Both the position numbers and the translations under genes were made by a program. Positions 1 to 35,013 of a DNA stretch of 35,013 nt are shown in pieces. Within the stretch, counting starts at the first letter, position 1. Each line of letters opens with the position of its first letter. The notes under the pieces are model-generated. The model saw only the letters and a list, made by a program, of their open reading frames with translations. It did not search any database and had not been told where the DNA came from. Source of the stretch: Sedimenticola sp. (GTDB taxonomy: Bacteria; Pseudomonadota; Gammaproteobacteria; Chromatiales; Chromatiaceae); contig JALSSX010000264.1 in assembly GCA_026984055.1 (NCBI GenBank), positions 1 through 35,013 on the forward strand. The letters are read 5' to 3'.

Positions 1-1086
1 ATGCGTGAACGCCAGCGGATCCAGGCAGCCGGCTGCGTTCAGGCTGTCCAAGACAGTGTCGCCCTGATGATCTTTCACCAACAGGATCAGGATGTCGATG
101 AAATTGTCCAGAATATCGCGGATACTTACGTCGACGCGCCTTCTCACCTGTATCCGGTTCAGTAGCGTGCGCAAGACACGTTGGACGAGATGGGTGTCGG
201 CGCATGCTTCGTGCTTCGATATGCCATGCAATATTCGCGCGGTCAGCGCCAGATTCAAGCGGATATACAGCTCGATCCTCGATGATGCATGAGTGTAGTC
301 GTAATAGCGCTTCCAGTCTCCCAAGGTGTCCAGGACGCGTTGCACCCTGGCGGAACAGGTAAGACGCGGTTCGTCGATATTGCCATTCATCATGATATCG
401 AACAGGTGTCGAATCAGTTTCGGTGTCGCGGGGCAGGCACAGCTTCGAACCGAGAGCAGCGCGTTTGATCTGTCGGCCAGTTCATAGAGGCGCTGGGCAC
501 TCATCGGTCGTGGATCCAGCGGTGTGGGATCGCCTACCGACATGAGTCGGCGGGTCAGCATGAAAGGCGCAGTGCCGAGCATATAGAACGCTGTTTCAAT
601 GGGTTGTAGCCCGCCTTCGGAAACAGGGCTCCGCCGCCGTCTCGTCAGATAGGCGGGCAGGCTTACGGCGAATTTCGAGAAGAGATAGGCCCGCGCCAGG
701 TTGAAGCGCTGTGTGTCCAACCGTCTGTGAGCGATATATTTGCCACGCAACACCGCAATCAAGCGGAGCGCATCCTCCGCTGAAGGCATTGTGATCCTTA
801 GCGTTTCCACGTTCATCGGCAGGCCTTTGCGGGAATCCCGGAACGGGCAGGTTTTGTGCTCGTTTCGGGTGAGTTCATCGTATGGATAAGGGCCGGTGTT
901 TTCCTCTCCGATTTGGTGGCCGTTCCAGCAGCGTAGGGACGATATGCCGTTCCAGGCATCGAATTCAAATTCCATGTTGGGGCGTCGGTATGGCGGCGGG
1001 TGTTTTATCGAATATGCTTTCAGGGCCAGCTTGCGCAGCCGCCGGCTCTGTTTGATGTTCCGGATGATCTTCTTCTTCAGCTTCAT
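1..1086 (-). CDS. Uncharacterised protein, C-terminus cut by left edge
   Basis: An uninterrupted minus-strand frame runs from an ATG at 1086 to the window edge, giving at least 362 codons with no stop. The start is preceded by AAGGA a few bases upstream. The N-terminus is strongly basic (MKLKKKIIRNIKQSRRLRKL), followed by an acidic/aromatic stretch and then a mostly helical, Leu/Arg-rich body with Cys residues at CACP and TCS. I see no signal peptide, transmembrane segment or catalytic motif that I recognise. A second in-frame ATG at 816 is possible, but the reading frame and codon use continue smoothly upstream of it, so I prefer 1086. The 5' end lies 38 bp from a hairpin repeat. Function unknown; the existence of a gene is well supported by frame length, the product is not. 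Confidence 0.6.
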   Translation of the reverse strand, partial: MKLKKKIIRNIKQSRRLRKLALKAYSIKHPPPYRRPNMEFEFDAWNGISSLRCWNGHQIGEENTGPYPYDELTRNEHKTCPFRDSRKGLPMNVETLRITMPSAEDALRLIAVLRGKYIAHRRLDTQRFNLARAYLFSKFAVSLPAYLTRRRRSPVSEGGLQPIETAFYMLGTAPFMLTRRLMSVGDPTPLDPRPMSAQRLYELADRSNALLSVRSCACPATPKLIRHLFDIMMNGNIDEPRLTCSARVQRVLDTLGDWKRYYDYTHASSRIELYIRLNLALTARILHGISKHEACADTHLVQRVLRTLLNRIQVRRRVDVSIRDILDNFIDILILLVKDHQGDTVLDSLNAAGCLDPLAFTH

Positions 1087-1124
1087 TTTCCTTGCTCTGT
1101 CCTTGCCCGCTTGTGGAAGGCGAC

Positions 1125-1234
1125 CGCCATTTTCGATGACTGCAAGTCATTGAAAATGAAGGAACCGGGAAATCGCATTTTCTGGTTCCTTCGTTGAAAA
1201 AATCCATGGAAGGACTTTTTCAACAGCCTGTTAA
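1125..1234 (+). repeat. Hairpin repeat copy 1 (modules H3-H4-H5)
   Basis: This is a 5'-truncated copy of the family described at 23168-23336. It keeps H3 (ATTTTCGATGACT pairing with AGTCATTGAAAAT), H4 (GGAACCGGGAAAT with ATTTTCTGGTTCC, using two G-T wobbles) and H5 (GTTGAAAAA... with TTTTTCAAC). It ends in CCTG-TTAA. It separates the left-edge gene (start 1086) from the ABC exporter region. The 150 bp from 1235 to 1387 hold nothing I can identify. Confidence 0.85.
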
Positions 1235-1387
1235 ATCCGATGTCCGACTGAGCGTGGTCATGGAAGCTGTTTAGCACGAATCAGGCGCCTACGCATTGAC
1301 AGGAAGGCAAGAACCGTACATTTCTCGATGAATGGCGTGGTCATGGGCAATCGGCCCCTATCGTCTCGTTGCTGAAGATACCCGATG

Positions 1388-1452
1388 TAAAGGGCATTTC
1401 GAAAAATCGAGATGCCCGAGTGGGACGGGGATGTCCCACCATTTTCGATTGC
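1388..1452 (+). repeat. Hairpin repeat copy 2, variant head (H1'-H2' and part of H3)
   Basis: Two consecutive hairpins are visible: GGGCATTTCG/CGAGATGCCC with an AAAAAT loop, then GTGGGAC/GTCCCAC with a GGGGAT loop, followed by CATTTTCGAT. The loop and the trailing CATTTTCGAT match H2-H3 of the main family, while the stems differ but still pair. The same variant head closes the copy at 8435-8594 in the opposite orientation. It lies upstream of the ABC exporter start; 1453-1550 contains a TAGAAT (1520) that could be a -10, without a clear -35. Confidence 0.8.
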
Positions 1453-1550
1453 GTTGGTTCTCGGAAGCGCCCTTGCGGCCGAAGCCCGCGCTCTGCGCGC
1501 CCGGCACGCGGATTTCCGGTAGAATTCGCTGCTTTGCGGACGGCCCCTAC

Positions 1551-3377
1551 ATGCATTTCCGTACCAGCGATCCGGTCCATGGCGACCGGCGTGATCTCCA
1601 GAACCTGAAGTCGATGCTGCCTTTTTTGTGGGAGTATCGCGGGCGGGCGTTGTTTGCGCTGGCCTGTTTGATTCTGGCGAAGTCGGCGAACGTCGGCGTG
1701 CCATTGATCCTGAAACAGTTGGTCGACTATTTCGAGAGATCGCCGCGTGAGGCGCTGGTGCTGCCGGTGGCGCTGTTGGTGGGCTACGGCTTGTTGAAGC
1801 TGTCGTCGTCTTTGTTCAATGAATTGCGTGATGTGGTGTTCGCGCGGGTGCGCTATCGCGCCATGCGGCGTCTGTCAACCCGTGTGCTGGCGCATCTGCA
1901 CCGGCTTTCCCTGCGTTTCCATCTCGGTCGCCAGACCGGGGCGATCTCTCGCGATTTGGAACGCGGCACGCGTTCGGTCTCCACCATCATGAACTATCTG
2001 GTGTTCAGCGTGATCCCGATGTTCGTCGAGTTTGCGCTGGTGGCTTTCATCATGCTGAAGGACTACCACCTGGCGTTCACCTTGGTGACCTTCGGCACGG
2101 TGGCGGTCTATGTTGCCTTCACGCTGGCGGTGACCGAGTGGCGCATGGATTACCGGCATGCCATGAACCGTCTCGATTCCCAAGCGAATTCACAGGCGTT
2201 GGACAGCCTGATCAACTATGAGACGGTGAAGTATTTCGGCAACGAGAGGATGGAGCTGCAACGCTTCGATTCGACGTTGTCGGAATGGGAGGGGATGGCG
2301 GTGAAGAGCCAGACCTCGATGTCGCTGCTGAATTTCGGTCAGGGCGCGATCATCGCAATGGGCGTCACCGCGATCATGTTCCTCGCCGCGAACGGTGTGG
2401 TCGCTGGCGAGTTGTCGCTAGGCGATCTGGTATTACTGAACGCCTTTCTGCTGCAACTGTTCATTCCGCTGAATTTTCTTGGCATCGTCTATCGTCAGAT
2501 CAAGTATTCCCTGGCGGACATGGATCTGGTGTTCAAGCTGCTGGATACCGAGGCGGAGATACGCGACAAGCCCGGGGCGGGGCCGCTGAAGGTCGCGCGC
2601 GGCCAGGTCGATTTCGAGCGCGTCGATTTCCACTATCAGCCGGAACGCGAGATCCTGCATGAGGTGACCTTCACGCTGAAGCCGGGCCAGAAGGTCGCGG
2701 TCGTCGGCCACAGCGGCGCGGGCAAGTCGACCCTGGCGAGGCTGTTGTTCCGCTTCTACGATGTCACGGGTGGCGGCATTCGCATCGACGGCCAGGACAT
2801 CCGTGATGTCACCCAGGATAGCCTGCGCCGCGCGATCGGCATCGTGCCGCAGGATACGGTGCTATTTAATGATACGATTCGCTACAATCTGCAATACGGT
2901 CGGCTCGACGCCAGCCAGGCGGAGATCGAGCAGGCCGCCGAGCTGGCACGCATCCGCGATTTCATCGAAAGCCTGCCGGATGGTTGGGATACCCTGGTCG
3001 GCGAGCGCGGCCTGAAGCTGTCGGGTGGCGAGAAGCAGCGCGTCGCGATCGCCCGCGCGATCCTGAAGCGGCCGGTGATATTGGTGTTCGACGAGGCGAC
3101 GTCGTCGCTGGACAGCGCCACCGAGAAAGCCATCCTGAAGACCCTCGGTCAAGTCGCGGCGAACCATGCCACGCTGGTCATCGCGCATCGCCTGTCGACC
3201 ATCGTCGATGCGGATAACATCCTGGTGATGGAGGGAGGGCGGGTGATCGAATCTGGCAATCACGCTCGCCTGCTGGCAGCCGATGGCGTCTATGCGCATA
3301 TGTGGGAGCTGCAACAGTTGGAGGAACAAGAGGCCGCGATGATCGAGCGACAGGAGCAACCGCGTGAGGTTCTATAA
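1551..3377 (+). CDS. ATM1/HMT1-type ABC exporter (fused permease and ATPase)
   Basis: The 608-residue protein has the half-transporter layout: an N-terminal six-helix membrane domain (about 1-310) and a C-terminal ATPase. Visible motifs are Walker [10 protein letters not shown], signature LSGGEKQRV, Walker [14 protein letters not shown] and a downstream HRLST switch. The stretch [13 protein letters not shown] in the intracellular coupling region is typical of the ATM1/heavy-metal-tolerance branch, whose members export glutathione-linked or persulfide compounds (mitochondrial Atm1, bacterial NaAtm1). It would act as a homodimer in the inner membrane. The ATG at 1551 is chosen because it gives the usual length and avoids reading through the repeat at 1388-1452, although its ribosome site is weak. 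The 3' end overlaps cca by 14 bp, so the two are probably cotranscribed. The substrate cannot be told from the sequence. Confidence 0.9.
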
Positions 3378-4503
3378 AGTTGGCGGCGCGGTGCGCGACC
3401 GGCTGCTGGGCCTGCCGCTGAAGGACACCGACTGGTTGGTGACCGGCGCGACCGAGGCCGGGATGCTTGCCGCCGGCTTCAGGCGCGCCGACGCCGATGC
3501 CGATTTTCCGGTCTTTCTGCACCCCGAAAGCGGCGAGGAATACGCGCTGGCGCGACGCGAGACCAAGGCCGGCAGCGGCTATCGCGGATTTTGTGTCGAG
3601 GCCGGCCCGGATGTCACCGTGGAAGAGGATCTGAAGCGCCGCGACCTGACCATCAACGCCATCGCGGAGGCCGACGATGGCGCGCTGATCGATCCGTTCG
3701 ACGGTCAGCGTGATCTGCGCGAGGGCTGGTTGCGGCATGTCTCGCCGGCCTTCGTCGAGGATCCCTTGCGGGTATTGCGCGTCGCGCGCTTTGCCGCGCG
3801 GCTCGGCGAGTACGGTTTCCGCATCGCGCATCCGACCTGGAGGTTGATCGAAAGTATGGTGGCCGCCGGCGAATTGAAAACATTGACGCCGGAGCGCGTA
3901 TGGTGCGAGACGCGTCGCGCGATGGCCGATGCCCAGCCATGGCGGTATATCGAAACCTTGCGCCGCAGTGGCGCGCTGCGACAGTTGATGCCAGAGCTGG
4001 CTGCGGTATTGGCGGACGGCTCGGTGCATGCTGGCGGGCTGGATGCGGCGTCGATCACGGCGTTGAAGCGCGTCGCGAGGGCTGGTGGATCGGCGGCGTT
4101 GCGCATTGCGGTATTGTTTGTCGCGATCGGCCGTGATCCGCGCGCGATCGCGCGTCTGTGTCGTCGATGGCGGATGGACAAGGCCAGTTGCGAGATGTGG
4201 CGCTTGCTGGCCGGGGCGGTGACGGGTTTCGATGTGCTGGATATGGATGATGCGCCAGCCGTGCTGGTGTTCCTCGACGGACTTGGCGGTTTTCGCGACA
4301 AACGGCGCATGGAAGCGGTTTTCGCCGGGCTGCGCGCGCTGTATCCTGGACGCGAAGCCGATATCGATAGGCTGCAACGCCTGCATGCCGTGGCGGCCGC
4401 CGTGAACGGCGCGGCATTCGCCGCCGCCGGGCTGCGTGGCGATGCCATCGCCAGCGCGATACACGATGCCCGCCTGCGGGCGATCCGGCAAGCGGATCGG
4501 TGA
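3364..4503 (+). CDS. cca: CCA tRNA nucleotidyltransferase
   Basis: This adds or repairs the 3' CCA of tRNAs in the cytoplasm using CTP and ATP. The 379-residue protein begins [16 protein letters not shown] with the catalytic carboxylates D21 and D23 (KDTDWLVTG), followed by DFPVFLHP, the [10 protein letters not shown] motif and the [15 protein letters not shown] region typical of gammaproteobacterial Cca. The start is GTG at 3364, inside the end of the exporter gene. The E. coli multifunctional enzyme (412 residues) has a C-terminal HD phosphohydrolase domain. Here the corresponding part (about 240-300, [13 protein letters not shown]) lacks the His-Asp metal ligands and the protein is about 30 residues shorter, so phosphatase activity is probably absent. 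CCA-adding activity is confidently inferred. Confidence 0.93.
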
Positions 4504-4558
4504 CAGTGGCGGGTCAGCCCGCCACGCTACGGCCAGGCAAGCATCCGACGTAACGGCT

Positions 4559-5227
4559 TCATTTCCGAATGGTTCCGATTGCCCCGTCATCCAAGAGGGG
4601 GTTCAGCAATGGCCAGACGTTTTCCAGTATCCTCGGTTGCGCGGAAACGTTGGGGTGGAGTCCGTCGGCCTGCATCTTGTCGAAATCATCGGCGATGCCG
4701 TCGAGCAGAAAGGGTAGCAGCGGGATCTTCTTGCGGTCGGCGATTTCGTGGTAGATCCGGGCGAAGCGTCGGGTGTAGGTGGGGCCGTAGTTCGGCGGTA
4801 ATCGCATGCCGACCAGCAACACCTTCGCGCCGGCGTCCTTCGCCAGCTCGATCATCGTCGAGAGCTTGGCTTTCATGTGTTTCAGCGGGAGTCCTCGCAG
4901 GCCGTCGTTGGCGCCCAGCTCCAGGATGACGATAGCCGGTTTCACGCGTTGCAGCGCTTCGGGCAGGCGGCTCAGGCCGCCCTGGGTGGTTTCACCGCTG
5001 ACGCTGGCGTTGACGACCGTGATGCCACGCGCCTTCAGTCTGTCGCGCAACAACGCGACCCAACCTCGGTCGCGCGGGATGCCGTAGGCGGCGCTCAGGC
5101 TGTCGCCCCACACCAGCAGGGTCGGCGCGGCGCCCGCCGGCGGGGCGGAACCCAGGGTCAGGGCCGGTATCAGGAGCGATGCCAACAGGCCGGTCGTTCG
5201 TTGCCACAAGTCGGTATAGTGAGACAT
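4559..5227 (-). CDS. tesA: Multifunctional acyl-CoA thioesterase/lysophospholipase, SGNH family
   Basis: The 222-residue protein is a periplasmic SGNH hydrolase of the TesA (thioesterase I/protease I/lysophospholipase L1) type. A signal peptide (residues 1-34, ending AGAA-PT) precedes block I WGDSLS with nucleophile Ser43, an oxyanion Gly/Asn in GAND (N107) and the catalytic DGLHP with Asp188 and His191. The frame stays open far upstream, antisense to ybbA, but ATG 5227 gives a proper signal peptide and family length. It diverges from ybbA with only 24 bp between starts, the arrangement conserved in E. coli and relatives. It converges with cca, leaving 55 bp between the two genes. Confidence 0.92.
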   Translation of the reverse strand: MSHYTDLWQRTTGLLASLLIPALTLGSAPPAGAAPTLLVWGDSLSAAYGIPRDRGWVALLRDRLKARGITVVNASVSGETTQGGLSRLPEALQRVKPAIVILELGANDGLRGLPLKHMKAKLSTMIELAKDAGAKVLLVGMRLPPNYGPTYTRRFARIYHEIADRKKIPLLPFLLDGIADDFDKMQADGLHPNVSAQPRILENVWPLLNPLLDDGAIGTIRK

Positions 5228-5251
5228 TGGTATCCGCCATCGGGAAGCAAG

Positions 5252-5953
5252 GTGACCTTGGATTATCTCATCGAAGCACGGCAATTGTGCAAACAGGTGC
5301 GCAACGGCGAGCAATGGTTGACGCTGTTGCGGGATGTCGATCTGGGCATTCGCCAGGGCGAGGTGGTGGCGATCGTCGGGGCATCGGGTTCCGGGAAGTC
5401 GACCTTGCTGGGGTTGCTTGCCGGTCTGGATGTGGCGACGCGTGGGGAGGCGCGCCTGCTCGGCGAATCGCTCGGTGCGCTGGACGAGGACGAACGCGCG
5501 CGGTTGCGCGCCGGTCGTGTCGGTTTTGTCTTTCAGTCTTTTCAACTTCTCGCCGGTCTGACCGCGCTGGAGAATGTGATAGCGCCCCTGGAGCTGTTGC
5601 CCAGGGACGATGAACGCCGTGGCGATCCCGAGGCGCTGGCGCGCGCGGCGCTTGCCGAGGTCGGCTTGAACGAGCGCTTGCGGCATTTCCCGAATCAACT
5701 TTCTGGCGGCGAGCAGCAACGTGTCGCCTTGGCGCGGGCCTTCGTCGTGCGTCCGGCGGTGTTGTTCGCCGACGAGCCGACCGGAAATCTCGATGCGCGT
5801 ACCGGCGCGAGGGTCATCGATCTGCTGTTCGATTTGCAGCGCGAGCGTGGCGTGACGCTGGTGCTGGTGACTCACGATGAGTCGTTGGCGGGACGTTGTG
5901 ATCGGTGTTATCTGTTGACCGATGGCCGGCTGAGCGGCGAGGCGGGGCGATGA
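5252..5953 (+). CDS. ybbA: ABC transporter ATP-binding protein YbbA
   Basis: The 233-residue ATPase of the LolD/MacB-like class has Walker A GASGSGKST (43-51), Q-loop FQSFQL, signature LSGGEQQRVALARA, Walker B VLFADEPTGNLD and the switch His in VTHD. It would energise the permease encoded immediately downstream; its stop overlaps the ybbP start (ATGA). I chose GTG at 5252, close after GGGAAG, because it gives the family length; TTG at 5258 is an alternative. The tesA-ybbA-ybbP neighbourhood supports orthology with E. coli YbbA. The transported substrate of YbbAP is not securely known. Confidence 0.9.
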   Translation: MTLDYLIEARQLCKQVRNGEQWLTLLRDVDLGIRQGEVVAIVGASGSGKSTLLGLLAGLDVATRGEARLLGESLGALDEDERARLRAGRVGFVFQSFQLLAGLTALENVIAPLELLPRDDERRGDPEALARAALAEVGLNERLRHFPNQLSGGEQQRVALARAFVVRPAVLFADEPTGNLDARTGARVIDLLFDLQRERGVTLVLVTHDESLAGRCDRCYLLTDGRLSGEAGR

Positions 5954-8418
5954 TTCGTCAGCTTGTTCGGGATTGGCGATCCAGCGAGATGCGCTTGCTG
6001 TTGCTGGCGCTGGTCGTCGCGGTGACGGCGGTGACCGCCGTCGACTTCTTCGCTGACCGCATCGACCGGGCGATACGCGCCCGGGCGACCGCGCTGTTTG
6101 GCGCGGATCTGGTCGTCACCTCGTCGCGTCCGGTGTCGCCGGCGTCTTTCGCGCTGGCCGAAAAGCTTGGCTTGAAGTCGGTGTCGACGGTTGCTTTTCC
6201 CAGCATCGCGCTGGCCGGGGACGCAAGCCTGCTGGTGAAGGTCGAGGCCGTTGGCGAGGGCTATCCGCCGCGAGGCAGGTTGGAGGTCAGTGATGATCCG
6301 GAGCGCCCCGGTCAGCCTGTCGAGGGCATTCCAGCGGCGGGCGAGGCGTGGGTCGAGGCGCGTGTATTGCACCGCCTGGGCTTGAAGCTGGGCGACAGCT
6401 TGTCGCTGGGTGATAGCCGTTTCGTCGTCAGCCGCTTGATCACCTTCCAGGCGGATGCCGGTGGTAGCGTATTTCAGGTGGCGCCGCGCCTGATGATCGC
6501 CCTGTCTGCGCTGCCGGCGACCGGGCTGCTGACGCCGATGAGCCGCGCGCGCCATAAGTTGCTGGTTGCCGGTGAGGCGTCGGCGGTGACGGATTTCCGC
6601 GCGGCGGTGAAGCCCGGGCTGAAGCGCTGGGAAGGACTTCGGAGCGTCGATGACGGGCGTCCGGAGATCAGCGCCGCGCTGGATCGCGCCACGCGGTTCA
6701 TGCGTCTGGCGTCCATCCTGACCATTGTGCTGGCTGGTGCGGCGGTGGCGCTGGCGATTCGTGCCTTCGGTCGGGTCGAGAGCCGTCGTGTCGCGATCTG
6801 GCGCGGCCTGGGGGCGACGCGCACGTGGATACGGCGGTACTATCTGCGTCGTCTGGCGGTGCTGGTATTGCTCGCGACCGGGGTCGGCGGCGCGCTGGGT
6901 TTCGTGGCGCAGTTCGGGCTTGCCGGGCTGCTCGGCGACTGGCTCGGCGTGCCACTGCCCGGCGCCAGCGCGTGGCCGTTGTTTGCGGGTCTGGTCACTG
7001 CGTTGCTGAGCTTGTTCGGCTTCGCGCTGCCGCCGTTGCTGGCATTGTCGCGTACGTCGCCGATGCGGGTTCTGCGCGCCGATGCCCAGCCGGTGTTGCC
7101 GAGCGTCTGGCTGAGCCTGGCGAGCATGTCGCTGGCAAGCTTCGCTTTTCTCGTCTGGCAAGCCGGCGGCCCGCGTCTCGCCGGGCTGGTTTTCGCTGGC
7201 GTGCTGGCGGTCGTCGTGGCGATGTTCCTGGCGGCCTGGTCGCTGGCGGCGGTGGCCAGGCGTTTCGCCATGGGGCGCGCCGCTGGCTGGCGTCTGGGGG
7301 TTGCGAACATCGTCCGCTATCGGCGCCGCTCAGCCTTGCTGATGGCGGCTTTCGGCGTGGCGTTTCTGGTGTTGGTGTTGCTTGGCGGGGTGCGCGAGGA
7401 TCTGATCGACACTTGGCGAAGCAGCCTGCCTGAGGACGCGCCGAATCACTTTCTGGTGAATATCCAGCGGCACGAACTGCCCAATCTGCGGGCCTTCCTG
7501 CGCCAGCGCGGCATTCAGCGGTTTCGTCTCTACCCGATGGTGCGTGGTCGTCTGCTGTGGCGCGATGGCAAGCCGATCGGGTCGGCCGACTATTCTGGCG
7601 AGCGCGCGAAACGCCTGGTCAGTCGCGAGTTCTTTCTGTCGGCGGCCGAGGCGTTGCCGACGGCGAACAAGCTGATCGCTGGACGTTGGCCGGTGGCGGG
7701 CGAGACATCGGGCTTCTCGGTGGAGAGCGGCATCGCCGAGACCTTGGGGCTGGGGCTGGGCGATGTCCTGGGTTTCGACATCGCCGGGCGAAGGTTGCGC
7801 CTGCCGATCACCAGCCTGCGCGAGGTGCAATGGGATTCGATGCAGCCGAACTTCTTCGTCATGACGCATCCCGATGCATTGAAGGCGTTTGCCAAGAGCT
7901 ATATCACCAGCGTATATGTCGCCGATGGCGATGCGGCCTTCACCACCGATCTGGTGCGTCGTTTTCCGGCGGTGACCGATCTGGATGTGCGCGTCCTGCT
8001 GACGCGGATCCGGCGGATTATCTCGCGGGTCTCGGCGGCGGTGGAGTTTGTCTTTGGCTTCAGCCTGCTTGCCGGCATTGCCGTGCTGCTCGCCGCGATC
8101 CAGACTCAACGCGCCGAGCGTCGTCAGGAGATTGCCGTGCTGAAGACCCTCGGCGCCAGCCGTCGCCAGCTACAGGCGGCGGTGGCCAGCGAGTTCCTGT
8201 TGCTCGGCGCATTGGCCGGGTTTCTCGGCAGCGGCCTGGCCGTACTGGGTGGCTGGCTGCTGGCCAGCCAGGTATTCGATCTGGATTACCAGCCGCCGCT
8301 GCTGTCGTGGCTGGCTGGTACCGGCCTTGGTGCATTGCTGCTGGGTGGCATCGGTTGGTGGGTGGTGCGTGGCATTGTGCGTGTCAGCCCGGCGCGGTTG
8401 TTGCGGGAGATGCGTTGA
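5950..8418 (+). CDS. ybbP: ABC transporter permease YbbP (FtsX/MacB-type)
   Basis: The 822-residue inner-membrane permease has the duplicated FtsX layout. There is one N-terminal helix (about 14-30), a large periplasmic domain, a group of helices (about 260-480), a second periplasmic domain, and three final helices (about 700-815) around FSLLAGIAVLLAAIQTQRAERRQEIAVLKTLGASRRQL. The last piece is the classical FtsX-domain signature with the coupling helix. The start is ATG 5950, overlapping the ybbA stop by 4 bp, so translation is probably coupled. Together with YbbA it should form a mechanotransmission-type ABC complex rather than a conventional importer. A hairpin repeat begins 16 bp after its stop. 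Confidence 0.9.
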   Translation: MIRQLVRDWRSSEMRLLLLALVVAVTAVTAVDFFADRIDRAIRARATALFGADLVVTSSRPVSPASFALAEKLGLKSVSTVAFPSIALAGDASLLVKVEAVGEGYPPRGRLEVSDDPERPGQPVEGIPAAGEAWVEARVLHRLGLKLGDSLSLGDSRFVVSRLITFQADAGGSVFQVAPRLMIALSALPATGLLTPMSRARHKLLVAGEASAVTDFRAAVKPGLKRWEGLRSVDDGRPEISAALDRATRFMRLASILTIVLAGAAVALAIRAFGRVESRRVAIWRGLGATRTWIRRYYLRRLAVLVLLATGVGGALGFVAQFGLAGLLGDWLGVPLPGASAWPLFAGLVTALLSLFGFALPPLLALSRTSPMRVLRADAQPVLPSVWLSLASMSLASFAFLVWQAGGPRLAGLVFAGVLAVVVAMFLAAWSLAAVARRFAMGRAAGWRLGVANIVRYRRRSALLMAAFGVAFLVLVLLGGVREDLIDTWRSSLPEDAPNHFLVNIQRHELPNLRAFLRQRGIQRFRLYPMVRGRLLWRDGKPIGSADYSGERAKRLVSREFFLSAAEALPTANKLIAGRWPVAGETSGFSVESGIAETLGLGLGDVLGFDIAGRRLRLPITSLREVQWDSMQPNFFVMTHPDALKAFAKSYITSVYVADGDAAFTTDLVRRFPAVTDLDVRVLLTRIRRIISRVSAAVEFVFGFSLLAGIAVLLAAIQTQRAERRQEIAVLKTLGASRRQLQAAVASEFLLLGALAGFLGSGLAVLGGWLLASQVFDLDYQPPLLSWLAGTGLGALLLGGIGWWVVRGIVRVSPARLLREMR

Positions 8419-8434
8419 TGATGTTGGCTGAGGC

Positions 8435-8594
8435 TACAGCAGGCTGTTGAAGCAGTCCTTCCATGGACTTTTTCAACGACGGAACCGGAAAATGCGATCT
8501 TCTTTTTGCTCATATTTTCCATCACTTATCGTGATCGAAAAGGGTGGGACATCTCTGTCTCACCCGGGCATCGCGATTTTTCGAGATGCCCTAA
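8435..8594 (-). repeat. Hairpin repeat copy 3, full chain with variant head
   Basis: Read on the minus strand this copy has the variant head H1' (GGGCATCTCG/CGCGATGCCC), H2' (GTGAGAC/GTCCCAC, one mismatch), H3, a diverged H4 and H5 (GTTGAAAAAGTCC with a GCAGTCC-containing partner arm). In H3 the inner stem is ATCAC/GTGAT instead of ATGAC/GTCAT, a paired change. The outer end at 8591 is CTAA. It follows ybbP directly and could act as a transcript end; it also lies just before the 8618 gene. Confidence 0.8.
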
Positions 8595-8617
8595 TAATGT
8601 ATTGGGAGGCTGGCGGG

Positions 8618-8956
8618 ATGTTCGACTGGAATAATGTACTGAAACATTGGGGTGGACCCGATTTCGACGACCGTTTCAAGCGGGCGGTCAAGGCTGTCGA
8701 TCCGAGACTGTTGCCATTGCAGGCGGGACTTTCGCAAGGAAGTCAAGCCCTGGATACGGGCATTCAGGCGGTGATGTTGCGCAAGGAGAAGACGGGCGAC
8801 GCTCTGAAGATCAAGGCCGGTATCTTCTACAAGAGTATCATCACCGGTTGCGGTTGCGCGGACGATCCCACGCCCGTCGATGAGCTGAACGAATATTGCG
8901 AGGTGGAGTTCGAGATCGACGCGGCCAGCGGCGAGGCGAGGGTGCGTTTGTTGTAG
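8618..8956 (+). CDS. Small soluble protein of unknown function with CGC-containing motif
   Basis: The 112-residue product starts at ATG 8618, with GGGAGG about 8 bases upstream. An in-frame ATG at 8597 lies before that ribosome site and is rejected. The middle holds a conserved-looking block, GIFYKSIITGCGCADDPTPVDE, followed by another Cys in NEYCEV, and the C-terminus looks like beta strands. No signal peptide or membrane segment is visible. Similar small proteins are often carried in databases under an improbable glucosamine-fructose-6-phosphate aminotransferase label; that is from memory and nothing in this sequence supports that enzyme. The three cysteines might bind metal or an Fe-S centre, but the spacing is not a motif I can assign. 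Confidence 0.75.
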   Translation: MFDWNNVLKHWGGPDFDDRFKRAVKAVDPRLLPLQAGLSQGSQALDTGIQAVMLRKEKTGDALKIKAGIFYKSIITGCGCADDPTPVDELNEYCEVEFEIDAASGEARVRLL

Positions 8957-8983
8957 CGCAGGCCGTGCCGCTGTCAAACATTT

Positions 8984-9050
8984 GGCCTCGGACATCCCGC
9001 GCCGAACCACGGACGATTTTCATGACGGCGGGGGCGTTTCCATCATGACC
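8984..9050. repeat. Half copy of palindromic repeat family 3
   Basis: This intergenic segment, in the space between the 3' ends of the 8618 gene and the hemerythrin gene, matches both arms of the palindrome at 20234-20360. Forward, CCTCGGACATC-CGCG...CACGG corresponds to the right arm (CCTCAGACATCTCGCG...CACGG). Reverse-complemented, CATGATGGAAAC and CGCCGTCATGAA are identical to blocks of the left arm. Confidence 0.65.
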
Positions 9051-9086
9051 GCTCGCTGGTCCGCGCGCCTCACCGGATACCGATCC

Positions 9087-9518
9087 TCAGACGGCGTTCT
9101 GTTGCGCATGCTTCTCCAGCAGCGGGAACATGTACTTTTCCTCGAAACGCACGCGATCGCGGATCATCGCGAAGATCTCGCGGCTTTCCTCCAATAGCGC
9201 GGCATGTTCCGTGTCACTGATCTCGGCCATGCAGTACTGGCGGACGTAGCCGGCGAAGCGTTTCTTGATGCGCCGCGCGGAGTCGTGGAAGCGTTGCGCG
9301 GTTTCCGCGACCCGCTTGTCCGAGTCGTTGGCCAGTTCGGCGTAGACGGTGTTGTTTTCGAACACCAGATGGATCCAGACCTTTTCGCGGAAACGTCCCA
9401 TCAGCTCGCAGACGAAGGGGTTGTTGTGCAGTTCGCGGCGTTCGACGAGCACGCCGAGCACATCCAGCAGTTGGGATATCTCGCGGTTCTGCTGATGGAG
9501 TTCTTCTACGGTGTACAT
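9087..9518 (-). CDS. Hemerythrin-like HHE domain protein
   Basis: The 143-residue all-helical protein carries the pattern of a di-iron hemerythrin fold: His8, the H50-x3-E54 pair (WIHLVFE), His78 (RFHDS), and an E-x-x-M-F-P-x-L-x-x-H C-terminus (E126/E127, His137). Such single-domain proteins bind O2 or NO or handle iron and nitrosative damage. I cannot tell which applies here. The start at 9518 has GGAGGAA at good spacing. An FNR-type site centred about 62 bp upstream (9574-9587) suggests induction under low oxygen or nitrogen oxides, fitting the nap operon in the same region. It is divergent from alaC. Confidence 0.85.
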   Translation of the reverse strand: MYTVEELHQQNREISQLLDVLGVLVERRELHNNPFVCELMGRFREKVWIHLVFENNTVYAELANDSDKRVAETAQRFHDSARRIKKRFAGYVRQYCMAEISDTEHAALLEESREIFAMIRDRVRFEEKYMFPLLEKHAQQNAV

Positions 9519-9573
9519 GGGCTTCCTCCGGGTTCGGTGGGAGGATGGTCGCATGCTGGGTGACCGGTGGCGA

Positions 9574-9587
9574 CTGATCTGGATCAA
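9574..9587 (-). promoter_or_regulatory. FNR/ANR-type binding site upstream of hemerythrin
   Basis: On the minus strand the sequence TTGATCCAGATCAG matches the FNR consensus TTGAT-N4-ATCAA at 9 of 10 defined positions. Its centre (9580.5) is about 62 bp before the hemerythrin ATG. The alaC GTG lies about 110 bp away on the other side, so the site could also affect that gene. No strong -10 is visible. Confidence 0.6.
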
Positions 9588-9689
9588 TTGTTTCGCCGCT
9601 GGCCGGGCCGGGCGCCTGAATTGACATTTTCACGTCCGCTCAGTACTTTGGAGGGCTTTTTACGCCAATCTCGTCACAGAGGAATTTCC

Positions 9690-10889
9690 GTGCCAGGCCA
9701 AGAGATCGAAGAATTCCCAAGAATCAAGCGCTTGCCGCCCTATGTTTTCAATATCGTCAACGAGTTGAAAGCGACGGCGCGCGCACGTGGGGAGGACATC
9801 ATCGACTTCGGCATGGGTAATCCGGATCAGCCGACGCCACAGCATATCGTCGACAAGCTGACCGAGGCGGCCAATCGTGGCGACACGCACCGCTATTCGC
9901 TGTCGCGCGGTATTCCGCGTCTGCGCAGGGCGATTTGTAACTGGTACAAGGGGCGCTTTGATGTCGATCTGGATCCGGAGACGCAGGCGATCGTCACCAT
10001 CGGTTCGAAGGAAGGACTCGCGCATCTGGCGTTGGCGGTCACTGGGCCGGGGGATTCGGTATTGGTGCCGAATCCGGCCTATCCGATCCATCCCTATGGT
10101 TTCGTCATCGCTGGCGCGGACATCCGTCATGTGCCGTTGACGCCGGGGGTGGATTTCTTCGAGAAGCTGGAGGAGGCGATCACCAGTTCGTGGCCGCGCC
10201 CGAAGATGCTGGTGCTGAATTTTCCCGGCAATCCGACCACCCAGTGTGTGGAGCTGGATTTCTTCCAGAAGGTCATCGATATTGCGCGCGAGCACCATAT
10301 TTGGGTGATCCACGACATTGCTTATTCCGAGATCGTATTCGATGGATACCGGGCGCCGTCGATTCTTCAGGTGCCGGGTGCGGATGATATCGCGGTGGAG
10401 TTCTATTCCTTGTCCAAGACCTATAACATGCCGGGCTGGCGGGTCGGTTTCATGGTCGGAAACAAGACGTTGGTGGCGGCTTTGGCGCGGATGAAATCCT
10501 ATCTGGATTACGGTATGTTCACGCCGATCCAAGTCGCTGCGATCCAGGCGCTGGAGGGACCGCAGGAATGCGTCGAGGCGATTCGCGATATGTACCAGCG
10601 ACGCCGCAATACACTGTGCGACGGGCTGGCGAACGCTGGTTGGGCAGTGGAGCGGCCGAAAGCGACGATGTTCGTTTGGGCTCCGATCCCGGAGGTATAT
10701 CGCGATATGGGTTCGCTGGAGTTCTCGAAGAAACTGCTTTCCGACGCAAAGGTCGCGGTGTCGCCCGGCATCGGTTTTGGCGAGTTCGGCGACGACCATG
10801 TGCGCTTCGGTCTGATCGAAAACGAACACAGAACCCGGCAGGCGGTGCGCGGTATCCGCGATATGTTCCGTCGTGACGGTCTCATCTGA
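9690..10889 (+). CDS. alaC: Alanine transaminase AlaC
   Basis: The 399-residue class I PLP aminotransferase would interconvert pyruvate/glutamate and alanine/2-oxoglutarate. It reads like E. coli AlaC throughout: [53 protein letters not shown], and the PLP-lysine motif [15 protein letters not shown]. The C-terminal [22 protein letters not shown] is also characteristic. The start is GTG 9690 with AGAGGA seven bases upstream; upstream in-frame codons add a segment foreign to the family. Hom follows 25 bp later, so alaC-hom-thrC may be one amino acid transcript, as in many gammaproteobacteria. Confidence 0.92.
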
Positions 10890-10914
10890 AAACGATAACA
10901 GCGGGAGAAGGACA

Positions 10915-12228
10915 TTGAATCCGGTTAAAGTGGGATTGCTCGGCTTGGGCACGGTCGGTGGCGGCACGATGAACGTGCTGTATCGCAACGCGAGGGAGAT
11001 TTCGCGGCGCGCGGGCCGTGAGATCCGCGTCAGCCACGCGGCGGCGCGCGACTACGATGCCGCTGGCATCGATGGCTTGGACAGCGTGACCCTCAGTGAT
11101 GATGCCTTCGCGGTGGTGGGCGATCCGGAGGTCGATATCATCGTCGAGCTGATCGGCGGCTACTCCCCGGCGCGCGAGCTGGTGCTGGAGGCCATCGCCA
11201 ATGGAAAGCATGTGGTCACCGCGAACAAGGCGCTGATCGCATTGCATGGCAACGAGATCTTCGCCGCCGCGCGCGCGAAAGGCGTCATCGTGGCCTTCGA
11301 GGCGGCCGTGGCCGGCGGCATTCCGATCATCAAGGCGGTGCGCGAGGGGCTGGCGGCGAACAATATCGAGTGGGTTGCCGGCATCATCAATGGCACCGGC
11401 AACTTCATCCTGAGCGAGATGCGCGACAAGGGCCGTGATTTTGCCGATGTATTGAAAGAAGCACAGGCGCTGGGCTATGCCGAGGCCGATCCGACCTTCG
11501 ACGTGGAAGGCGTGGACGCTGCGCACAAATTGACCATTCTGGCCTCGCTGGCCTTCGGTATTCCGCTACAGTTCGACAAGACCTACACCGAGGGCATCGC
11601 CGCGATCGATCCGCAAGACGTGCGCAATGCCGAAGATTTCGGCTACCGTATCAAGCACCTCGGCATCACGCGCAAGACCGACGCCGGTGTCGAATTGCGC
11701 GTGCATCCGACGTTGATCCCGGAACGTCGTCTGATCGCGAATGTCGATGGGGTTATGAATGCCGTGCTGGTGAAGGGCGACGCGGTCGGCCCGACGCTGT
11801 ATTATGGCGCTGGCGCAGGCTCGCTGCCGACTGCCTCGGCGGTGGCCGCCGATGTGATCGATGTGGCGCGCTCGCTGAGCACCGATCCGGGTAACCGCGT
11901 GCCGCATCTGGCCTTCCAGGCGGACGCGTTATCCGACATACCGGTGTTGCCGATCGACGCGGTGGAGACGGCCTACTATCTGCGCATGCAGGCCGAGGAC
12001 AAGCCCGGCGTGGTCGCCGCGGTGGCTGGTATCCTCAGCGAGGCCGGCATCAGCATCGAGGCGATCAAGCAACAGGAGCCGGCCGAGGGCCAGACCCAGG
12101 TCGCCCTGGTGATGTTGACCCATCGCGTCGTCGAGCGACACATGAACGACGCGATCGCAAAAATCGAGGCGCTGGATACGATAGCCGGCAGCGTGACGCG
12201 CCTTCGGGTCGAGCTTCTCGACGGTTAG
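10915..12228 (+). CDS. hom: Homoserine dehydrogenase (monofunctional, ACT-containing)
   Basis: This reduces aspartate semialdehyde to homoserine in the threonine/methionine branch. From TTG 10915 the product is 437 residues, the usual size, with GGGAGAAGGA just upstream; a GTG at 10873 would overlap alaC and add 14 unusual residues. The N-terminal Rossmann motif is VGLLGLGTVGGG. Further on are VTANKALIA, the catalytic region GTGNFILSEM, and GYAEADPTFDVEGVDAAHK. An ACT domain (about 350-437, beginning near YLRMQAEDKPGVVAAVAGIL) suggests threonine feedback control. It precedes thrC. Confidence 0.93.
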   Translation: MNPVKVGLLGLGTVGGGTMNVLYRNAREISRRAGREIRVSHAAARDYDAAGIDGLDSVTLSDDAFAVVGDPEVDIIVELIGGYSPARELVLEAIANGKHVVTANKALIALHGNEIFAAARAKGVIVAFEAAVAGGIPIIKAVREGLAANNIEWVAGIINGTGNFILSEMRDKGRDFADVLKEAQALGYAEADPTFDVEGVDAAHKLTILASLAFGIPLQFDKTYTEGIAAIDPQDVRNAEDFGYRIKHLGITRKTDAGVELRVHPTLIPERRLIANVDGVMNAVLVKGDAVGPTLYYGAGAGSLPTASAVAADVIDVARSLSTDPGNRVPHLAFQADALSDIPVLPIDAVETAYYLRMQAEDKPGVVAAVAGILSEAGISIEAIKQQEPAEGQTQVALVMLTHRVVERHMNDAIAKIEALDTIAGSVTRLRVELLDG

Positions 12229-12260
12229 GCTAACCCGGCTATGGGTCGTGGCGTTTTCGG

Positions 12261-12291
12261 AACGGCCAATCGCTATGGCGGCGATGCCGTT
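12261..12291 (+). other. Intergenic hairpin between hom and thrC
   Basis: AACGGC (12261-12266) pairs with GCCGTT (12286-12291), enclosing a second stem ATCGC/GCGAT. A T-rich run follows only after about 30 bases (12323 onwards), so it is not a standard terminator. It could be an mRNA processing or attenuation element within the 130-bp hom-thrC gap. Confidence 0.35.
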
Positions 12292-12358
12292 GCCAGCATG
12301 ACCTGACCGAAACCGAGCACCGTTTTTTTGTTTTGCGTTTTTATTTAGAGTATTCATC

Positions 12359-13441
12359 ATGCCATTCAGATCCCGTTATACCGGCCTCATCGACAAATAC
12401 CGCGACCGCTTGCCGGTGCATGACGACACCCGCGTCATCAGCCTCGGCGAGGGCAATACGCCGCTGATCCGGTTGAACAATATCCCGAAAGCGCTCGGCA
12501 AGGATGTCGATATCTATGTCAAATACGAGGGTCTGAATCCGACTGGCTCGTTCAAGGATCGCGGCATGACCATGGCCGTGACCAAGGCAGTCGAGGAGGG
12601 CAGCAAGGCGATTATCTGTGCCTCCACTGGCAACACCTCGGCGTCTGCCGCCGCCTATGCCGCGCGCGCCGGCATTACTGCCTTCGTATTGATCCCGGAC
12701 GGCAAGATCGCGATGGGAAAGCTTGCCCAGGCGATGATGCACGGCTCGGTGGTTATCCAGATCAAGGGTAACTTCGATGCCGGCATGCAACTGGTGAAGG
12801 ATGTCGCCGACCACGCGCCGGTGACCATCGTCAACTCGATCAATCCGTTCCGCCTGCAAGGCCAGAAAACCGCCGCGTTCGAGATCGTCGAGGAACTGGA
12901 GTGCGCGCCGGACTACCATTGCCTGCCGGTCGGCAACGCCGGCAACATCAGCGCGCACTGGATTGGCTATTCGGAATACCGCGATCACGGTATCGTCAAC
13001 AGCGCGCCGCGCATGGTCGGCTATCAGGCCGCCGGCTCGGCGCCGTTTCTGCGTGGCAAGATGGTCGACGACCCGGAAACCGTCGCCACCGCGATCCGTA
13101 TCGGCCACCCGCAATCCTGGGACAAGGCGTGGAAGGTCAAGGACGAATCCAGCGGCTGGTTCGATGAATGCAGCGACGAGGAGATCCTTGCCGCGCAGAA
13201 ATTGCTCGCCCAGAAGGAAGGCGTGTTCTGCGAGCCGGCCTCGGCGACCTCGCTGGCCGGCGCGATGCGGGATATCCAGGCCGGCAAGATCCGCGAAGGC
13301 AGCAAGATCGTCTGCACCCTGACCGGTCACGGATTGAAGGATCCGGATACCGCGATCAAGCAGTCCTCAGGCGGTCTGATCACCATAGATGCCGAGTTGG
13401 ACGCGGTGAAACGCGCGATTCTCGACAATATGTCCAACTGA
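12359..13441 (+). CDS. thrC: Threonine synthase
   Basis: The 360-residue PLP enzyme converts O-phosphohomoserine to threonine. It shows the beta-family signature NPTGSFKDRGMTMAV with the PLP lysine, STGNTSASAAAYAARAG, and the phosphate-binding glycine-rich GNAGNISA. The length fits the shorter threonine synthase class found in many proteobacteria and Gram-positives, not the longer E. coli ThrC form. It follows hom after 130 bp, with a T-rich stretch and hairpin in the gap, so it may have its own promoter or be read from upstream. The ribosome site before ATG 12359 is weak (GAG). Confidence 0.93.
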   Translation: MPFRSRYTGLIDKYRDRLPVHDDTRVISLGEGNTPLIRLNNIPKALGKDVDIYVKYEGLNPTGSFKDRGMTMAVTKAVEEGSKAIICASTGNTSASAAAYAARAGITAFVLIPDGKIAMGKLAQAMMHGSVVIQIKGNFDAGMQLVKDVADHAPVTIVNSINPFRLQGQKTAAFEIVEELECAPDYHCLPVGNAGNISAHWIGYSEYRDHGIVNSAPRMVGYQAAGSAPFLRGKMVDDPETVATAIRIGHPQSWDKAWKVKDESSGWFDECSDEEILAAQKLLAQKEGVFCEPASATSLAGAMRDIQAGKIREGSKIVCTLTGHGLKDPDTAIKQSSGGLITIDAELDAVKRAILDNMSN

Positions 13442-13458
13442 GTTCCGCGTACTTCCCG

Positions 13459-14472
13459 ATGGCCGGCAAGGCAGCACCTGTCGAGATCGTCGTCCCTGGC
13501 CTGTTTGGGCCGCTGCCCGGTGTCGACCCCGGACAGCGTTTCCCGTTCCTTGACCGTCTGCTCGGACGGGCGCGGCGCGGCGACGCACCGCTTCAGCGCG
13601 ATACCACGCGTACCTTGTTTGATCTGTGCGGCATGCCACTGGCGCCCGATGATGAGCCCGCGACCGGCGCAATCGCCGCGTTGGGCCTGGAGCTGCCCGC
13701 CGAGCTGCGCGCCTGGATGTTTGCCGATCCGGTCTATTTGAAGGCTGATCAGGATCGTCTGATGCTATTCGATCAGACCCATTTCGAGCTGGGCGATGCC
13801 GATTGCATGGCCTTCAAGGAAGCATTCAACCAGCATTTCTCCGACCGTGATATTCGCTTGCACATCGCCCGGCGACGGCACTGGTTCGTCTCCATGCCCA
13901 CGCCGATGCGGGTGCGCAGTCATGCGCTGGAAGAAGTCAGCGGCCGCAGCATAGAACAGTTTATGCCGAAGGGAAGGGATGCCGGTGCTTGCCGCCAATT
14001 GCTGAACGAGATCCAGATGCTGTTTCATGGCCTGGAGATCAACCAGCGGCGTGCCGAGCAGGGTCAATTGCCGGTTAGCGGTCTGTGGCTGCACGGTTTC
14101 GGTGAATTGCCGAACGCCAATTCCGTCAAGCCGCGCGCGCGCCGTGCGATCGGCGCCGATCCGGTTCTGCGCGGCATCGCCACTCTGGTCGAGGGCCACC
14201 ACGCCGAGGTCCAGTATGATCCGTTGACGGCCGGTGACCTGCTGGTCTGGGATGCCATCATGCCAAGTGTGCTGGATGCTGACCCGCGGGCCTGGGTACA
14301 ATCCGTCGAACGCTTCTCCCGCTGGCTGGAGCCGCAAGTCAGTAGCGCGTTGCGCAAGCAATCGTTCCATATCCATCCGGCCGATGGTTCGGTGTACCGG
14401 TTCACGCCAGGCATGCGGAAACGCTTCTGGCGGCGTGGCTGGCGGCTTGTCGAGCATCTCGCGTCATCATAG
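13459..14472 (+). CDS. RpfE-type/COG4255-like uncharacterised protein
   Basis: The 337-residue soluble protein starts at ATG 13459, 17 bp after thrC. It has the recurring blocks of a family often named 'regulatory protein RpfE type' or 'cofactor-independent phosphoglycerate mutase': an N-terminal IVVPGLFGP, ADPVYLKADQDRL, LNEIQMLFHGLEIN and SGLWLHGFGELP. That family is commonly found just after thrC in gammaproteobacteria. I see none of the metal-binding residues that would make a true phosphoglycerate mutase evident, so I leave function open. Family membership is from memory of motifs. The operon position suggests a link to threonine biosynthesis or simple cotranscription. Confidence 0.75.
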   Translation: MAGKAAPVEIVVPGLFGPLPGVDPGQRFPFLDRLLGRARRGDAPLQRDTTRTLFDLCGMPLAPDDEPATGAIAALGLELPAELRAWMFADPVYLKADQDRLMLFDQTHFELGDADCMAFKEAFNQHFSDRDIRLHIARRRHWFVSMPTPMRVRSHALEEVSGRSIEQFMPKGRDAGACRQLLNEIQMLFHGLEINQRRAEQGQLPVSGLWLHGFGELPNANSVKPRARRAIGADPVLRGIATLVEGHHAEVQYDPLTAGDLLVWDAIMPSVLDADPRAWVQSVERFSRWLEPQVSSALRKQSFHIHPADGSVYRFTPGMRKRFWRRGWRLVEHLASS

Positions 14473-14489
14473 AGCCTGTTATTAACCCG

Positions 14490-14627
14490 GCAATTAAACA
14501 GGTCGTCCCGAGCTGTTGATTGCGCGTTCTCATTCATCGGCAATATTGCGCAGAAAGCCTCGGTATACAACAGCTTACATCGACTATCGCCAACGGTGGC
14601 GTGTCCCCGCGCCACGATTAACCCGGT
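14490..14627 (-). repeat. Dispersed repeat family 2, copy A
   Basis: Reverse-complemented, this 138-bp segment aligns without gaps to 30109-30246; my hand count is 92 of 138 identical bases. Shared blocks include ATCGTGGCG, CGATGTAAG, TCAACA and CGGGA-G-CCTGTT. Both copies keep one open frame in the same phase, with 20 of 46 identical residues. It lies 17 bp after the 13459 gene and about 30 bp before repeat copy 4. Confidence 0.7.
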
Positions 14628-14658
14628 AAACTGTGTTGCCAGGTTAATCACAGGCTTG

Positions 14659-14736
14659 GCAGGCTGTTGAAAAAGTCCTTCCATGGACTTTTTCAACGAC
14701 GGAAGCGGAAAATGCCATTTATCAATGGCCTGCTAG
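14659..14736 (-). repeat. Hairpin repeat copy 4, internally deleted
   Basis: An intact H5 palindrome (GTTGAAAAAGTCC/GGACTTTTTCAAC) is followed by half of H4 and the outer half of H1 (TCAATGGCCTG), ending in CTAG. H2 and H3 are missing. The 21 bases starting at the CTAG (14733-14753) are nearly identical to those at the end of copy 8 (27500-27520). Confidence 0.8.
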
Positions 14737-15060
14737 CCCGGATTTCTTACCGGATTGACGAGTCCTCGCTTGTTCCTTGACATCACAACACATTTTGTTC
14801 AGTCGGAAATACACCTGGGTATTTCGCTCCTTCGCAAAGTCCCTTGTGAATCCAAAGTCCCGCGCGATCATCTCGCCAATCCGGTGAGACATGTGGGCGA
14901 GGGCTGGCAGTCGAACGAAAACCGCATGGCCGCTACCGTTCGCTAATGAGGAAGGCGGTCCTGCCTCGCCATGCCGCGGGTCGCGCTTGGCCCTTCCATG
15001 TCACCGATTATCCGCATTTTCGGCATCGATTCTCTATTTTACCTGACTTTTGTAGCGGTT
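14737..15060. other. Intergenic stretch without recognisable gene
   Basis: No open frame here has a ribosome site, family resemblance or codon use like its neighbours. In particular no napD- or napF-like gene is present before napA. The last part is more AT-rich and leads into the putative nap promoter. Confidence 0.6.
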
Positions 15061-15100
15061 TTGATTTATGTCAGTTCAATGCGTATCAGAATTATCTAAT
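15061..15100 (+). promoter_or_regulatory. Candidate FNR-dependent nap promoter
   Basis: TTGATTTATGTCAG (15061-15074) matches the FNR consensus TTGAT-N4-ATCAA at 8 of 10 positions. A TCTAAT (15095-15100, 5 of 6 to the -10 consensus) sits so that the FNR site centre would fall near -40, the class II activator position. The leader to napA would be about 175 nt. This is inferred from spacing and consensus only. Confidence 0.45.
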
Positions 15101-15282
15101 CTGGTTGTCTATGAGACGTTCGGATCAAGGTATTTTCGCGCGATGTCGATGCATGGGCTTCCGCAAGACAGGAGTCAGGGCAGGACCAGACCGGGTTCGA
15201 GTGTCAATGAGCAGTTAGCTGGCGGGTGTCGCTGAGGACACTTTCCGGCTTTTCGTCGAATATTCAACCAGGAGTCGGCAAT

Positions 15283-17823
15283 ATGAAACAAACCCGGCGT
15301 GACTTTATAAAGACCAATGCCATCGCCGCGACCGCAGCCGCGGCGGGTGTCACCCTTCCAACCCTGAGCGCCACAGCCCGGGCCGAGAGCAACAAGATTC
15401 GCTGGGACAAGACCGCCTGTCGCTTCTGTGGCACTGGCTGTTCCGTGCTGGTTGGCGTCAAGGACGACCGCATCGTCGCGACCCAGGGCGATCCGGATGC
15501 TCCGGTGAATCGCGGTTTGAACTGCATCAAGGGCTATTTCTTGTCGAAGATCATGTACGGCAAGGATCGCCTGACCCAGCCGTTGTTGCGCATGCGCAAT
15601 GGCGAATATGACAAGGAAGGAGAATTCACCCCGATCAGCTGGGACCAGGCCTTCGACATCATGGCCGACAAATGGAAGACGGCCATCAAGAAGAGCATGG
15701 AAGAGAACAAGGGCAAGCCGGTGGACAAGATCACCTCGCGCGTCGGCATGTTCGGTTCCGGTCAGTGGACGGTGTGGGAGGGTTATGCCGCCTCCAAGCT
15801 GTATAAGGCAGGTTTCCGCTCGAACAACCTCGATCCGAACGCACGGCACTGCATGGCTTCGGCGGTGGGTGCGTTCATTCGCGCCTTCGGCGCGGACGAA
15901 CCGATGGGCTGCTATGACGATTTGGAGCACGCGGATGCCTTCGTGCTGTGGGGTCCGAACATGGCGGAGATGCACCCGATTCTGTGGTCGCGCCTGACCG
16001 ATACCCGCCTGACCAAGGAAGGCTGTGAGGTACATGTGTTGTCCACCTACCGTCATCGCAGCTTCGAGCTGGCGGACAACGACATGATCTTCAAGCCGCA
16101 GACCGATCTGGCGATCTTGAACTATATCGCCAACTACATCATCGAGAACGAAGCTTACAACAAGGACTTCATCGCGAAGCACGTCAATTTCACCAAGACG
16201 CCGACTGACATCGGTTACGGCCTGCGTCCGACCGATCCGCGCGAGAGGAAAGCCAAGAACCCTGGCAAGGGTAAGCTGAGTAAGATCAGCTTCGAGGAAT
16301 ACGCCGAATCGGTAAAACCCTATACGCTGGAACATGCCTCGGCGCTGTCCGGCGTGCCCAAGGAAAAATTGCTGCGTCTGGCCAAGCTGTATGCCGATCC
16401 AAACAAGAAGATCACATCCTATTGGACGATGGGTTTCAACCAGCATACCCGCGGCGTGTGGGCGAACGGCCTGTGTTACAACATCCATCTGCTGATGGGG
16501 AAGATCTCCGAGCCGGGCAATGGTCCGTTCTCGCTGACCGGTCAGCCATCCGCCTGTGGCACCGCGCGTGAGGTCGGCACCTTCTCGCACCGCTTGCCGG
16601 CGGATTACGTGGTCTTCAAGAAACCGCATCGCGATTTCGCCGAGAAGATCTGGAAACTGCCGGATGGCACGATCCCAGGCAAGAAAGGCTATCATGCGGT
16701 TTTGCAGAATCGCATGTTGAAGGATGGCAAACTGAACGCCTACTGGGTGATGTGCACCAACAACATGCAGGCCGGTGCGAACATGAACGAAGAGACCTAT
16801 CCGGGCTATCGCAATCCGGATAACTTCATCGTCGTTTCCGATCCGTATCCAACCGTCACCGCGCAGGCGGCCGACCTGATCCTGCCGACCGCGATGTGGG
16901 CGGAGAAGGAGGGCGCTTATGGAAACGCCGAACGGCGCACTCAGTTTTGGCGTCAGCAGGTCAGCGCGCCGGGCGAGGCAAAATCTGATGTCTGGCAGAT
17001 CATGGAGTTTTCCAAGCGCTTCAAGACCGAGGAGGTCTGGCCGGAAGATCTGCTGGCGAAGAAGCCCGAGTATCGTGGCAAGACTCTGTATGAGATCTTG
17101 TATGCCAACGGTCAGGTAGACAAATTCCCGAAGACTCAGGTAACGGACGAGGCGGGGAACGTCTATCAGAACCATGAAATGGACCATTTCGGCTTCTATG
17201 TCCAGAAGGGCCTGTTCGAGGAATATCGGCGCTTCCAGCACGAAGGCGTGAAGAAAGGCCATGAACAAGCGCCGTTCGAGATGTACCACAAGGCGCGCGG
17301 CCTGCGCTGGCCGGTGATCGATGGCAAGGAAACCCTGTGGCGCTATCGTGAAGGCTACGATCCCTATGTCAAGGCCGGCGAGGGCGTGCGTTTCTACGGC
17401 CGCAAGGACGGTCGCGCGAATATCATCACCGCGCCCTATGAGCCGCCAGCGGAAAGCCCGGATAAGGAATTCGATATGTGGTTGTGTACCGGTCGCGTGC
17501 TGGAACACTGGCACTCCGGTTCGATGACCCGGCGTGTTCCCGAGCTGTATCGCGCCGTGCCCGACGCGGTGATCTTCATGCATCCAGATGACGCCAAGGC
17601 GCGTGGTCTGCGTCGAGGGTTGCCGGCCACCGTGCGTTCGCGTCGTGGGGAGATTACCGCGATGGTTGAAACTCGCGGGCGTAATCGGCCGCCACGTGGT
17701 CTGGTCTTCGTGCCCTGGTTCGACGCTAGCCGCTTGGTCAACAAGGTGACCCTGGATGCCACCGATCCGCTGTCCAAGGAAACGGACTATAAGAAATGCG
17801 CGGTCAAGGTCGTCAGGGCCTGA
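15283..17823 (+). CDS. napA: Periplasmic nitrate reductase catalytic subunit
   Basis: The 846-residue molybdopterin enzyme reduces nitrate to nitrite in the periplasm. A twin-arginine signal (TRRDFIKT at 4-11, cleavage near ATARA-ES) directs folded export. A [4Fe-4S] site is formed by Cys46, Cys49, Cys53 and Cys81 (CRFCGTGC ... NCIKG). The molybdenum ligand is Cys190 in NARHCMAS, followed by the NapA-typical DEPMGCYDD. The start is ATG 15283 with AGGAG about eight bases upstream; in-frame codons before it would bury the Tat signal. The length is slightly above the 828 of E. coli NapA. napB and napC follow. No napD, F, G or H is in the window, so the Tat chaperone must be elsewhere or dispensable. 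Confidence 0.96.
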
Positions 17824-17846
17824 GACTGACGTATTGCGTGATGACG

Positions 17847-17939
17847 GTCCGGGAGCAACCGCGCGGCGGTAGCGCCCGGACGGCCTGAATTGCTTCGGTG
17901 CTTGTAACGACTCGGCATGCGGGAAAATCGAGCCGTTAC
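17847..17939 (+). other. Two consecutive hairpins between napA and napB
   Basis: The first stem is GTCCGGGAGC (17847-17856) with GCGCCCGGAC (17872-17881), with a further ACCGC/GCGGT stem inside the loop. The second is GTAACGACTCG (17904-17914) with CGAGCCGTTAC (17929-17939), one A-C mismatch. Neither has a following T run, so termination is unlikely. They could protect or process the napA message relative to napBC. Confidence 0.55.
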
Positions 17940-17971
17940 CGGTACTTAACGAATCGAATGGAGACAATCCA

Positions 17972-18406
17972 ATGAAACTCAAATTGATAAGCGTGATGAT
18001 CGTGCTGATCAGCGGGCTCGCTGGCAATGCCAGCGGAATTGAATCACTGCGAGGAATGAAACCCCTGGACGGATCATCCGGCAAGGTGGAGGTCAAGAAG
18101 GTTCCCAAGGATGGTGATCTCATTCAACGAAACTATGTACAACAGCCGCCGTTGATTCCGCATAAGATCGATGGCTACCAGATCAATCTGGATTTCAACA
18201 AATGCATGAGCTGTCACAGTTGGTCACGCTATAAGGAAACCGGTGCGACCAAGATCAGCCAGACGCATTTCAAGGATAGGGACGGGGTGGATCTGGCAAC
18301 GGTTTCGGCGCGGCGCTACTTCTGTACCCAGTGCCATGTGCCGCAGGCCAACGCCAAGCCCTTGGTCGAGAATACCTTCAAACCGGTTGAAGCCATTTCC
18401 CAATAA
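17972..18406 (+). CDS. napB: Periplasmic nitrate reductase dihaem cytochrome c subunit
   Basis: The 144-residue precursor has a signal peptide (about 1-22) and exactly two haem c attachment motifs, CMSCH (78-82) and CTQCH (118-122), as expected for NapB. NapB passes electrons from NapC to NapA in the periplasm. His64 (IPHKI) and His99 (QTHF) are plausible distal haem ligands. The start at ATG 17972 has GGAGA nearby. It lies 148 bp after napA, an unusually wide gap holding two hairpins, and 27 bp before napC. Confidence 0.95.
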   Translation: MKLKLISVMIVLISGLAGNASGIESLRGMKPLDGSSGKVEVKKVPKDGDLIQRNYVQQPPLIPHKIDGYQINLDFNKCMSCHSWSRYKETGATKISQTHFKDRDGVDLATVSARRYFCTQCHVPQANAKPLVENTFKPVEAISQ

Positions 18407-18433
18407 ATGCTTCGCCAGACCCGGAGAACGAAT

Positions 18434-19012
18434 ATGAACAGCAGTAAGAAAACGGGTAGATTGGCCAAGTATTCTGCGGGCACCTTGCTGCTCGGTGGGA
18501 TCGTCTTGGGGATAATCCTGTGGGGTGGTTTCAACTGGGCGTTGGCTTTGACCAATACGGAGAAGTTCTGCATCTCGTGTCACGAGATGAAGGACAATGT
18601 CTATCAGGAATACAAGAATACCATCCATTACAACAACCGTACCGGTGTGCGCGCGACCTGTCCGGATTGCCATGTGCCGAAGGACTGGACGCACAAGATC
18701 GTGCGCAAGATTCAGGCGTCGAACGAGCTGTATCACAAGTTGCTGGGCACCATCGACACCCGCGAGAAATTCAAGGAACACCGCCTCGAACTGGCATTGC
18801 ATGAATGGAAGCGCATGAAGTCGGTCAACTCCCGCGAATGCCGTAACTGCCATGACTACGAGTACATGGATTTTGTCGCGGAAGGCCGGCGCGCGGTAAA
18901 GGCGCATTCCGAAGGCTTGGATCAGGGCAAGACCTGCATCGATTGCCACAAGGGCATTGCGCATCAATTGCCGAAGGGTTGGGAAAAAGCGGCGAAGGAC
19001 GCCGGCTTGTAG
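18434..19012 (+). CDS. napC: NapC/NirT-type tetrahaem cytochrome c
   Basis: The 192-residue membrane-anchored quinol dehydrogenase has one N-terminal helix (about 15-38) and four haem c motifs: CISCH (46-50), CPDCH (76-80), CRNCH (136-140) and CIDCH (168-172). It oxidises membrane quinol and feeds NapB. Size and motif spacing fit NapC. The start at ATG 18434 follows GGAGAACGA. The order napA-napB-napC makes this a complete minimal electron path from quinol to nitrate, without the NapGH route. Confidence 0.95.
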
Positions 19013-19116
19013 TGCGGCGCTTCACGATCGGTCGCCCGTGATTCGTCCGCGGGGAGGTCGTGCATACGTTTCCGTAGACTTGTCTTCGGCTGTCCTTCGA
19101 GTTTCTTGGTCAACCC

Positions 19117-19140
19117 GGCGCCCTGTCCGGGGCGCCTTTC
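19117..19140 (+). terminator. Candidate terminator between convergent napC and ygfZ
   Basis: A GC-rich hairpin, GGCGCC/GGCGCC with a short loop, is followed by TTTC. It lies between the 3' ends of napC and ygfZ and could serve napC; the T run is short. Confidence 0.5.
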
Positions 19141-19165
19141 CGTTCCCTGATCGCGGTCAAGATCC

Positions 19166-20194
19166 TCACTCTTCAGCGGCAAAGGGGTAGGGCGGCTCGC
19201 CGAGTTCGATCGGCGGGCCGTTCTCGTCGCCAACATGCAGTGGGCCTTTCTCCACTGTCGCGATCTCGGCGATGACCAATGCCTCGACGCCGCCCCGGTC
19301 GCTGACCACCGCATCGACGATTTTGCCGCTGCCCTGTCCGGACTGGCTGTTCTCCGAGTACAGTGGGGTGCCTGGCGCTGGTGTCGTGTCCATGTCGATA
19401 TGGCCGGAATACATGCGCCGTTTCAGTTTGCCCAGATATTGCATGCGCGCGACGACCTCCTGTCCGGTATAGCAACCCTTGGTGAAGCTGACGCCGTCGA
19501 TCAATTGTAGATTTGCCATCTGTGGCACGAAGGCTTCCGCGGTTTCGTCGAAGACGCTCGGCAGGCCGGCGCGGATATCCAGCAGACGCCAGAAATTACT
19601 GTCGACGGGCGACGCGGCTTGCGCCAGTTTGGTCCACAATGCGGCCATCTCGTCGGTTGGCGCGATGATGATGAAGCGTGGCCGATCGCTGTCACAGCGT
19701 AGTAGCGTGATGGCGCCGTACGTGATGGCGCCGTTGTCCTCGGTGGGCGGTTCGCCGATGTGCTCCCGCAGTACCGCTGGCGCGCAATCCCCGGTGATGG
19801 CGATGCGCATCAACTCTCCGCTGGCGTCTTGAAGTTTCACGTCGGCCATCAGGACGAACATCGACAGGCGTTTCAGCGTGGCGCCCAAGCGTTCCGCCGG
19901 CAACAGCATGAGCAGCTCGTCGTTGCGCCGGAACAGGCGGAACAACGCCAGCATGCGGCCCTTTGGCGTGCAGTAGGCGCTCAGTGCCGAATGCGTCGCG
20001 TCGATATCGCGGGTATCGCTGGTCACCTGGCCTTGCAGAAAACTGGCAGCGTCGCCTCCGCAGACCCGGATCAACCCAAGCCACGAGAGGTCCATCAGCG
20101 CGCATTCCGCGCTGGCTGTACCGAAACGAGCGCGCCCCTTGTCATCGAAGCTGGCGCCCTGGGATTCCATGAAGTCTTGCCATGCTGTGTTCAT
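19166..20194 (-). CDS. ygfZ: Folate-binding Fe-S cluster assembly protein YgfZ
   Basis: The 342-residue cytoplasmic protein supports repair or assembly of [4Fe-4S] enzymes in a tetrahydrofolate-dependent manner. It contains the family signature KGCYTGQEVVAR (about 240-251) with its essential Cys, an N-terminal GcvT-like part with FLQGQVTSD and an AYCTPKGRMLALFRLFR segment. The start at ATG 20194 gives the standard length. It is convergent with napC and divergent from the porin operon, with a large palindromic repeat in the upstream region. Confidence 0.92.
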   Translation of the reverse strand: MNTAWQDFMESQGASFDDKGRARFGTASAECALMDLSWLGLIRVCGGDAASFLQGQVTSDTRDIDATHSALSAYCTPKGRMLALFRLFRRNDELLMLLPAERLGATLKRLSMFVLMADVKLQDASGELMRIAITGDCAPAVLREHIGEPPTEDNGAITYGAITLLRCDSDRPRFIIIAPTDEMAALWTKLAQAASPVDSNFWRLLDIRAGLPSVFDETAEAFVPQMANLQLIDGVSFTKGCYTGQEVVARMQYLGKLKRRMYSGHIDMDTTPAPGTPLYSENSQSGQGSGKIVDAVVSDRGGVEALVIAEIATVEKGPLHVGDENGPPIELGEPPYPFAAEE

Positions 20195-20233
20195 ATGTGT
20201 TCCTGAAATGGATCTGGATGGTCAGTCATGACG

Positions 20234-20360
20234 ACCATGATGGAAACAACACCTCGCCGTCATGAAGTTGCCCGTGGTTTGGCCCAGGCCTGCCTCAGAC
20301 ATCTCGCGGCTGAATCACGGGCAATCTTTCATGACCCGGGGTGTTTCAGCTCTCAACATG
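20234..20360. repeat. Palindromic repeat family 3, full copy
   Basis: Two arms of about 50 bp read as imperfect inverted copies. The left arm holds CATGATGGAAACA, CGTCATGAAGTTGCCCGTG; the right arm read backwards holds CATGTTGAGAGCTGAAACA, GTCATGAAAGATTGCCCGTG. About 25 bp separates them. A half copy lies at 8984-9050. Between 20361 and 20525 I see no further feature. Confidence 0.65.
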
Positions 20361-20525
20361 AGAGTTAGGCTGGCCGTGACCACGATTATAAGGCGTTTCC
20401 ATGGACAGGCGACCGGGAAACTTTTGGCGAATTCTCCGATTCTAGCCGAAAACGGGCATCGGGATACCCTCATATTTCCCGGCATGAATTTCATCGGTCG
20501 ACGTTATTTAGATGATGATATATCT

Positions 20526-20567
20526 AAATGATAATGAGTTGTATTAAGGTTTATGTTAAGTTATACT
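20526..20567 (+). promoter_or_regulatory. Promoter with Fur-like site for porin-FMN-PepSY operon
   Basis: A -35 TTGTAT (20539-20544) and a -10 TATACT (20562-20567) are separated by exactly 17 bp. Overlapping the -35 is AAATGATAATGAGTTGTA, in which TGATAAT matches one half of the 7-1-7 Fur site perfectly and the other half weakly (10 of 14 overall). Transcription from here would give a leader of about 43 nt before the porin ATG. Confidence 0.55.
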
Positions 20568-20616
20568 TCGCCGCGACTATCCATTTCGAAGACGACGCCT
20601 AGCACGGGAGTGAAGC

Positions 20617-21837
20617 ATGAGCATCTTGCCGAAGTTATCCACCATGAGTACCGCCATCCTGTTCATCCTGGTCAGTCCGGCCAGCCATGCTGGCAAGGCG
20701 CCCAGTCAGGAGGAGATGTGGCGGTTGATCCAACAACAGCAACGCCAGATCGAATCGTTACGCAAGCAGCTTCAGAATACCGATGCGAAGGCGGAGACAG
20801 CGGTCGAAGCGGTGGAATCGGGTCGGCCGGCAGCCTCCGCCAAGGCCGGCTGGATCGTCGCGGAACGCACGCATATCGGCGGCTATGGAGAGCTGCATTA
20901 CAATAATTTGTCTGGCGAGGGTAGCGTATCCGACAAGCGCGAGATCGACATGCATCGCTTCGTGTTGTTTGTCGGACACGAATTCAATGATCGGCTACGT
21001 TTCTTCTCTGAGCTGGAGGTGGAGCACGTGCTCGCTGGCGATGGCGAGCCGGGCGAGGTTGAGCTGGAACAGGCCTATATCGAGGCGGATATCACAGATG
21101 CGATGCGCGCGCGTGCCGGCGTGTTTCTGTTGCCGGTCGGCATCATCAATGAGACGCATGAACCGCCGACCTTCTACGGTGTCGAGCGCAACCCGGTAGA
21201 GCATGACATCATTCCGGCCACTTGGTGGGCCGCTGGCTTGGCATTGGCGGGCGAGTTCGGCGCTGGCTGGCATTACGACCTGGCCATCCACGAAGGCTTG
21301 CAAGCCTCGGGACCATCCTACCAGCCACGCGGTGGCCGGCAGGAATCCGCCAAGGCGGTGGCTGAGAATCTGGCCTATACCGCGCGTCTGAAATGGACCG
21401 GCATCACGGGTCTGGAACTCGCCGGCAGCTTGCACTACCAGAGTGATATCACCCAGGGGAACGATCCTGATGCCGGCGGCGCGTGGCTCTATGAGGCGCA
21501 CGCGATCTACCAGCGAGGGCCGTTCGGCTTGAAGGCACTGTATGCCCGCTGGAATCTCGATGGCGCTGGTCCGGAGGCCGTCGGCGCGGATCGGCAGGAT
21601 GGTGGATATATCGAGCCGTCCTGGAAGCTGAACGATGGGTTCGGTTTGTTCACGCGCTATAACGTTTGGGACAATGCCGCCGGCAATGGTGTGGCGAGCC
21701 GGAAATCGCAGTGGAATGTCGGCCTTAACTGGTGGTTGGATCCCGATGTCGTGGTAAAGCTTGATTATCAGTATCAGGACAATGACGACGGTATCGAACA
21801 CAATGGCGTCAATCTCGGCGTCGGTTTCCAGTTCTGA
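20617..21837 (+). CDS. Outer-membrane porin with N-terminal coiled coil
   Basis: The 406-residue precursor has a signal peptide (about 1-25, ending SHA), then a Gln-rich coiled-coil stretch (about 30-60, QQQQRQIESLRKQLQN) and a beta-barrel body of alternating aromatic strands ending in Phe (GVGFQF), the usual barrel-assembly signal. Blocks such as GGYGELHYN, HRFVLFVGHEF and FLLPVGIINETHEPPTFYGVERN fit the phosphate-selective/OprO-P-like or general trimeric porin superfamily. The ligand is not evident. It is 4 bp ahead of the FMN-binding gene, and its promoter carries a Fur-like site, so iron is the most likely context. Confidence 0.8.
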   Translation: MSILPKLSTMSTAILFILVSPASHAGKAPSQEEMWRLIQQQQRQIESLRKQLQNTDAKAETAVEAVESGRPAASAKAGWIVAERTHIGGYGELHYNNLSGEGSVSDKREIDMHRFVLFVGHEFNDRLRFFSELEVEHVLAGDGEPGEVELEQAYIEADITDAMRARAGVFLLPVGIINETHEPPTFYGVERNPVEHDIIPATWWAAGLALAGEFGAGWHYDLAIHEGLQASGPSYQPRGGRQESAKAVAENLAYTARLKWTGITGLELAGSLHYQSDITQGNDPDAGGAWLYEAHAIYQRGPFGLKALYARWNLDGAGPEAVGADRQDGGYIEPSWKLNDGFGLFTRYNVWDNAAGNGVASRKSQWNVGLNWWLDPDVVVKLDYQYQDNDDGIEHNGVNLGVGFQF

Positions 21838-21841
21838 TCCG

Positions 21842-22378
21842 ATGCGGTATTCGACAAGCCTGTTCGTTGTATTGCTGGCGACCCTGTCCGCCGTTCCGTG
21901 TCTTGCTCCGCTCCACGCGCGCGGCACTTATCAGACACCGGAGCGATTCCTAAAGCAGACGTTTCCGGATGGCGCGCCAAAGCCGGCGGTGGTGTGGATG
22001 CGCGGCGACGTGAAGAAACGCGTCGAGGCGATACTCGGTCATCGCTATCCGGCGTTGCGCATCCGCTATTGGCGACGGAATGGGCGTAGTGCCTGGATAC
22101 TCGACGAGATCGGCAAATCGGAAGCGATTACCGTCGGTATCTTCGTTGCCCAAGGTCAAATCGAGAAACTGCGTATCCTGATCTTTCGCGAAAGTCGCGG
22201 AGACGAGGTGCGCCATCCGGGTTTCACCCGTCAGTTCGAGCGGGCTGCCCTGGATGCGCACGGCGGGTTGAACACATCGATCGAATCCATCACCGGCGCG
22301 ACCTTGTCGGTACGCGCGGTGAAGAAGCTCGCGATCTTGGCGCTGTACCTCGACAGCTTGACCCATGACCCGGCGTAG
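21842..22378 (+). CDS. Periplasmic FMN-binding domain protein
   Basis: The 178-residue precursor has a signal peptide (about 1-26) and a C-terminal FMN-binding domain like those of RnfG/NqrC/NosR. The flavinylation-type motif is SITGAT (149-154), where Thr154 would carry FMN through a phosphodiester bond added by ApbE. The start at ATG 21842 is 4 bp after the porin stop, and the gene overlaps the PepSY gene by 14 bp. That tight arrangement suggests the FMN protein exchanges electrons with the PepSY membrane protein. No apbE is in the window. The electron acceptor is unknown; ferric iron is an inference from the promoter and neighbours. Confidence 0.82.
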   Translation: MRYSTSLFVVLLATLSAVPCLAPLHARGTYQTPERFLKQTFPDGAPKPAVVWMRGDVKKRVEAILGHRYPALRIRYWRRNGRSAWILDEIGKSEAITVGIFVAQGQIEKLRILIFRESRGDEVRHPGFTRQFERAALDAHGGLNTSIESITGATLSVRAVKKLAILALYLDSLTHDPA

Positions 22379-23171
22379 ACCTGGCGTGGCGCGCATCCGC
22401 CGGCTGTTCCGCTCGTTGTACCCGTGGCATCGCTATATCGGACTGAGCGCCGCTCCGCTGGTGGTCGTGTTGGCTGTCAGTGGGATACTCTTGAACCACG
22501 CTGGCGGGCTGGCGTTGAAGCATCGCCATGCGCGCGCAGCCTGGCTGCTGGATTGGTATGGCATGCATGCGCCGAAGCCTGACGCTGGCTGGTCACTGCC
22601 GGGAGGCGATGCGCCCGCTGGCCTGCTCGACGGCCGCTTGTTCATCGGTGAAACGCTGACCGGGATTGAGTTGCCGGATCTACGTGGCGCGCTGAGGATG
22701 CCGGCATTCATCGTCGCGGCGTCGTCCAGCAGCCTGGTCCTGCTGTCGCCACAAGGTGAACCACTCGATCGCATCGATGGCCTCGCTGGCCTTCCGGATG
22801 GCCAAGTGCGGCGCATCGGGTTGAGCGGCGGGCGGCTCGCGGCCGACATCGGCGTCGGTCATTACCTGGCCGATGAGAACTTGCTGAACTGGCGGCCCTT
22901 GCCAGTGGACTCGCGAGTCGCGTGGAGTGAGACCCGTGCCTTGGGCCATCCGCTGGTCGATCGGCTTCGACAAGGCTATCGTGAACACATGCTCGACTGG
23001 GAGCGCGTGTTGCTCGACCTGCATAGCGGCCGTATTCTTGGCCCGGGCGGTGTCTGGCTGATGGATGCTGCCGCGATCATGCTGTTGTTACTGGCGATGT
23101 CCGGGGTTGCGGTGTGGCTACGGCAGAAGGCGAAGCGGCGCGCGCGCCGGCGCGCAGCCACCCGGCATTAA
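22365..23171 (+). CDS. PepSY-associated membrane protein
   Basis: The 268-residue protein has two membrane helices, about 27-45 (APLVVVLAVSGILLNH) and about 229-250 (AIMLLLLAMSGVAVWL), flanking a periplasmic domain. The near-terminal LDLHSGRILG block is the hallmark of PepSY-associated TM proteins. His22, His45 and the His of DLHSG could bind haem or metal, as in related ferric-reductase-like proteins. It overlaps the FMN-binding gene, suggesting a two-component redox module. Its TAA stop (23169-23171) is also the first boundary of a hairpin repeat. It is shorter than PiuB-type PepSY reductases, which have four or more helices. Confidence 0.78.
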   Translation: MTRRRPGVARIRRLFRSLYPWHRYIGLSAAPLVVVLAVSGILLNHAGGLALKHRHARAAWLLDWYGMHAPKPDAGWSLPGGDAPAGLLDGRLFIGETLTGIELPDLRGALRMPAFIVAASSSSLVLLSPQGEPLDRIDGLAGLPDGQVRRIGLSGGRLAADIGVGHYLADENLLNWRPLPVDSRVAWSETRALGHPLVDRLRQGYREHMLDWERVLLDLHSGRILGPGGVWLMDAAAIMLLLLAMSGVAVWLRQKAKRRARRRAATRH

Positions 23172-23336
23172 CAGGCCGTTGAAAAATGGCATTTTTCAAC
23201 GGCCTGTGTGCGGTACAGGGATGTACCGCTATTTTCGATGACTGCAAGTCATTAAAAATGAAGGAATCGGGAAATCGTATTTTCCGGTTCCGTCGTTGAA
23301 GAAACTCATGGATGGACTTCTTCAACATCCTGTTAA
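23168..23336 (+). repeat. Hairpin repeat copy 5, intact 169-bp form
   Basis: Five hairpins in order: H1 CAGGCCGTTGAAAAATG/CATTTTTCAACGGCCTG; H2 GCGGTAC/GTACCGC with an AGGGAT loop; H3 ATTTTCGATGACT/AGTCATTAAAAAT; H4 GAATCGGGAAAT/ATTTTCCGGTTC; H5 GTTGAAGAA/TTCTTCAAC. H5 shows a paired A-T to G-C change relative to other copies. Both ends read YTAR-CAGG...CCTG-YTAR and are TTAA on each side. The left TTAA contains the PepSY stop codon. It lies between that gene and the LbtU-type porin gene. Confidence 0.9.
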
Positions 23337-23369
23337 TGTCAATGGATTTGTCGATCGAGAGGGGGCTTC

Positions 23370-24494
23370 GTGCAATATGGGATATTGCTGACAATCTACA
23401 TTCTCTTGGTTTTCCGTGGTATTGGGGCGCCAGTGAGCCTTACCCTTGCCGGCGAGGCCGAGGTCGAGCGGGACGCGCTGAATATCCAGCACCGGGTTGA
23501 ACGCCTGGAGAGGAGTCGCGAGCTTGCGCGACATACGGAAACCAGCATCCAGCGCCACCTGGGCATCACCGTCAGTGGCTTGTTCGAGGTCGAGATGCGT
23601 CATGCCGATGATCAGCATGCTACCGATCTTACGCTGGCCGCGCTGGAACTGGGATTCGACCTCCAGCCAACCTTTTGGGTGAATGGCCATCTGCTGTTTC
23701 TGTTCGAAGAGAAGGAAACCGAGCCCCCCGAGATCGACGAAGCCATCGTTACCCTGGCCAATCCCCGCGTGTTGCCGTTTTCATTGGCCGTCGGTCGCAT
23801 GCATGTGCCTTTTGGTCACTTTGCAAGCGCGTTGATCTCCGATCCATTGACGCTGGCCTTGGGAGAGACCCGTAAGACCGCGATGCAGATCGGCTATGTT
23901 GCGCGTGGATTCCATGCGCTGGGGTATCTGTTTGATGCCGAAGCTGGCGGCGGGGTCGCTGATCGCTCTGGGATGAAGATCGGCTATCATCGCGACGGCA
24001 GTGAATCCGCGTCAGGCTATGACCTGGGTGTTTCGTGGATCGGCGATCTGGCCGCCACCGACAGTTTGCGAGACGTGCTGGGCGATTCACCCAGACGGGG
24101 CGATGTCGTCGCGGGCTGGAGTGTTCACGCGACCTTGCGCTGGCGGCATTTCACCCTGGTCGGGGAATACCTTGGCGCGGTAGCGTCCTTCGGCGCGGCG
24201 GATCTTGATTTCCGTGGCATCGGGGCCAGACCGGCGGCCTGGAACCTGGAAATCGAGCGTACATTCGAATACCAGGGCAGGCCGCTCAGCATGGCGATGG
24301 CCTGGCAGCGCACCCGGGCGGCTTCGGCGTTGGAATTGCCGAAGACGCGTTGGCTCGTCGGCCTATCGCTGAGCCTGCACGAGCATGCCACGCTGGCCTT
24401 CGAGTATTCTCATGATGAGGCGTATGCGTTTGGCGTTGGTGGTAGTGGCGCGAATCGCAATGCCTTTGGCGTGCAACTCGCCTTGAGCTTCTGA
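23370..24494 (+). CDS. LbtU-family siderophore porin
   Basis: The 374-residue outer-membrane protein resembles the LbtU family known from Legionella, a TonB-independent siderophore porin. Typical blocks are HLLFLFEEKE...IDEAIVTL, SLAVGRMHVPFGHFASALISDPLTLALGETRKTAMQIGY, and a C-terminus ending in Phe (LALSF). A signal peptide covers about residues 1-28. The GTG start at 23370 follows GAGAGGGGG. A hairpin repeat separates it from the porin-FMN-PepSY genes; it may be read through from that operon or have its own promoter, which I cannot see in the 34 bp left. Family assignment rests on motif recognition. Confidence 0.75.
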   Translation: MQYGILLTIYILLVFRGIGAPVSLTLAGEAEVERDALNIQHRVERLERSRELARHTETSIQRHLGITVSGLFEVEMRHADDQHATDLTLAALELGFDLQPTFWVNGHLLFLFEEKETEPPEIDEAIVTLANPRVLPFSLAVGRMHVPFGHFASALISDPLTLALGETRKTAMQIGYVARGFHALGYLFDAEAGGGVADRSGMKIGYHRDGSESASGYDLGVSWIGDLAATDSLRDVLGDSPRRGDVVAGWSVHATLRWRHFTLVGEYLGAVASFGAADLDFRGIGARPAAWNLEIERTFEYQGRPLSMAMAWQRTRAASALELPKTRWLVGLSLSLHEHATLAFEYSHDEAYAFGVGGSGANRNAFGVQLALSF

Positions 24495-24506
24495 GCTGAA
24501 GACGGG

Positions 24507-24881
24507 CTACGGCTCGGATTCGGCTTGGTGCCGCAATGACCAATAGTCTTTGCGCAAATGGTCCAGATAACCTCGCTGCTTGGATCGCTTGCAACCGCCA
24601 AAAGAACGTAAGTCCTTCAGTAGGTGCTCGTCCACGCGCTGACGAAAACTGTCCAGGGGGATATGCCATAGCTTATCCACCAATTGGGTCGCGGTCAGGC
24701 CATATTTCTCGACCGTGAGCCGCGAGACATTTTCCATATAGGTCGACGAGAGGAAACCCCGACAGCGGCGGTTATAGATATCGTACAGCGCGGCTTGTTC
24801 CAATAGTCGGCCAAGCAGGGTTTTGTGAGGTGCTTCGAAGATCAGGCCATCCGCCGCCTTGCCATGACAGGTCAACAGCAT
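24507..24881 (-). CDS. Small exported protein of unknown function, start displaced by repeat
   Basis: From the first ATG at 24881 the product is 124 residues. However, the frame upstream of this ATG (SSIKLLVACVAMLLTCHGKA-ADG) reads as a complete signal peptide that lacks its own Met, and 25-30 bp further upstream the repeat at 24928-25096 begins. The native start may have been lost, or translation may begin inside the repeat, where the frame stays open (ATG at the MAIPPC position or TTG). The mature part is basic and helical, with Cys in RRCRGF and FGGCKRS. It lies downstream of lpxH and convergent to the LbtU gene. No family recognised. Confidence 0.55.
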   Translation of the reverse strand: MLLTCHGKAADGLIFEAPHKTLLGRLLEQAALYDIYNRRCRGFLSSTYMENVSRLTVEKYGLTATQLVDKLWHIPLDSFRQRVDEHLLKDLRSFGGCKRSKQRGYLDHLRKDYWSLRHQAESEP

Positions 24882-24927
24882 CGCGACGCAAGCGACCAGC
24901 AGCTTGATCGAGGAGGAACCTGAAACG

Positions 24928-25096
24928 CTAGCGGGCCATTGAAAAATGCCATTTTTCAATGGCCTGTGTGCACTACAGGGAGGTATCGCCATTTTCGATG
25001 ACTGCAAGTCATTGAAAATGAAGGAACCGGGAAATCGTATTTTCCGGCTCCGTCGTTGAAAAAGTCCATGGAAGGACTTTTTCAACATCCTGCTAG
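24928..25096 (+). repeat. Hairpin repeat copy 6, intact 169-bp form
   Basis: The same five-hairpin order as copy 5. In H1 the pair becomes CCATTG/CAATGG instead of CCGTTG/CAACGG, a compensatory change. H5 is a perfect GTTGAAAAAGTCC/GGACTTTTTCAAC. H2 is degenerate here (two mismatches). Both boundaries are CTAG. Read on the minus strand, the right-hand boundary supplies the TAG stop of lpxH (25093-25095). Confidence 0.9.
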
Positions 25097-25815
25097 GAGA
25101 GAAAGTCATGAGACTGTATGCCGGTTGCGGTGGAGCGGAGATAGCCAGCTCGTTCCTCGCGCCATTCGGGAAGCACCCAACGCACCGCTGGCTTCCCGTC
25201 CAGCTCGAATGCATGCTGTGCCGCGCGGTGAGTATGGCCGTGAATCAGTGTGGTGGCGTGATGACGATGGAAGGCGTCTGCGACCGCATCGGCGTTCACA
25301 TCCATGATGTCGTCGGCCAGCAATGAGGTGGCCTCGCCGCTACGCTTTCGATAGTCTTCGGCAATTATTCTTCTTTCACTCAGCGGTTTGGAAAGAAATT
25401 CTGATATGAAGTCTGAATTTCTAAGCAGTTTTCTCGCCTGCTGATATTGGGTATCGTCGCGGCACAGGGTATCGCCATGCATCAACAGAGCCGGACCGCT
25501 CGGCAGGTCGACGAGCGCTTCCTCGGCGAGCAATTGTCCGCCAGTGGCCTCGACGAAGCGTTGGCCGAGTAGGAAATCCCGGTTGCCGTGCTGGAAAAGA
25601 ACCTGGGTACCGGCCCGCGACAGCGCGGCCAGCCAGCCGATGACATCGTTCCATTCGGGATCATCGTCGCCAATCCACGCATCGAATAGGTCACCGAGTA
25701 TATACAACTGTTCGGCCCGGGTGGCCTCGTCACGCAGGAAGCGCCGTAACAGCGCCAGCGTCGCCGGTCGCTCCCGGGATAGATGCAGATCGGAGATCAG
25801 CAAGGCGGTGCGCAT
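25093..25815 (-). CDS. lpxH: UDP-2,3-diacylglucosamine diphosphatase
   Basis: This 240-residue calcineurin-type phosphoesterase hydrolyses UDP-2,3-diacylglucosamine to lipid X in lipid A synthesis at the inner membrane face. Metal-binding blocks are in the expected order: SDLHLS (8-13), GDLFDAWIGDD (41-51), HGNRDFLLG, HGDTLCRDD and HGHTHR. The length equals that of E. coli LpxH. It starts 3 bp after ppiB ends, the conserved ppiB-lpxH arrangement. Its TAG stop lies in the boundary of a hairpin repeat, so the transcript would run straight into the H5 stem. Confidence 0.95.
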   Translation of the reverse strand: MRTALLISDLHLSRERPATLALLRRFLRDEATRAEQLYILGDLFDAWIGDDDPEWNDVIGWLAALSRAGTQVLFQHGNRDFLLGQRFVEATGGQLLAEEALVDLPSGPALLMHGDTLCRDDTQYQQARKLLRNSDFISEFLSKPLSERRIIAEDYRKRSGEATSLLADDIMDVNADAVADAFHRHHATTLIHGHTHRAAQHAFELDGKPAVRWVLPEWREERAGYLRSTATGIQSHDFLS

Positions 25816-25818
25816 GGA

Positions 25819-26304
25819 TCAGATCGACTCGATCTTTCCGATGACCACGGGTTCGTTCGGCACATCTTGATGACCTACTTTCGTTCCAGTGGATACTTCC
25901 TTGATTTTATTGACGACATTCATGCCTTCCACGACCTTGCCGAAGACGCAATAGCCCCAGCCATCCTGACCAGGGTGGTCGAGAAACTGGTTGTCCGCGA
26001 CATTGATGAAGAATTGCGCGGTGGCGGAATGCGGATCGGAGGTGCGCGCCATGGCGATGCTGCCGAGCGCGTTGCTCAGACCGTTGGCTGCCTCGTTCTC
26101 CACAGGCGCCTTGGTGGCTTTCTGCATCATATCCGGCTCGAAACCGCCACCCTGAATCATGAAGTTGGGTATCACGCGATGGAAGATGGTGCCATCGTAA
26201 AAACCTTCATTGACGTAGTCCATGAAGTTGGCGCAGGTTTTTGGCGCCTTCTCCTCGTCGAGTTCAATCTTGATATTGCCGAGGTTGGTTTTCATTAGAA
26301 TCAT
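25819..26304 (-). CDS. ppiB: Cytoplasmic cyclophilin-type peptidyl-prolyl isomerase
   Basis: The 161-residue protein is a cyclophilin without a signal peptide, matching E. coli Ppi[21 protein letters not shown] with the catalytic Arg, [17 protein letters not shown], and [13 protein letters not shown]. The start at 26304 (MILMKTN) has AGGTAA at good spacing; the MKTN codon at 26295 is an alternative. It is followed at once by lpxH. A secreted paralogue lies upstream beyond a hairpin repeat. Confidence 0.94.
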
Positions 26305-26464
26305 GTTGTTACCTGATATATCTGTGTGAGTGGGGTAGCTGGCATGCTGGCTGCAACCGCAGTCAGCCAAGGGTCGGATTCATTGCATGCGGACTGAAGT
26401 CGAAGTGCCTGGCAATGTTACCCGCTGTTGTACGGAGCAGTCACATGGCCGCAATGGCACGCAG

Positions 26465-26633
26465 TTAACAGGCCGTTGAAAAATGGCATTTTTCAACGGC
26501 CTGTGTGCGGTACAGGGACGTACCGCCATTTTCGATGACGGCAAGTCATTGAAAATGAAGGAACCGGGAAATCATATTTTCCAGTTCCGTAATTGAAAAA
26601 GTCCACGGAAGGACTTTTTCAATATCCTGCTAA
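26465..26633 (+). repeat. Hairpin repeat copy 7, intact 169-bp form
   Basis: Five hairpins as in copies 5 and 6, with a perfect H2 (GCGGTAC/GTACCGC). H5 loses a pair in its loop-proximal part (CCACGGAAGG) but keeps its stem. Boundaries are TTAA on the left and CTAA on the right; read on the minus strand the right one gives the TAG stop of the upstream cyclophilin gene. The minus-strand frame that is open in copies 5 and 6 is broken here by TGA in the H4 region, so a shared peptide is not what is conserved. Confidence 0.9.
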
Positions 26634-27226
26634 GAGCCGGCGTTCAACTGGCCGTGGCTATCGTTACCGAGCTTCTCGATGGATTCTATGACGATATCCT
26701 GTTCGGGCACGTTACGCATGCCTTGTTTGCTGGTGGTATGGACATCTGCGATCTTGTCCACGATATCCATGCCGTCGACGACCTTGCCGAAAACGGTATA
26801 GCCCCAGCCACGAAAGGATTTATCCTTGAAGTCCAGAAAATCATTGTCCACCAGATTGATGAAGAACTGCGCGGTGGCGGAATGCGGATCTGAAGTGCGT
26901 GCCATAGCGATGGTACCACGCCGGTTCTTCAAGCCGTTGTCAGCTTCGTTTGGTACCGGAGCATGCGTGGATTTACGCTCCAGGTCGGGGCCGTAGCCGC
27001 CGCCCTGAATCATGAATCCGCTGATCACGCGGTGGAATATCGTGCCGTCGTAAAAGCCTTCGTCCACATAGCGGAGGAAGTTCTTTACCGTTTCCGGCGC
27101 CTTGTCCGGATAAAGCTCCAGAGTCACGTCGCCAAGACGGGTTTTCATCAGTATATTGACCGGCGCGGCCAAGGCGCTGGCGGAGGCCAGGACGAGCAAC
27201 GAGAGCGAGACAAGGATGCGTTTCAT
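26630..27226 (-). CDS. ppiA: Periplasmic cyclophilin-type peptidyl-prolyl isomerase
   Basis: The 198-residue protein has a clear signal peptide (about 1-20, LVLASASALA-AP) followed by a cyclophilin domain very like the cytoplasmic one next door: [65 protein letters not shown]. It would catalyse proline isomerisation in the periplasm. The start at 27226 gives the signal peptide and has GGAG upstream; earlier codons would not. ppiA and ppiB look like a tandem duplication, now separated by a hairpin repeat. The gene symbol is assigned by location and signal peptide, not by proven orthology. Confidence 0.9.
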   Translation of the reverse strand: MKRILVSLSLLVLASASALAAPVNILMKTRLGDVTLELYPDKAPETVKNFLRYVDEGFYDGTIFHRVISGFMIQGGGYGPDLERKSTHAPVPNEADNGLKNRRGTIAMARTSDPHSATAQFFINLVDNDFLDFKDKSFRGWGYTVFGKVVDGMDIVDKIADVHTTSKQGMRNVPEQDIVIESIEKLGNDSHGQLNAGS

Positions 27227-27385
27227 TCGGTTCGACTCCGTGGTGAGGATGATGGCGTACATGATAACTCGGAATATTCATGCAGTGCGCAGTTCGAAAC
27301 CTGCTTGGCGTGAAAGCACGCGGTCGGTTGTCTGTGACCCGTCGGCGGAACGCCGTGGATACGCCCTTGTGGGCTTGGCCTTGGC

Positions 27386-27503
27386 CTAACAGGATGTTGA
27401 AAAAGTCCTTCCATGGACTTTTTCAACGACGGAACCGGAAAATGCGATTTCCCTGTACCGCACACAGTCCGTTGAAAAATGCTATTTTTCAACGGACTGC
27501 TAA
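27386..27503 (-). repeat. Hairpin repeat copy 8, internally deleted 118-bp form
   Basis: Read left to right: a perfect H5, half of H4, half of H2, and a perfect H1 (CAGTCCGTTGAAAAAT with ATTTTTCAACGGACTG). H1 carries a compensatory change (CAGT/ACTG instead of CAGG/CCTG). H3 is missing. Both boundaries are CTAA. The bases after the right boundary match those after copy 4. Confidence 0.88.
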
Positions 27504-27828
27504 CCCGGATTTCTCACCAGTTGATGTTTCTCCATCATAAGAGTTGGTGTATTGCCGAAGCCAGCCGAACTCGCCACAAGAAATTCCATGATTTTCTTGC
27601 GGCCATCCGCTCGGCATGGTTATAGTCGTGTTAACAGGCTCCAATCAATTTGGAGTATCGTACGATTGTGTTGCTGGCAAGCTGCGAGGAGGCCGTGGGG
27701 CCGCTCCGCGCAACGACGAGCGCCACCAGGGACCTCAGTACGCGTGCAATGATTCCAAGGTTTGGCTGGCCATCAGGATGAATCCGGTTACCGGGATGGA
27801 TCGATCGACGACTCAAGAGGGTTCGCGC
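27504..27828. other. Intergenic stretch upstream of oleate hydratase gene
   Basis: The oleate hydratase frame stays open back to 27616, but that part (rich in Gly/Arg) lacks family character. TTAACAGGCTCC at 27633 resembles the end of a hairpin repeat but lacks any stem. No other feature is seen. Confidence 0.4.
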
Positions 27829-29433
27829 ATGTCACATCATTCACAGGACAAGGATTTTTCCCAAACCAAGGTCTATCTGGTTGGCGGCGGTATCGCGTCG
27901 CTGGCCAGCGCGGTCTATCTGATACTGGAGGCTGGGGTTCCCGGCGCGAACATTCATGTCATGGAGCAGGAGGATATTTCCGGTGGTGCTCTCGATGGCT
28001 CGGGCGAGGAGGGCAGTGGTTACCTGATTCGCGGTGGCCGGATGCATGAGAAGCACTATGTTTGTTACTGGGATCTGTTGTCGCGGATTCCCTCGCTGGA
28101 GGATCCAAGACAAACGGTTGCGGAGGAAACTTTTGCTTTCAACAAACTGTATGTGTCCGATGCCAAGGCCCGCTTGTTGCGGGCGGGGGAGAAACTCGAC
28201 AACAGCTCGTTGGGCCTGAGCAAGAAGGATCAGGTCGACATGCTGCGGCTTTGGTTCCACCCCGAGGGCGCGCTCGACGAAATGCGCATCGAGGACTGGT
28301 TCTCGGCGGATTTCTTCCACAGCAACTTTTGGCTGCTGTGGACGACGATGTTTGCCTTCCAGAAGTGGAGTAGCCTGGCGGAGATGCGCCGTTACTTCAT
28401 CCGCTTTATCCATCTGCTGCCCGGATTTCACCACCTCGGCGGTATTCTTCGCACGAAATACAATCAATACGACTCGGTCGTGCGACCGCTGGAGACCTGG
28501 TTGCGGGGGCGGGGCGTCCAGTTCGACATGCGCCATCAGGTGATCAATATCGAGTTTGATCTTGCGGCCGATCAGAAGACCGCGCGGGTGATCCACTATC
28601 GCACATCAGAAAGTGAACATCAGATCATGTTGAGTGACGAGGATTTCGTCTTCATCACCAACGGTTCCATCGTCGAGAACAGCGATGTCGGCTCGATGGA
28701 CAGGGCGCCGGTGTTGAAGGGCAAGGCCGGTTCGGGGGCCTGGCAGCTTTGGGAACGCATTGCCGCGCAACACCCGGATTTCGGTAATCCAGAGGTATTC
28801 TGCGACTATATCGACCTGCAGAAATGGGAATCCTTCACTGTAACGCTGAAGGATCCGACGTTCTTCGAGTACATGGAATCTTTCACCGGCAATGTCGCTG
28901 GAACTGGCGGTCTGGTGACGATGACGGATTCGAACTGGTTGATGTCGGTGGTGCTTGCGGCACAGCCACATTTCGCCAATCAGCCTGAGGATGTCAACGT
29001 TTTCTGGGGATATGGTCTGTATCCGGATCGCGAAGGCAACCGGGTGAAGAAAAAGATGTCGGTATGCAGCGGTAGCGAGATCCTGGAGGAACTCTTTCAT
29101 CACCTGAGGATCACCGGGCTGATGCGGCCGGTGCTGGAAGCCGGAAAAGCAAATTGTCTACCGGTGATGATGCCGTTCATCGACAGCCTGTTCATGCCGC
29201 GTAAACGTGGCGATCGGCCGAAGGTCATCCCAGAAGATGCGACCAATTTCGCTTTTCTGGGACAGTTCGCGGAGTTGCCGCACGATTGCGTGTTTACCGT
29301 CGAGTATTCCGTGCGTTGTGCTCAAACCGCGGTTTATGCCCTATGTGATCTGGACAAGGAACCCAATCCGATCTATCAGGGGCATCATGACCCCCAGGTA
29401 CTCATGAAAGCCGTCGCTGCCTTGGCGCGTTAG
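27829..29433 (+). CDS. Oleate hydratase (MCRA) family protein
   Basis: The 534-residue FAD enzyme of the oleate hydratase/67-kDa myosin-crossreactive-antigen family adds water to cis double bonds of free fatty acids, giving 10-hydroxy acids. An N-terminal Rossmann motif (VYLVGGGIASLASAVYLI) is followed by SGGALDGSG, SGYLIRGGRMHEKHYVCYWDLLSRIPSL, and a C-terminal NFAFLGQFAELPHDCVFTVEYSVRCAQTAVY. All are hallmark blocks of the family. ATG 27829 is chosen because AAGAGG precedes it; ATG 27778 is possible. The TAG stop (29431-29433) is the boundary of a hairpin repeat. The neighbouring TetR-RND-outer membrane genes suggest a lipid-related context. Confidence 0.9.
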   Translation: MSHHSQDKDFSQTKVYLVGGGIASLASAVYLILEAGVPGANIHVMEQEDISGGALDGSGEEGSGYLIRGGRMHEKHYVCYWDLLSRIPSLEDPRQTVAEETFAFNKLYVSDAKARLLRAGEKLDNSSLGLSKKDQVDMLRLWFHPEGALDEMRIEDWFSADFFHSNFWLLWTTMFAFQKWSSLAEMRRYFIRFIHLLPGFHHLGGILRTKYNQYDSVVRPLETWLRGRGVQFDMRHQVINIEFDLAADQKTARVIHYRTSESEHQIMLSDEDFVFITNGSIVENSDVGSMDRAPVLKGKAGSGAWQLWERIAAQHPDFGNPEVFCDYIDLQKWESFTVTLKDPTFFEYMESFTGNVAGTGGLVTMTDSNWLMSVVLAAQPHFANQPEDVNVFWGYGLYPDREGNRVKKKMSVCSGSEILEELFHHLRITGLMRPVLEAGKANCLPVMMPFIDSLFMPRKRGDRPKVIPEDATNFAFLGQFAELPHDCVFTVEYSVRCAQTAVYALCDLDKEPNPIYQGHHDPQVLMKAVAALAR

Positions 29434-29511
29434 CAGGCTGTTGAAAAATGGCGTGTTTCAACGGCCTGTGTGCGGTACAGGGATGTACCGCTATTTTCAA
29501 CATCCTGCTAG
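29430..29511 (+). repeat. Hairpin repeat copy 9, short 82-bp form
   Basis: H1 (CAGGCTGTTGAAA with TTTCAACGGCCTG, one T-G wobble) and H2 (GCGGTAC/GTACCGC, loop AGGGAT) are followed directly by the outer end TTTTCAACATCCTG. H3, H4 and the inner arm of H5 are deleted. The left boundary TTAG holds the oleate hydratase stop codon; the right boundary is CTAG. Confidence 0.88.
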
Positions 29512-29646
29512 CCAGGGACTCAGTAGTAACAGGCCAGCCAAGCGTCGGAATGATTGCTTGCGCATTACAATCCGATGTTTGGCCGGCCGTGACGATATCC
29601 TGGGGCTCATTCCGCCACATTTGTCGAATCAAGGGTTTGCCTCTCA

Positions 29647-29811
29647 TCATTTTGTATCATCCTTGTGGTGCGGATGATAGGGATAGCGGGCCGAGTGTTT
29701 GAACAGACGACCGCAGTCGCAGGGAACGAGGTCGGCCCACTTCAATAGAAACAGGCCGCCGATTACGCCAGCAGTCAACAGAAAGCCGATCGTCATGGAA
29801 TCGAAGTACAT
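29647..29811 (-). CDS. 54-residue single-helix membrane protein
   Basis: The frame starts at ATG 29811, with AAGGAG six bases upstream; another ATG at 29817 abuts the ribosome site too closely. The product has one hydrophobic helix (about 6-24, MTIGFLLTAGVIGGLFLL), then WADLVPCDCG with a Cys-x-Cys pair, and a His-rich tail (YPYHPHHKDD). A -10-like TATACT lies upstream together with a palindromic motif shared with the RND promoter. The good ribosome site, clean hydrophobic segment and promoter make it a likely real small gene. The Cys/His content might bind metal; the function is unknown. Confidence 0.6.
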   Translation of the reverse strand: MYFDSMTIGFLLTAGVIGGLFLLKWADLVPCDCGRLFKHSARYPYHPHHKDDTK

Positions 29812-29832
29812 GTTCATCTCCTTACTTTAGAA

Positions 29833-29849
29833 TTACAGTATATTAGTAA
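29833..29849 (-). promoter_or_regulatory. Candidate operator/promoter for small membrane protein gene
   Basis: TTAC-N9-GTAA (29833-29849) is an interrupted palindrome. On the minus strand it reads GATGTTACTAATATACT, which contains a -10-like TATACT and the block GATGTTACT also found at 31107-31115 upstream of the RND gene. It may be a site for the TetR protein encoded at 30476. Confidence 0.4.
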
Positions 29850-30108
29850 CATCTAAAATATAATCTATCCATGAAATATTTTTATCGTAACTAGACATTG
29901 ATTTCCTGGTGTAATGTTTATGGAAGTTACCTGCGTTTCCGTTGCGGGATGCTTGATTGCAGGTGATTGCGATTCTCGATTTCTGACAATTCAACGCTTG
30001 TGTCATGGCGATATCCCGTACATACTGATCGGTATGTCGTTATATTCCAACTGCTGTTTGCTCGTGGCGTACCGTCGTAATCCGCCGTTTGGCTTGGTAA
30101 TGAGGATT
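29850..30108. other. Intergenic stretch without recognisable gene
   Basis: The first part (29850-29900) is AT-rich. An open frame runs through 29914-30483 on the plus strand, but without a ribosome site or any family features. Together with 30247-30475 this is non-coding as far as I can tell, apart from repeat copy B. Confidence 0.5.
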
Positions 30109-30246
30109 GCCGGGTCAATCGTGGCGCAAGGGCGTCTCAGCATCGACAATGTCCGATGTAAGCCATTGTCGGTCAAGAGATTCGGCGTAATATCACCAAC
30201 TGACGAGGGCACGCCGTCAACAGGTCGGGATGGCCTGTTCGATTGC
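30109..30246 (+). repeat. Dispersed repeat family 2, copy B
   Basis: The partner of 14490-14627 (reverse strand): an ungapped 138-bp match of about two-thirds identity by hand count. Weaker similarity extends some 18 bases further upstream of both copies (CTGGCAACACAGTTT against TTGGTAATGAGGATT). Located between the small membrane gene and tetR. Confidence 0.7.
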
Positions 30247-30475
30247 TTGGCTCGCTTTCGTGACGGGAACGATACTCCCGCTGTCGTGAAGATCGACCGT
30301 CGTTCGGCCGTGGAGTGTCCGAGGCAGGGTGCGGGAAATGCTCCCGGCATTGCCAGCATTCCCCACTTCCCCCTGGGTTATGCCAGGGCCTACAGGGATG
30401 TATTCGCGATGCTCTCGCAGACCAAGCACAGACAGCCGACAGGCGACTTTCACGCTAATGGTCGTGGTGACCTGG

Positions 30476-31108
30476 ATGGCTGATATCGCTTCATTGGTCT
30501 CTCGTGGCACGGACCCGGATGCAACCCGGCGTTTGCTGTTGCAGGCTGCTTATGCCGAGATTCTCCGTCATGGTTATCAGGCAGCCAGTCTTACCCGGAT
30601 TCTGCAAGACACTGGTTTGACCAAGGGCGCGCTCTACCATCATTTCGACAATAAGCGGGCGCTGGGTTTTGCCGTTATCGATGAGGTTATCGCTCCAATG
30701 GTCCATCGATATTGGATAGCGCCACTGGCGCGTCACGATGGCGACCCGATCGGCAGTATCAGCGAATGTATTGGTATGGCGGCAGGGCGCATCGATGACG
30801 AGACACTGCGACTCGGTTGCCCGCTGAACAATCTGGCTCAAGAGATGTCGCCGATCGACGAAGGCTTTCGCCAGCGGATTGGCGCTGTGTTCGCGCAGTG
30901 GCGCTTGGCTTTGGCCAATGCGCTGGAACAAGGGGTTGCTGACGGCGTGGTCGTGGCGAATATCGATCCGGAGGCGGTTTCGATCTTTCTGGTCGCGGCA
31001 TTGGAAGGTTGTCTTGGCATGGCGAAGACGACGCAAGACCGGGACATGTTGCTGGCGTGCGGTTCGGGTATCCTGGATTATCTGGAGAGATTACGCATTA
31101 ATTCATGA
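30476..31108 (+). CDS. TetR/AcrR-family transcriptional regulator
   Basis: The 210-residue protein has an N-terminal TetR helix-turn-helix (about 17-63): ATRRLLLQAAYAEILRHGY, then SLTRILQDTGLTKGALYHHFDNKRAL. The C-terminal part (about 64-210) is the ligand-binding and dimer domain; it resembles the TetR_C group with GCPLNNLAQEMS, as in regulators sensing aromatic or lipid-like effectors. The start at ATG 30476 has only GGTGACC upstream, a weak ribosome site. The RND exporter begins 49 bp after its stop, with a separate promoter and a palindromic motif in between, so it most likely represses or controls that exporter. Confidence 0.88.
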   Translation: MADIASLVSRGTDPDATRRLLLQAAYAEILRHGYQAASLTRILQDTGLTKGALYHHFDNKRALGFAVIDEVIAPMVHRYWIAPLARHDGDPIGSISECIGMAAGRIDDETLRLGCPLNNLAQEMSPIDEGFRQRIGAVFAQWRLALANALEQGVADGVVVANIDPEAVSIFLVAALEGCLGMAKTTQDRDMLLACGSGILDYLERLRINS

Positions 31109-31130
31109 TGTTACTGATGTAATCTATAGT
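31102..31130 (+). promoter_or_regulatory. Promoter and candidate TetR operator for RND exporter operon
   Basis: TATAGT (31125-31130, 5 of 6 to the -10 consensus) lies 17 bp after a weak -35 TTCATG (31102-31107). The spacer carries the palindrome TTAC-TGAT-GTAA (31111-31122), where a TetR dimer would block polymerase. The block GATGTTACT recurs at the small-gene promoter near 29845. GGAG boxes precede the RND start. Confidence 0.5.
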
Positions 31131-31157
31131 CAATAATAAATTTGGAGTTGGAGTCTT

Positions 31158-33449
31158 ATGCCTCTTGAACCGTTGTTCGTGGCGATAATCAAACGTCCCT
31201 GGTTGACGCTTGCCTTAGTACTAATCCTGGTTGCCGCCGCAGGGAGCGGGGTTCGGAAGCTCGCGTTCAAAAACGATTACAGGATGTTCTTCAGTCAGGA
31301 CAACCCTCAGTTGCAGGCATTCGAAGCGTTACAAAACACCTACACAAAGAACGATAACATATTGTTTGTATTGTCTCCGAAGAATGGTGATATGTTCACA
31401 CGTGAGAACCTCGCGGCGGTGGAGTGGTTGACCAAGAAGGCTTGGCAGATCCCGTACTCGATCCGTGTGGATTCCATCAGTAACTTTCAGCATACACGCG
31501 CGGAGGGGGATGATCTGATCGTCGAGGATCTGGTCGAAAAGGCGCCGACGCTGATGGATACGCAACTCGCGGAGAAGAAACGCATCGCGGTCAATGAACC
31601 CTTGCTGCGTAATCGTCTGGTTTCCCCGGATGGTGCTTATTCTGGTGTCAATGTCACTATCCAGTTACAGGAAAAAAAGCCGACCGAGGTATTGGAGGCG
31701 GCGGCCTACGCACGTGATTTGGCCAGGCAACTGACTGAGAAGTTCCCGAACATCGATGTCTACTTGACCGGCATGGTCATCATGAACAATGCTTTTCCGG
31801 ACGCGTCGCGACAGGATATGAAAACACTCTATCCGGCGATGTTTCTGTTGATCCTGGTATTGATCGGCCTGATGCTGCGTTCCATACCCGGCACCCTGAC
31901 CACCGGCTTGGTCATCCTGATGACCATTGTGGCAACCCTGGGTCTGACCGGTTGGGTCGGTATCAAGCTGTCGCCGCCGACGACCAGCGTGCCAGTGGTC
32001 ATCATGACATTGGCGGTAGCCGATTGCGTGCACTTGCTGACGACATTTCTTCAGGGAATGCGCAAAGGTATGGACCGGGCAACCGCGATGATGGAGTCGA
32101 TGCGTATCAATCTGGGGCCGGTCTTCCTGACCTCGATCACCACGGCGGTCGGTTTCATGAGCTTGAACTTTAGCGATGCGCCACCGTTTCGTGACCTTGG
32201 GAATATGGCGGCAACCGGCGTGGTCATCGCCTTTTTCCTCTCGATCATACTGCTGCCCGCGATGATGCAGATTCTGCCAATCAGGGCGACGGTTGGCGAA
32301 ACCAATGGCAGTCGTACCATGGAAAGACTTGCCGATTTTGTCATTCGGAACCGGATTCGCCTGTTGTGGGGCATGGGGTTTCTGGTATTTGGCTTGGCCG
32401 CGATGATTCCGCGCAATGAACTGAACGATCAGTTCGTCGCCTATTTCGATAAAAGCATCGCATTTCGCACCGATACCGATTTTGCCACCGAACATCTGAC
32501 CGGTATCTACTTGATAGAGTATTCCTTGCCGGCGAAAGAAGCAGGGGGCATTGCCGATCCCGAGTATCTGCGTTATCTGGCCGCGTTCGCGGAATGGTAT
32601 CGTCAGCAGCCGGAAACCCTGCATGTGAACACGCTGTCGGATACGATGAAACGCTTGAACAAGAATCTGCATGGCGATGAGGAAAGCTGGTACCGTTTGC
32701 CGGATCAGCGCGATCTGTCGGCGCAGTACCTGCTGCTGTACGAGTTTTCGTTGCCTTTTGGCCTGGATCTGAACAACCAGATCAACGTGGATAAATCCGC
32801 GACTCGAATGAGTGTGACCTTACGTACCTTGACGACGAAGCAGTTGCTGAGCCTCGAGCAGCGCGCCCAGCGATGGATGAAGTCGAACCTGCCGGACTAC
32901 ATGCAGACGGTGGGTTCGAGCCCCACCATGATGTTTGCGCACATCGGTTCACGGAATATCCGGACGATGCTGATGGGCACCACGGTCGCGTTGGTCCTGA
33001 TCAGTTTCATCCTGATCGTGGCCTTGCGTTCATTGCGTTTGGGGCTGCTAAGCCTGTTGCCCAACCTGGTTCCCATTACCATGGCCTTTGGTCTGTGGGG
33101 CATATTCAATGGCCAGATCGGCTTGGCGTTGTCCATTGTTTCGGGTATGACGCTGGGTATCGTCGTGGACGATACCGTCCATTTTCTGAGTAAATATCTG
33201 CGTGCGCGTCGCGAGCAGGGGCTGGATACGCAACAGGCCGTGCGCTATGCATTCAAGACTGTCGGGACCGCGCTGTGGGTGACATCGGTGGTACTGGTGC
33301 TGGGGTTCGCCGTGTTGGCGTTCTCGCACTTCCAATTGAATGCGGGCATGGGCCTGCTGACAGCCATCACCATTGCTTGCGCGTTGTTGGCGGATTTTTT
33401 CTTTCTGCCGCCATTGTTGATTAAGTTTGGAGATTCGAAACATGTTTAG
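31158..33449 (+). CDS. MMPL/RND-superfamily exporter
   Basis: The 763-residue inner-membrane protein has the duplicated RND plan: helix 1 (about 15-31), a periplasmic domain, five helices (about 223-375), then a second half with a helix near 397-415, a second periplasmic domain and five helices (about 630-755). SSD-like blocks with intramembrane acids occur in each half: VVIMTLAVADCVHLLTTFL and SGMTLGIVVDDTVHFLSKYL. This is the COG1033/HpnN-like class, which moves lipids or other hydrophobic compounds toward the outer membrane. It overlaps the next gene by 8 bp and is preceded by a tetR gene. No membrane fusion protein is encoded nearby, unlike AcrAB-type pumps. Confidence 0.9.
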   Translation: MPLEPLFVAIIKRPWLTLALVLILVAAAGSGVRKLAFKNDYRMFFSQDNPQLQAFEALQNTYTKNDNILFVLSPKNGDMFTRENLAAVEWLTKKAWQIPYSIRVDSISNFQHTRAEGDDLIVEDLVEKAPTLMDTQLAEKKRIAVNEPLLRNRLVSPDGAYSGVNVTIQLQEKKPTEVLEAAAYARDLARQLTEKFPNIDVYLTGMVIMNNAFPDASRQDMKTLYPAMFLLILVLIGLMLRSIPGTLTTGLVILMTIVATLGLTGWVGIKLSPPTTSVPVVIMTLAVADCVHLLTTFLQGMRKGMDRATAMMESMRINLGPVFLTSITTAVGFMSLNFSDAPPFRDLGNMAATGVVIAFFLSIILLPAMMQILPIRATVGETNGSRTMERLADFVIRNRIRLLWGMGFLVFGLAAMIPRNELNDQFVAYFDKSIAFRTDTDFATEHLTGIYLIEYSLPAKEAGGIADPEYLRYLAAFAEWYRQQPETLHVNTLSDTMKRLNKNLHGDEESWYRLPDQRDLSAQYLLLYEFSLPFGLDLNNQINVDKSATRMSVTLRTLTTKQLLSLEQRAQRWMKSNLPDYMQTVGSSPTMMFAHIGSRNIRTMLMGTTVALVLISFILIVALRSLRLGLLSLLPNLVPITMAFGLWGIFNGQIGLALSIVSGMTLGIVVDDTVHFLSKYLRARREQGLDTQQAVRYAFKTVGTALWVTSVVLVLGFAVLAFSHFQLNAGMGLLTAITIACALLADFFFLPPLLIKFGDSKHV

Positions 33450-34248
33450 TCGTCACCTATACCGGCCCAGCCTTGGCCTGCTGGTGCTGCTGTCGCTTGT
33501 AGCGCGGCCACTGACCGCTGTTGCCCTGGATGCCTCGGAACGTGGCCTGGAAATTGCCCGAGAGGTCGATAAACGAGATACCGGCTGGCACGATCTAAAG
33601 GCGGAAATGACCATGCTGTTGAGGAACCGACAAGGGCAAACCAGTTTACGCGAGATGCGTTCCCGCTCTCTCGAAGTACCTGACGATGGTGATAAGACAC
33701 TGATCATTTTTGACAGGCCGCGTGATGTCAAGGGTACCGCGCTACTGACCTGGTCTCACAAATCCGGCCAGGATGACCAGTGGTTGTATCTGCCGGCATT
33801 GAAGCGAGTCAAGCGGATCTCCTCGAAGAACAAATCCGGTCCGTTCATGGGCAGCGAGTTCGCCTATGAGGATCTGGCCTCCCAGGAGGTTGAGAAATAT
33901 ACCTATCGATATATTGGTGAGGACGATCTGGGCGGCATGCCGGTGTACGTCAATGAGCGGGATCCGGTGGATCCGAACTCGGGTTATACCCGGCAGCGGG
34001 TTTTGATCGACAAGGCACGCTTCATCCCGCTGAAGATCGACTTCTACGATCGCAAGAATGAATTGCTGAAAACACTGGAACTGCGTGGCTACAAGCAATA
34101 TCTTGGAAAATACTGGCGACCGGACGAGATGTTCATGCAAAACCATCAGACCGGTAAGAGCACATTGCTTACATGGAAATCCTATGCCTTTCAACAGGGT
34201 TTGGGCGACCGTGATTTCACACGCAACAGTCTTAAGCGAGCGAAATAA
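33442..34248 (+). CDS. Outer-membrane lipoprotein-sorting-type (LolA-like) protein
   Basis: The 268-residue precursor has a signal peptide (about 1-28) and a LolA/LolB-like beta-sheet domain known from proteins encoded next to MMPL exporters. Recognisable blocks are FDRPRDVKGTALLTW, DDQWLYLPALKRVKRISSKNKSGPFMGSEFAYEDL and a final SYAFQQGLGDRDFTRNSLKR. The fold has a hydrophobic cavity suited to carrying lipids across the periplasm. The start is ATG 33442 with GGAG at 33429; it overlaps the exporter end by 8 bp, so translation is probably coupled. It most likely works with the exporter and the barrel protein downstream. The cargo is unknown. Confidence 0.87.
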   Translation: MFSRHLYRPSLGLLVLLSLVARPLTAVALDASERGLEIAREVDKRDTGWHDLKAEMTMLLRNRQGQTSLREMRSRSLEVPDDGDKTLIIFDRPRDVKGTALLTWSHKSGQDDQWLYLPALKRVKRISSKNKSGPFMGSEFAYEDLASQEVEKYTYRYIGEDDLGGMPVYVNERDPVDPNSGYTRQRVLIDKARFIPLKIDFYDRKNELLKTLELRGYKQYLGKYWRPDEMFMQNHQTGKSTLLTWKSYAFQQGLGDRDFTRNSLKRAK

Positions 34249-34251
34249 CAC

Positions 34252-35013
34252 ATGATGAGACATGCGAGTTTGGTTGCCGTGCTGCTCGGTCTGGTGATGG
34301 GTAACGCGGCGGCGGAGGTCTCCGGAAACCTGATCTTCGAGGGGCGCGGTTTCTGGCAATCGCCAATGGACGAACGTCAGGTCGACAGCGCGCTGTCCAT
34401 TTCCGGCGAGGTTGAATTTTACCATGAATGGGACGATGGCAATCAGAGCGTTACCTTCAAACCTTTTCTGCGCTGGGACCAACATGACCCCATGCGTAGC
34501 CATGGCGATATACGCGAGCTGTTCTGGTTGAGGGCGGGCGACGATTGGGAGGTACGCGCCGGCATCACCAAGGTCTATTGGGGCGTCACCGAATCGGCGC
34601 ACCTGGTCGACATAATCAATCAGACGGACTTGGTCGAGAACCCCGATGGCGAACAGAAGCTCGGCCAGCCGATGGTGAAATTCTCGCTGGAGCGGGATTG
34701 GGGAACGCTCGATTTTTTCCTGCTTCCGTGGTTTCGTGAGCGCACCTTTCCGGGTGTCCATGGGCGTTTGCGCACCGAGCCACGCATCGATACGCATCGC
34801 GCGGAATATGAATCCAGCGCGGGCCAGCACCACGTCGATTTCGCCGTGCGTTGGTCGCAAGCGATAGGGGATTGGGATCTGGGCCTGGCGCATTTCAGTG
34901 GCACCAGTCGTGATCCGATGCTGCGGGCGCGGCTGAATGAGGACAATACGCCGGTGCTGATCCCATTCTACCCGCAGATCGACCAGACCAGCCTGGATTT
35001 GCAGGCGACCAAG
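34252..35013 (+). CDS. Outer-membrane barrel-type protein, C-terminus cut by right edge
   Basis: The frame opens at ATG ATG (34252/34255), 3 bp after the previous stop, and runs without a stop to the window edge (254 codons). A signal peptide (about 1-21, LLGLVMGNAAA-EV) is followed by alternating aromatic and polar stretches (GNLIFEGRGFW, VTFKPFLRWDQHD, FFLLPWFRERTF) typical of a beta-barrel. Proteins of this kind are commonly encoded after MMPL exporter and lipoprotein-sorting-type genes. I infer that it is the outer-membrane exit or receiver for the exported compound. Whether it belongs to a named DUF cannot be told from the part seen. Confidence 0.78.
   Translation, partial: MMRHASLVAVLLGLVMGNAAAEVSGNLIFEGRGFWQSPMDERQVDSALSISGEVEFYHEWDDGNQSVTFKPFLRWDQHDPMRSHGDIRELFWLRAGDDWEVRAGITKVYWGVTESAHLVDIINQTDLVENPDGEQKLGQPMVKFSLERDWGTLDFFLLPWFRERTFPGVHGRLRTEPRIDTHRAEYESSAGQHHVDFAVRWSQAIGDWDLGLAHFSGTSRDPMLRARLNEDNTPVLIPFYPQIDQTSLDLQATK

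Follow-up and report, generated by a model that had tools for sequence, protein, structure and literature searches.

The porin, FMN-binding and PepSY-type genes found in our window (the whole of a 35-kb contig, 35,013 nt, from the 3.16-Mb genome of Sedimenticola sp.) form a real conserved unit. We consider it fairly probable that the triad is an operon under Fur repression which acquires iron by a reductive route, in which Fe(III) would be reduced for uptake by FeoAB. The three genes lie on the forward strand and encode an outer-membrane porin of the Porin_O_P type (20617–21837; PF07396, 37.7 bits against a Pfam cut-off of 20.9), a secreted FMN_bind protein (21842–22378; PF04205, 25.7 bits, cut-off 22) and a PepSY_TM protein with two transmembrane (TM) helices (22365–23171; PF03929, 48.8 bits, cut-off 28.8). 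The preliminary description of this DNA spoke of overlapping genes, and the FMN and PepSY genes do overlap, by 14 nt, but the porin and FMN genes are separated by a gap of 4 nt. It also extended the module to a fourth gene, an LbtU-type porin; of this neighbourhood only the porin–FMN–PepSY part has proved to be conserved.

A scan with an alignment of the FMN protein, restricted to one genome per species, yielded at least 565 confirmed stretches, the best 80 of which were sampled as loci, so that this sample is biased to close relatives. At 74 of these 80 loci the porin, FMN and PepSY genes follow one another in the same order and on the same strand, and at the remaining six the contig begins right at the FMN gene, so that the triad is cut off. 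When 142 relatives were searched with the PepSY protein, 19 genomes matched, and almost every one of the stronger matches adjoined FMN and porin homologues. Among the named carriers of the triad are Thiohalobacter, Thiogranum, Methylophaga, Shewanella and Ghiorsea, with Methylophaga aminisulfidivorans, M. sulfidovorans, Shewanella kaireitica and Thiohalobacter thiocyanaticus as culturable species. Sampled separately, the phylum as a whole was positive in 12 of 398 genomes, the window's own included, and the full triad was present at 9 of the 11 other loci; one of these nine (L232) seems to duplicate the contig of L174, judging from its length of 19126 bases. Outside the triad no consistent flanking genes were seen, the commonest neighbour family occurring in 17 of about 90 loci. 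Two Shewanella triads (L149 and L154) have about 1.3 kb between the FMN and PepSY genes (2092–3366 in L154); the gap in L149 holds a gene (L149:6637–7440) for a lipoprotein-like protein of 267 amino acids with no Pfam match.

The regulatory evidence comes from a de novo motif search on 75 related promoters, the window being excluded, which returned the Fur box TAAATGAGAATGATTTGCATT. The motif reaches at least 15 bits in 66 of the 75 promoters, these being in-sample scores on the training set; held-out scoring applies only to the window, the congener G002 and the phylum-wide set. In the window the site TAAATGATAATGAGTTGTATT (20525–20545, forward strand) scores 25.0 bits and is the best of the 35 kb on both strands, followed by 12.5 bits for the same palindrome and then by 8.1, while 3 Mb of second-order random sequence contained no site of 20 bits or more (maximum 15.9). 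The Fur-like TGATAAT noticed in the preliminary description sits inside this full 21-bp dyad. Over the stretch that begins with the molybdopterin oxidoreductase and ends with the porin, G002 is collinear with the window, and its Fur box is retained (24.8 bits) although the surrounding intergenic DNA has diverged. Three loci of the phylum-wide set (L231, L237 and L241) have no Fur site before the porin. The feoAB genes of the window's own genome have a Fur site of 19.6 bits, which precedes feoA by about 23 nt (L209:2255–2275, G000:C189), and the TonB-receptor regions fetched contain none above 9 bits. On sequence evidence, control of the triad by Fur is a well-supported hypothesis. The upstream molybdopterin oxidoreductase, which is NapA-like, is accompanied by a NapC/NirT-type cytochrome (18407–19012), the two occupying 15226–19012.

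The well-spaced promoter of the preliminary description, a sigma-70-like TTTAGA–17 nt–GATAAT at 20507–20535 (forward strand) overlapped by the footprinted Fur box, is present, but such −35/−10 pairs are no commoner than chance predicts (2 against an expected 2.2), and the hexamers were dropped as evidence on account of this count. A simple 15-mer Fur consensus was also rejected in favour of the de novo motif, its separation of signal from background being too weak. An IUPAC Fur pattern searched genome-wide with two mismatches gave no more matches than the reversed control, and only the feoAB position was followed.

The FMN_bind protein bears the flavinylation-type motif ESITGATLSV, in which the G-A-T is kept and Thr154 is invariant (100% of 91 sequences); just before the motif the window's protein has Glu148 where 98% have Asp. 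Two ApbE genes are present in the genome, on other contigs than the triad. The PepSY_TM protein has the two helices ascribed to it previously but no recognisable PepSY domain: in the AlphaFold model (pLDDT 93.9) two TM helices stand around a 12-strand all-beta domain, which has a weak likeness to propellers. Since the N- and C-termini are basic, this domain is suggested to be periplasmic. No solved structure matched the protein convincingly, FoxB not being among the matches listed, and structure look-ups by sequence returned no strong relatives. His22 (100%), His45 (97%) and His220 (100%) lie at or near the helix ends of the model, where they would be expected in a b-type haem protein if the protein is dimeric.

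In two genomes the porin–FMN pair is adjoined, with no PepSY gene beside it, by a small cytochrome b561/DUF4405-type gene: L237:2571–3026, on the reverse strand and above the PF01292 cut-off, and L240:3547–3999, also on the reverse strand, opposite to that of its FMN gene, with 32% identity to the L237 copy. Such a swap is expected if the third position is that of an electron donor, and it lends support to a putative path from a membrane cytochrome to flavin. The exchange of PepSY for an unrelated cytochrome also makes the electron-donor role directly testable. The membrane-to-FMN path for ferric reduction put forward in the preliminary description holds up as a hypothesis, given the conserved Thr and His residues, ApbE, the Fur-boxed feoAB and this partner swap.

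The mechanism that we favour would run as follows. When iron is scarce, Fur would leave its box and the operon would be expressed; the porin would admit a ferric complex to the periplasm, where the FMN protein, flavinylated by ApbE at Thr154, would receive electrons from a quinol or a cytosolic donor through the PepSY_TM protein, which is probably a homodimer carrying b-type haem. The reduced flavin would then convert Fe(III) to Fe(II), to be imported by the equally Fur-boxed FeoAB. The Fur box is the main reason to name iron as the presumed substrate; like the substrate, the haem, the flavinylation, the direction of electron flow and the cargo of the porin are inferred in this scheme. A bolder version, in which we place little credence, would join the three proteins physically into a single chain across the envelope that spares iron and corresponds, with flavin, to the porin–cytochrome conduits: an inner-membrane cytochrome (PepSY_TM or b561/DUF4405-type) would pass electrons to a flavinylated periplasmic protein, which would dock on the porin's N-terminal helix, with ferric reduction taking place in or at the pore mouth.

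The fourth gene (23370–24494, forward strand) was correctly assigned to the LbtU family, the match to the curated model LbtU_sider_porin (NF033652) reaching 244 bits (2.4e-72) against a cut-off of 90; it encodes a homologue of siderophore porins such as LbtU of Legionella. In a four-gene siderophore module under a single Fur promoter, as proposed in the preliminary description, LbtU would admit the ferri-siderophore and the triad would free the iron by reduction; the family membership of LbtU speaks for it. The window's LbtU, unlike most of its relatives, has no Fur site of its own within the 35 kb and may depend on the promoter of the triad. The PepSY and LbtU genes are separated by a MITE-like repeat of 161 bp (core 23172–23332; 23168–23336 with the TTAA on both sides), the PepSY stop codon falling inside the left TTAA; if the repeat is conceptually removed, LbtU starts 33 nt after that stop, which makes co-transcription likely before the insertion and uncertain now. 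LbtU may share the transcript of the triad, attenuated by the later insertion of the repeat, which contains two terminator-like hairpins. The four-gene reading is the most credible of the alternatives to a self-contained triad and is still rather improbable, as LbtU adjoins the triad at no other locus among the 80 and the phylum-wide set, the hairpin-bearing repeat stands between the two, and the congener G001 has LbtU with no match to the triad porin or FMN protein, its one weak match to PepSY falling in another protein. In most of the 15 relatives with LbtU (L190–L204) the top-scoring Fur-like site in the region retrieved is just upstream of LbtU, which would make it an iron-class gene in its own right. 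On account of the lack of adjacency at the other loci examined and of these Fur boxes we reject LbtU as a core member; it is a separate gene of the putative Fur class and a lineage-specific neighbour behind the triad.

Other doubts concern the substrate and the porin. The target of the triad might not be iron but copper, say, or an organic acceptor, with expression when iron is short and with flavin replacing haem or Fe–S carriers; the PepSY_TM relative CrpH is linked to copper (PMC13038864), and iron-poor conditions may favour flavin carriers (discussion in PMC8238504). We hold this to be unlikely, somewhat more so than the four-gene module, because the Fur-box footprint is near universal and common to feoAB, and the PepSY_TM reductases of known substrate mostly act on ferri-siderophores (PMC13038864). 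The AlphaFold model of the porin has 16 strands and an N-terminal helix (31–67), and its Foldseek matches are OmpC-type porins, OprP and DcaP. With such fold matches and its Pfam family, Porin_O_P, it could be a general or phosphate-type porin that stands first in the operon by chance and plays no particular role in reducing iron, a view to which we give a little less weight again. Against this view, it precedes FMN–PepSY at every locus with room for it among the best 80 of at least 565, and is the best conserved of the three proteins (45–61% identity to the window copy). Where OprP is known for its arginine ladder, the triad porin has an invariant acidic/His set (SELEVEH, NETHEPPTFYGVERN), and its conserved residues include many Glu and His. 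In classical porins the constriction loop lies between strands 5 and 6; in the triad porin a highly conserved stretch, NETHEPPTFYGVERN, occupies this position, together with Glu132, Glu134, Glu136 and His137, though the confidence of the model is low in the loop itself. The porin may plausibly admit a metal complex.

The preferred reading, that of a reductive iron operon, places the triad close to systems already described. In PepSY-like flavinylation systems, recognised by a PF03929 or PF16357 protein in an FMN-binding/ApbE gene cluster, as is the case for our PepSY_TM protein, clusters of FMN_bind/ApbE and PepSY genes have been tied to iron and Fur (eLife 2021, PMC8238504; also PMC12004947), and the description was extended later (mSystems 2024, PMC11334425). 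They share with the triad an FMN-bearing extracytosolic protein, a PepSY_TM partner and the iron/Fur association; however, they feature ApbE, DUF2271 and DUF4198, whereas the triad consists of a porin, an FMN_bind protein and a two-TM PepSY_TM protein, with the apbE genes elsewhere. Fur-regulated operons of PepSY membrane proteins that respond to iron depletion are also known from Shewanella oneidensis (SO1188–SO1189–SO1190) and Caulobacter (CCNA_03155–03159) (PMC2667191, PMC2535785, PMC12004947), the S. oneidensis PepSY protein SO_1188 belonging to the Fur regulon (PMC12442407). Unlike the triad, neither has a porin described; SO1190 carries the annotation of a periplasmic component, and DUF2271 and DUF4198 proteins are encoded at the Caulobacter locus. 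Orthology of SO1188–SO1190 with the triad was suspected but not established, the annotation of SO1190 seeming to point to a cluster of the DUF4198 type.

The ferrisiderophore reductases FoxB, HiuB and FsrB resemble the third protein of the triad in having PepSY_TM and conserved His residues, and they release iron in the periplasm. Their TM helices number four or more, and their periplasmic domains are large and of the PepSY type (PMC13038864), whereas our protein has two helices, or four if it forms a dimer, and a beta-propeller-like domain. The partner of FoxB and of HiuB is a TonB-dependent receptor (PMC8891985, PMC13001220); the PepSY_TM protein of the triad is accompanied by an FMN protein and a porin.

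According to the preliminary description, the arrangement is not known as a described system. For the electron path this does not hold, that half being not new in kind (PMC8238504); the porin version does appear to be new, as the word "porin" is absent from the main texts of PMC8238504 and PMC11334425, and a full-text search, with subscription papers, supplementary tables and regulon databases outside its scope, gave no paper that brings together PepSY, FMN-binding, porin and Fur. The triad is best read as a porin-bearing form of the known PepSY-like flavinylation systems, not found described before. It would represent a compact and widespread Fur-class iron unit (at least 565 genome stretches) in which a dedicated porin is linked with reduction by flavin in the periplasm. 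If this is true, many Proteobacteria, including the Methylophaga, Shewanella, Thiohalobacter and Ghiorsea lineages, would possess a route for iron in which a TonB receptor is not central, and the conserved porins of this family would gain a function open to testing. Independence of TonB, as suggested at first, does not extend to the organism, whose genome has six matches to the TonB-receptor plug domain.

The repeat that separates PepSY from LbtU is not part of the iron system. In the 3.16-Mb genome a first look gave 349 candidates, and at least 40 copies, about 90% identical, were scored; the ends of the repeat read CAGGC(C/T)GTTGAAAAA, and a 4-bp sequence of the YTAR type borders it on both sides. 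Besides the copy at 23168–23336, the window has copies at 24929–25099 and 26466–26636 and a partial one at 1067–1237, together with fragments at 8433, 14653, 27383 and 29427. One copy lies between two adjacent, mutually related genes for peptidyl-prolyl isomerase-like proteins (25819–26370 and 26630–27262, reverse strand).
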